Of a DNA stretch of 64,000 nucleotides, positions 1 through 64,000 are shown piece by piece. The DNA comes from Thermomucor indicae-seudaticae (Eukaryota; Mucoromycota; Mucoromycetes; Mucorales; Lichtheimiaceae). The stretch spans positions 1 to 64,000 of the forward strand of contig JSYX01000049.1 in NCBI GenBank assembly GCA_000787465.1, in the 5' to 3' direction. The notes beneath the pieces were generated by a model. That model searched no databases, was not told where the DNA came from, and saw only the letters and a list, made by a program, of their open reading frames with translations. The stretch's first letter is position 1; each line of letters begins with the position of its first letter. The translations under genes and the position numbers were made by a program.

Positions 1-1511
1 AACACTTTCAAATCCAGTATGAGAGTGCATATAAAAACTTTAAATAGAGCGATCGAACGGCAATTTTGGTATATCAAAGAATGACCTATTATACCATCTA
101 CTCTTGTACTACGCTACGCGGTCCATCACTAACGCTATGCATACATCCGACTTGCTCATCATTGATATAAAAGTTGTTATTTTTGTACAGGCCAAGTATA
201 ATTATATGGAAGCCGTAATTGAAAGCTCAGTGAATTCTGAGGTAATAGAGACTTTATTACCAGAGTTTTGAAAAGGAAACTGTACACTGGAGAAGAACCA
301 ATATTCCGAGTACTTGTAGGTTAGTAGAAAATGATTAGAAGATCGTATTTCAAGTTCTTGGAATATTGGCAGACCATCCGAAATGACGATCTGGTAACAT
401 ATTGGTAGGTGCCTGCACCGACCTTTTTCTAAAATATTCCAGTGATGTGTTGATCTTCCAGAAATCGACTCGTGATCTTATAGCCTGGCCACCATATAGA
501 AAGTCAATACCATTCTTTCAGTCGTGTGGCTATTTCTGAGAACCTTCCATGTTATTGCAGTTGATCACAAAGAAAGACTTTCGGTCATGGTCTAATTTCT
601 GGGTATTCACTAGACGATCTGTTAGTTATCCTGGTAGTCGTTACCGAGTCATTAGAAAACTTCACCAGTAATAAGACCAGCACTTAGCGTCTTTTACCAA
701 CAAAGTGCATATATGTAAATGTTATTAGCCCGTCTCCTTTACTTAGGCACCAAAACAGAGTTTAAGCGGCAGGCGGCTCAGAAAAATGCTTTATGGTGAT
801 TGGAGTGGTTCCAGTGAGTTGTTGCTTGGTTCGAAGTGACAGAACCCATGGTAACCAGAACGCATGGTTAGCTGATGACTGGCTCCTGTTTTTTCGGTTT
901 CAATGCGCAGCTCCCCGGATTCCGGGTCCATCATAGCACGGATACTCGTCAAAATACTGCGAGCTGTCATGTCGAGACGAACGATTGCATCGTTACCTGA
1001 TAGTATTACCCGATTAAATGCTACCAGCAGTAGTATCATTTCATGCTCTTACAGAAGCGAACTTTATACCGTACGAAGAAGCGCGGCTCGCCGCCACTAA
1101 CGAAGAGTGAATATTGCAAAGCCTCTAATGATTAAAGCTACGGGGTGGGGAGGGGCGGGCTAGCTTGATTCAGGGATCAGGGTGACAAGGAACGTGGAAA
1201 AGGGCACGCGGGGCCACAAGCGGCATGATTCCTTGCTCACATTGGGTAGAACAGACTCAGAAGAAAAGAGGACTTGCCTTTTTTTAAGCTTTTTGCACAG
1301 CCTTTCTTTGGCAACTTTCTTCACAGTGTCGGGCAGCAAACTGACGTTTACTCTTTGCGGACGGTTCGCTTGTTATTGTCCATGACCACGCAATCTATAT
1401 CACCGACGACGCAGATTGGCATCACCGAAGATATTGGAAAACCAAAAGAAGGTTTGATTAGATTAGCACTGGGATGCGCGCAGTATAAGATTGACTGTTT
1501 CAATAGCCATC
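1..1511. other. Intergenic, no gene recognised
   Basis: No convincing gene is visible on either strand. Short open frames around 791-1100 and 1182-1490 have no recognisable domain and no matching splice structure. The stretch from about 1190 probably includes the promoter and 5' leader of the FHA gene that starts at 1512. No tRNA, rRNA or tandem array was seen. Confidence 0.5.
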
Positions 1512-3078
1512 ATGGCGCTGCAGTCCAGCAAACAGCTTATACCACCTATTATAACCGTTATATTACAACCTCGCGACAGTCCATTTCAAACGAAAACGCT
1601 TGAATTACGGGACAAAGCACGGATCCGGATTGGCCGCCAGACATCATCCAAAACGGCACCGGGACCGTTAAACGGGTATTTCGATTCCAAAGTGCTTTCG
1701 CGGACGCATGCCGAGTTGTTTAGCGACAAGGGCAAGGTAATAATGGAAAAGAACTGCTGAAGGTTAAGTAAAAGCTGACGTATTACACAGGTGTATATTA
1801 AAGATGTAAAGTCGAGTAATGGTACTTTTCTCAACGGACGAAGGTTATCAAATGAAAACGAAGAAAGTATACCCATGGAAATCAAGACAAACGATCAGAT
1901 TGAATTCGGCATCGATATATTGCACGAGGATGGATCAAGTATGTGTGCGCGGGGTCGCTTTCACTATGGCATGAGGACTAAAACACGATACCACCAGTAA
2001 TGTATCATAAGGTTTCTTGCCAAGTATATATTATGCCGACCTCTTTATCCCAGATGGATCCTAATCTTTTAAAAGAGCTCAATATTGGATTTGCAAATGG
2101 GACAACAAATGATCATGACGTAAGTAGCGCGCACGAATGCTTCATAGTTCATTCATTGACTTTGTCTCTGCAGCTCCGAAGGAAATCTTCCTCTTCATCC
2201 ATTTCTTCTTCTTCTTCTACAGCATCCACTGCGGTCGATTTTTCCACATCTCCGGGTTCAGTAGTATCACATAAAAAATCGTCGCCTAGAAACTGGGAGC
2301 TTTTGCTGGCAAAGCTTCAGGTAATCAATTTACTGTGTCGCGTAGGTAAATCCCTTATCCTAAGAAAGAGAGCTTATGTATAGGGAGAGCTACAAAAATC
2401 GCAAGAAGTTGAAAGTCATTTACGGTCTGTGAAAGATGCTATAGAAGATGTAGACAAGACTCTGGGCAAAGCGCATCTAGAAAGGATGGTATTGTATCTA
2501 TCTCTCTCTGCTAACCGTTGATTCTGCAACTGTTATTCACTATCATATAGGACGCACAGAGCGCAGCTTTGTTAAAAAAGTTAGAGGAGGCACAAGCACA
2601 AGTGGCGGTTTATGCTGAGAAATGCCGACAACAAGATCGAGCTGTGGCATCCGCGTTGCAGGAACTCCAGCGACTTAGAAACACGATCCGGACACTCGAA
2701 CGCGAAAACGCCGAAATGTCGAGTCGTCAACCCGATCACGAGCTGAGGCGGCAAGTGGAGGAATTGAACCTTGCGCTAGAAGAACAAAGATTACAGCTTA
2801 GCAAAGACCTGATGACCGAAAGGGAACGATGCCTCGAGTTTGAGAATAAGTGCCTGACGCTGGAAAAGCGAATCAAACAGCTTGAGAAACGGCAGCAGCA
2901 GCGATCATGCTCTGGGGGTCTAGCAGACGCATTACAGGTAAAGTGAGACACACAACAGAGACGACGGAGCGAAAATCTAATGATAAAGGTTGGGGACTAG
3001 ATTCGTGGCGTACAAATATCGTTGGCTATACTATTGGGAGTGATTTCAGCTCTCTTGTATGTACTCATTGCTATTTAA
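1512..3078 (+). CDS. Tail-anchored FHA-domain protein, SLMAP / Far9-Far10 / PRO45-like (STRIPAK)
   Basis: Spliced model join(1512..1736,1791..1938,1998..2119,2174..2320,2384..2488,2551..2937,3001..3078), all intron phases matching. The N-terminal 150 residues form a phosphothreonine-binding FHA domain (IRIGRQ, LSRTHAELF, KDVKSSNGTFLNG). A serine-rich linker and a long coiled coil follow (LLKKLEEAQAQVAVYAEK onward). The final 25 residues are one hydrophobic segment (LAILLGVISALLYVLIAI) ending at the stop, a classic tail anchor. FHA plus coiled coil plus tail anchor is the architecture of SLMAP and its fungal homologues Far9/Far10, Csc1 and PRO45, which tether the STRIPAK phosphatase-kinase complex to the nuclear envelope, ER or mitochondria. 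The STRIPAK role is inferred from architecture. An in-frame ATG at 1491 is an alternative start. Confidence 0.85.
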
Positions 3079-4479
3079 ACCAAGTTAATCTGTGTATACC
3101 CCTCTCCACCGCCCAGCATATCCCCACCCCATACATACACACGTATAACATACATATACAAATGTGAAAGCCAAAAGAATGTTTGCATTTGTTACAGTCA
3201 AGGGAACGTCGATCCCATCGTTGACCTTTTGGCATCCGAAACCCCGTTAGGATTGATGTAATTTTAGCCATTAGCCACTTTTTCCTTAGCCAGTTTGACT
3301 GTAACTGAAAACGTCATCAGGTACAGGTTCTGCACGAAGGATGCCGCTTGCAGTATCTTGTGCTTGCAACCGTGCCCTATGACTTGCTGCATTTCAAGCC
3401 AATCGTCTATGGTTCTGGTATGTTAACGTAGATTATTTTGTAATCACTGTCTCTAAGGATCTTTAGGCGTGCGTGCGGTTTTCTACGAGAACCGCCACCC
3501 GCAGCTCGTAAATGATTCTGACGTGTTCGTCAAAACTGTTCATCCATGGAAAATTAGCTGAATGGATATGGACCTGCCAGCGAGGAACCTGTCTCCCCTC
3601 AATCCTCTGGGCCGGTGCCGTCGGGCAACGCTGAGAGTCCCGCACAGCGAAAACGTAAGCCTCTGATCGTTACGTCTATTGAGACGTTGACGCTTTTCGT
3701 TTCTAGAAGCTGCTGCCTCTGTTCTGGAACGATCCATGACTCGCTCGTAGTCCCTTTTCAGTAAGTAAAAAGATATGGGACCTCCGGTCTTTGTTTTCCT
3801 GACACTGTATTCGCATAAACCAAGGGCTTGGAAAGCGAGTTGACCGGAACATTTGCCGGCCCACCCCACCAAGTGCACACGCTTGTGGCTCTGATCCCCC
3901 AGTTTCGACCAACGGATTCTCGTAACCAAGTGCCAACGGCAAGCTTCAAGGCGTCGCTGGATATGACAAAGTTCGTTGGCGACCAACGAACCCCACCGTG
4001 TCATTTGTGATTTTCGCGGCGGACGGTGCCGGACTGGGGGGGCTTGCTGGTCAGGCTGGAGGAAATGGAATGCAAACTAATAGAATATACAAAATAAAAA
4101 TTAAACCTAAAACTTCATGATATGCTAAAACGGCTCAAAGACATTGCTAGTGACTGATGCAATGTTTTTACCATTGCAATCCCCACACCTGGTCCAATTA
4201 ATATTTGACTGGGCGTCGCCGTCAATCAAAGTCAGGGTCTATCGTGGCAATGAATCCCCCTTTTTCTGTTTACATCATCAGCTGACCTTGCTTTTTTGAG
4301 ATTTGGTCCAAAGACAGACATGTGGAACTGTTACGTGCTTAGCGTTTCAACCTTACATTGACAAAAAGGACAACTGTACGAAGTAGTGAATTTGTACACG
4401 ACTATTGCAGCTATAAAGAAAATAAAAGAGAAAAGCTATATACAGATAACAATAATAACAATGGACAGACAGACTTTGA
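3079..4479. other. Intergenic with a decayed coding fragment
   Basis: Mostly non-coding. On the + strand, 3327-3416 reads as open sequence with a splice-like GTATGT after it, and 3466-3550 is open again to a stop (contains VRAVFYENRHPQLVND). The first piece contains LQYLVLATVPYDLLHFK, which loosely resembles the SF3a subunit 2 (Prp11) signature QYLLxAxEPYExIxFK. No start exon or complete domain was found, so it is at most a relic. The rest to 4479 shows nothing recognisable. Confidence 0.3.
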
Positions 4480-4826
4480 TTAGTAGATGGTATCGGATTT
4501 CCATAAGTCCTTGACCGAGCTGACATAGTTTGTTTCGCCTGGATAAATCCGTCGACCGTGCGAATCGTACATGATGGGCTGTGGATACGGGTTTCCGTAA
4601 TAGCTGCCGTACATGATCCTGTTTAATAAGCCACGAAAGAGGCCGGGTCGGCGGTAATAAGGGTAGTAGTATCCATAGTAGTAAGAAGACGCTGGATAAA
4701 TTTGGCTGTAGAGGTATGGATTGTGATAAGCAGCGTAACCACTGAAAGGATAATTGTACACTTATGTTCGGATTAGTTCCTGTTTAAAATAGTTGTAGTA
4801 TTCTTCTTACTTGAGTAATAGGACAT
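4480..4826 (-). CDS. Tyrosine-rich small protein, unknown function
   Basis: Two exons, complement(join(4480..4760,4811..4826)). A 16-nt first exon (MSYYS) ends in phase 1 and the 3' exon starts TG, so the junction codon is ATG and the frame is clean for 98 residues. The protein is unusually rich in Tyr, Pro and Gly (SYYYGYYYPYYRRPG, YGSYYGNPYPQP) and has no membrane segment or known domain. The composition is that of low-complexity, aggregation-prone or structural proteins. Function unknown. The splice consensus GTAAG/AAG and coherent codons support a real gene, but no homology can be confirmed here. Confidence 0.55.
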
Positions 4827-7800
4827 TGTGTCAAGAGTGGAAAAGAAAAGAAAAAGAAGGGTGGTGTACGTGTATATATATCCACGCGCGCGTATAAGGC
4901 TGCACGTTTGATTGGGTGGGCATCAAGGTGTAGTCAGTCAATGGCAAGATCACATGGTCCCGATCTTCCGAGAACCGGCAACATGTAGCACAAAGTGGTG
5001 ATCGTTCTCAATACGCAGGACGAATAAGCTACAATAGAAATCCCTTGTACAAGATTTATTACGTCAAGTGATTTGCCCGCGCTTTTGTGCCGTCTGTCAA
5101 ACGGGTACCCTCATCATCTTCCGTCCGTTGCATACGGCGCATGAGGGCTATGCAAAAGAGGAAAGAAAAGGGTTGTCCTGTCATTGGTTTCCCCAAGATT
5201 CGGGTGGATCCGACTTCATTATTACAGTATTTTGAGCAGCCCAAAGATCTGAATGAATTGGAGAGATCAATCCTCCATCATAGCCTCTGCACACAGTTCG
5301 TTAAAGTACTTTATTTCATCGGAAGCCTTGTCTCCACCCACAGGGGGGCGGGGTGGTTCTGCGCATACAGCATGCTGAGCGACACACACTGTGAGAGACA
5401 AAAGGCCAGAGCTCGATGATCATATTTCATGCTTGCCATGAGCAGGTTTGGCAACAAAAAACCAGGTCCGGGCTTAGGATGCTGAAAAGGCCAGAATCCC
5501 CGAGTCTTTTCCTTCTGGGACGCTGTGTCTCTTTAGACGATAATACTGTGCGCGACGATGAAGAAAACGTTGGATAGGCGTGTCATGTGCCAGGGGGTGG
5601 TGTTCTTCGGCCACAGCCGCACGAGCGATGCAACGAAACGAGGACGATTAGATGCTACATAGAATTCCTGCGCGTAAACCGTTGTGCGTTCAAACCACGT
5701 AACCACCTTCATTGACGCCAAGAGATGGGCTGTGCCACAACCACTGCCCCCAGGATCAGAACGCCCGGAAAGCATCAACTCATCAATCGACCCACACGTC
5801 ATGGGACACGATGTGTTGCCAAAGATTAATTTGACAAATGGCGAAATGGTTAGGGCGTGATTGAAATCCAATGTCTCTCCGTACCGTCCTGTCACAATTT
5901 AGCCAGGAAGACGAGGTCTCTCTCATCGTCTGCGAAGTGCCATTACAGGCGCCAGTCTGTGAGCACCAAGAGCCACATTCACCAATGTTGAACAAAGAGC
6001 AGGAGCTTCCACTCGTCAGCAGTGACTCCGGATTCGATGCAAATACGGATCAAAAATTTCGTATAACCAGGACGCAATACAGGTTTTGCACGAAAAGTAG
6101 GGATATATGTACAATGAGAAAGAAATACGTATGATTTTGTACAGGATGCAAAAGAGTGCTTCTTCAAACGGTTCATAGCAAATCGGGCAATGGTTATGAA
6201 CAGAATGTTACAAAGTCATTAAAATATAAATACAAAGTGATAAGTGTATACAATGAAGCCAAACAATTTGGTGGTTGATTCTAACGACAAGAGGGGTATA
6301 TTCGGCGTAAATCTGCGCAGCCGAATCTCTGCTCAGTTGAGGAGCATATAGCCCAGTTCCTCTGATAGATAGGCCTCGCTTTACCTTGTTCGTTCCCATG
6401 AGACAGATTTCATCAGCAGGAAAGAAGAGAAGAGTTACGGACATCGGAAGCCTTATGTACGAACCTTTCTTGGTGCAGCCACATGAGTGGCCAAAGTCGA
6501 CAACTCGCTTAGTCAAAGTTTTGGTCAACGAGCAACAAATTGTAAAAGACTGGCGAAAAGTGCTTCCGCACACACAGGGAAAAACAGCAAAATGTCAATT
6601 TTTGAAATGCCAACACCCCTTTTTTTACACTCAAGACCGGAGTTTCACGGATGACATTTACGCTGATGGGACTTTTTCCGATATCCTTCGCTTGATGTTT
6701 CGCGCCAGTGTGTGTAAGACATGCTTGCTTTCTCATTCGAGATTTGGCAACTCAATAGCGGTGTTCTTGTCCCAAATATTACCGCTTAGAGTTCCTAAAC
6801 TGTATGGGGTTCCGAAATACCAGAGCAGAGCAGAGCAGGGGAAGTAGTGATTCTTAATCTACGTTTGAACTCTGGCTTCGTTTGTCTTGCTCTAGTTCTG
6901 GAAAGCAGAGCAGACTCGGAATTCGAAAGCTGTATCGTCGGCTGTGTCAGAAGGAATAAGAAATACGTAAGCATGAGCCATTTATCTTATATGCCTTACA
7001 AGATGATATCTTTCCCGAAAGCGTCGTCTGGCTATCTCGTTAAGCTTCCTGATAATTCCCACGACTTCGCTTGTTGAAAGACTAAATGACGACATAAGCT
7101 AACAAATACGCAAATTGATAGTTACTTGTATTACCTGCCGCCGGCTCTGATCTCCGTTTGTATCGCTTTTCTTGCTCGCTCGGACCAAACGCACCAGGGA
7201 GCTCTTGGAATGTCGCCGGTTATCCGTATAAGCAAGCAAGAGAAAGACGGCCGGCCTTCACCGAGAAGCAGGCCGCAATAGTCTTTAGCAGACAGGTGGC
7301 CATTGCAAAGTTGGCCACGAATCGAGCTCGAAGCACTCACACTATGTGCTTTTATAGGCGTCAAATATTTTGAGCCATAGAAAATGAAAATACTTGCGTG
7401 TACTTGCGTGGTTTTGCCGAGCGCCACGTCACCATGTTTTTAGTGAAATGGCTTTGCCCCTCCGGAAGCAGGCCCTAGAAAAGGGGCGACGTCAAGATCG
7501 TTGACCGGCCGACAAATGAACGCTCCAGAAATGTCTCTTCAGTGCAAACATGAGTTTCAGCATCGTCACCAAAGCCGTCTTACGTAGACTTGCACTTGCA
7601 TGACAAAGATAGCTGGGGAAAAAGAAAAGTAATTCAAGTCGGCTTTTATTCGACATGCGCATAAAACGTTTTAAACTCCTGAGCCCTTTATGTTACGCGT
7701 CTTCTGTGTCTAACAGTATGCGGACTGAGACATGGTGAGCACAGTATAGGCATTCTTTCGTAAGAGCTTGCACGGGATAAGGTGGTCAAAGACATGATGA

Positions 7801-8047
7801 GTTCTGTCACTGCACGTCCAATATTTCTAGCACTCTCCTTCCTGCCGTTGTGCGGCACAATGTAAGTTCTCTAGCGAACAGCGCAAAGCTGTGTTAATAC
7901 CCATGTATCTATCAAACAAGGAAGGTATGCTGGGACTAACTATTCTTCCTTGAAGGCCAAGATCTCGAGGGGCAATTGTGGGGATACTCATTCTCGACTT
8001 GAAAGAAGATGCCAGCCAAGACAGGGTTGCTCATGACTGAGTGCCTC
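4827..8047. other. Gene-poor tract with decayed ORFs
   Basis: About 3.2 kb without a convincing gene. Open frames at 5087-5419 (+), 5533-5895 (-) and 6386-6847 (+) are unfamiliar, without start-to-stop splice structure or domain. On the minus strand, 6740-6380 contains fragments reminiscent of C2H2 fingers in shifting frames (LTHTGAKH; CVCGSTFRQSF), suggesting a dead zinc-finger gene. A dispersed repeat occupies about 7190-7330. The remainder shows nothing. Confidence 0.4.
7190..7330 (-). repeat. Dispersed repeat copy A
   Basis: The minus strand here resembles the plus strand of 38690-38830. A 21-nt block is identical (7278-7298 against 38711-38731) and flanking similarity extends roughly 130 bp, including a CAAGAGCTCC block. 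In both copies one frame reads GHLSAKDY, so the repeat may derive from a mobile-element coding region. No terminal repeats were identified. Confidence 0.6.
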
Positions 8048-8311
8048 TTAACTGTGATTGTGATCCCAAATCATTTGTGCAATGACTGCAATAGCAAAGG
8101 TAACTTCGACGATATTAATCAACTCTACCACGCAGAAACTTCCTTCGTTCCACGTAGAGTAAAGAATATGCTGCTCTAAGTACACCGCAGCGGTCCCAAA
8201 GACGAGACCCGTATAACTAACAAGATAGGAAAAAGACAAGCTACGAGTCGGGTACTGCAGTTTCAAGCCTAAGGAACATATGATAGCAACAACCCAGAGA
8301 AACGTCATGAT
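8048..8311 (-). CDS. Small multi-pass membrane protein or its 3' exon, unknown
   Basis: An 87-codon open frame beginning MTFLWVVAIICSLGLK, with three hydrophobic segments (about residues 2-14, 24-45 and 60-80) and ending WDHNHS. The hydrophobic frame continues upstream of the first ATG to a splice-acceptor-like CTAATACAG near 8328 on this strand, giving SICILVIMTF, so an unidentified first exon may exist. No family is recognised. Isolated between long non-coding stretches. It could also be a gene remnant. Confidence 0.35.
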   Translation of the reverse strand: MMTFLWVVAIICSLGLKLQYPTRSLSFSYLVSYTGLVFGTAAVYLEQHILYSTWNEGSFCVVELINIVEVTFAIAVIAQMIWDHNHS

Positions 8312-8329
8312 AACCAAGATACAAATACT

Positions 8330-9171
8330 ACTGTATTAGAATGCCATCGTTTTGGGACGCATTAACTCAGAACAAGTGTTCATCAAAGAGAGAGCATGTG
8401 GTCTTGATAGGATGAATCCTGGTCAATTCCAAACTACGACCGGGCATGTGGGCACTGTATTGGTGTTACAAAGCATCGTTTGTTTATTCAACCAAAGGAT
8501 GCCAGGGATAATGCAAAGTTCTCATGATTGCGTTAGAATGTAGACTGTCTTTTGTTGCGACCTTTGATGATCTTATCGTGAGTTGCATGCATGACGGAAG
8601 CAAATGCACGGTTGCTTTATTAAATTGCTACTAGATCTGTGCCAGGTTGGTCCCCTCTTCTTGTGTCACATCATGAATGAATGAACTGCAGCCAAGCATT
8701 TAAACGCATTGCTCAATATCTTTTTGGCACGTCTATGTGTGATCCAAGCGATCCCTTCCATTCATTGCACGTTTCTAATATGACAAGATGTATTGACATG
8801 TTGTTTTTCATATATGCACGTTCTGGTAAACATGGCACATGTTCAAACTCAGCGGAGAGAACGGGTTCCTTCAAAGAAGCAAGTGGACACAGGACGGGAA
8901 GAGGGGCTAGAACGGTACTCATTGATGAAAATCAATGAATGAGTGTAGTACTGGAGTAAGAAGAGAAAGAAAGTGATAAATGAGGTATATTGTTTTTGAT
9001 TTTAAAAGTGAGGATAGAAGAGCAGACCTTCATAAAGTTGAGTGCAACAGCAGATCCCCACTAACGGATATACCGCATGACCTGAGCCATTTTTTGTTCC
9101 CAGTTTCCCTCTTTCTTGCTCTCTCTCTCTTTCTCTTTGCTCTTTGCTCTTTATCTGCATCACACAACTTG
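8330..9171. other. Intergenic upstream of CLIP-170-like gene
   Basis: No gene recognised. The last 100 bases (about 9090-9165) are pyrimidine-rich with CTCTCTCTCT runs just before the ATG, typical of a fungal core promoter and 5' leader. Open frames at 8352-8543 and 8681-8938 carry no domain. Confidence 0.45.
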
Positions 9172-12133
9172 ATGTCAAGATTACCCAGTGCAAGCGGAAT
9201 CCCTCCGCCAACGAGGCTCGCTCGACAACCTTCACTCGACCTAAGGCGGAGAAAGCATCAAACGGAACAGGCGGTAGCACCGCCACCTGTCCCACCCTTG
9301 AAATCGACAAAGTCTACTCGTGCGCCTTCCTTGTCGCGTGCATCAGTCTCCTCCTATGAGGAAGTGGAATCACCTAGCTCCTTATCACGCTACTCACTTT
9401 CCTCCATGAGCTCTACTCAGACTGCTCTGACTTCCCCACGTACGTCACTGACCTCACCCAAACCCTCCAGCAGACGGCCGCCATCGACCTCCAGGTTGCA
9501 ACAGCAGCAGTCGCCGCCGCTGCCGCCGTCTATCAGTCCAACACCGTCGACGTCATTGCGTGTGGGTGAACGAGTCGCTGTAGACTCGATGGGTATCGTG
9601 GGCACCCTTCGATTCCTGGGACCGACCCAGTTCAAAGAGGGCATCTGGGCTGGTATTCAACTGGATATTCCTGGTACAGGAAAAAATGATGGATCTGTCA
9701 ATGGGTAAAAAAATATATTGAGCTCCCGTTTCTCCGTCCCTTGTTAATTATGATTTAAATCTTTAGATTGCGTTACTTTTCATGCCCACCACAGACAGGT
9801 CTGTTTGTGCAAGCTTCCAAGGTCACTTCTTTGAACAGTGACAACGAATCGGTGCGATCCAGCTCACCTCCACAAGGCGGCCGAGCTGCTCGTTACGTTG
9901 GCATGACTGCCAATCAGCTGACCCAGCGTCAAGCTCGCACGGTATCCTTGCAAGCCCCTAATCGTGCAGCTCGCCGTCAACAACAATCTGCTTCGATTCA
10001 ATCACCTACGCCGACCCGGCGCCATGTTTCGCAACCCATCCCGGGTGCAACGGATGGCATTCCGTCTCCGGCGATCACTCCGACTAGCAACAGCAACAGT
10101 CTCCAGGACGAGGCAGACGACGATCTTCTGCTCCAAGAAGATGATATGTTGACCGAAACGCCCGAGCCAGTCAATATGGCGCTCTCCAAGTCAACGAATG
10201 TGGAGGATGAAGAAGACGAGCATGGGATGATGGCACCGGATGAAGCGGCGATGCGAATCCAGCAGTTGCAGCTCCGCGTGGGCGTTTTGGAAGCCGAAAA
10301 CAAGTACCTCAAGCATGAGAATGCGCGGAACAAGACGGCCGGTGAGAGAGAAGGAGGAGATAACGAATCGCTCTCACTCGAGAACCACAATACGATTGTC
10401 CAAGAAATCAAGGATGAGCACGCAGCCGAGCGCAAGAAATGGGAGACGGAAGCTGATGACTTCCGCTCGACGATCAAGAAATTGGAGACGGAGGCGGATG
10501 ACTTCCGCTCGACGATGAAGAAATTGGAAGGCCGAGTCCGGGAGCTGGAAGCCGAGCAAGCCGAGCTGATCAAGGAGCGCGACGCGTTGCAGGAGCAGCT
10601 CAGCGAGGCGCGCAAGGAAAAGAGCATGATGGAGCACAAGGTGCACGAGCTCGAAGAAAAAGTAGCTGTGGCTGAGGCCAATGCGGCGACGTCGCGCGCA
10701 GCGGCTGTCCAGCAGCAGACGACCGCCAACTTTTACTCGCAGGATCCGGACGAGATGCGCCAGAGACAGATGCAGATGGAGATGGAAATGGAAGAAGTGC
10801 ATGAAAAAATGGGGTCCCTGATGGAAGCGATGCGGGCCAAGGACATGTTTCTTGCTCAGCTGTCGGAACAAGTCGAGATGCATCGCAACACGGTAGAGGA
10901 GCGTGAGCGCGAGGTCCGCAGGGTACGTGCGGATGCCGAACGCCATGCGCGCGAACGTGACCGGCTCCGTGAAGAAGTGAATGAGCTTGAAGCCAAGTGG
11001 ATGCAGCACCAAGACTGTGCGTCCCGCGAGGAATTTGACAAGGTGAAACGGGAACTGAACCAGGCCAAGGACCAACTGGCGCGCGAAACCGCGGTCGTGG
11101 AGGATTATCGCAAACTTGTCGAAGATCTGAAGCGCGAGGTGGATGAACTCAAGCGCGATGGTATGGAGAGTATTGAGCTGTATGAGAGCTCTGTGGAGCT
11201 GCATCGTGTAGACATGGAAAACGTCAAGGCGAGCCTGATGGAGGAACGTCGGAAGGTGGCTGCGCTGGAAGCCGAGCGCGAAGACCTCCGCAAAGCCGGT
11301 CTGGATGCCATTGAAGCTTACGAAGCGACCATTGAAGAGCTCAAGAAGGAGCGGGCCGCGTCTGCCGAAGAAAACGAGCGAACGCGCCAAGAGATGCAGG
11401 CTACGATTGACAAGCTCAAACAGGAAATGGAGCAGCTGGTCAATGCTCGCGAGAAGTCGCATGAAGAAGAACAGGCAACAGCTGCTACACCCAAAGAGCC
11501 ATCACCATCATCGGACGACGAACGGATAGCGAAATTACAGGCTGAACTCAAGGAATCCAAACGTCAAATGGAACAAATCGTTGTAAAGCACGACGATGAA
11601 GTTCGTCAGCTTAAAGAGAAACACGAAAAAGAGGACAGTGCACGACAGTGGGAGATCACCAAGTTGACGCGCGACATTGCTGAACTGGAAGGACTTATCG
11701 AATCCAAAGTGTTTAAGGAAGCCGATCTGGAAGAAGCGTTGGAAAACGAACGAAAGAAGTCCAGTCGTATGCAAACGGAATTGGAGGATCTCCGGGATCA
11801 ACTCAAGCAGCTTCAAAAGCAGCAACATGAGAGCAGTCTAATATCATCATCATCAGCCAGGGCTAGTAGCCGCAGTACGAGCCGCAGCAGCAATGGACCG
11901 ATGACGGACGACGCTCCATTCTGTGAACTGTGTGAGACGCCAGGCCATGACTTGATAAGCTGCAAGGCTGTTGTTCTACCCAACAAGAAGGATGATAAAC
12001 CTGTAAGTGGTCCCTCGTGACTGTGGATTGAAGACCATGTGTACTAAGTCAGTCTTTACAGTATTGCGAAAACTGTGATGAATACGGACTACACTGGACA
12101 CAAGAATGTCCCAACCAAAACGAGATCTTTTGA
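9172..12133 (+). CDS. CLIP-170 / Tip1-like microtubule plus-end protein (CAP-Gly, coiled coil, two zinc knuckles)
   Basis: Spliced join(9172..9704,9767..12002,12062..12133), 946 residues. A Ser/Pro-rich basic N-terminus precedes a CAP-Gly domain at about residues 130-200, with the diagnostic GKNDGSVNG box split by intron 1. Residues about 270-865 are almost continuous coiled coil. Two CCHC zinc knuckles end the protein: CELCETPGHDLISC near 899-912 and CENCDEYGLHWTQEC at the extreme C-terminus, interrupted by intron 2. This order matches CLIP-170, S. pombe tip1 and S. cerevisiae BIK1, which bind growing microtubule ends through CAP-Gly and recruit dynein/dynactin via the knuckles. The pyrimidine-rich leader and first in-frame ATG decide the start. 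A 14-residue unit is tandemly duplicated in the coil. Confidence 0.93.
10443..10526 (+). repeat. 42-bp tandem duplication in the coiled coil
   Basis: Two adjacent 42-bp units (10443-10484 and 10485-10526) encode ETEADDFRSTIKKL and ETEADDFRSTMKKL. Fourteen residues are two heptads, so the duplication keeps the coiled-coil register. Confidence 0.85.
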
Positions 12134-12979
12134 AAAAGACGTCCTTTCCCTTTTTTTCCGCTTGTAAATTTCATTCTTTATACCGGAAAAGATGTAGGAT
12201 TCTTTTCGTTTTATATATCCCCTTCTATTCCACCCTTTTTGTAAATGGCCTCTTTCTCTTCTTTCTTTTTTGTTGCTATTTTGTAGATCCGTTTTCCTCC
12301 TTGGAGGTGGAATACAAGTATGTTTGTCCGACTTATTCATCTGAATGTCGGCTGTTTAGCACAAAGTAACAGATGGGCGACGAACCGCATGAAGCAATAC
12401 AGAATGTGATGCAGCCAATAATGACGGCTTGACTCGTAGCACATGGTAAATGCCCACACCATGTGTAACCAACAAGTTTATAATATTATTACTAGGCCTT
12501 GTTTGCCACAATCGCTTAGCATCTCTTTCTCGTTGTCATCATGTGCGATTTGTCTGACCCAAGAATACTTGAAGCTTATACTGAGATTGAGCAATTCGAA
12601 GACACCAACTGGTAAAGCATTTCACATGGCTGGAGCAGGGAGGGGGGCGTCCATGCTCATCACGATTTAGGCTTATTCTCGGGTACAACGATACGCGGGA
12701 CGTTATTTCGTTGTATTACAAGGGTACAGGCGGTCTAAGGTAAGGAAAAGAGGGCGGGGAAGGATGGAATTCCTTTTTGATTTGACGTGGGGGCGACCTG
12801 CTTAAAGCGAGTTCCGTGAACATCTTGGGGACGAAGTCCTGTATGGTTTCGTTCGAGTCGATGACCGGTTTATCTTGATCACTTGGGTTTCTGAACAAGT
12901 CAGGTAAATACGTCCGTTTGGTTAGAAAAGCGGGGAGGACTTATCGATTTTTGCTCTTAGTGGCGTACGGCGAGGTAAA
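12134..12979. other. Intergenic
   Basis: Contains the 3' flank of the CLIP-like gene (T-rich, about 12140-12290). A 60-codon minus-strand frame at 12716-12898 (contains FVPKMFTELALSRS) has coding-like composition and a possible acceptor CTTGTTCAG before it, but no compatible upstream exon was found. No known family is recognised. Confidence 0.4.
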
Positions 12980-14105
12980 ATGAAATGCATGCAAGTTTAT
13001 CTAGAGAGGTGATTAATATCGAAAGAAAAAAGCCCGTGCGCTTGTGCATAGCCGATCGGTTGCTGGTCTATTGAAATCGCACCATGCTCAACTGACGGCT
13101 TCTTCGCTGAACGACTTGAGCGATGCCAACATTCGGACAAGACTCAAATTGGGTGAGTCTCGGCCTTCGTCGTTGACAGAGCGTAAACGGTCGAGCTTGT
13201 CGGCGGGAACTCGTCGTCAATCCAGCGGCGACGTGTTTGTGGAAGCCAGTGAAGAGTTGCCTCCGCCGTCGCCACCGGCTATGACCAATGACGAAATGAA
13301 ACGAGTCGAAGAAGAGAAGCGTGCCGCTTTGATAGCAGCGGAAGAGGAAAAGAAGAAAAAGGAGGCGGCGGCTGCAGAGGAGGAAAAGAAAAAGAAGGCA
13401 GAGCAAGAAGCAGCTGAAAGGAAGCGGCGGGAAATCGAAGAAAAGCAACGCATAGAGCGTGTAAGACAAGAAGAGGAAGAAAAGAAGAAGAGGATCGAAC
13501 AGCAAAAGCGTGAAGAGCAGAAGCGTCAAGAGCAAAAGCGACAGCAACAAGAGGAAGAAGAGGAAAAGAAGCGTGCTCTGCAGAATAAAATGCTGGAAGC
13601 CGAAAAGAACAAGGATGTAAGGGTCATTCTCATCTACAAGAGCTGAAAGGTCAGCGATATTCACTTGTAAACGATACAGGTCATGCTCGTAGGTTTCGCC
13701 TCTGTTCAACCCTATGGCAGTCCGGTATGGTTCTCTGACGCGATAAAGACATGAGCCGTTATAATGCTTACAGTCTATCATTACTAGTTTTGGAGACGTC
13801 GGTACCTTGTTGTTCGAGGCAAAACGCTTGCCATTTATCGTGACGAACTGGTAAGTAATCATCATTACTACGACCGAATGGAGGCAGATCTTCTCATGCG
13901 TTTACAGGATAAATCACCTATATCTGTCATTGATCTAAAGACAGTAACGCGTCTCAGTCCCATTGATCCTGAAAAAGAGACCTTCCTGCCCAATGCCTTT
14001 GTCATTGGCACCCAACAAAACGGATCGTATCAAGTGTCTGCCGATAACAAGGCTGACTGCAACACCATTATGACCGCTCTTGACACGGCCATCAAATCTA
14101 AATAG
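12980..14105 (+). CDS. Coiled-coil protein with C-terminal PH domain
   Basis: Model join(12980..13008,13052..13616,13680..13724,13788..13850,13908..14105), 299 residues. After a basic serine-rich N-terminus (SLTERKRSSLSAGTRRQSSG), residues about 90-195 form a very charged Lys/Glu/Gln helix (EEEKKKKEAAAAEEEKKKK type). The last 110 residues, assembled from four exons, form a PH domain: GSPFWRRRYLVVRGKTLAIY, then IDLKTVTRLSPID, ending in a helix (NTIMTALDTAIKSK). PH domains bind phosphoinositides or proteins, so a membrane-recruited scaffold is likely. The 29-nt first exon was chosen because its phase 2 end fits the acceptor at 13051; the downstream exons are firm, this start is not. Partner and pathway unknown. 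Confidence 0.75.
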
Positions 14106-14253
14106 ACCTGCCACCACCCACATTACATACACAATCTCTCTGTATGCCCCCTTCTCCCGTTATACACCGTTGTTGTACCAGTTAAGAAGTTCCTTTTTCT
14201 TCTATCAGTACATCGTACAGTATTATATATACACATATAAACAATTTTGGGTA

Positions 14254-15693
14254 TTATGCCAACTCTAGTACGCAACTTAGGCCGTAATGATCTATTCAGA
14301 ACGTTGTTCAGTATTTCTGTCTTTTTTGGTACTCACATAATTTTGGGTTACCTGATATTTGAGTAAATGGTATTGCTTGGCGTTCCTGCTCTGTCAATTC
14401 GGCATTATCCTTGACCAAAAACTTTTCGACAGTGACGTTCGTGAGTCGAATATCGGTTGAGTACCGATCAGCCCAGAGTATACGATCGATGCTCTGGCGC
14501 GTCATGAGCTGGTCCCAATGCGTCAAGACAGTTTCGCCCGGTACGACAGTCCCATTCTCGGTGACAGCGGTATCTGCAAACGTGACCGGATGATGTCCAA
14601 ACTGACGATACGCCGCGTCGATCAAGGTATCGATATGCCACGATGAACCACGCTGGAGGATGGCCATCATTTTTTCATAGGCTTCTGATGAGGCGTTCTT
14701 GTTGAGGGAGGAGGAGGAGGAAGGCATGGCGTCCACGTTGAGATCGCCCATGATCAATATCGGACTCCCGTCATCGCGGGCCGTGTCACGTACAAAGGCA
14801 TGCAGCCTTGCAAACTGCTCCAATCGCATCTGGGTATCCTCTTGGTTTAATGCGCCACCTGCGTCATACGACGCCTGCGTGTGGCTGGTGTAAACGTGCA
14901 CGGACCGAGTCGCGTTCAACGCCACGAGGGCGTGCAATGCACCCTTGTACGCCAACCAATCGCTGTGCAGCCCGCGCGGGTACTCGAGCACGTCTGCATG
15001 CAGAATCGGGAACCGTGACAGTAACAGGAGCCCGCCGTCTGCAGCCAACTGCCAGGGGTAGTGGCGCGGCGACGCCACCTGGTGATTGAATCCCATCTCC
15101 AGTGCGGCTACCCGTAGCCGGTCGATTCGGCGGTTCGCAAATGCAAAGGCTTCCTGGATCGTCACCACGTCGTAGTGCGGTAAAATGTATTTCAGCAAGT
15201 AATCCAGGCGCTGCTCCTTGTAGTCTGACCGGTTGTTCTTGACACCCGGTGGACGCATAAAGATGTTCAGGGTCAACAATCGGGCTGTGGTGTTGGTTGT
15301 CTTGTCAGGTACGACCGGGTCTGGCAGTTTGGCGGGTGAAAAGTACAAGAGACAGAAAATGTAGAATGCAATCATGCTGAGCGCAGTGACGCTGAGACAG
15401 CAACACCAAGCTTTCCGACGGCGTGGTCGCTTTGGACGCGCAGAGGAGGTTTTCGTAGCTGGTGTCCATCGGCGTGCATACTGCAGTACTCGGTCCACTA
15501 TACGTTGCCGCCTTTGTGGTCCACGGTACGTGTCTTCTCCTAATAACAAAGGAGCGTCGTCTTCCGGCTGGTAGGCATAACTTTCCTGGTCGGCGAGCTC
15601 GAGCTCTAATGTGTCGTCCGAATTTCGCTTATACGTATGCTTGTCATTAAGCTCTAATAGCGAATCACTGTCGCCGTCATTCGAGCGTCTCAT
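14254..15693 (-). CDS. Neutral sphingomyelinase / inositol-phosphosphingolipid phospholipase C-like
   Basis: Model complement(join(14254..14291,14352..15693)), 459 residues. Acidic cytosolic N-terminus, a basic patch and one membrane segment (about residues 96-118, CCCLSVTALSMIAFYIFCLL) precede an endonuclease/exonuclease/phosphatase-fold domain: LLTLNIFMRPPG, VVTIQEAF (Mg-binding Glu), MGDLNVDA and the catalytic FTQISDHYG, whose SDH is rebuilt by splicing the 38-nt last exon. The family hydrolyses sphingomyelin or inositol phosphosphingolipids to ceramide; yeast ISC1 is the related fungal enzyme, but its membrane segments are C-terminal, so orthology is not certain. Several N-glycosylation sites follow the membrane segment, suggesting a lumenal or extracellular catalytic domain. 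The stop of HEM2 lies 98 bp upstream on the same strand. Confidence 0.85.
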
Positions 15694-15791
15694 TACTAAT
15701 CCCGGGAAAGAAGACGATAACAAGAAAAACGAGGTGAGACAGCTTTTCCCGTTTTCTCGGGAATCGGAACCGGTCCTTTATTTAGCCGGAG

Positions 15792-16899
<1,108 letters not shown>

Positions 16900-17970
16900 A
16901 TGCCGCAGGAACATGAAGAACAGGAGTTGCCAAAGTCAAAGCGCAACTGGGAAGAGGACAGCCGCCAGCGAGCCCATAAGCTGACCGAGCTGTCCCTGAT
17001 TAGTCGCTCCAGCAATGACGGATCTGAGGGGAAGAGGTAACAATGAAACAGCCTTTAGGTGATTTGGCGACCCAATTCACTGTGAACAAATAGCCTTCGG
17101 GATTTCAGTTTGCAGCGAAAGCTATGGAACCATGTTTTTCGAGAGGTAAACGTGCTTCGGATAGCAAAAGCCGCCTATGCTCACGCATACAAATAAATAG
17201 TGGCGTCAGTGCAAAACAGCGACCGATCCTGCAGTCTTCCGGCCTCTCGTGGAGCAACTTCGCAAATTACGAGAAGGCGTTGTGGCGTCTCAATGGAGTC
17301 ATGGCAACCATAAATTTGTATCGCAGGGTACGAAAAAGAAAAAAGCCAGAAAAGTTTCTCTATGCCAACAAATGCATATGATATAGTGTTTGAGTTGTCG
17401 AGTGTCTGCAGTTTACGGGCTGAAGATTACAATGAATTTTTCAAAAGCCTACGAGGACTGGTCAAGGAATACTATAGCTTAAAAGAGGTGTGATCTTCTA
17501 GGAGCAAACGACCAGTGGTTCTTTTACTCAGTTTTCCACAGGTATCGAGCAAATCCTACTTTATTGCGCTCTACCACTTGTATCTTGCATGCTATCTACA
17601 CGACGCTCCAAGTGCTTTGCAAGAGATGGCAGATCAATGGCAGCAAGACGACCCGAACATAGTTTTTGCGCGAGAGGTGATTCGCTGCATTCTGATCCGT
17701 CGGAACCCGTTTCGATTCTTTCAGCTCTACAGAGAATGCCCGGAACCGGCGTTCCAGAAGCTAATGGATTTTGCCGTGGATCGGGTCAGGAGCCGGGCGG
17801 TCAACGTGATGGCGAAGGCGTACTATGACATTCCCGTGGCCTGGGCAGGACACTGGTTGGGCTTAGAGAAAGAAGAAGACGGCGTGTTGCGGCAGTTTGA
17901 AAAGATTTTGCCTGGTTGTGTCGCATCCGTGACAGAGGATCACAGGATCCAGTTCATGCGAAAGAAATAG
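16900..17970 (+). CDS. SAC3/GANP-family (PCI-like) protein
   Basis: Model join(16900..17036,17109..17145,17201..17327,17387..17487,17542..17970), 276 residues with consistent phases. A charged N-terminus (MPQEHEEQELPKSKRNWEED) leads to ATDPAVFRPLVEQLRKLREG and then the helical SAC3 core: FVSQVFELSSVCSLRAEDYN, FALYHLYL-type helices, and the signature NPFRFFQLYRECPEPAFQKL followed by DRVRSRAVNVMAKAY, matching the GNYxRFF...VRSRAL block of Sac3/GANP/Thp3 proteins. The family acts in mRNA export (TREX-2) or Thp3-Csn12 transcription/splicing complexes; this copy is short and its exact subfamily (SAC3D1-like or Thp3-like) is unresolved. It shares a 109-bp divergent promoter with HEM2. Confidence 0.75.
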
Positions 17971-18064
17971 CTAACGATTGGATGTGTTGCTGCAAGGGTA
18001 ATTTAAAAGAAAGGAAAAGCTTGTCGATTTCTTTTTCCTCGATCCACTTGTTTTTAACATCAAT

Positions 18065-18411
18065 ATGCCAGGACCAGCAACATTCATTACGTTAGGTGCC
18101 GTTGGCGCCGCTGCTTATTATGCAAACTGGCGAAGTGAACATGCGACACACAAAGTTGCAGACAAAGTCACAGAGGATCTTGAAAGTATGAGGCCGTTTA
18201 CGGTTGGGCGTCGACGTTCCGGAGGGATACAGAATGATCTGTTTGACCCGTCAAAACAGGTAAGAGTATCCAAAGTAAAAGAGAGAGTAGAAAGCAACGG
18301 ACTGATTGTTTGCAGGCCGAGATGTATTGGCGCAGAAGTTATGGTGCTAACTTTGGCCATCATTCCAACCGTGAATTCCCTGAACAACGTCGGCCGTCAA
18401 GACAAATGTAA
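18065..18411 (+). CDS. Small protein with N-terminal membrane segment, possibly mitochondrial
   Basis: Model join(18065..18259,18316..18411), 96 residues. Residues 4-20 are hydrophobic and small (ATFITLGAVGAAAYYANW), followed by a charged segment and an Arg-rich C-terminus (YWRRSYGANFGHH, ending RRPSRQM). Length and layout resemble small inner-mitochondrial-membrane proteins with one N-terminal helix, but no family is recognised. The intron has GTAAGAGT/TGCAG borders. It lies 95 bp after the SAC3/GANP stop on the same strand. Confidence 0.6.
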
Positions 18412-18958
18412 ATAGTTTTCATTCCATAGTTTTCGGTTACTGTAAAAAGTCTGGAAAATACGTATCATTCTTGAGACCGTTGCTTGCGGTTATCTGAAAG
18501 AGTGTGGTGGTACAAGCAAAAAGATTTAGGGCCTTTCCGAAATGCGCTCTGACGTCCGAGAGCTTGGCAGGATCCGAAACATGGACCCGATTTGGGTGGG
18601 TTGACGCATGCAAGATTCAAACGGCACTTTAAAATAGCGCAGCTTAAGCGTCTCAGCGTAACAATAAGACATTGTTCTGCTAAAAAAGCCGTTGATCTGA
18701 TCATTCCTTGTAGTAAATTCATAGTATCTCTGGGATAAAGTGACAGTATGACGTACAGCTTGCTATGATATCGTAATAAATGGGTACCTTGTTAAAAGAA
18801 CGCACTAAAGCATACATAGTCTATTTGATATAGATCGGCCACTCAATTTGCTCGACATGTTCAGTTGACACGGCCTTTTTTTGGCATCCCCCTCTCTCTT
18901 TCCCCTTTTTCCACGTAACTCTTTCCTGCTGTTCTATTAACTCGTGTGTTCCTTTGCA
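18412..18958. other. Intergenic, tricalbin promoter
   Basis: No gene recognised. The last 80 bases (about 18875-18950) are strongly pyrimidine-rich (CCCCCTCTCTCTTTCCCC) and probably form the core promoter and leader of the tricalbin gene. Confidence 0.5.
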
Positions 18959-21900
18959 ATGGCAGAACCGTCACCTACGATTGAGGAACCTGTCAAAGTA
19001 CCAGACCCGATAGTCTCCGAGGTCGTCCAGACCGCCGAGACACTTTCGCCCGCACAAAAGGAAGCTTTAGCCAGAGAAAAAGTGCCGAGCACTGGACTTG
19101 CAGAGGCGGTCAAGAGCGGCAAGCATGTCCGTGGCAATTTGGGAACGGACCTGGGTACGAATGACACGGCGGCGATTGTCACTGCGGTGGCCAACGCCAG
19201 CGCCAAACCCGTGACTGAACCTGAACCTGTCAAGCAGCAGCAACAACAAGAAGAGGAGCGACAGCCGGGAGTTTTGGATGATAAGAAAGTCGGTTGGACG
19301 GCGTTCTCGAGTTTGCCGAATCCAGGTGACGAAAAGGCGATGGAATCGCTGCTGGCCAAGGTGTCTGGGACACCGGGCGCGTTGGCCGAGGTGTTTCAGG
19401 GATCAAGAACGACGGATGGGTCCGAGGTGCTGTCCAAGGATTTATTGGCGCAATATCTCAAGGAGTCGTATTATGGTGAATGGTATCATAATGCGGGTGT
19501 GATGCTTTTCGCCGTCTTTTTCACATGGTTGGTGACGAAACTTGGAGGAGGTCTGATGGCGTGTTTGGTCGTTGGCGCGTTTTTAGGTAGGACAAATGAC
19601 AGGGGCTATCAGAGAGAGATAGAGAAAAAAGAGCTAAAATGAAAGGCAATAGCCACCTATTATCAGACATCGATACGACGCCTGCGACGAAACGTTCGGG
19701 ATGATATACAACGTGAACTGATGAATAACCGTCTCGAGACCGATATCGAGACCGCAGACTGGATCAATCACTTTGTGTCGCGGTTCTGGTTAATCTATGA
19801 ACCTGTGCTTTCGGCGCAGATCATTGGTATTGCGGATGCGATTCTGATTGAGAACACGCCTTCTTTCTTGGACTCGATTCGTCTCAGTACGTTTACTTTG
19901 GGTACCAAGCCTTTCAGAATCAACGGTATCAAGACGTACCCGCGAACGGATCCGAACGTGGTGGTAAGTTGTGCTTGTCATGGTCCCGCCTCTCTGTAGA
20001 TAACCCACCATGTCTGTATTAGTGCATGGATTGGTCTATTTCGTTCATTCCAAACGACGTCTTGGACTTGACACAACGCGATCTGCAATCCAAAGTGAAC
20101 CCGAAAATTGTCCTGACGATCCGTGTCGGCAAGGGTATGATTGGCGCCGGTATGCCAGTGTTATTGGAAGACTTGGCGTTCAGTGGCACGCTGCGACTCA
20201 AGTTTAGACTGTTTAACGAGTTCCCGCACGTGAAAACGGTCGAAGTTTCGTTTTTGGAGAAGCCTCATTTTGACTATTCGCTGAAGCCTGTGGGAGGCGA
20301 GACCTTTGGGTTTGATGTTAACAACGTAAGTCGTATATGTCAATCTTTTGATGGGAAGAGAGAGGAACTCTTTTTAGCTAAACCGTCCTCTCTCTCTGTT
20401 ATGGTTATTTCCAGATCCCAGGTTTGCAGACCTTTGTTCAGGAACAAGTTCACGCCACGCTGGGTCCGATGATGTATGCTCCGAACGTGTACACTCTGGA
20501 CGTTGCAGGCATGATGGCCGGTACGACCGACTTGACGTCTGCCAACGGTGTGTTGGCTGTCACGGTGTACTCTGCGTCGAACCTGAAGGCGACTGATCTC
20601 TTTGGAACACTTGATCCTTACATTACGTTCCATATCGCCAACGTCCACAATGCGGAGCTGGCACGCACGAGTGCAGTCGAGGACACGTCGAACCCCAAGT
20701 GGGACGAGACGCACTTTGTTCTTCTGAACAACCTCCACGACTCGATCTATCTCCAAGTGATGGACCGTAACGCGGGTCGCAAGGATTCGCCTGTGGGTAT
20801 AGCCAGCTTTGACTTGAAGGAAGTGGCGGAAGCGAATAACGTGGTCGAAGGCTTGAACCTGGTCGTGTATCGCAGCGGCAAGCCGGTGGGCGAAGTGAAA
20901 TGCGACATGCGATACTTCCCTGTATCGCAGCCTCAAAAGAAGGAAGACGGCACGATTGTTCCTCCGGCGCAGTCCAACAGTGGTGTGCTCCGGTTCACTG
21001 TGCACGAATGCAAAGATCTTGGTGGCGACGCTGCAGCTGCGAAGCGCAGCAGCGGGCTCAACTTGCCCTTGCCGATCCTTGGCGGCAAGGACGACATCAA
21101 TGCGTATGCTGTGGTGACGGTGAATGGCCAGGAGAAATTGCGGACGAAGCCATTCAAGCGCAGCGTGAACCCGAGATGGGACAAGTTTGTGGAGGTGTTT
21201 GTGGCGGACAAGACGAAGCTGGATTTGGGCGTCAATATTGTGGACAGCCGAGAGTTTTCGGACGATGAGGTGATTGGTCGCTGGCGCTCGAGCTTTACGG
21301 ATATGGAGGAGGATCACATCAAGAAGGGCATGGATTGGTGGAACTTGAAGGATGGTGCTGGTCGAATCCATTTGAGCGCCATGTGGAAGCCTATTGTGAT
21401 GACTGGGTTTGCGGAAGGCCTGGGACACGGCGCATACCGTAAGCGTGATTTCCATGTCGATGAATGTAACAAACTCACGGTGACTCACATAAAATAGGTC
21501 CACCCATTGGTGCTGTACGACTGCAATTCTTTGGTGCTCGCGATCTCAAGAACGTAGAGGCCCTTACAGGTGGAAAATCTGATCCGTACATTCGTGTGCT
21601 TTCGGGTCTCCAAGTGCGCGGTCAGTCCGAGTATATCGAAGACGAGTTGAATCCCGAATGGAACGCCATCATGTATATTCCTGTGCACTCGATCCGCGAA
21701 GATCTGATTTTCGAGGTGATGGATTATAATGATATACAAAAGGACAAGTCGCTGGGTCTGTTTGACTTTACGCTTCGGGATATCGTTTCGGAGACCAAGA
21801 ATGCGGATGGACAGACTATCTATGACGCTTTGGAACCTATTGACAGGTATGCCTATATACATCGTTCGCTTGGCGTAGACTGTGGCTGTACTAACGTTTC

Positions 21901-23923
21901 TTAGATGGGTGGATTTGACCAATAATGAACGTAAAAAGGGAAAAGGACAGTTGCATTTCGCTGCTTCATTCATTCCAGCACTTGTGGTACCCAAGTCAAA
22001 AGAAGAGCAGGAAAAGAAAAAGGAAGCTGATCCTGCTGATGCTGCTGATGCTACTACTACTACTGAACAAGAGGCTCTTGCCACGCCTCCTCAAGAGCCA
22101 GTATCTGAACCACCTGAAAAGGATGTGCACGGCGAAGTCATCAAATACACTGAGGACAAGAGTCAAATCAATTTGATGGCGTACGAATCCGGTATTCTGT
22201 CCGTGACCGTCCACAAGGCTACTTTGCCCGAACGTCAAAAGGTCACCGCTGATCTGTTGTTGGATTCCAACTATCCTCAGTACCGAACCGTCCAGCTTAA
22301 GGGCCTTGATCTTCCGTTCAACGAAACTGGCGATGCGTTCGTCAAGGAAATGGACTTTTCCAAGCTGACGGTGCGCATCCGGCCCGTCAAAGATAACGAA
22401 AAGGACGATTCTCATGTTGGATATTGGACCAGTAGCGTGAGTGAAATCGTTCGCAAGTTGATGACGCGCAGCAAAGAACAAGACGAGGGTGGTGAGACCT
22501 ACAAGTTGATTGATTGTGCCGGTGGTACGATCACCCTGAGCTTCAAGTTTACGCCCGTTGTCAAGTTCAAGCTGGATCCTAGGGAGAGTCTAGAGAGTAA
22601 GTCATCGGCGGGGGGAAGAGAAAGATGTATGGTTAAATGTTATAACTTTTGAACCAGATCAGGGCAATCTGACGGTCACGGTGCTCAAGGCTAACAAGTT
22701 ACCGGCTGCCGACCGCTCTGGCACGAGCGACCCATACGTCGTCTTTCACGTCGCAGGCGTCAAGGTATACAAGACTGAGGTTTACAAGAAACAACTTGAT
22801 CCTGTTTTCAAGGACGAAGTGTTCACTGTGCCAGTGGTAAGTTCAAAAAAAAGAGCGTCTTTGCGTCATAATGGTCAACTAATACAAAACAGCAAAACCG
22901 TATTGGCGTTACATTGACTGCCGAAGTCTTCGACTGGGACCAAATCGGCAAACACACATTGTTATGCCAAGGAGAGACGGCATTCGCAGGTGATATCCTG
23001 GAAAGCTTTGCTGCCAAGGACGTGGTGATCCCGTTGAATGGCGGTGACAGTCATGGCGCTACGCTCCGCCTCCGATTGCTGTGGCAACCACAACTTTTGG
23101 CGCGCAAGCGTACTGGCACCTCATTACTGAGTTCCACGACGCGTATCTTTACATCAGCACCAGGAGCTGCGTTTGGTATGGGCCTCGATGTGGTGGGTGC
23201 CGGCTTCGATGCAGGCACCAAGGTGCTCGGTACAGGTGGCAAGGTCATTGGTGGCGGTGTTTCGGCTATTGGTCGAGGCATCGGTCTATTTGGACGCCGT
23301 GAAAAGTCGACCAGTGATGCGTCTTCAGATATTGTAACGAGTCCAGTTGCTCCAGCAGCACCTACGCCTACGATGAGTACCAGTCGTCAAACCGATAGTA
23401 GTAGCGTGTCTGACCGTCGTCCTAGCACCGAGTCGACGGCCTCTCGACCACTTGGCTGCGAAGGCACGGTCAATGTTACGTTAGTGGGAGCCCGGGAATT
23501 GGCTGCCATGGATAAAGGTGGTACCAGTGACCCGTATGTGCGCGTGCGTCTCGGAAGCAAAGTAGTCCACAAGACACGCACAGTGAAAAAGACACTGCAG
23601 CCCGAATGGTAAGAAAAGAGGGAAAGGTGTATAGTAGGGCAGGTGTTTAACGGAGAGAAAAAAGGAACGAGACGTTTAGCGCCAAGGTCAGTGAAGGCAA
23701 GGCGCTGCTTGAATTCAAGGTCAAGGACAAGAACAAGTTGAACGATGTGGATATTGGCGACTGTGCTTTGGATGTGTCTGAAGTCCTAAAATCGGGCAAT
23801 CCATTTGATGGTTGGTTGCCGTTGGAACCCAAGGGAACGGGAGAAATCCATGTTCATGTCGAGCTCGTTTCAGAAGAAGAGAATGGTAGTAATGGTCGCG
23901 GTGGATTCTTCAGCAGAAAATAA
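18959..23923 (+). CDS. Tricalbin / extended-synaptotagmin-like ER-plasma membrane tether
   Basis: Nine exons, join(18959..19586,19653..19963,20023..20325,20415..21438,21498..21846,21905..22596,22658..22836,22893..23608,23665..23923), 1486 residues. A disordered N-terminus precedes a membrane hairpin (about 178-209, AGVMLFAVFFTWLVTKLGGG), an SMP lipid-transfer domain (about 215-440, TADWINHFVSRFW to FVQEQVHATLGP), then C2 domains near 453, 600, 757, 1104 and 1352 (for example GTSDPYVVFHVAG and GTSDPYVRVRLGS) plus a degenerate C2-like segment near 965. Tricalbins tether cortical ER to the plasma membrane and transfer phospholipids; the C2 domains bind Ca2+ and acidic lipids. An in-frame GTG lies 15 nt upstream; the ATG at 18959 is taken as start. 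The stop is only 77 bp from the RPC25 ATG. Confidence 0.95.
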
Positions 23924-24000
23924 AAAGTCAAAGCCACATTATCATTGGGTAAATTCGCTGGGCGGCGTGCATAAAGTGGTTGAGAGAGAGAGAGCTGGTC

Positions 24001-24933
24001 ATGTTTGTCTTGGCCGAGTTGGAAGACACAGTTAAAATTGAGCCCCATGATTTCAATAAGGATGACAATGATGCCATTACCGACGTGCTGAATGAAAAGT
24101 TTTCCAACAAGGTAAAATAAGCGTGTTTCTGTAAAGTATGTCATATAACACAGAATATCAGGTAGTCCCTGATCTTGGTCTTTGTGTCTGTGTTCACGAC
24201 ATCTTGGAAGCCACGCAAGGGGCCATTTTACATTTAGATGGGTGTAGTTACATGCGAGGTTTGTTTCGCTGGCTCTGGGCATGAGAATAGAGGCTGATAC
24301 TGTGGGAAGCCAAGTTTCGACTTGTCGTGTTTCGTCCCTTTGTAGGAGAAGTATTAACCGGACGTGTCAAGAGTTGTTCACCTGCCGGTGTTCGCGGTAA
24401 AGTTCTTTCTTTTTTGACATGAACGTGAACGAAGGAAATGCTCATACTTTCTGTCTGTTCAGTAACACTTGGATTTTTCGACGATATTCATATACCCGCC
24501 GCTGCCCTGCAACCAGGATCCGAATTGTAAGTTCACATCCAACATGAGATTTAAAAAAAGAGGTCAATATATACTCGATAATTTATGATTCGAAAAAAAA
24601 GTGATCCGGCCGAACAAGTCTGGGTATGGAACTATGAAGGTGAAAAGTTATACATGGACCTTGAGGAACCGATTCGATTCCGGGTATTACGAGAAGTGTT
24701 TACAGACAAGACACCCACTCCAACGCAAGCGGGTGCTGCCGGTCGAAGGCAATCGGCTGCAGATGCTTCGGCTACCCAAGATTTACAAGCCAATTCTGCA
24801 AAAATACCTCCATATTCTCTAACTGTAAGTAGTCCATTTGGGTGAGGGGGATGAAATGAGACTAAGGGTAGAGTTATATTAGTGCACGATACAAGAAGAC
24901 GGTCTTGGTTTACTTTCATGGTGGGGAAGCTAG
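24001..24933 (+). CDS. RPC25: DNA-directed RNA polymerase III subunit RPC25 (RPC8, Rpb7 paralogue)
   Basis: Six exons, join(24001..24111,24162..24258,24310..24396,24463..24526,24602..24824,24883..24933), 210 residues. The N-terminal tip domain begins [20 protein letters not shown]; the OB/S1 half contains [20 protein letters not shown], then [18 protein letters not shown] and [16 protein letters not shown], ending in the conserved [16 protein letters not shown]25 pairs with RPC17 to form the Pol III stalk that contacts TFIIIB and nascent RNA. Length matches the family (about 205-212). A poorly conserved linker ([20 protein letters not shown]) precedes IPPYSL, as usual. Transcription is tandem with and extremely close to the tricalbin gene, so its promoter overlaps tricalbin's 3' end. 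Confidence 0.95.
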
Positions 24934-25049
24934 AAGAAAAAACGAATCATCATTATTATCTTGTACATTACACATTATTTTGCATGTTTTTCATTATGCC
25001 TTTTAAGACCCTGGGGTTAGTTGTGGTTGTACGATACATTCTATCTTGT

Positions 25050-27866
25050 TTAACTCACGGGTACAGTAACATATTCGCGCCTGGCCAACAATTCCTTGAT
25101 CATGTTATTCCGTATGCGGGCCTTGCGATGTCGCCACCATCGAGCACACTTGATCCAAGCAAATATCGCAAAGAGAATCAGGATAATGGCACCAGCAACA
25201 GCTGATGTTTGGATAAGTCGAATAAAGCGTTGGCCACTCTAAGAAAAAGTTCGAGTTATTCCTTGCCTCGCACTTGGCATGTTCTAAAAGACGACGTTAC
25301 ATCATTCAGCCACCAGCAGGTTGCATACGCACCAATGACCCAACAGGACCCGGTGCTGCTACCAGAGTTTAGGTTGATCCAGAAAAGACGGTGTAGTGGA
25401 TCGGTAAAACCAGGATCCAAAGGTGCGTTAACACGCAAATCCTTTTGGATCACTTGGTATAGCATACGGTTTTGTTCTGCGGTTCTTGGGCAGTCAAACA
25501 CGTAGTTCTCTGGGCAAGCGGCAAAAGCGCGGTCATAAGAGACGTAGGAGGATGTCAGCGTCCACTGTATAAGATACATATGTGAGTATTTAGACTATAA
25601 AGAAAAGATATTGTCTCCTGGCTGCCTTGGATGATGAAGTGAGTGGCAAAAGGACAGTTGCGCTCAACTGCATACCGTGATATGCTCTAGATTACGTGTA
25701 GTGTTTACGTCAACAACATCATGGATAGAAGACACAAAGTAAAGCTTGCTAGCCAGTCTAGCGCCTAAGGTATGCTTACTAAGACATAAGCCGACAGATG
25801 CTGAATAAACAGGGAAAAGTTATCATCACCCGACACTCAATTGAAAGTCTAAACGTTAATGGTGTCTAGTATGCAAACCTTCCGAATCTGAATACGTCCC
25901 TCCAGCAGTTGGCTAAGCTCATGCGAACAAGTAGCAGTGAATGCTTCGTTGCTCGTCCGTCAGTCTCAATTGGATAGCAGGTGACAAGCATTAGCGCTTT
26001 GACATACACCGAAAACTTTGAAAGTAAGCTCCTGGGTTCTGTCGCATCAAACCAAGATATTGGAAAGAGTTCCTCCAGGTTTGCTCTTTATTGGAACCTA
26101 CATTTCATAAGGTGAAGGTTATCGAAGAGATTATGTAAAGAGACGTTGTAACTTGCGGGCTACGTAACACAGCATTGCGATCCGTGACTTGGTGATTCGT
26201 GGCCAGGTGAGCACGGTCTCCACGTACAGTCCACCACTGCTTTAGCGACCAAAGCTTCCCGTTTCTCAATGCTGCTGAAAGCTATCGAAGACTTGTCAGC
26301 TCATTTACATCTTTGGACTACTTTAGGCGGTGACAAAGTATGCAATGACTCGAGATTCGTTTGACGAACCTCTTAACTCGGCGGTAGGCACTCCTAAATT
26401 TCCCCAAGGTAGCTCAGTGTTGGAGACAGGGGGGATGATGCAATTTTCGGGCAGTTCAAAGCGCTCTCTCACAATATGCTGTTGACGCAGGCCACCAAAG
26501 CACCTAAAGCAGTTTTCACGGTTATATGCAGTTTTGATCCAGACAAACCCGCTTGATGCGATGGGAACCCCCCCCTCCCTCAGCGCACAATGTCCTTTTG
26601 CCATCATCATCCAAGGAAGTTAGTCAGTAATATTACCTTGTCCGGATTATCCTTGTGTCGACAAGCTGCTCGTAACAACTGCGTGCAATCACCTGCACGC
26701 CATCGACCGTTCCACTGCTGGACCATCGCACAGCGCGGTACTTCATTGTTTAGGTTGACACGCGGTTCATGTACATCCCAAGACCACAAGGTGGCGAGGA
26801 TTCGGTCGGCAAGATCGTTGCTTTCAGAGTAGGCTACGAAATATGGCGAATAACCGCACTGGACGGCGCTCAGCACCGTGTTGTAATCGAAGGTGTCGTT
26901 GTCTTGTTGGGCGTAAGCCCAGGATAATGCAGTTACAGCAGTATTATTATGATCGACGCAGGCATTCGTGGCATTGACGAGCCAAGCACCCAATTGTGTC
27001 TCGTTGAACAGAATGTCGGCGTCATTGGTAAGATTATAATTTGTGTCACTCGGGAGATTGTTGTCGCCGACGCCGACCAAGAGTTGCACGCGTTGCCGGA
27101 TGAGATAGAACCAGGATGGCCAAGCCGTAGTGGTCAAGTTGCGGGGTGCGTATATCCGTGGCGCATTGTTTTCTGCGTTCACAATGGCTGAAAGTATCGT
27201 GTCGCGCAAACTGGATGCAGTCTCGTTATTATTGGTTGCTGTTGATGTTATGTTGTGATTACTGATACTGATATTAGTGCTGTTATCATTACTGGTGCCA
27301 TTGAGCTGATAGAGGTTCAAGACAAGAAAGAGCAAATCGGTGTCAGCCGGGGATGTAGCCAAGTCGGTGGAAGTGAGATAATGGTTGACTGAATCCATAA
27401 AATGGCGAAACGTGTACCACGGGGCGCATTTAACCGATCCGATATCGAGGTTTTGGGTTGATGCTTGCTGTAAAGACGTTGCTGGTATCTTTTCCGGACA
27501 CAATTGCCAATTCCGACGACTGGCATCCCAGAAGATGTCCAGGACAAGCCGACGGTAACCCATCCTCATAACGAGTTCCACTTCACTCAGTCTCTGTGCC
27601 GAATAATCCGACCGAAAGAAGCTGCGTCCCATATTCAATGCAGGCCATAGGTGCCGGTCAATAGTGACGTTGAGCGCAATATCTCGTTGTGTGCGAAGCG
27701 GTATCGTCACGTTCTCTGAGCCAAACGGGACACCTTTGTAAGGTGTGCTGCCACTATAGACATTAGGTAGGGAAAGGAAATTGTGCGATTGGATGGACAA
27801 GACAGTGTCAATAAAAATGCATAGTATAATCGCGACGACGATTCGAATGAGCAATGTCCTTGGCAT
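25050..27866 (-). CDS. MTC6: MTC6-like membrane glycoprotein
   Basis: Model complement(join(25050..25238,25274..25564,26637..27866)), 569 residues. A signal peptide (IRIVVAIILCIFIDTVLS) leads to a large lumenal domain rich in N-glycosylation sites, with SQRDIALNV-like region, YRRLVLDIFWDASRRNWQLC and CAPWYTFRHF, a C-terminal WTLTSSYVSYDRAFAACPEN-type block, and one membrane helix near the end (TSAVAGAIILILFAIFAWI) before a basic tail. This matches fungal maintenance-of-telomere-capping protein 6, a membrane glycoprotein whose name comes from a genetic interaction; its molecular role is unclear. The first intron is 1072 bp against about 35-75 in the neighbours and contains a 992-bp inverted-repeat element. 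The third exon follows an intron with a weaker GTGCGA donor. Confidence 0.88.
25625..26616. mobile_element. DNA transposon-like element with 35-40 bp TIRs inside the MTC6 intron
   Basis: The ends are imperfect inverted repeats: 25625-25664 begins CCTTGGATGATGA and continues TGGCAAAAGGACA...TGCGCT, and 26582-26616 is its reverse complement with a 5-base gap. Removing the element leaves an 80-nt intron, the normal size here. Inside, a 95-codon frame (minus strand, 26323-26610, with CFRCFGGLRQQ) starts within the right TIR and has no recognised domain. No target-site duplication is evident, so the insertion is probably old and the element non-autonomous. The superfamily is unresolved. Confidence 0.75.
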
Positions 27867-28218
27867 AAGAAAGTTTGGAAAAGGTTAATTTCCTATACAC
27901 ACTGCCCGAGCTTTTTCCTTCAAGCCACTTAATGGTTCTTCCGGTCGGCAGGGCACTTTGCCCGCATGCCGAAACCCCTTTTTAAGCCGTTTTGAAATTA
28001 CTATCCGGATTAACCTACTACATATACTGACAGCACACATAGCGGTGAAGACGATGAAATCGTTGGCATCCAGTGCATGTGATTTGTGTTGACAGATAAT
28101 CTACTATGACCGCGTGATATAATGGCATTCGATATAGTGAGGGATAGTATGCTCACCATAGTGATTGATTTTGTGCCATCAGACTGAGAGTTTACGGCAA
28201 AAAAGTGCTGATCTGATA

Positions 28219-28270
28219 TAGTGATCACTTCTTCGGTCCACGGACTGATCATTTTATCGAGCGATCACTG
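28219..28270. mobile_element. Decayed fold-back element related to the hairpin at 60.2 kb
   Basis: The right arm (28243-28269, ending GATCACTG before TA) read in reverse is AGTGATCGCTCGATAAAATG, matching most positions of the left arm at 60199-60221 (AGTGGGCGCTCGATATAACG). The left arm at 28219 retains only AGTGATC plus scattered matches. The flanking dinucleotide is TA, as expected for Tc1/mariner or pogo relatives. Confidence 0.4.
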
Positions 28271-28920
28271 TATTATGTGAGTAAAACTCGTCCATTTCGG
28301 CTGCCTGGTGATATTTGAGTGCTTTGAATATGCCCACGTAGCGCACACAGCCAACACAAAGACGAAGTCCAAGATGGAATCCATACGATTGGTAGATAGT
28401 AAGTCTATATGAAAATCAACAGTCTAACGGGACCTGAGCTTATTTAGGGTGGAAGATGGATATGCTTTGCACTTCGTTTGAGCACGTCCCTAACATCGAT
28501 ACTAGCTGGCACATTTTAGAAACGAAGACCATGTTTCGCTGAATAAATTGTACGCTACGCTTTTTTGGAATGACACCGTAATGTTACCGGAATCGGACGC
28601 TGCATAACTTTAAACCATGTGTTTGAGCGGCAGCACGTTTAGATCCGCGTACGATGTTTGCCGTAACAGGACTCCATATTTGGGGTTTTACCGAGAGAGA
28701 CGATGATGTGAACGACAAAGAAAAGCTTGGAAGGCAAAAAGAAAGCAAAACGTATCCGAGACAAAGAATCATGATACAAAGTAGAGCTTCGAGAATCCAC
28801 ATGGAGATGTTGTCAAACTCTTACAGTATTGACAATGAATTGCCTGTAAGTGTTTGGACTTTGTTGCGTCACCAATGTTTTGTTTTCTTCCGCCTGACAT
28901 GTCTCAGACTTCATAGGGTA

Positions 28921-28926
28921 TATATG

Positions 28927-28964
<38 letters not shown>
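28921..28964. repeat. Compound (TA)n(GA)n microsatellite
   Basis: A TA-rich run (28921-28941) passes directly into (GA)11-12 (28942-28964), 43 bp before the ATG of the zinc-knuckle ORF, so it lies in that gene's promoter or leader. Confidence 0.9.
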
Positions 28965-29006
28965 CACGAAAGAAACGCAGCACGCCTTCTTGTTCTGCTG
29001 TTCATC

Positions 29007-29178
29007 ATGATTTTCAAGCCTGAACCTGCCGTCAACCAAGGCGCCAACCGGTGCTGCTATTGCGGATCGTACGCTCATCGCTGGATGTAAGTTTCGCTTG
29101 TCTCGAAGAAAGATGTAATTTTGGGTAAAATAAAACTTCTTTATTGGTTGCAGGGATTGTCCTTACAACAAGAAATGA
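29007..29178 (+). CDS. Zinc-knuckle microprotein (CCHC)
   Basis: Model join(29007..29086,29154..29178), 34 residues. Almost the whole protein is one CX2CX4HX4C knuckle, CCYCGSYAHRWMDC, split by a 67-nt intron with GTAAGT/GCAG borders in phase 2. CCHC knuckles bind single-stranded RNA or DNA, or act as protein docking sites. The correct splice and the intact motif across the junction argue for a real coding unit; it may instead be the last two exons of a longer gene whose 5' part lies in the AT/GA-rich stretch upstream. It is convergent with zuotin, whose stop is 106 bp away. Confidence 0.55.
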
Positions 29179-29284
29179 TCAAGTCTTTCCGGTCGAGCTA
29201 GTTGCTGCTGCCTTACGAGCCCGTACTTGTTCCACCAGTGCCTATGTATTATCATCAATCATCGTTTATCTCTCAATAAACGTA

Positions 29285-31739
29285 TCATCTCCCTTTTACC
29301 TTGACGCGTTGCTTGCATTCTTTCTTGGTGCGTCCCTCCACCATGGAAGCGATCATGTCCCATCGATCACCCTCACCGGTCCAGCTGGGAGGATAAGTCT
29401 GTAAAGCTTTCTCGAGCATTTTCTGCTCTTCATTCGTCCATGGACGACTACCGCTGCTTTCCTCTGATGACTGCTTTGCAGTTCCATAATTCACCGTCGG
29501 TTGCTCTTTAATGTGCTTATCGTCACTATGCTTCTTTAAATGCTGCAAACGCGTCTTCTCATGTTCCTGAAGCCCGACAGTGCCTAAGGAAACCTAAGTC
29601 ATTTTGTCTGGAACCGAAAGAAGATGGTTGTTTACCTTTCTTCAATTCCGATGCCTTTTGGATGATATCCTGCTCGGATCGAAGAGGTAACCGGGTATGC
29701 TGAGCAATATAATTTGCCACGACCTGCCATCGATCCGCGGTACCGACAGGGTACTTTTTGACTGCCTTAATGAGCATGGATAATTCGGCGGTTTCCCACA
29801 CTCGCGGCGAGGGTCCTCCATCGTTTGTTTCATGTTTGGTCCTCCGCGTAGTTTCGTTTTTGTTTTCTGACAGACAAAAGTCACGTTAGAAAGATTGTAT
29901 GACTGGAAAAGGGAATATTTGCTCACCTTTTGTTGTTGTTGTTGTCCCTGCAACGTTTTGTTCCTGTTTTACTTGATTCAGTTTGCTTTCAAGAATCTGT
30001 TGGATTTGATCCGGATTTGATTCTTCGAGACTTTTCCGGAAGGCTTCTGTTTGAGCCAACTCCATTGTTTCAAGAAGTTTGTCAAGCCCAGCTTGCAGAG
30101 TAGGAGCACGTTTCTTCTGAGCTATGAGTGACTGAGCGTAGAGTATATAGTCAAGAGACTTTATACCTCGACGAGATCTTTAACAAGTTTGCGTTCTTTT
30201 TTGAGCGCTTTCTTGAGTTTCTCCTTTTGCTTCTTCTCTTCGCGTTCACGTTCCTCTTCCTGTAATTTCTCTTTTAGGCGCAATTCTTCTTCCTGTATAT
30301 AAAAACGAGTCATTTGTTCCGTCTTTTCTGTGCGTTTTACAAGAACAGACCTGTTTCTTTTGCTCCTCAGCCGCTTTTCTGGCTTCTTCCTTCATGCGCT
30401 TCTTGTTTTCCCGCTCTTCTCGCTTCTTTTCCTTGAATATCTTGATGCGCGGGTCGAGACTATGCGCCTTTTCTGGGTGCCCTTGTCAGTGATAATGCTT
30501 ACAAAGAATTAGAATAGATATACTTGCCGACAATGCGTCGCAATCTCGCTGTATCTTCTTTGCGTCTCTTTGCGCGTTCGGCGCGATTCTTTTTCTGAAT
30601 GTAGCGTTTATCCTCGCGACTATGGTATGTAAAGGGCAACTGAGCATCATGCACCTCTTACAACCGTAAGCGGGATATCCTCCTACGTTTCTCCCTCGTC
30701 TTCATCTTTATCCAAGTAGTCAAAGGTTCGCCCAGAGTCGAAGTTGTACCTGAATATACGAGTATGAGTCTTCTTGTTCTGCTGAACATCAAGTTTGAAG
30801 CAGCAAATTACCAAAAGTCGTAAAAGCGGATCACGTGTTCTTCCGAAGAGTCCATGTCTCCAATGTCAGGCACGTCTGATTGCTTGGAAAAACTGACCTT
30901 TTCGTTTTAGTTATTTCCCAGTTGCAATCGGATCTCGGGATTACCTCATTACCGTGCTTCAAGCTCGAATATAGGGCGGAAAGTCTCGAAAAAGTCGTGC
31001 ACGACTTTAGGCGGTTGAGGGTCAGGTATACCGTAATCCACAGAGTCGTAGAGGCGTCGTTTGGCAGGGTCACGCAGGATCTCGTATGCTTTTGTTTCCG
31101 TCGCACCCCAAATGATCTTAGTTATCCCGTTTCGCAATAACTTTAGAGAGATGGGTTTACCTTTTGAAACGCACTTGAAGAATGAATCATCGTGCATGTT
31201 TCCCTCGGCTGCCTTTTTATCGGGATGATGCCGAAGGACTTTGCGCTTGTCTAAAGGAGATCTTCTGGTTGAGGACCAGCCACACAATTTCGACAGGTCA
31301 ACCTACGTGCAAGTTTGATCTGTTCCGGAGTCGCCTTGTATCTTAGCTTGGCAAGACCAAGGATAGCGTATAGATCATGCTGTTTCCAGTCCTTTGGATC
31401 CAATGCCAGCAGTTCCGGTGTTTCCGCTGGACTCTCCTCGAAATCAACCCGATTGTCCTCATTACTCATTAACAATTGGGCTTTTCTCTCTTGCTCTTGT
31501 CTTTGCCACTCTTCTTCCTCGGAAAGCGACCTGTTGCTGAGGACGCGTCTTGCGCGCGCCCAGAAGTGTGCATTCACCGGTTCCAAGACACGGTCCTCGG
31601 TAGCTTCGCGGTCCTTTTCGTGTTAACGTTTTCTCTCTCGCTCGTTCTAGCGCCAACACCTACCGCTCACAGCGCAATGGACGCATGCATCTTTTGATGT
31701 ATCCCATGAAGACGGCGGTGAGGGTAGCAGGAATGACAT
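29285..31739 (-). CDS. ZUO1: Zuotin / DNAJC2 (MPP11) ribosome-associated J-protein with two SANT/Myb domains
   Basis: Twelve exons, complement(join(29285..29583,29636..29866,29927..30116,30167..30288,30350..30472,30528..30619,30687..30749,30812..30892,30953..31088,31161..31250,31307..31613,31671..31739)), 600 residues. Order: conserved FWARARR region, J-domain (HDLYAILGLAKLRYKAT, RHHPDKK with the HPD motif, SKAYEILRDPAKRRLYDSVD), zuotin homology domain (FYDFWYNFDSGRTFDYLDKD), charged ribosome-binding helices, a helical region, and two C-terminal SANT repeats (WETAELSMLIKAVKKYPVG and SRPWTNEEQKMLEKAL). Zuotin with the Hsp70 Ssz1 forms the RAC that stimulates Ssb on nascent chains. S. cerevisiae Zuo1 lacks the SANT repeats; this protein has the ancestral long form. 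The intron at 30473-30527 appears to be GC-AG; the junctions near 30288/30350 are less certain. Confidence 0.94.
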
Positions 31740-32744
31740 GTTGCCCTTCCAGAAAGGATTCGAAAACGCAAGGTTTTTGTCTTCCGAAGCAAGTGTCGGA
31801 CCGAAAGGTTCGCCAATGATCGATGCCTGCTTTGCTCTTGGCGTGAAGCGTAATTATAAAGAAATAGAAGCAGCTGTCGTCGTGTTAAAGCCTTTAGTAA
31901 GGCAACAAGCAACGTAAAGTCTGACAGTCTACTAGGGCTATCAATTGCATTAAAGACAACGCTCTGCGACCAATCATCGTGTCTTTTGTACGATCCATTT
32001 ATAAAACCTGGACATTATCTAACCTGACAGGACCAAGTATTTCCTCTCACGACAGTCTTGCCAAACAGGAAATACCGTCGTTCTGTTCTGATAAAGATGC
32101 AATCGGGCTCTACCGACGACTCAAGGAAGCAACAAGTTTCGAGAGATTCCAGTCCTCTTAACCTCGGTAAACGATGTTGCTGGTCTGCCTTCTTTTGTTG
32201 TTTGCACGCCATTACTCGTCAAGTAAGCCAGGGAACATCCTGCTATAATATGTGTATAGAAGCAAAGAAACTTCGGTATGGTAGCTTGTTTTGTGCGAAA
32301 GGATTCGGCTATAGACCGTACGGTAGTATGCTTGTATTCTGCTGCAATCCATAAGCACATTACATAGATGCTTTGACGTCTTCTACTTGTGTGCACATTG
32401 ACTGGATGACGTACAAGCTCTTTTCTTAGAACAAGTGATATATTGGTGGTGATTAACAGAACCGGGCGTCTTTGAAGATTAGGGCATGTGTTACGCTGCG
32501 CCGAGATCCTGCTCTTCCATTTCAGGCAATGCAATGTGTCGTCTTGTGATTGCAGTAACAAATATTCCAGTGAGCGCAAAACTATAAACTGACCTGCTAA
32601 CAGCACAGAACGTTTATCTGATTATTACTCTCCGTTTCATTTACATGTGTGAAGAGTTGCTGCGCATGATTACGGCACACTCTGTTTCGGACCTGTCTTT
32701 GGTGGTAGCGGCAAAGGCATGGTGACCAGCGCGATGGCCAAGCC

Positions 32745-33240
32745 AGAGGACGGCGGGGCTGGGTTCTGGTCATGAACAAAGCCATGTCGATCGGGTTTGG
32801 TATCCTGCTGGATACATAGGTGTTTCTTTTCTATCCGCTCCTGTTGCCTTTCAGGCCGTCTTTTTGCCCATTGTGATCGCCTGCATCTTTGTCCTGCCAC
32901 TGGCTGCTCAAAAAGGATTACGTTCAACGGAAGCACGCCAAGTCATTACTCCGCTTAACGACGACGGATATCGACAGTGAATTGCTCGCGAAAGAGCTGG
33001 GACGATCCTGGAACACATGATGGTGTACAAGATCAAAGTTTTTCTTATTGCGCCATGGCACAATTCAACATTTTCGGCGTTGTTTTTTTCGATATTGTGG
33101 AGCAAGCCATGCAGCAGTATTGTGATTTCTGGGAGAACAGACGCGTAATGCTAAGGCTTTTACTCGTCTATTAAGTAGATTATTCTCATTGTATGAGTTG
33201 CATCATGAGGATACCTATATGCCAGACTGGAGTCTCTAGC
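32745..33240 (+). pseudogene. Degenerate membrane/RGS-like gene remnant
   Basis: One frame gives LVMNKAMSIGFGILLDT then a stop; another gives FQAVFLPIVIACIFVLPLAA; the next gives RLTTTDIDSELLAKELG, and a further frame reads FSYCAMAQFNI. In order these resemble a transmembrane helix followed by the start of an RGS domain (xxLxxILEHPxxxxxFxxFxxxxFxxEN), as in fungal seven-helix RGS receptors. Several frameshifts and stops interrupt it, so it cannot be functional. The family assignment is tentative. Confidence 0.28.
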
Positions 33241-34290
33241 AATACATGAATTAGTTACTGCGCTGCAGTGTTTTTTTGAAGACGCACAAGTGACAAAATA
33301 ACCAGAATCTAATCAATTATATTCATAATAACTTTTGTTTTGCAGCTTCGGCCACGATGCTGCCAGGTCCCGCTTACTAGCCGCTATCACGAATATTGGT
33401 TATCCGAAGTGGCAGTAATGTTCTTTATCGAGCGTTTTGGACAACAAGAAATCACGAACTTGGCAAGACTTCTTGCATCTTTAACCTTTCTTTTTGGATA
33501 GACGGCAGCTCATATTCGCGGGACTTGCCGACTGGCTTCCTTGGAATGCAACACTGCGCAGTCCAGCAGTCCTTCTTGTTGACTCAACTTTCTTATTGTA
33601 AGCCCGACACGCCTATATCCTGCCGAAATCAATCCACTTCCTACCCGTGTGCATGCCAACGCATTGTCCAGATGCTCCAACTGGCCTCCGAACTATGTCA
33701 TCGTCAATAGCAGGAAGAGAGGAGAGCTGTTTGTCCATGCAGTGCTTTTGTTTTCGATCATACTGAACGGTATTATAGGTTATGGCATCTATATCATTCT
33801 CGCCGTTCTTGGCTCTTAAAGAGCCATTACTACTTGTTACACGTACATAAGTTCAGCTGTCAATTCCGCAAGAGTCTAGTTCTTGTATCAGAAGACAAGG
33901 GACACTCTTTGGGATACCTCGCCAAAGCCAATGAAGAAGGGGACTCTCCTGTCAAGGTGGCCGAGTGAATGGAGCGCTAGAAGGTGCTAAGCTCAAGTGT
34001 GCGCCATGATAGCGTGATAGGTCTGCTCAGGACGAACCCAGATGACGTCTCGTCTGAAAATTCAAAATAAGCTGTGTACATTCTACTAACTATTCTTTCT
34101 CTGTCTTGTTTTTTGTCGATAATTTAAATCATCCAATAAAAATTCTACCAGATCACGCATTTAGTTCATTACCGACGCCCTGGGAAATTGTCGCGTCTTG
34201 AAACTGCAAGAGCTTAAAATCAGCCAATGGGAGTCCGCATGACGCCATCCAGTGCAAATATGATCTGCACTCTGTCGCTGCAAAACAAGC

Positions 34291-34298
34291 ATATAAAA
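34291..34298 (+). promoter_or_regulatory. TATA-like element of MET17
   Basis: ATATAAAA lies 63-70 bases upstream of the MET17 ATG and is followed by a pyrimidine-rich leader (TTGTCTCTTTCTCTCC), the usual arrangement of a fungal core promoter. Confidence 0.45.
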
Positions 34299-34327
34299 GA
34301 TGACGAAGATCTTGCTTTCTTGATTAA

Positions 34328-36160
<1,833 letters not shown>

Positions 36161-36254
36161 GTCGTCCCGACACATCCCATTTCCTCCTCCTCCTCTTCCC
36201 CTTCCCCTTTGTATGTAGATACAATGATAAAAGCTAGTAGATGATACCCCTAGA

Positions 36255-36262
<8 letters not shown>

Positions 36263-36300
<38 letters not shown>
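36263..36300. repeat. (AT)n microsatellite between convergent genes
   Basis: A run of AT dinucleotides (about 36263-36292) ending in GTGTGTG, located in the 150-bp gap between the stop codons of MET17 and the membrane-protein gene. Confidence 0.9.
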
Positions 36301-36310
36301 ATTATATATA

Positions 36311-36749
36311 TCATCCGCCTTCTCCTTTCAGTTGGTCGACTTTGTCTTTGCACCATGACCGGGTCCGAGGCGGTAAAGCCCATCCAAAGAATCGGAACGG
36401 CATATCGACAAAGAATCGCCATTGGCCAAGGCATGCACCCACTACAACCGCCACGAACGGGTACACAAAGAATGTGATGACCAGCAACAGAGCATGATAT
36501 TGCCATGTAGCTAGGGTTCCTTTTTTATCGCTTCGTTAAGAGAATAGGAAAAGAACGTGCTGCCGCTGGCATCTCACCCTCGTGCATCTTGAGAGCGCGA
36601 TGCATAAAGAACCGCACAATGGCTACACTGGAAGAGCCAATGATGCCGAAAATAATAAAGCGCCAAAACCAAACAAGACCTTGCCAGAGCATTTGACGCC
36701 GCGGCTTTTGTCCAAGTAAAAGAGGTGTCGATTCTAGATCGCTGTCCAT
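36311..36749 (-). CDS. Two-pass small membrane protein, unknown
   Basis: Model complement(join(36311..36519,36578..36749)), 126 residues. A cytosolic head with an acidic di-leucine-like signal (DLESTPLLLG) and basic patch is followed by a first membrane helix (FWRFIIFGIIGSSSVAIVRFF) and, after the phase-1 splice, a second helix (HALLLVITFFVYPFVAVVVG), then an aromatic/basic tail (FRFFGWALPPRTRSW). The EST-LLLG head suggests vacuolar or endosomal sorting, which is inference. No named family is recognised. It is divergent from the methyltransferase gene with only 74 bp between start codons. Confidence 0.7.
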
Positions 36750-36823
36750 GGATTGCACGTAAAAAGAGAAAACAAGTGTGTGTGTGTGCTTATCTGATAT
36801 GACTCGTCTTTTTCCTGCTGCTA
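36750..36823. promoter_or_regulatory. Divergent 74-bp promoter
   Basis: The starts of the two-pass membrane protein and the methyltransferase lie 74 bp apart on opposite strands, so both must be driven from this interval or from within each other's 5' region. It contains a short GTGTGTGTG run. Confidence 0.55.
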
Positions 36824-38061
36824 ATGGCTCAAGATCAAATCAGTGACAAAGAATTCCGAGCACGCCTCGAGGACCATTTCGCCATTTACCGAATCAATCT
36901 TCGGCAACCCGTCGTGTCCCATATCATACCTGACGCGTGGTACCGTGCGGATCTATTGCTGGTGAATGAACTGGGACTTTTCAGGCATGCTGATCTGGGG
37001 GAGGACAGATCAGTGGTAGTGACATGCGCCATCAGGACAGCAACAGGTCATACCCTTGTGCCCGTGGAATTGCGTGGTTTGAACGCACAGGGCGAACCCG
37101 GTTTCTGTGGTTCGGGCAAAGGCGGATTTGAATACCGTGTGCGCGGACGCCTTGATGCTCCACTCTATTTACTCATACAAGCATCATCGTTGTCGTCGTT
37201 GCGTCACGTCGTTCCGCTGATGGTTGGGCCTATCCAGATGACGACGGCCGATATTCACCAGCATCAACCAACGTTTGCGCCTATCGAGGAATGGCCAGAG
37301 AACACGCCCATGGTGCACGATACCTATCGCATGTTTTCTTTATCATCGCAAGACGACAAGGACGAAGGCGTGATCATACAAGAAACATGGGATGCGGGCA
37401 TCCCGGGAAAGATATGGGATTCAGCGTTGGTTATGCTCCAGTTTATAGAGAAAATCAGCGTCTTGCGCCCGGAGCTGTTCCAAGGCAAGCATGTCTTAGA
37501 CCTGAGCGCAGGGTAAGGCAGCATGTTGCATCAGAGGAAAGGGGAAACTTTTTATATCGAGACACTCTCCCTGATTGATCTTTTACAAGGACGGGCTTAT
37601 TGGGACTCGCGATGGCGAGCATGAAACATATCAAGCCCGAAAAGATCACGATCACGGAGCTGGAAGAAGCTCTGCCTTTAATTCGTCACAACATGTCGCT
37701 CAACAACCGGCAGCAACACCATGCGGTGTACGCCAAACCACTCTTGTGGGGGAGCAAGGTGCAAGCGGAAAAGTGTGGCAAGGCAGATATGATTATGGCT
37801 TCCGATGTTCTTTATGAGACAGAGTATTTTGATGATCTTGTACAAGCTCTTCTGGATCTCAGCAAGAAGGGGACGCTCATATATATCGGGTACAAGCGGC
37901 GCGGGCTTGATCCTGCCGAAGAAAACCGGTTTTGGTCTCTGTGTCAGGCCAATAGCCAATTTGGTATTGCTTTGATTGATCAGCATGATCCGGATGCATT
38001 GTTTGTACCAAAGTCAGCTGAAGACGCAAACGTCCAGATCTTTCGGTTGGTCAAGACATAA
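36824..38061 (+). CDS. METTL21-like (Methyltransf_16) protein methyltransferase
   Basis: Model join(36824..37512,37590..38061), 386 residues. The C-terminal half is a class I SAM-dependent methyltransferase: motif I LDLSAGTGLLGLAMASM (rebuilt by splicing), ITITELEEALPLIRHNM as the acidic-loop/N-method block, and post-motif ADMIMASDVLYETEYFDDLV, the [D/E]-x-x-Y signature of the METTL21/EEF-KMT lysine methyltransferases. The N-terminal 180 residues are family-variable. Likely substrate is a lysine of a translation factor or chaperone, but it cannot be assigned from sequence. It shares a very short divergent promoter with the neighbouring membrane protein. Confidence 0.85.
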
Positions 38062-38689
38062 TAAACATTCTCAAGTCGAATCGTATATTGGATGCACACT
38101 GGTGTGGACTCAACCTCAAGATCACATCGTTTGGGGTTGATAGAAGTTCTTTATCATTACGTTTTATCACGACGTTACTAGGTCTGCCACACCATTATCA
38201 ATCACTTTGTACCTCTCGTTGTCCTTCGTTCCTGGCCACAAAAGCATAAAAGGTATGACAAGGATTTGTTAAGTGTTGTCATCTGTTCTTGCTCATCAGC
38301 TACTGTTTAAGCAAGTTGTATTAAGCTTACAAAAAAGAATGACGCAAACGGCCGGCAGTTTAAATCCTTTTCTTCTCTTCAACCCTCTCTTTTCCTTTCG
38401 TACGGGTAAGTGAAAGTGTACGTAAGCCGGCATTAGCCATGATACTAAGTCTCAGGCTGCAGCGAGGAGACCGTTGTCCTCTTTATCTTGAAGGCTCCGT
38501 GAGCTACAACTACGTACACCTTGTGAGCCGGTGCATGACCTCGTTCATGTTTGCCCGGGCCTGCGAACTTGGTTTCGGCGGCACATTCGCTCAGGAAGGC
38601 GCGCATCTAGACACTCCTGTCACCATGCCTTAAAGTATCGGATGTTTATGAAGGTGTATGGTATGGTGATGCCAACTGCTTGCCGGCGC

Positions 38690-38830
38690 CGTTGCCCGCT
38701 TTGCAGTGGTCACCTGTCTGCTAAAGACTATCGTGGCCCGCTTTCTGTCAAAGGGAAGGGACGTCAAATCTGCTTTGTCCTGCGCCGTGCGTATGGCTAC
38801 ATTTCAAGAGCTCCTTGATGGCTTTGCCTC
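38690..38830 (+). repeat. Dispersed repeat copy B
   Basis: Counterpart of the minus-strand repeat at 7190-7330, inverted relative to it; positions 38711-38731 are identical to 7278-7298. One frame reads LCSGHLSAKDYRGPL, against LCNGHLSAKDYCGLL in copy A, so the amino-acid frame is partly conserved. Confidence 0.6.
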
Positions 38831-39189
38831 CAGAGCAACGAGAGGCGTTGCAGAAGAGCCTGCCACGGGCAACACAAGTAGGTATTCACTTCTTAATCTG
38901 GTCGTTAGCCTGAGACGACGTTATCGACAAAGCAGCATTTCTAGGTACTTGGTATTCGCTAGGAGGACGCTCCTGGGTAAGAGATGATTTTGTAACACAT
39001 AGGACATAGATGGATCATGCTTACGCTATGTTTCTTCCTTCTGGCACATCATGAACAACAAAAATAGAAGGCAGAAGTTTGTCTGTTTCCTCTCTCAAAA
39101 TGCTCCTGAGTAGTCAACTGTATAGGTTAGGAACCCTAAGCAACAATGTATGGAAGAAGTCACTGCTTTCGAACCGCTGTCTCACACAT

Positions 39190-40003
39190 TTGCGCCAAAA
39201 TCCTGTAAGGGGAACATCTGGAAAGTGTCTGGCACATATCGAAGGAGCTCAGCAACGCACAAGATGCGGAGTCCGTCAACATGGACCTAGAGTCCAAGGC
39301 CCTCCGAGGGTCCGTCCCTCGGCAACAGTCGTTCGCGTCTGTAGCAAGCTCCGTTGCTCCCGCCGACCCGGCGACGATGCACCGAATAATATGACGCTAT
39401 GATGGCATCGCTGCACTGGTAGGCGCGCAGTAGATTCCACGTTGGTTGGACACGACAAGTAGGCGCATCATCCAGTGCAACTTCAATGGCCCTTTCATCT
39501 TGCTTCGCGTTGTGATACAGATGTTATAAAGGGTTTCCAAGAATAGTCACAACTGTGCAGGATCGTTCAATGATCTTTGGCGATTCTCGCTTCCTTGAGT
39601 CCCGATGGTTCTCAGGATTTCTGCCTCCGGGAAGGACGGTGATAAAGATCAAAAGAAGAAGCAGCCTGACGTTATGGCGGAGCGAGAGAAGTACGCATAC
39701 CGAAGGGCTTTGGAAAGTATCGGGGCCTGCCGCGGGCATCTCGGGCAACTTAGGGCGTTATCCGATGCGCAGAAACAGAATAGTTTTGGAAAAAAAAAAA
39801 GGTGAGCAAACGCTTGTTGCGGCTGCGTGGCGTGCAAGCTAACCTCCTTCGCTCTTCTGTTCGGTCTTTGTAGACGCGGACAAGAACCCATGCAGTGGAT
39901 TCCAGCGCGTGCATGTAGGCTGGTCGTCGATCCCAAGGCCTGTCCTCCGTCTACGCGTGGAGACCTGTTTGTACTCGCGGCGTCCTGGGCAGGGCTCTCG
40001 TAA
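39190..40003 (+). pseudogene. Coding debris, possibly of a retroelement
   Basis: Coding-like pieces in different frames: EHLESVWHISKELSNAQDAE near 39215, DVMAEREKYAYRRALESIGA near 39670, and after a donor-like GTGAGC at 39801 and acceptor TTTGTAG near 39873, QEPMQWIPARACRLVVDP to a stop. Composition is unlike non-coding neighbours, but no reverse transcriptase, integrase or transposase signature was recognised. It may be a dead mobile-element gene or an unknown decayed host gene. Confidence 0.25.
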
Positions 40004-42152
40004 GGCTGGAAACAATCATCGCCATAGTTAATATCACTCAAAAAGGAGTCTTACTAATCAGATTGAGCTATTGCTCGGTCAGCCACTGTACGATAATCAA
40101 TCATCGGGTCAGCAATCGTACAGCACGGATTGCGCAAGCACATGGAATTATCTTCGGGATTGCTTCTCGATTTTCCGAGAATAAACAGGGTTTATTTCTC
40201 CTTTGCCTTATTAAAGCTAGTCCTCCATAAGGACAACTTTATATGCAATCCGCAAGCGACCGTTTAGAGGAGTAGTTGAAGATAAAATTTGAACACGGCT
40301 CCTAACACGTGCTAACAAGGGATGGAAAGGGTGAATGGTAGGACTTGCGTGGAAACGTACTGGTTCTGTCGCACCATAAGAAATTTCTGCAACCTTTTGC
40401 CGCCAACGCATGGAGGACCAATAAATCGGGCATATATGTTGCTACTCTCCTGTACGAAACAGCAGAAATTCCCTAGGAGGAACAATGGCACCGGACTGCA
40501 AGCTGGAGCCGATACGGTTTAACCGAGACTTAGGGCCGGGAAAACATGAGCTTAGCATTACTATACAAAAATGAGTTTAAGCATCGTAGCATCAGTACAT
40601 CTGCCTTCGACCTAACAATATACTTCACGCCGAAAGTTTTCTTTTGCTTTAAAAACCGGTCATGAGGTACTTTTGATGACGGATACGCGATTGAAGACTT
40701 TATTTCGATATTGTATTGGAAGGGGCTATCGATGAAGTGGTTATCGATTGGCTAACTGCAGAGTGCGTCTTTCGCTTCTTAAGGATCTGCATGCAAGTAC
40801 TGGTTTCAACAGCTTTGGTGTGAGCCACACCTCCTGTAACGCTGTCCAGACTATAACATTCTACTTTTCGTACAGGCTGCGGTGGCTACTTGCTCAGTAA
40901 CCAGAGGAAGTGGCGGAACCCCTTCCGTGCGTCAAGATGAAGTCTCCCTTTAATACCTATCGGCCGCAACGCTCCTTGTAGCTCGCGTGGCATCATACAC
41001 ATGCTTTTCTCTATAATAGTCAATCTCCCTTTGATATCATTTCTGATATATCTCATAAGAAGACGTATCTTTTTGCAGTGTACATATGGCATGCTTTTGC
41101 ATGAATGATAAGCCGTCTGAAACTGTTAGTTCAAGAACCTTTCGGTCTCGAACAATAAGACCCCTTGGACCTCGCCTCTGCTCTCTCTTAGTCATCGCTG
41201 GCAAAACCCATTCTTGGCAATCATGTGGTGAGACTGAGTAAAAAGTTGAGTTCCCCTTGCGAGAACCATGTAGCTGACCAAGCCGTGCAATGACCATGCC
41301 GATTTCAGACGCACACATTCAATTTCGATACTCCGCTGTTTCTTGGGGGGAATCTCCTTCGAAAGAACACTGCTTTGGTTTCCTAAACCTGACTCATCTC
41401 CGTTCATGCTTCTCGTCGTCGTCAGCATCAAACTTTCTAAACCAAAATTAGAAATTTTGTCATTTTCCACGGAGCAGAAAGGGCCGGTGCTCACAAGCTT
41501 ATTTCATGAAAGTTGTCCCTTTTTTCAAGCTCAGCCAATAGGCTGCGCACGGATGTTGGCCTTGCCTTCGTGCATAACATTATCTAATAGATGGATGCGC
41601 CAACATGTAGAAAGCGTTTTCCAGTGTAATACACAACGAGATCCGGAAATGAGAAGGTTTCCGCAAAGAAATTGTTAACAAACACGTCGGATGTCCGAAA
41701 ATAACAGTGTATGTAAGCAGAAATGCTCGGAGTCTCCGTGTAGCCCGCGGAATGCTATGCTTTGCTAATTTATTAGCGAACATTTGTTACGGCAGAGAGT
41801 TTTGGAGAACGGCGGATAAAGTCGTACGAGCTCAAAAAGTGACCAATAAACGCTCGCAAAGTTGACCCCACAACCAGCTAATAAGCGACATTAATGTGTG
41901 TGAGAGCGCTGCATGATGTCTGAGATGAAAACTCGGGAAGATCACAGAACACTTTTGACGAACCTCGACTGCTTGGTCAACCCGTGCTTCACTGTCTGAT
42001 TTGTTAGTAGGATAAAGTAAAACTTACAATCCTCGAGAAGTTATCCCGCGACCGCTCCGTTAGCATAAATATCGGCTGTCTTCGTCCTCGGCATACACCT
42101 TTTCCCCACACACACATCTTTGAGCTACTTGTCTCTTTCTTCACCTTTCATA

Positions 42153-42960
42153 ATGTCAGAAACTGAACAGCGACCTCCTCGACCACTCAACTGTTTCCTC
42201 GCCTTTCGACTTGAAAAGCAAAATGAAATCTTGGCTCGTTGTCCAGGTGCCAATCACCGTGATATCTCAAAAATTACTGCAAAGTGGTGGAGAGAACTGT
42301 CAGAAGAAGCCAAAGAGCCCTATCGTGAGAAAGCACGATTGGCTAAGATTGAACATGCCAAAAAGTGAGTCTTATTTCGTTTATGCAAGAGAGAACGAAA
42401 GAAAGAAAGCTCATGTTTGAAATAGATACCCAAACTACAAGTACCAGCCCAAAAAGAACAAGGTGCGCAAAGCACGCGTTTACCCGCGTCGACCTCAGGA
42501 CAAGTTTACATCACGTTTGGAGCATCAAAATCGTTTTCTCAAGATGATATATGACAATCCACAAATGCTGAGCACATCACCATCGTCTGCTGCGGCTGGT
42601 CTTGTGGCACCTGTTAATCTGGCGGAGTACGGCTTGTCGCCGGCGGAATCGCAGTGCTCGGCCCCATCCCCTCTTTCGATGCCAGACTGCTGTCCATTCA
42701 CCGTTTGTACACAAAAGGAACAAGATCAGCTGTTACAACAACCCATCTACTCTTGTCCGCCTGCCACTTGTGATTCATACTTGTTCGACGAAAAGTCCAT
42801 GATTGTTCCATCCCAACAACAACAGCAGCAGTTGCTTGTCAACAGCAATAACCTGTTTCAGCAGCAAAACATCGCCATATATCATCAGCAACCTCTCATC
42901 AATGCGGCGGCCGCCGCTTTTGATCCTTTGGTCAACTATCCTTACTTTCAATTACTGTAA
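42153..42960 (+). CDS. MATA-type HMG-box transcription factor
   Basis: Model join(42153..42364,42426..42960), 248 residues. The HMG box spans about residues 8-80: RPPRPLNCFLAFRLEKQNEI, then DISKITAKWWRELSEEAKEP and, across the intron, YPNYKYQPKKNK, the MATA_HMG subtype found in fungal mating and developmental regulators. The rest is low-complexity, Gln/Asn/Pro rich (QQQQQQ, NNLFQQQN, INAAAAA), typical of an activation region. The tptA and rnhA genes that flank the Mucorales sex locus are not present on either side, so this is more likely a paralogous sequence-specific regulator than SexM/SexP. Intron position inside the box (at a Lys codon) is common in this family. The ATG lies after a CTTTCTTCACC leader. 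Confidence 0.88.
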
Positions 42961-43910
42961 TATCCTCGCAGTTACCCCACAGAAAAATATCATCTGCGCT
43001 GTCAAACTGATACCAAGTAATTACTAATTCCTGACTAATAGTACCCGCCACCCTAATCAAACTAATTACTGTACTTAATGTAATTTTCTTTTGATACACT
43101 AATTCATGCTATAAACTTCACAGAGGATGCCGGTCGTCTTCTGATACACTAATACTAATAAACACTAAACTTTCTTTAATACATCTCTAAAACGCCGTCT
43201 TAGTCATTGTCATGAGACCAACCCGTGTCAACGGCAAACCTCGTGCTTCCAGCTTTAATACGGAATGTTCTGTGCTCAAATGCCATCGGAAAAATCAAGC
43301 CGAAATGATTAAGCCATAGTGGGCAAACTACATGGCGATTCTTATGAGCTAAATGTCGGTATGCTATCAGGCCTAATAGCACACATAGAGGCAGCCGGTG
43401 CTTACGGTACGATTAAGTCATAGTGAAAGAGTCCTCAATGCCGCTTCAGCTAGGGTTCGAGGAGTGTTTCAAAACTATAGCATAGTCTGAAGCTGGCGTA
43501 AAAATCACCTACGCACACACACATGTGTCTACGGAACCCTATGTACGTCCATCTGGAAATTCTCTCCGATGGAAAGCGACCTTGATGTTGCGAACATGAG
43601 ATGAAGAATCCGGCGTGGAATACAATGATAATAAGCACTGAGAAATGGGTGCTCTTGGCCTTTGCAAGATTAATGAGACATGATCTAATCTGTAGATAGC
43701 CTGTTACAGAGATTTCTGTCGTGCACAGACTGTATTCCTTGCGATTTTCTTTTGCAACCAAGAGCAGACGTCGTATTACAGTATAAACATATGCCTAAAC
43801 ACACAAGGATACTATCGAATTTTGGGGAAAACAATCACAAGTCTGAGTTTCTTCGCTTAAGAAAAGCATTCCTGCAAGTTGAGTTGCGTGTGTGCGGGGT
43901 CAGATCGACG
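42961..43910. other. Intergenic
   Basis: No gene recognised. The first 240 bases are AT-rich with repeated CTAATTACT/ACTAATA motifs, probably 3' flank of the HMG gene. Frames at 43200-43382 and 43450-43761 (minus) have no domain. Confidence 0.5.
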
Positions 43911-44670
43911 ATGAGCCAAGAGACAAAACCCTCAAAGCCCATCAAGGGCATTCTTAAAAAGCGCAATCAAGCACCTTCTGACGGTGCGGAGCCACGGTAA
44001 GAGGTGTGGGGCATTTCTAGTTTAGCACCACGACGTTAAGCTGTATCACAAAGCTTGAAATGGGACGAGGCGAATCTGCAAATGAATGAAGGACAAAAAG
44101 ATGCGACAATGAAGATTGATGAGCCAAAGACGCCTTATATACGGTACGATCCAGAAACTGATCAAGTGCTCAACATGGAGGGTATGTGCCACCGGAAAAA
44201 GGCGAGTGTTTCTTTGTAGTGAATACTTACATGTATGTATCTAGAGATACCCTACGGTGCACGAGCAGCTCGAGAAGAACCGGAAGATTTCTCACTGGAT
44301 GCTGGCAATGAGTCGGATCGATCGAGTACCTCAAGCAGTCGCAAGGGCCGACGCGTCTATTTAAGCGACGATGATTGGGAATCGGATGAAGCAGAACAAG
44401 ACGATGAGCAGAGTAAGTGGGATGTTGCAAAAGAGTTTGCGTTCTCTTCATGCTCATCGATTGAGCAAACACACAGAGAGAAGACATCATGAAGAATTCG
44501 CTAGAAAGCGTGCTCAGCATTACAATATGGGCAATGTGCTTCGTCAGCGAGACTTTATGGATGAAGATGACGAGGATGAAGACGAAGACGATAAGAGCCA
44601 GCAAACTCCTCCACCCGTACCACCATTACCCAGCAAATTTGCGAACAACAGTGATGCCAAGATGGAATGA
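43911..44670 (+). CDS. Protein phosphatase 1 inhibitor 2 (IPP-2 / Glc8 family)
   Basis: Model join(43911..43996,44054..44181,44245..44412,44477..44670), 191 residues. All three PP1-contact motifs of inhibitor-2 are in order: KPIKGILKK near the N-terminus, [11 protein letters not shown] after intron 1, and the long helix [19 protein letters not shown] near the C-terminus. The GSK3-type regulatory site is present in [14 protein letters not shown] (PKTP Thr). The middle is acidic and serine-rich with [13 protein letters not shown]. The protein binds and regulates Glc7/PP1 and is intrinsically disordered. Phase-1 splices either side of exon 3 and the 3'-most acceptor choice (ACAG at 44476) give the uninterrupted KRRHHEEF frame. 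Confidence 0.92.
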
Positions 44671-46381
44671 TTAGCATTATTCTTTTTTTGCATTTCGTTT
44701 GCTGATGTCGTTCACTGGATTTTTGAGTAAACGATACTTATATATATACATATGCATTGCTGATCTCATCAGATCAACGCTTTAGGGTGATTTGATCCAG
44801 ATGCATTGAACAGGATAGTGCGATGATCTTCGTCCACGTCAAATCTCGTGCAAGATGCATGGTTGCAGTATGCAGCTGTGCACCTTGTCAAGATCGGCAG
44901 GCATATGAGAGCAGTTGCCAAATCGAATAGACCGTCCGAACTTATCTATCCCTTATCTCTCGACGAGATCCAGAACTGCAGGTAATAAAAGATGCAGAGG
45001 AGAGGAGAGGAAGGAACGGTTCCTGGAGTTGTGCTTTAAGAATTCTACCTTGTCACTGGCCATCTAGATGCGCAGGGGCAATTGATGAGTTGCAGTTGGG
45101 GGTTGTTCCTGGACCTTACTGTCCCCAGATTCTCGGGCATTTCGAAAGAGATAGAAGGGGTGGGGGATCCAGAAGACTGTAAAGAAGTTCCAAGTAGTGA
45201 ATAAGAAGCTTCCTGTTTCATTCTGCATAAAAACTTTCTTGCTTAGTGGGAAATGGGAATCGATGACATGTGTTTGGGCCCTTATTACTGTCGTCAGTTA
45301 CGCGCGAATTTTTTGACGTAACACAGATCGGGGATTGATTAAGCATATCGGGGTTCCAAGCAGTAATAATGACGAAGCCAAGGAACGAACAATGGAACTT
45401 GTTCAGGAACAAGAGCAGAAGCTATACGAAAGGCTTTCTGTAAGTCTGGATATGTTGATGCAAAGAAAAATGCTTGAATATAGCCTACATATCGCAGTAA
45501 TGACAAGTTTCTCAGCAAAGTTCGCTCAGTCCACTCAGTTTCATTAATTCTTTGTTTCCGGTGGGTCATGCCGCTAGCCAATTAAGCCAGAATTAGCACG
45601 GTCCCATGACAATTATCAACAATAAAAGGTTGAGATGTTCCAAAGATAAGCGTCTGATTGGCTGGAAAAATTTTTCTTGCCATGGACAGCTACCAATTAA
45701 GGCATTAGTGAAAAGAAGCAGAGATCATGTGTGTGTTACAGGTCGGTTAGAACATCGGATCGAATCCAAACGGATGGAAGTTCTTTGAAGAATAAAATGC
45801 GGAGATCGACTAGCGTGACACGAGGTCGAACCCTTGAATTGCAATCTATTCTTGACGATAAACAAAGGTCGATCGACAAGGCAGAACGTGCAACATTGCA
45901 TACGTACCTTTTTGGGGCAGAATATAGTCTCCTCTTTTCATTTGACCTCGTGCCCTGACCCTGGTTTGGTCAGTTTGAGGCAAGTGCGCAACACTTGCGA
46001 CTGCCAGAACTTCATTCAATTCCTTTAGTCTCGATCCGAAGAATCCTATCAGTTGCGTATACGCATAAACCTTGTCATTCTAAATTGAACTCCCCTCCCT
46101 TTCCTTACCCTCGGAAACACACACAAAGTACACCCAGACATCGAAGCCATAATATTAGCAAACTATCAATATGGACCAATCAGATCCATTCCATAATTTG
46201 CGCTTTGACAGCTTTAGCTTCACGTAATTGACGCCCTTAAATACCCAGTCTATTTGTCAGTTTTTTTCAAATTTTTATTTCTTCTTCCACCGTTCATTTA
46301 TAATCCCTCCCTCACCTCTTAACAGCCCCACGTTCCACTCCCTTTTTATAATACAACATCGTTCATTAAAAAGGACTCAGA
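44671..46381. other. Intergenic with possible small exons and TF promoter
   Basis: No firm gene. Coding-like stretches on the plus strand at 45335-45440 (KERTMELVQEQEQKLYERLS followed by GTAAGTCTGG) and 45799-45920 (TLELQSILDDKQRSIDKAER) could be exons of a short unrecognised or decayed coiled-coil gene, but no frame links them. From about 46080 the sequence is C/T-rich with a TATAATAC near 46346, probably the core promoter and leader of the C2H2 gene. Confidence 0.4.
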
Positions 46382-47621
46382 ATGTCTTCTCCCTGCACTC
46401 AACCCTCTTTCTCCGGTCATCCACTCACACCACAAAGTGAGGTCCAAACCGACTTGATGCATTTCGTTAACCCTTTGCCTCATCAGTCTTATGAGTCTTC
46501 GGTCCCAGTCTCAGGTGCTCCTTTGCTAAAGACTGAACCACCACCACAGGAGCAACGTCGTTTCAGTTACGCTGACTTGCTGTCCGAACCAACTCCCGAC
46601 TACGACAATGGTTACTTGTCTGTACCGCCTGCTTCATCTCCTTCGAACGAAAGCAGTGATGGATACCATACAGCTCACAGCAGCCGCTGCGGAAGCGCTG
46701 ACCACGGCAGCACCAGCAGCAGCAATAATCAAGAGATGATGCCACCACCACCACCGCCAGCCTTTGTTCCTAGTATCGGAGTGCCTTTTATTTCTCAGCA
46801 TCCAACCAGCACAATGTTTTCTTCGGCGGCCGTACACCCACTTGCAATGACCACCACCGCTCCAGCAGTAACTGCAGCAGCTTTCAGCAATAGTAGTATG
46901 GGTCTGTCGCCGGCACCGCCCATTTTTCAGCACAGACACTCGATTGCGGCCGCCGCCGCCAGCAGTCCATTCGGTGTGCCAGAGTTTTTCGATAATACTG
47001 CTCAACGCCACCACTCATTCAGCCATCCACCTTCGTCTCTATTGGACCCACAACAACCAGCGCCGTTTATGACCAGTGACGGCATGTTCCTTCGTCCAGT
47101 TCCCAGTTTCCCAGTGATGGGAGGACTTTCGGTTCCCGACCAACAAGACGACCAGCAGCGGCGCCTATCTGCTCATAGTACTAAGTCAGACAAGGTCACT
47201 ACCACCAAGACTCCGCGGTCGCGGGGCCGACGAGTGTCCAACGTGCCCAGCGCCAATGGTACCCGCATGTTCACCTGCACAGCTGAAGGGTGCGGCAAGG
47301 TCTTTAAGCGGTCTGAGCACCTGAAACGACACATTCGCTCCATCCATACCCTTGAAAAACGTAAGTTCCTTTATGTTTGTTATTATGTATGGGATACTTA
47401 TATAGATGCCGTTTTCTATGATAGCTTTTGAATGTCCTTATCAAACATGCAGCAAGCGGTTCTCCAGATCCGACAATCTGAACCAGCACATCCGTATCCA
47501 TCGACACAGCATGGGCGGTAGCAAAGACAACAACAGCAAACAGTCAAATCCTCGTCGATCATCGGCTTCTCCTTTGCCTGAACCCAACAACTTTGCAAGC
47601 CTCGTACAAAACTACGTATGA
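46382..47621 (+). CDS. C2H2 zinc-finger transcription factor, MSN2/4-like fingers
   Basis: Model join(46382..47360,47425..47621), 391 residues. About 290 residues of low-complexity Ser/Pro/Gln/Ala sequence precede two C-terminal C2H2 fingers: FTCTAEGCGKVFKRSEHLKR with HIRSIH, then FECPYQTCSKRFSRSDNLNQ with HIRIH. The linker between them is split by a phase-1 intron at the conserved E-K-P. The recognition helices RSEHLKR and RSDNLNQ are those of Msn2/Msn4 and Com2-type stress regulators that bind AGGGG elements; the DNA target is inferred from that. A basic stretch (PRSRGRRVSN) before the fingers could be an NLS. Confidence 0.9.
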
Positions 47622-48881
47622 TTTTGAAACTTCACACATAATTTCGATTGCAGCGACTTAATCTCTCTCTAAGCAAACAAATATTGCAAAGAGAGAGGGG
47701 GAGAATATATGCTCCATCTCTCTTTTACGTTTTATACATATTCAACTCAATTGTTGTGTAAATGGCCTTTTCTTAATTCCCACTTTAACTTATACTAATG
47801 TCGTCGCTGCGATTATGTTTGTGTTTCCCTCTCCCCCTCTTATATTGCACACACAGAGAAAAAAATAGCATTTCCATGAAAGAGAAAAAGCACAATACAG
47901 AATTTCTACAAGGTTTTGGCGTAAACGGGTATCATGGTTTTGCAGTTACAGGACACAGGATTTTTCGTGTTGTGCAAGTGAAATTTGCGTTTTCGAAGAC
48001 ATAGAATTTGCGCGCATCATTTAGCATCCACATCCAGTAAGAAAAAGGCAAAAAGAGGCTTACCCTGTAAGCATCAACCCGTTTTTATTACGGGGAAACC
48101 GTTGAGGAAACAACGGAAGCAATAAAGAAATAAATCACTACACAAGTTATATACAATCTTCAGTAGCTTTTCTTATGTATTAGAGCAGAAAGAAAGGCCT
48201 TACCTCGGCACAAGCTAGCGATTTGATGGAAAAAGAATGGGGACTTTCAGGTGACGGATGCTATACCATACATGTCTTTTGATGACTGTAAGGGATGCCA
48301 CGCCCCCCTACTCGTCCCAAAGTCTCCAACAGAAACAGACCAAGACCAGCTTTTTATATGGAAAATGACCGCTATACGTCACTGTGATCAGTATGCCTGA
48401 TTGAAACCGAAGAATGATTCGGAATCGGCCCAGCCATTTGTAAGATACCCCACAGAGGCATTGTGATGGTAAACGATGTATTTGTAGAAATACAGCTGAT
48501 CAGAGGGCTCGTGTGGGTCTTTCCCAGTACACCTGTTATCCACTACTTTGTGGAGAACTTTATGACTTTCATTCTTGCGGTCTCTTCCTCAGAGATGTGC
48601 GAAGAGCCCCTGCATTTATTGCTTTTGTGCCAACTGCACATTTCTACATTTTCTGCTGTTCATTGATTGGTCGGAAACTAGTAAACGTCACCGTTAAGCA
48701 ATTGCTAAATTAAGGCATACCTTTATCAGCATGATGTCCAAAACCGAAAGCCGGGATTATGTTATCACTGGGGCGAACATCATGCTTTATGCTTGCGTAA
48801 ATTGGTTCTAGCTTGCGTTAACTTTTTGGCTAGACACTGCAAACTTGGTTTACAGCTGACGCAAAAAGGACATTCCGAGCA
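47622..48881. other. Intergenic
   Basis: No gene recognised. Includes AT-rich 3' flank (47640-48200). Frames at 47798-48004 and 48463-48713 have no domain or splice support. Confidence 0.5.
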
Positions 48882-50475
48882 ATGCAAATATTGATTCAAA
48901 ACTCAGTAATAAAAACGGGTCTTCTTTTGCTAACCTCAGACTTGCCAATGTTGTTGCGTAATGCCCAAAAGATCAATTTGATTGGGCTGTCCTTTACAGA
49001 CCTGCAAAATGAGCTCATAAAGCTGAATAATGTGAAAAGGTATACAGTGTTACAGGTGTGGCAGCACATGTATAGACAAGGTAAAGCCTCGTGCTCTGTT
49101 TGCCGATTTAGCGAGCTTGATCTCACAAGGAGATCTAGGCATGACGTCGTTTCATGAAATGACGATGTTGCCGAAAAGTCTTCGAGCGGAACTCGACGAG
49201 CGCTACTGTATCCAGTATGGCCAAGTCCAGGTAACCGTTATTGTTACGCCCACGGGTTTGCAAGGACATCGATGTCTAAGGGGAGGGTATTCTATATGCA
49301 GCTAGACCGGATTGCTCGGGATCAAACTCGAAAATGGCTTATTGGATTCAACGACTCGCCCAGAGCGGTGGTGGAGACGGTATTGATACCTGAAGAGAAA
49401 AGAGCGACTTTATGTGTGTCTTCCCAGATCGGATGTTCGTTGCAATGCAGCTTTTGTCATACCGGTACTCAAAAGCTCTTGCGGAACCTGACTGCCAGCG
49501 AAGGTTAGACAGAGTTATTAGACAAAAAGATGTGTGGATCTAACGATGGGTTGAATGTTTAGTGGTTGGTCAGTACATGATATCTGCACATCGGGCGGGT
49601 GATTTTCCGCTCAAGGAGAGGCGCACCGTGACCAACATGGTGTTTATGGGTCAAGGCGAGCCTTTGTACAATTGGAGGTAAAGCATGCAAAGGTGGGTGG
49701 GAATCGAAATGCTAAATATTACTGTAGACAAGTGCGACAGGCTATCGAGATATTGACGGATCCTCGTGGTCTTAGCTGGCCAAAGACCAAGATCACCGTA
49801 TCCACCTCGGGCGTAGCACCTCTGATACCCAAACTGGCATCTGAACTAGGTGTCTCCTTGGCCATCTCGCTTCACGCAACAACGAATGACTTGAGGAACA
49901 AGTTGGTGCCATTGAACAAGACTTATCCGATTGAGTTACTGCTGGAAGCTTGTCACGAATATGCCAAGCAAATGGGAAACAGGGGGAAAAGAATCACTTT
50001 CGAGTAAGTGGATAAAGTTTAATGAGGGGGTAAAAGAGAAAGATGCTTATTAATGAATCAACGCAAATTTCAGATATGTCATGTTAGACGGCGTTAATGA
50101 CTCTTTAACGGAAGCCAAAGAGCTAGCACGGTTATTAAAGCAACTGCCTGCACACGTCAATCTCATGTACGTTTTTCTGAAATGTGGGTAGTATAGGCGC
50201 CCAGCTGACTGGAAAGATCGTTTTAGTCCTTTCAATCCTTGGCCAGGTAGTGGATATCGGCCATCAAAAGCCGATCAGATAGAACGGTTCGTACAGACCG
50301 TCATAGATGGCGGAGTGCATTGCACTGTACGGCGATCGAGAGGTCAAGGTTAGTAGCAGCAGTCTCTGACACAAATGTAGAGTTGCGCCTGAAGGTCTGT
50401 TGTTTAGATATTATGGCCGCCTGTGGACAACTGAAGAGTAGCCAGGAAGAAAAACAGAAAAGAGCATCAATGTGA
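48882..50475 (+). CDS. RlmN-family radical SAM adenine-C2 methyltransferase
   Basis: Eight exons, join(48882..49080,49130..49230,49302..49503,49563..49677,49728..50003,50074..50166,50227..50348,50408..50475), 391 residues. The N-terminal helical domain ends [12 protein letters not shown]; the radical SAM motif is CX3CX2C in [13 protein letters not shown] (C145, C149, C152); later blocks are [59 protein letters not shown] and [16 protein letters not shown]. The C-terminal [15 protein letters not shown] carries the second catalytic cysteine equivalent to E. coli Cys355. The bacterial enzyme methylates A2503 of 23S rRNA and A37 of some tRNAs. In a fungus, a mitochondrial rRNA/tRNA role is likely but not shown; the N-terminus is only weakly presequence-like. 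An ATG at 48951 is an alternative start. Confidence 0.92.
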
Positions 50476-50641
50476 TGATGATAGAATCGATGGCATTGTA
50501 CATAATCTTAGCCTACCATATTCCTGTATGTTTCTGTACCTTTTACCTGTATAAACTGAGCATGGTATCAGATCCGCAGCGGAGGATTATTTTTTAACTG
50601 TGGCAGCGCCACCACGGGGATGGGAAAGCTCTTACGAAACC

Positions 50642-52700
50642 ATGTTTGTCGGCACCCGAGCTATTCGATCTGGCAAGTCGACCTGCTTGCGTATACTTGC
50701 CAAATGAAAGCCCCTTGTTAAGCCATTCTCTGTAGCTCTATTACTACGACCATGTCGCAGCTACTTTATGGGAACTCACGTTTCTGATCTGGTACCAGAA
50801 ACGCATCGCCGATCATTTGGTCAACCAACTGCCTATTCCCATCCCTATTTAATGTCCAAAGACGAAAGTATGCAGAGAGATCTCGCATTGATCATTGAGA
50901 ATGCTAAGAGTGCTTATCTTTTGCATTAAAGTTACGCCTGGATTGCCTGCCAGTGAGTTTGAACACAGACGCGCCAACCTAATGAAGAGTCTTCCAGAGG
51001 GTAGCGTGGTGATCACGGCAGGTTACGGCACACGATACATGTCCAACAATGTCTTTTATCCCTTTCACCAGCAGACCGATTTCTGGTACTTGACCGGATT
51101 CAATGAACCCGACGCAGCCATGATTTTAGGTTAGAAGAAGAGCTCAAGGGAAAGAGAGAGAGAGAGAGAGATGGAGAGATTGTATTGATTCCTGGGAACA
51201 AGAAAAGAAGGATACGTTCAAACGTGGATACAAACAAACCATGTTTGTCTTGCCAAAGTCACCTGCCGATGAACTCTGGGATGGGCCACGAACAGGCGTA
51301 GAAGGAGCCAAAGAGATTTTTGGCGCTGATGAGGTAACCCTCCATCGACGTGGTTTTAGGGGTGCCCTTTTTCTTACCATGTACCCTTTTCAAAAGGCAT
51401 ATGACAATCTTCATTTCCAATATGCAGTCAAAGACGTACTTTCGGCAGAACACGTGTTTATGGACAGACCCGTGCCGTCTATTCTGAGCAACGAAAAGAC
51501 GAAAAAAGTGCTTGACATGGGTAGGCACAGTTTACTGTCTTCATTGGCATGGACGGGTGAGAAAATAGAGTGGGTTGGGGGGCTGCAAAGAATGAAAGTG
51601 TTGTTGATCAGAGTACCTCGTTATCTAGGCAAGAACAAAAATGCCTACAAGCCATTATCGCCCTTGATACAAGAATTGCGAGTGATAAAGAGTGACCGTG
51701 AAATTGAGCTCATGAAGAAGTCTGGATATATCAGCGCAAAAGCTTTCATCGAGGTAAAATGATAACACCTTGAATAGTATGTGTATGCGCCTCTCTGATG
51801 GAATATATAGGCCATGAAATGGACACAGCCTGGATTCACAGAAGCACAGTTATGGGCAAAATTGGATTATGAGTGTCGAATGCGAGGATCGAGTATACTA
51901 GCCTACGTGCCGGTCGTTGCGGGTGGTCCCAATGGGTTATCTATGCATTATGTTCGAAATGATATGCAATTACGGTAAGCCAAACCTTTCAAGAACAAAA
52001 GAATGAATATTGTCACTGACGGCGAAAAAAGCGACGGCGACCTGGTGCTGGTAGATTGCGGTGGTGAATATAATGGTTATGCTAGTGATATCACGCGCAC
52101 ATGGCCGATCAATGGCAAGTTTACCGAGCCACAGAAAAAGCTCTATCAAGCTGTGCTCAATGTGAATAAAGCCTGTATCAAGGTGAACCATGTCAACAGA
52201 AAGAGAGGGAAGCTGGGTTATTGACACAATACGGGTTTGAAATAGCTGTGCACAGAGAAAGCCAACATATCACTTAATGGCATCCATGCGGTTTCTACAC
52301 GGCTCATGAAAGAAGAGCTAACCAAGATCGGTTTCAAGACAAGCACTTGGGTAAATAAGAGACGCAGTTATTACGGTGCACTTTCTACTTACACAAATTG
52401 ACTTAGGATCTGGAGCGGATACTGTACCCGCATCACGTGGGACACTACCTGGGTCTCGATGTCCATGACTGTCATGACCTCGACCGGTCTCGGAAACTAA
52501 AGCGTAACATGGTGGTAACCATTGAGCCTGGCGTGTATGTACCGTACGACGATCGGTTTCCGCGTGAATATCAAGGCACTGCCATCCGAATTGAAGATAA
52601 TGTGGTTATTGGCGAGGAAGAACCGTACGTTTTGACGGCAACAGCACCGAAGGAAGTAGTTGACGTCGAGTTTTGCTGTGCAAATACCTCTTCATGGTGA
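50642..52700 (+). CDS. ICP55: Intermediate cleaving peptidase / Xaa-Pro aminopeptidase 3-like, mitochondrial
   Basis: Ten exons, join(50642..50690,50736..50867,50932..51129,51203..51333,51397..51556,51614..51753,51811..51974,52032..52182,52246..52350,52407..52700), 507 residues. Splicing exons 1-2 gives an Arg-rich presequence (MFVGTRAIRSGKSTC, RPCRSYF). The aminopeptidase P N-domain follows (ASEFEHRRANLMKSLPEG), then the pita-bread metalloprotease with metal ligands D333 and D344 (VDCGGEYNGYASDITRTW), H420 (HHVGHYLG), E450 (TIEPGVY) and E473 (IRIEDNV). Icp55 removes one residue after MPP cleavage and stabilises mitochondrial proteins. The intron at 51557-51613 is multiple-of-three and its donor is uncertain. 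It starts 166 bp after the RlmN stop, and its stop is 43 bp from the convergent Zn2Cys6 gene. Confidence 0.93.
51153..51170. repeat. (AG)n run inside an ICP55 intron
   Basis: Nine AG dinucleotides in the intron 51130-51202; the run creates many AG dinucleotides upstream of the true acceptor. Confidence 0.85.
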
Positions 52701-52743
52701 GAAATAGAAAATGTTTAATTTAGTGAATGTCAAATATTTCTAT

Positions 52744-54786
52744 TCAGCAAAGAAGGGATCGAATGCTCATTTCTACTTTACGATTCGAATCCGTTTTGCC
52801 TGCTGCCTTGTCATTATCGGCCATGTTCGATCCATAAGTTAAGCTACTACTATTACTACTGTGTTGAGCAGCAGATGCAGCTGCGTTAAGTGTACTGCTT
52901 GAGGTTTGTAAAAAGTATTGCGTTGTTGGATGTGTCACGTCAGGTCCTCCACGTGGCGAACCGGTCGCTGATGATTTTGGGGAGGAAGCGGCAATAGGTG
53001 CTGCAAAGCGATAGGCAAGAGTTGAGTAGGGATTGATGGATTCACTTCTGCTGCTGAGGGGCGCTCGGATCGCAGGCAGCGCAGCAGCAATCGGTCGGAA
53101 AGACGTTCTTAGCTTTAGGTTACTATTATTGATGGGAGCCACGTTGACTTTGGGTGGATCCATGATCGGAGGACGACTCGTGGTTGTTGTTCGAATGGTA
53201 GGAAAGACCGGTCGACGTGGTTTACTTGAACTATTGTTGTTGTTATTTTGTCTTGATGAGGAGGTCTGACAAAAGCTACTATTACTACCGCTGGTGTTGA
53301 ATGCACGAGAAGAAGGAGAGATCTTGTACTGGTACTTTTCAAAACGAGCTATGATATACAGTTTCGAGAGACTGGTCGGGTCTTCGAGATTGGCGCCGAA
53401 TCCTCCACCGAGCGAGACTGTGGTTTTATACAACTCTTCTTGTTGGCCCGACCGTTTCTTGATATGCAGCGTATCTGAGAACGTGTTGGATCCATGGGCG
53501 ACGGTGTTGAGCGTGTCGAGATCCGTCTTGTGAAACAGGTCGGACGTGGTGCGTTCCGTTGCGGTAGGTGTCTGATTGTTGTTTTTCTCTGCCACGTTAT
53601 CGAGCAAGAGTCGATGCAGGTTGGCTAACCGGTCCTTGTCCTTGGGCGAAATGAAATCGTACAGCGGCCGGTGCGCAAACTCTTGAGGATAGTAGCCCCA
53701 GGATTCGGTGACGTTCCCTTGCACCCTTGCGCAGCAGACTTCCATGGATAAAAAGATGGTGATCGCCGATGGTGGGGGAGGAGGAGGTGGTGGTGGTATT
53801 GGCAACGCGGGGCGTTGAGCCATGGTCGTGCTTTCCATCTTCATTTGTAGACTCATGGACTCGGGTGCCTGCGTCTGATGGTATGCGTGGATAGGTAAGG
53901 CGGGTAAGTAGGTTGGAAATACGTATTGCTGCAGGAAATCGTCCGTGTCCTGGAAATCAAAGGCTGCGGCTACTAACTCGTCCGTTGTCGTACTAGTGCC
54001 ACTGTTCGTCGTACTTGTCACTACTGGCTGAAAGGATTCGTGGATAAAAGAAATAGGTGCGGATGAAACAGGAGCTGGTGCTGTTGTGGTGGTGGTGATT
54101 TGGGTATCTGTTGTAGCAGTCGTCGTCGTAGTAGTAGTAGAAGGTACAGTCAAGGTGAATGTAGGTGTCTGAAAGGTGCCGCACATGACTTTGTATCCAG
54201 AGCTGTCGGTAACATCATTCGCGGGTTTATCGCGAAGTCGCGGTCGCCCGCGTTTCTTGTGTTTAATATCGTGGCAAGTATCAGTTTTGCCCAGCGAAAC
54301 ACATCTTTTACAGGGCCGCGATACTAAATAAAAGGGGAGAAGTCAGGAATTATTTTCTTTGTCTCTCTCTTTTTCTTCTGGTTACCATCGCACGCCAAAT
54401 GTGCTTTTTTGCAATTGATACCTGCACGCGGCGTAATTAGAGGCGAACTGGCATACAGTCTAGCAAAACGGGATTGACTTACATGCGCTCGGGACATGGG
54501 ATTTGTAGCCTCGTTTTGCAGGGACCATGACGGTGGTCGGCTCGCGATTGTTGGACGGTGTTTTGGTCTGCGGCAATAGATCGACTGACATTGGGAATGG
54601 TGAAGGAGGTGTTGCAGGGAAAATGGAGACAGCAGCGGCAGCAATGTCGATGGTCTCTGAAGAAGAAGAGGAAGAAAAGATATTGGCCAGTGGAGCAGTA
54701 GTTTCTGTTACTGGAAAAGTAAGGAATGCATCGGATGTCGGCACGGATACCGGTTGTTGTGGTGATGGTTCTTGGTCGACCTGCAT
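52744..54786 (-). CDS. Zn2Cys6 transcription factor with PAS domain
   Basis: Model complement(join(52744..54323,54386..54421,54483..54786)), 639 residues. The zinc cluster is assembled from three exons: SACINCKKAHLACD, then VSRPCKRCVSLGKTDTC, followed by the basic HKKRGRPRLRD (AT-hook-like). A 36-nt middle exon encodes its core. About residue 280-420 is a PAS-like domain (FLSMEVCCARVQGNVTESWG, then YDFISPKDKDRLANLH and ARFEKYQYKI). N- and C-terminal parts are Ser/Thr/Gln/Pro rich. The arrangement recalls the ERT1/RDS2 (AcuK/AcuM) carbon-source regulators, but the GRPRLR tail is different, so the pathway is not assigned. The first ATG in frame (54786) was taken as start. Confidence 0.86.
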
Positions 54787-55473
54787 ATTCCGAGAAAGAA
54801 AAGAAAGAAGTAATAAATACAATGCGGGGAATATGTGGATCTATAATGTCTGTATCCGGGATGTCTAGTAACTTTATTGCTTGATTTGCTTTTCATCGTC
54901 AAATAATTTGATATAGCAAGTCGATGGCTCCATCTATTACCTCTCTCTCTCTCTCTCTCTCTCTGTGTCTGTCTATAGTATTCCAAGTTGATCTGACGCC
55001 ACTTTGATTATCTTGCGTGTTTGTCCTATTGCCATGGCTTAATAACCCGCGGGGAAGAAACGATTGGTGTAACAATTTCTTTTTTTCGTTTTTACCAGAA
55101 CAGGTTGGCCTTTTTTCCGATTGGACGAGAGTATCCTTGGTTTTTCCCGTTGCCAACAAGCCTTTGGAATGCTTCGTTATGACTTTTTCTTTTAAATAAT
55201 CTTTCATGGTTGAGAGAAGAAGGCATGTGTGAAATACAACACATATACTCTAGTATGTACGTGGGAAAGGGGCAAGTGGAGGAATTGCCCCGTTTATGGG
55301 CGCTGAGCTGGGAAAGACGCGCCATGTACCAGTAACAGCACTACTGTTCTTTGTGATTTTCTGAACGTTATTTATTGGACAAAGGACTATTACAGGATAG
55401 AGCTATGAATATACAGGACTATTACTATTATTCAAAGTGTGTGTAAGGAACTTGGGAGAATTTATGTACGTAG
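54787..55473. other. Intergenic with (CT)n microsatellite
   Basis: Divergent-side flank of the Zn2Cys6 gene and 3' flank of the PH gene. A (CT)12 run occupies about 54941-54964, probably in the Zn2Cys6 promoter. No gene recognised. Confidence 0.5.
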
Positions 55474-56258
55474 TTAGTACAGATGGAAACGTTCTCTGTA
55501 CATTAGAAAGGTTGGAGAGGCTTCAGGCGAAGAGGAGGGCTTGTTGTCGATGTGAGGTACTCTGGATCGGTCTTCTTGGAAGCAAGTGTCTGGTGGAGTC
55601 AAAAGCAAGTGTGGTTGGTATTGTTGTTGGCCAGCAACTGAGGAGATGTCAGAGCACGAAAAGCAAGGCGTGAGACTGGGACTTTCTTGAGCTGGTGTTG
55701 CCCGAGTAGTAGCGGTAGTAGTATTGGCGACAATGATGGGTGGCAGGACAATGCCTCGACGACGTGATAAAGAAGCTGCTGGACCAGACTTTTTGGAACA
55801 AGGACGCGGTTCGTATGTGATGGCATGATAGTAACCAGGTGGCAGAATTCGGTTGCGTAACCGTGACTGGATGGCTTCAAGCCATGCCTGACGATCAGCT
55901 TCGGAAGAACACGCGAATGTCCATGGTTTGGTGTCGCGCTTGACTGTAGTGCAGATGGGTTCAAGTCGAATGCTGTACGCGTGGCCGTTGAGTGACACAG
56001 GAATAGCGTCCGCGATGTGGTTCAGGTTGAGCACATGGAGAGGAGTATCTGAATGCTATCAGTTTCATTGTCAGTTCTACTACTTGTTTTAATTTACGAG
56101 AAGATGGGATGCTTTACTTCATCTTTATAATATCGAAGCTCAGAGTTCAACAAGACAAAGAACCGTTTTTGCCATCTTGAGCGTCCTAATGGAAATGCAG
56201 TCAGTTTAGCGAGCCAGTCGGCCCGTGGTGCGTGCACGGTAATATCATTGGCTTTCAT
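55474..56258 (-). CDS. PH-domain protein
   Basis: Model complement(join(55474..56055,56118..56258)), about 240 residues. The N-terminal 120 residues form a PH domain: ADWLAKLTAFPLGRSRWQKR FFVLL start, LRYYKDE at the strand-strand turn rebuilt by splicing to HSDTPLHVLNL, and the closing helix with its invariant Trp, SEADRQAWLEAIQSRL. The rest is disordered and basic (PRPCSKKSGPAASLSRRRG), with Ser/Thr clusters. PH proteins of this size act as phosphoinositide adaptors; the ligand is unknown. The frame is open upstream of the ATG at 56258 to a GTG, and a CTTTTCCAG just before the ATG could be an acceptor, so an extra 5' exon is possible. Confidence 0.72.
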
Positions 56259-57092
56259 CTCTGGAAAAGGAAGGTACTGGGCAGTGTGGTATATATTCAC
56301 AGGAGGGAACGTAAAGGGTTAAAGAGAAGAAGAAGAAGGGAATCCATGACAACTCCCGTCTTATATAATGGACTACCTTCTGTTGTCGCCCAGGAAACCC
56401 CTAATTACTTGGATCATCTTGTGACGGAATCCGCGCGTCACCTTACATTTTCTCAAGTTGCCTTTACGCCAAGCGTGTGGGTGATACACGGCGCAGCTCC
56501 TCTCTCGCTTTTAACTTGGACAGCAATTGGCTTTTTTGTCTGCGCCATAGCTACAGGTCCCTGAACAGAAAAGAACAATAATAATTATTATAATTACTTG
56601 CAGCTTTTCCGTCTCATTGGTGGCCCAAACGTGCATAACCCTTTTAATGCAGTCAAAGTGTACTCGACTGGCATTGACAATAGAAACTGTCGTCAAAAGT
56701 CGGTCAAACCCAACATCGGGATAAGCATTGATAGGCCACGGACATACTCCCCGTTTGAAGACGAGACAAATCTGTTGACTCCTTTACGATTTTCTAGTTG
56801 CATTGCTCGCCCGAAACTGTATAATAATAGGGGAAAATTATCTAACCTAATCACTTTCTTCTTTACTTTATGCGGCAGGTGCCAGGTCTAATAATAGGGC
56901 GTATTGTCTTCCTGGTTGATAAGTATAGCACAAATGAGCCATGGATCTACAATAGCCACACGCCAAACAATAAGCATGGACATGTTGTCTGCACTGTGAA
57001 CAGTCTACTTTTTTTCATGGCTATATACAAAAGGGTATACACAAGAAAACAGTATGTAGAGGGCGGACGCCCCAGGAGGCTCCCCTATGATA
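56259..57092. other. Intergenic
   Basis: No gene recognised. Open frames at 56232-56564 and 56598-56891 (+) and 56511-56696 (-) lack domains; there is a small TAAT-rich tract around 56575-56600. Confidence 0.5.
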
Positions 57093-59317
57093 TCAGGTGA
57101 ATAACTTATGATGCAGATTACCAGGCTTAGAATGGTAGCGATCCAAATGCTCAGTATAGCTTTTCTTGTCTTCCTCTGTCAAGTCTGCCAACTGAAAAGT
57201 CGGATTATCCCTATCATGATGCGTTTGTCAGAACTTTAGCATGAAGACGCGTGCATAAGAGAACATACATGTTTAGAAGTCGTGTTGTATCAGTTAGGTT
57301 CAAGGAGAGGGCACGGGCAATGGTGCCGCCAATATCAATATTCTCATGGCTTCCCTGCAGGGCCTGGGCTCCTTTTCCATAGGCGTACAGGTTCACATCC
57401 ACAGCACTATGACCATGCGTGGCCCACTACAGTACAATATGAATGCATCGTTCTTTTGCTTTCCAACTGGCTCACTTACGCCTAGCTGTGCGCGGAGTGA
57501 TATCATTTCCGCTAAATATTGGTCCAGTTCCTTCACAGATTTGATGGCTTGCAGCGCGGAGAGTTCTTTTTCCGTAGGATCTGTGATGCCAAGTCCGCTC
57601 TCCAGTATGTCTTTTACAATAAAGTTGTGGTCTACAGGCTTTGGCTGTGCAAAGACGCGTTTGGCTAGTTCAGCTGTCGAGTGATTTGCCCTTGCAACGA
57701 CGTCGGGATACCTTTTGATGAATGCTTATCAATCCATCACGAGCCCCTCACATACAATAAGATTGCTGACCACTAACCACAAGTACTTTGGGTATGCTTT
57801 GGACACTTGTAGCGCCAGCGAAAGACCACCTGTCTCATGATCGCTCGTCGAAATCAAAAGAGTATCTGGATGTTCGTCTACATAAGCTTTTACGAGAGCA
57901 ACTGTCTCTTGATATTCGAGAATATCGTGAAGATGAGCAACAGGATCGTTTCTAGAAGAAAAAAGGAAAAAGCTTAGTCAATCAGAGAGTTCATGTGTTT
58001 CTCCCAGTCAGAAAGATATAATTACGAGTGTGCAGCCATGTCGATGCGACTTCCTTCGATCATCAGGAAAAATCCATTATCGCCAGACACTGTCAAAAGC
58101 TTCAATGCCTTGGCTGCCATTTCGGTAAGACTTGGTTCCTTGCTTGCATCTCGATCCACTTCATACGCCATATGCTACGTTTAAAATTATTCTTAGAAGA
58201 TCCAATGGAATACCGTTATATTCGGGTATCTTACACTTTCACTGAAGAGCGCGATTGCAGGCAAGGTCCCGTTTTTAATAGGCATTTCATCGAACGCAGT
58301 CCGGTTATGAATTGACAAAATCGTCTTCCAGCCATACTTTTCGGATGATGCCTCTACCAGTAACTGACGTTCATCCGAACGACATCCTCCCTGTGATTTT
58401 GGTATAAAGTGACAAGAACCACCGCCGAACATCAAGTCCAGACTTCGACCCAACGGATTATCTCCTATTTGCTGTATCGCGATCTGGTTTTCGTCATCGC
58501 GATCTGTAACATGTGCCGAAAATGATGCGGGTGTTGCATGCGTGATTCGAGACGTAGCAACGAGGCCGGTGAGCATACCGCGTTGGTGCTTGGCTGCTTC
58601 TAGGATGGTACCACAAGGGTGGCGGTTCGGGTCCACTAAGTGTCGTCCATCCCGTTGAGTTAGCAAGCACACAAACCTATCTATATCGTCGTACCTCCTA
58701 TGGCTCGGTTGTAGGTTTTCATGGCGCAACTGAATGCCGTGGCTCCTGCTGCACTATCCGTTACAAGAGTCGAAGAGCTTCTAGTACGCGACTGGCCGAC
58801 GTGTATCTAAGCAGGGGATCGTTGGTATGCAAGATATGTCTTTTTTTTTGCTTGGAGAGAAGGAAATGACGTACGGTATCCAAGGGAAGCTCATAGTCAT
58901 AAGGCAAGTTGTGGACGTATTGATAATAAGTACGAGCAAACGAGACAGAAGCAGGACCCAATCCGTCGCTGATCATTAGGATGATGTTACGAGGCTGGCT
59001 TTCTGATTGGTGGTTGTTCGACGACGCACTTTCTGTGTTGAAGAATTTAGTTCAGTCCGTTTCTCTGTTCTGTCCCGTTTACCGTTACCCTCTGCTACAT
59101 CCTCAGTCAGTGCCTTGATCGGTACCATGAACAGAGTCACGATGAGTGCGCAGGTACAGAATATGCCGATCAATACGAGCGCACAGACGACGCATCCTAG
59201 TATCCATGTTTTCCTAGAGGACTTGTAGGTTGCTGTTAGCTGTTGACGGAGGGACTCTGAAGATGGATATATACCAAGTTCGATACCCTTGATTTCAAAG
59301 GGGGCCTGTCGATCCAT
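57093..59317 (-). CDS. PHO8: Vacuolar-type alkaline phosphatase
   Basis: Nine exons, complement(join(57093..57210,57269..57426,57480..57711,57778..57951,58026..58174,58235..58635,58695..58806,58875..59032,59083..59317)), 578 residues. It is a type II membrane protein: a cytosolic head, then one helix (about 39-66, TWILGCVVCALVLIGIFCTC), then the lumenal catalytic domain. Nucleophile Ser149 lies in TLVTDSAAGATAF; metal ligands are in ILMISDGLG, FLMIEGSRIDMAAHSNDP, STSDHETGGLSLA and ATHGHSAVDVNLYA. This is the Pho8-like zinc/magnesium phosphomonoesterase of the vacuole. A second ATG upstream at 59388 opens another frame (MDRENDNVREEL) that could join through a 32-nt intron, giving a longer N-terminus; the unspliced start is preferred. 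Confidence 0.93.
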
Positions 59318-61657
59318 CCGCTGTCGTCGGGATCTCGACCAATATCACCGATCAGTTCTTCTCGGACGTTGTCGTTTTCACGATCCATGGAAAAAAAACA
59401 ATAAAAGAAAGGGGAAGGAAAAAGAAAGCGATGCGGAAAAAAGGAAGACGAAACAAATTTGTCTTGGACAAAAACAGATATGCTCAGAATGGGCTAATAC
59501 GAAAACAAGCTAAAGACCGCATCGAGATGTAAGAGTTGAGGTGCATACGTCAGACATTGCATTTTACTGTCTTTTCTATGCATAAAGCTACTTGCTCATG
59601 TGTGTAGATCACTTTCTCTCTTCACGTGCAGTCATAGGTATTGCAAGAGCTTAATTAATATAAACATCCGGGCACTATATATTGACAGGGAAATCCTGTT
59701 ATGAACATGTTCACTTCCGGTCAACTCCATCAAAGCTGTGTCCGTCATGTGTATAAGGCTCATGGCTCGACAACAGCGTGGTTCTAGCAAAGCGTGTCCA
59801 TTGTTTGGGCATGCAGACTTCCATTCCATTGTCGGAATCGCCACATTCGGCACTGGGAAGAATCCGGAAGCATCTTTGAATGCTAACATCGCGTTCGAGA
59901 ATGACGATTCCAGCATTGGCTTGGTAGCGATCGCTTTTTGCACGCACAACGCCAAACTCGTTCTGTAAATTCTCCCTTCGCATACCGTATATGCCGGGTT
60001 TAATGCCAGATAGCTGAAACACCCGTTCTGTTCAAAATGACAGGGCTTTTTGCAACGTGCGCCCAAGTATAACAAGGCTGCTTGATAGTACATCTCGTTT
60101 TCTTTCTTGTGAAACTGAATGTTTGCGTTGTGTACTGCATATAACATCGATCATTTCGTTACAAAACAATAAGTAGTCGTGAGCGGCTGATGATATAAAG
60201 TGGGCGCTCGATATAACGATCACCCCTGAGAATGCCGAGGGTAATCGTTATATCGAGCGCCCACTGTAGGTGTCAAGCTTTCTTTTTTCGCGCACGGCAT
60301 TTCTTACGGAATAAACAGTGCCGAGTTGGTTCACCCCTGTTAGTTAGCGGGATCTAAGTTCTGATCCTTCGCTATTATCTCTTGTTCAGGTTGCTGTTGC
60401 AGGCGTGACATGCTATCCACAAAGGCTGCATGCTAGGTTAAAAGGACAGTAGGAATATAGAAAGAAGGGAAATGTCCAGTTGATAACAAGATCTGGTCCG
60501 CAACCATAGACTGCATCTATGGCATTTTGGCTTTAGCCTTCGATCTCGTACCACCGTCATTTGTCATACTAGACAGAAACTTTGTTTTGCTTATTAGCAG
60601 CAACAAGTGAATCATTTTTCCGGCCGCCAGTCCGAAAACACACAGACAAATACTCAAGACAATGCTTTGAACATGATTGCAAATAATGAGTCGATCGCAC
60701 CAGCGTCACGATCAACCTGTACAATACAAGGATACCAGACGGCCATCCGTGATGGTTTTGCGTTATTCAATATGCGTTGGAATTAACAAGTCTTTTATGA
60801 ATTGGTTCGAGAAAATAAAGATACAGAGACACTAAACGGTCGAGTTTCGTTCATGAATGGACGAAATGTGTTTCAACGACAACAGCAATGATGACGATTT
60901 CGGTCGGTCACACTCTGAAACTACCAGGCTTGAGCTTAACCCATGCCCCAGAATCATGCTTGCTAAGCAACAGTTGCGAAACCAGATGCGTGCCGCTGTA
61001 GCAACAAATAAAGAGTCTTCGATGGTTCCCAATACCAAACGACCAACGTGTATTGCGCGCACGCTTCCAGACTACAGGGCCTTCAATGAGACTTTTCGTA
61101 AATGCTGGCTGCACTGAATATGCATTCTTAAAGAAGTTTTTGGTTATCTGCTCATCCGAGCCGGTCTCGTGGTGATAATGTCCATGGGGTCATGGCGTTG
61201 GTCTTGTATTCTTTTTCCTCTTTGTAACCGTACCCACAGCATTAAATCAATACTCCTGAATTATGAACTCTCGCAGAAAGCACACGCGGAAAAAGCCCTG
61301 AACCATGCAGACGATTGTATTTGGCTTTCCCAAAACTAACAAACTTTGCCAATTGAGAACATCAAAGAATTGCACATAAACGCCGCAGCGGCCAGCCCAT
61401 TTGAAACTCCGAAATCATCATTGTTCCGGTCCGAACCGATCGCTGTTTTTGGACTGCTTTTGGCGATGCTCCGACGGCGTTTCCCCCGTGTTGGACTTTT
61501 CTGGACGCCTGGGCCGACATAATGGCTGCGATGGGAATCCCGGCGTTTTATTATAAAAAGGGCGACGATCTGGCTGTATTTCTGGACGATCTCTCTTTCG
61601 CTTTCTCCCTTCCCCTCTCTCTCGATTCTCACTATTACCTTTTCTACAAGTAACACA
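59318..61657. other. Gene-poor tract
   Basis: No firm gene. The longest frames are 59632-60147 (minus, 171 codons) and 60857-61117 (plus, 86 codons); neither has a recognised domain, signal peptide or splice support. A fold-back element sits at 60198-60266. A TATAAAAAG at 61552-61560 is about 100 bp upstream of the next ATG and is probably its TATA box, with a pyrimidine-rich leader after it. Confidence 0.45.
60198..60266. mobile_element. Fold-back miniature element, pogo/Tc1-mariner-like TIRs
   Basis: Two 27-nt arms (60199-60225 and 60239-60265) are inverted repeats with a single mismatch, separated by 13 nt; the arm begins AGTGGGCGCTCGATATAACG. The right end finishes CACTG directly before TA, and TA also precedes the left end, as expected for a TA target-site duplication. 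The whole unit is essentially two transposon termini with no interior, a miniature inverted-repeat element that can extrude a hairpin. Confidence 0.7.
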
Positions 61658-62214
61658 ATGGCTTTCCAATTTGGCAACTATGGTAAATGCGGATCACGAA
61701 TGTTGGCCTTAATAACAACACGATGGTAACAATTTTTCTTGAAAAAAATTTTTTTAGGCAACTGGTCTGTGTCCCAAGGGTCTAAGCGCAGAATGAGAGA
61801 CGATGAAGAAGAAAAAGAGGAATATCATGGAGAGGTATGAAGAAGAATTTGTGTGATACAATAATTTCATTCATCGTGCTCTAATCGACGAAATTAAAGG
61901 GCTTGAAGCGATTCAATGATGAACGTACGCACCAACAATGGAAAGCCGCCGCCACAAAGCCGATAACACCTCCAGTCCTACCTTCCATTACCTACGCGTC
62001 ACCCGATTACCGGCCGCCACCTCGTCAGGATGCGCTATGGCTTCAACCACCACCACAACCGTCGATGACGATGGACGAAGACCTCACCGACGAAGAATCG
62101 CTGCCAACTCCGTCATCTTCTTTGCAGCACCACCACCAAGTGAAATGTTTTTCTTCGCCCCACACCACAGGAAGCGCCACATTCAACCATGTCCCCATGT
62201 TCCACCAGCATTGA
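61658..62214 (+). CDS. Basic/acidic N-terminus, Pro/His-rich protein, unknown
   Basis: Model join(61658..61682,61758..61834,61900..62214), 138 residues. The first exon encodes MAFQFGNY. A bipartite basic cluster (GSKRRMRDD and GLKRFNDER) resembles a nuclear localisation signal around an acidic stretch (DDEEEKEEY). The rest is Pro, Ser, Gln and His rich (SPDYRPPPRQDALWLQPPPQ, SSLQHHHQ, ending MFHQH). No domain is recognised. The TATA-like sequence, clean phases and ATG context (ACACAATGGC) support expression. It may be a lineage-specific nuclear protein. Confidence 0.6.
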
Positions 62215-62474
62215 TTGTGTTGCTAAGAAACAAATGCCCTGCCTTTCTCATGTCTCTGCATTTTTTTCCCAATTTTTTTTTCTCTTTTGTACATATGCAT
62301 ACATATCCCAAAGAAAACATAGAACTTTTTTTTGCCTTTTTGTTTCCTCAATGGTCATAAGGTTCTAGTTCAATAAAAAGAAACTGGGTTTCATTTCAGG
62401 TGTCTTTTATTCTTGTTTCCCCTTTTCCTCATTCTTTCTTTCTTTCGCTTCTGTCCAAGGGACACAAAGACCAA

Positions 62475-64000
62475 ATGATTTTTGTGTATGGTCTTTGTAT
62501 CTTTACGCTTCTCCTTTATTATCATGGAGGAACGGCCACCGGGGCCGCGACCGAGAAACTGATTCCGTTTGACGATGGCAACATCAGATACTTTGGACGA
62601 TGGCAGGCAACGGGCACGGATATGCGTAGCAGTTGGCCTGGTTCTTACTTTAAGACCAACTTTTACGGGACACAAATCAAGTTGCGGTTGAATGAGCCTG
62701 CGAGCGTGCATGTTCAACTTGACCAACGACCAGTAAGGGAGTTTCAGGCAACGGGCGAAGCGCCCATCGAACTCGACATTGCGCCACCTGACCTTTCGGA
62801 CGGGCATCATGAGCTCCTGGTGGCGTCTTCGGCGGCGGACAACACGACACTGCGTCTCGAATCGCTTGCACTGGCCATTGCCGGCGACATGGCGCCACCG
62901 ACCAACGTTTCCCCTGTTCTGGTGGAGTTTGTCGGCCACGACTTGTCACTGGGTATCGGCTCCAGTCAAGTGATTCCGACGAGTTTTCCGTGGCTTGTGT
63001 CGAATATGCTGGGAATCGAACATGCGCAGATCGCGTACCGGGACGCTTGGCTTATGGACCGTCCAGGCGTGCGCGGCATGGAAACGCGGTATTTCTCTTG
63101 GTCTCCTGATGTGGACGGCGAGTGGTGGGACTTTAGCAACTATGTGCCGTCTGCCATCGTGATTTTGTTGGGTCAAAACGATATCTATGAAGAGGAGTAT
63201 GATAGTGCGTTGATGGGCTTTTTGAAGCGAGTACGGTCTCATTTCCCCTACGCCAGCTTATTGGTGCTGTCGGAACCTCTAGGAGACTTAGTGCGGCAAT
63301 CGCAGCATGCAGTGTATCAGCTGAACGATCAGGGAGATCAGGATATTTACTTTGTCGATACAACGGGTTGGCTACAGCATGGATCCAATGCATTTAGTGA
63401 CTTTGTGAGTTGGGCAAAAAAGAGAAAGAATGACCCCCTTAACTAAAAGAGAATTATTAGAGGCACCTGAGTGACGTGGGTCACGACCGCATGGCGCGGA
63501 AACTGGCGCCCTTATTACAGGCTAAGCTATCGACACCCAAGCAACCCCTGCCTGGGCCTCCACCCAACCCTAGCCTGCCTCACGATTGGCAGACGATGGA
63601 TGTGGGCGACGAGGCATCGGTTGGCTTACCTGGCTCTGTGTCATTCGACTCGCCGTATACCTTTACACTGTGGGGATCCGGTATTGACATCGGCAACGGG
63701 AAAGACGCGTTTCGCTACGTTTATCAAGCTTTATCGGGCGACGGTTATATCGAGGCGACGATTGTTTCTCATTCGACGTTTGCGGCGTGCGCCAAGGCCG
63801 GGATCATGATGCGAGAACACTTGGCGCTGGGTTCACCGAACGTGATGCTTGGCATTTCTCCAGCGGACGGCATTTTTGTTCAGCAGCGACCCAGCAATTT
63901 TAATGAAACCAAACTTGTCAAGAAACTCAGGGCATCGCCGCCCTATCGGATCCGGTTGATGCGCCAAGGAGACCAGTTTACGGCAATGGCAAAGCGTAAT
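62475..64000 (+). CDS. Secreted SGNH/CE2-like protein with C-terminal beta-sandwich domain, 3' truncated by window
   Basis: Model join(62475..63404,63461..>64000), incomplete at the right edge. A signal peptide (FVYGLCIFTLLLYYHGGTAT) is followed by a jelly-roll domain (GRWQATGTDMRSSWPGSYFK, as in CE2 acetylesterases), then an SGNH hydrolase fold with block III ILLGQNDIY and the C-terminal DxxH block rebuilt by splicing (SDFRHLSDVGHDRMARKL). The expected block I GDS serine is replaced: the strand reads VLVEFVGHDLSLGIG. After a Pro-rich linker (PKQPLPGPPPNPSLP) a DUF1349-like carbohydrate-associated beta-sandwich begins (YTFTLWGSGIDIGNGKDAFR, AKAGIMMRE). Related enzymes deacetylate plant-cell-wall polysaccharides; with the serine missing this one may bind rather than cleave, or use another residue. 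Confidence 0.8.

Follow-up and report, generated by a model that had tools for sequence, protein, structure and literature searches.

A 992-bp single-copy unit in the first intron of a Thermomucor MTC6-like gene carries inverted ends predicted to pair in the pre-mRNA

Fungal introns are mostly short, and to our knowledge the tolerance of large insertions in them has seldom been examined. In the 64,000-nucleotide stretch of Thermomucor indicae-seudaticae DNA analysed here (the window), the first intron of an MTC6-like gene is filled for most of its length by a unit bounded by inverted repeats (Table 1). What is this unit, and how could the gene have tolerated it? The case is defined and testable: it involves a single gene and a pair of arms, and what it predicts for splicing is clear.

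The gene is on the minus strand and represents family PF25506, in which the names of relatives include 'Maintenance of telomere capping protein 6'. The nearest named relatives (Zychaea, Circinella, Phascolomyces, Fennellomyces and Syncephalastrum) show 43-46% identity. Removal of introns 1 and 2 gives an intact frame of 560 codons, with a tail resembling that of the relatives. The length of 1072 nt originally predicted for intron 1 was confirmed, with GT...AG ends and phase 0. The K and W codons that flank this intron are joined without a gap in nine of the ten aligned relatives, the exception being P0010, which lacks a stretch there; the count omits P0001, the same gene in unspliced form. P0001 differs at 2 residues over 419, and its final nine residues are the start of the intron read into the right repeat of the unit. 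The same junction is present in four other contigs. Since P0001 (four contigs) reads through the junction of intron start and repeat, this junction is no error peculiar to the present assembly. Of the neighbouring introns, originally given as 32-75 nt, two were spot-checked, intron 2 and one in a neighbouring gene (9705-9766); each is 62 nt long.

Table 1. Features of the MTC6-like gene and of the unit in its first intron (window positions)
Feature	Position	Strand	Details
Exon 1 of MTC6-like gene	26637..27866	-	410 codons; spliced-frame reading and alignment to relatives
Intron 1 of MTC6-like gene	25565..26636	-	1072 nt, phase 0, GT...AG; K and W codons on either side
Exon 2 of MTC6-like gene	25301..25564	-	spliced frame
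Intron 2 of MTC6-like gene	25239..25300	-	62 nt
Exon 3 of MTC6-like gene, including stop codon	25050..25238	-	spliced frame
CTCAC, likely branch-point sequence	25582..25586	-	motif scan; A 18 nt from intron end
Single-copy unit bounded by inverted repeats	25625..26616	.	992 bp
Core of left inverted repeat (3' strand of predicted RNA stem)	25622..25664	+	repeat alignment, fold
Core of right inverted repeat (5' strand of predicted RNA stem)	26582..26619	-	repeat alignment, fold
Possible inward extension, left arm	25665..25740	+	looser alignment (weaker support), fold
Possible inward extension, right arm	26470..26581	-	about 47 extra nt next to core; looser alignment (weaker support), fold
95-codon open frame	26323..26610	-	no relatives; chance length

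The proteins of six relatives break, start or end at the codon boundary of intron 1, and may be read as signs of an intron there. P0010 (Syncephalastrum) and P0012 (Dichotomocladium) lack the residues directly after the equivalent of the K, as if a splice donor had been annotated at this point. P0036, which is a relative's genomic frame, begins immediately behind the W, one residue past the K-equivalent. P0032-P0034 run from ACR plus seven residues into a V, possibly a GT codon, as does this gene's own frame, and stop at least 8 residues beyond the K-equivalent boundary; their placement is an ungapped count from ACR, and a MAFFT alignment puts those tails elsewhere. Four others (P0002, P0009, P0013 and P0019) cross the boundary unbroken, on short contigs (2344-4218 bases) that could be transcripts. 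Because of the breaks, starts and ends at the same boundary, the intron is probably older than the unit. The original prediction of an insertion into an existing intron is indirectly supported by these protein boundaries in six relatives, and the four unbroken ones speak against it.

The unit was correctly sized in the original prediction; it is wholly intronic, and its excision leaves an intron of 80 nt, as had also been stated. Its arms align over CTKCCTTGGATGATGA, a 6-nt insertion present only on the left, and then TGGCAAAAGGACAKT and TGCGCT, where K marks the two columns at which the arms differ. The single 5-nt indel described earlier is in fact one of 6 nt (AGTGAG), accompanied by a further gap of 1 nt. 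The core pair of arms scores 44, as against a maximum of 28 among 2000 Markov-randomised pairs and of 31 at 2424 placements of the same spacing in the window. The unit thus has terminal inverted repeats (TIRs) that exceed chance, as expected of a TIR DNA transposon, and the earlier description of imperfect inverted repeats at its ends holds. We also scanned 222,146 bases with BLAST, namely the window and the fetched loci, a sample biased to loci with Mutator-like (MULE) transposases and holding two loci twice. Pairs 300-3000 nt apart that score above that of the unit were found only in L028, L030 and L027, all MULE-bearing, although in L028 the MULE domain lies outside the pair; the unit's own pair reaches 37.4 bits, and the best of the remaining pairs 28.3 bits. 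With a looser alignment, the arms can be followed further inward, to about 25740 on the left and 26470 on the right. The score of this extension was equalled in 2 of 2000 randomised pairs for its near part and in 83 of 2000 for the whole halves, and two or more further placements of the same geometry in the window outscore it. It is therefore likely, but not proven, that the inverted arms extend beyond the core. Within the extra stretch of the right arm, the run GGGAGGGGGGGG (26571-26579, minus strand) adjoins the repeat.

Counted along the intron in the pre-mRNA, the right arm starts at nt 21 and the left arm finishes at nt 1012, which puts 20 and 60 nt between the repeats and the splice sites outside them. 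The arms are predicted to pair over 13 + 13 bp with a bulge of 6 nt, giving a duplex of -51.4 kcal/mol; in an ensemble fold that included 200 nt of each flanking exon, all 26 core pairs have a probability of at least 0.95. A 13-bp helix at this position arose in 5 of 1000 shuffles and at none of 606 placements in the window. The total folding energy is well below that of 100 shuffles (z -5.0), but no more than about 2 SD below that of 41 window stretches of equal GC, one of which lies lower still, and this speaks against the stem. Against 60 shuffles each, z was -2.4 for the antisense strand and -1.65 for the interior by itself. A CTCAC motif at intron nt 1051-1055 was called as the likely branch point on the basis of the consensus CTNAY; its A, at nt 1054, has an unpaired probability of 0.88 in the predicted fold. 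The linkers from the 5' splice site to this assumed branch point add up to 61 nt (20 + 41). The 6 nt peculiar to the left arm (25639-25644) read CTCACT in the RNA; the predicted bulge accordingly holds CTCAC a second time, at a distance of 75 nt from the end of the intron.

Stems that zip introns shut are known from yeast, for which the available part of the source (PMC12350175) gives a rule: at least 6 bp with a bulge of up to 5, placed at least 10 nt from the 5' splice site and at least 20 nt from the branch point, with a total linker of 42-85 nt. The 6-nt bulge exceeds the allowed 5 by one nucleotide, so only the outer 13 bp count; with the branch point assumed from the motif, these fit the geometry of the rule as given in that part of the paper (PMC12350175). 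Both the stem itself and any influence that it has on splicing are predictions. In the same fold, the intron's two leading bases (unpaired probabilities of 0.04 and 0.08) and, for the most part, its final AG are also paired, and for that reason splicing would be hindered.

With confidence and doubt in about equal measure, we favour the reading that the unit is a non-autonomous cut-and-paste DNA transposon, or the internally deleted relic of one, in an older short intron, and that the gene has tolerated it through the pairing of its ends, by which the intron is zipped shut. We infer the transposon origin from the ends, and the greater age of the intron from the relatives. The element would have entered the pre-existing intron of the MTC6-like gene long ago; its source element would since have been lost, and the target-site duplication would be gone or unreadable. 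The paired ends would loop out about 990 nt, so that the intron would in effect measure about 80 nt, close to the length of the two others checked (62 nt); in our proposal it is because of this shortening that the insertion was tolerated, the oversized intron perhaps being spliced like a short one. TIR-bearing elements in general could in principle shorten their own footprint in pre-mRNA in this manner. It also seems conceivable, if on balance unlikely, that the inverted repeats of the transposon have come to serve the invaded intron as its zipper, selection for splicing keeping the core paired while the rest decayed. If this were so, an insertion expected to wreck splicing would itself have supplied the rescuing structure. 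In the literature searched (titles and abstract openings, with few subscription journals covered), we found no description of transposon ends that act as an intron zipper. The components are known, as far as the available parts of the sources go: zipper stems, introners and MULEs with repeats of 14-500 bp.

The same stem could have another history, in which the intron grew by other means, its complementary ends being kept or arising as a zipping RNA structure, and no transposon was ever involved. We consider this doubtful. It would suit a unit that is single-copy and devoid of a duplication or coding trace (see below), a stem in the position of the yeast zipper stems as the accessible part of their description has it, and arms that on alignment look more alike in the core than further in. 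Yet arms of 38-43 nt this similar, unpaired neighbouring blocks included, exceed the 6-bp minimum given for zippers in the part of the yeast paper available (PMC12350175), and they are as strong as transposon ends in this genome. Moreover, G-U pairs are in no clear excess, judged by eye, among the positions at which the arms mismatch, these positions being too few to say. Compared with the yeast stems, as far as these are covered in that source, the arms of the unit look transposon-derived, and the predicted stem is much longer and belongs to a distant fungus.

For a DNA transposon as we favour it, further copies and a target-site duplication might be expected, and the original prediction of a mobile element had proposed to look for both. 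Searched with the unit as a whole, with its right arm, with its interior and with three patterns of the repeat, the 24.8-Mb assembly (735 contigs) yielded only the unit itself, and the repeat pattern did not match viral contigs. No convincing target-site duplication was found at its flanks; the best symmetric match, ATAT, is equalled or beaten at 19.2% of 3000 random places. The unit resembles non-autonomous TIR DNA transposons and MITEs in being a short non-coding unit with TIRs inserted in the intron of a gene, and differs from them in its size of about 1 kb, its single copy in the assembly and the lack of a duplication. MITEs are usually multi-copy and usually short; with 992 bp and no second copy found, the unit does not match this pattern. 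As a transposon it would be otherwise ordinary, a lone relic to which no family is assigned.

The transposons of the same genome offer a standard for these absences. Eight MULE transposase matches were found, and in three of the eight loci (L024, L027 and L030) the MULE domain is flanked by inverted repeats; two of these three, L027 and L030, served as controls. With up to 3 mismatches, the ends of L030 occur genome-wide only at its own two ends. For L027, exact matches are confined to its own two ends, and 3 mismatches admit 8 further places, as against 4 for reversed control patterns. At both loci, too, no clear target-site duplication was apparent. Because two MULE loci are likewise single-copy by their ends and without clear duplications, the missing copies and duplication do not refute a transposon relic. 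The absence of a second genomic copy, named beforehand as an argument against a mobile element, is indeed what we found, but it is weakened by these two loci; a mobile element remains favoured by repeats above chance, against which stand the lack of copies and of any duplication beyond the 4-nt AT match.

Could the unit be a MULE-type non-autonomous element specifically? We think this improbable, and the superfamily of the unit is unproven. MULE transposases are present in the genome, and a survey lists, in the part available to us, MULE TIRs of 14-500 bp with duplications of 8-11 bp, and MULE-Mucorales with repeats of 40 bp and a 10-bp duplication (PMC6446971). The core of 38-43 bp falls within this range and near the length listed for MULE-Mucorales in that portion of the survey, and the arm is possibly longer; repeat length by itself is weak evidence and not diagnostic. 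A duplication of 8-11 bp, or the 10 bp listed there for MULE-Mucorales, is absent from the flanks, and the unit neither holds a transposase nor shares its ends with a MULE. The two main blocks of its repeat, TGGATGATGA and GGCAAAAGGAC, are missing from all eight MULE loci found, and for this reason we leave the transposon family open. The sequence CCTTGGATG occurs once in L027, away from the repeats of that locus.

The MULE loci themselves vary in structure. L030 (3687-5975, G000:C122) is a 2289-bp unit with inverted ends of 35 bp (94%) and a MULE domain in an open frame of 367 aa, and L027 (4197-6241, G000:C107) a 2045-bp unit with 24-bp inverted ends and a MULE match containing one stop. In L024 (G000:C609), nested inverted-repeat pairs (1223-6722 and 2728-6245; 112 and 187 bp) surround the MULE match. 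L028 (122-3302, G000:C698) has a 220-bp inverted repeat of 90% identity beside, and not flanking, its MULE match, and a second pair of 111 bp overlaps this repeat at its right end.

The interior of the unit gives no sign of a coding past. The 95-codon frame without known domain that had been pointed out is present, and no Pfam family reached the cut-off in the five frames scanned (best DUF3574, E 0.049); a frame as long occurs in 65 of 500 shuffles of the intron, and it has no evidential value. A protein search with it matched nothing but itself. Stop-to-stop fragments of the unit, compared with the fetched loci and the rest of the window, gave nothing better than E 0.087, and neither this comparison nor the Pfam scan revealed similarity to a transposase. 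A tRNA scan found none, and the sole Rfam match up to E 1, MESTIT1_3, was taken as chance (17.7 bits, with a gathering score of 60). An interior without relatives in the genome, and a frame that matches only itself, would also be expected of a rearranged or foreign single-copy fragment lying between an inverted duplication, neither transposon nor functional RNA. We regard such a fragment as decidedly unlikely, as it would not account for the neat framing of the unit by its ends within a single intron.

Lastly, that the unit is an introner, an element that itself brought the intron, is very improbable and was rejected on the position of the intron and the lack of copies: introners resemble it as TIR-bearing sequences associated with an intron, with TIRs in 72 of the 177 families with assessable ends in the part of the study available (PMC9860276), but they create introns in many copies, whereas here the splice sites lie outside the repeats, the assembly holds no family of copies, and the intron position appears, from the proteins of relatives, to be older than the insert.

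Elsewhere in the window, a near-perfect hairpin at 60196-60268, with 30-nt arms of 93% complementarity and a 13-nt loop, is the strongest of the short inverted repeats listed there.
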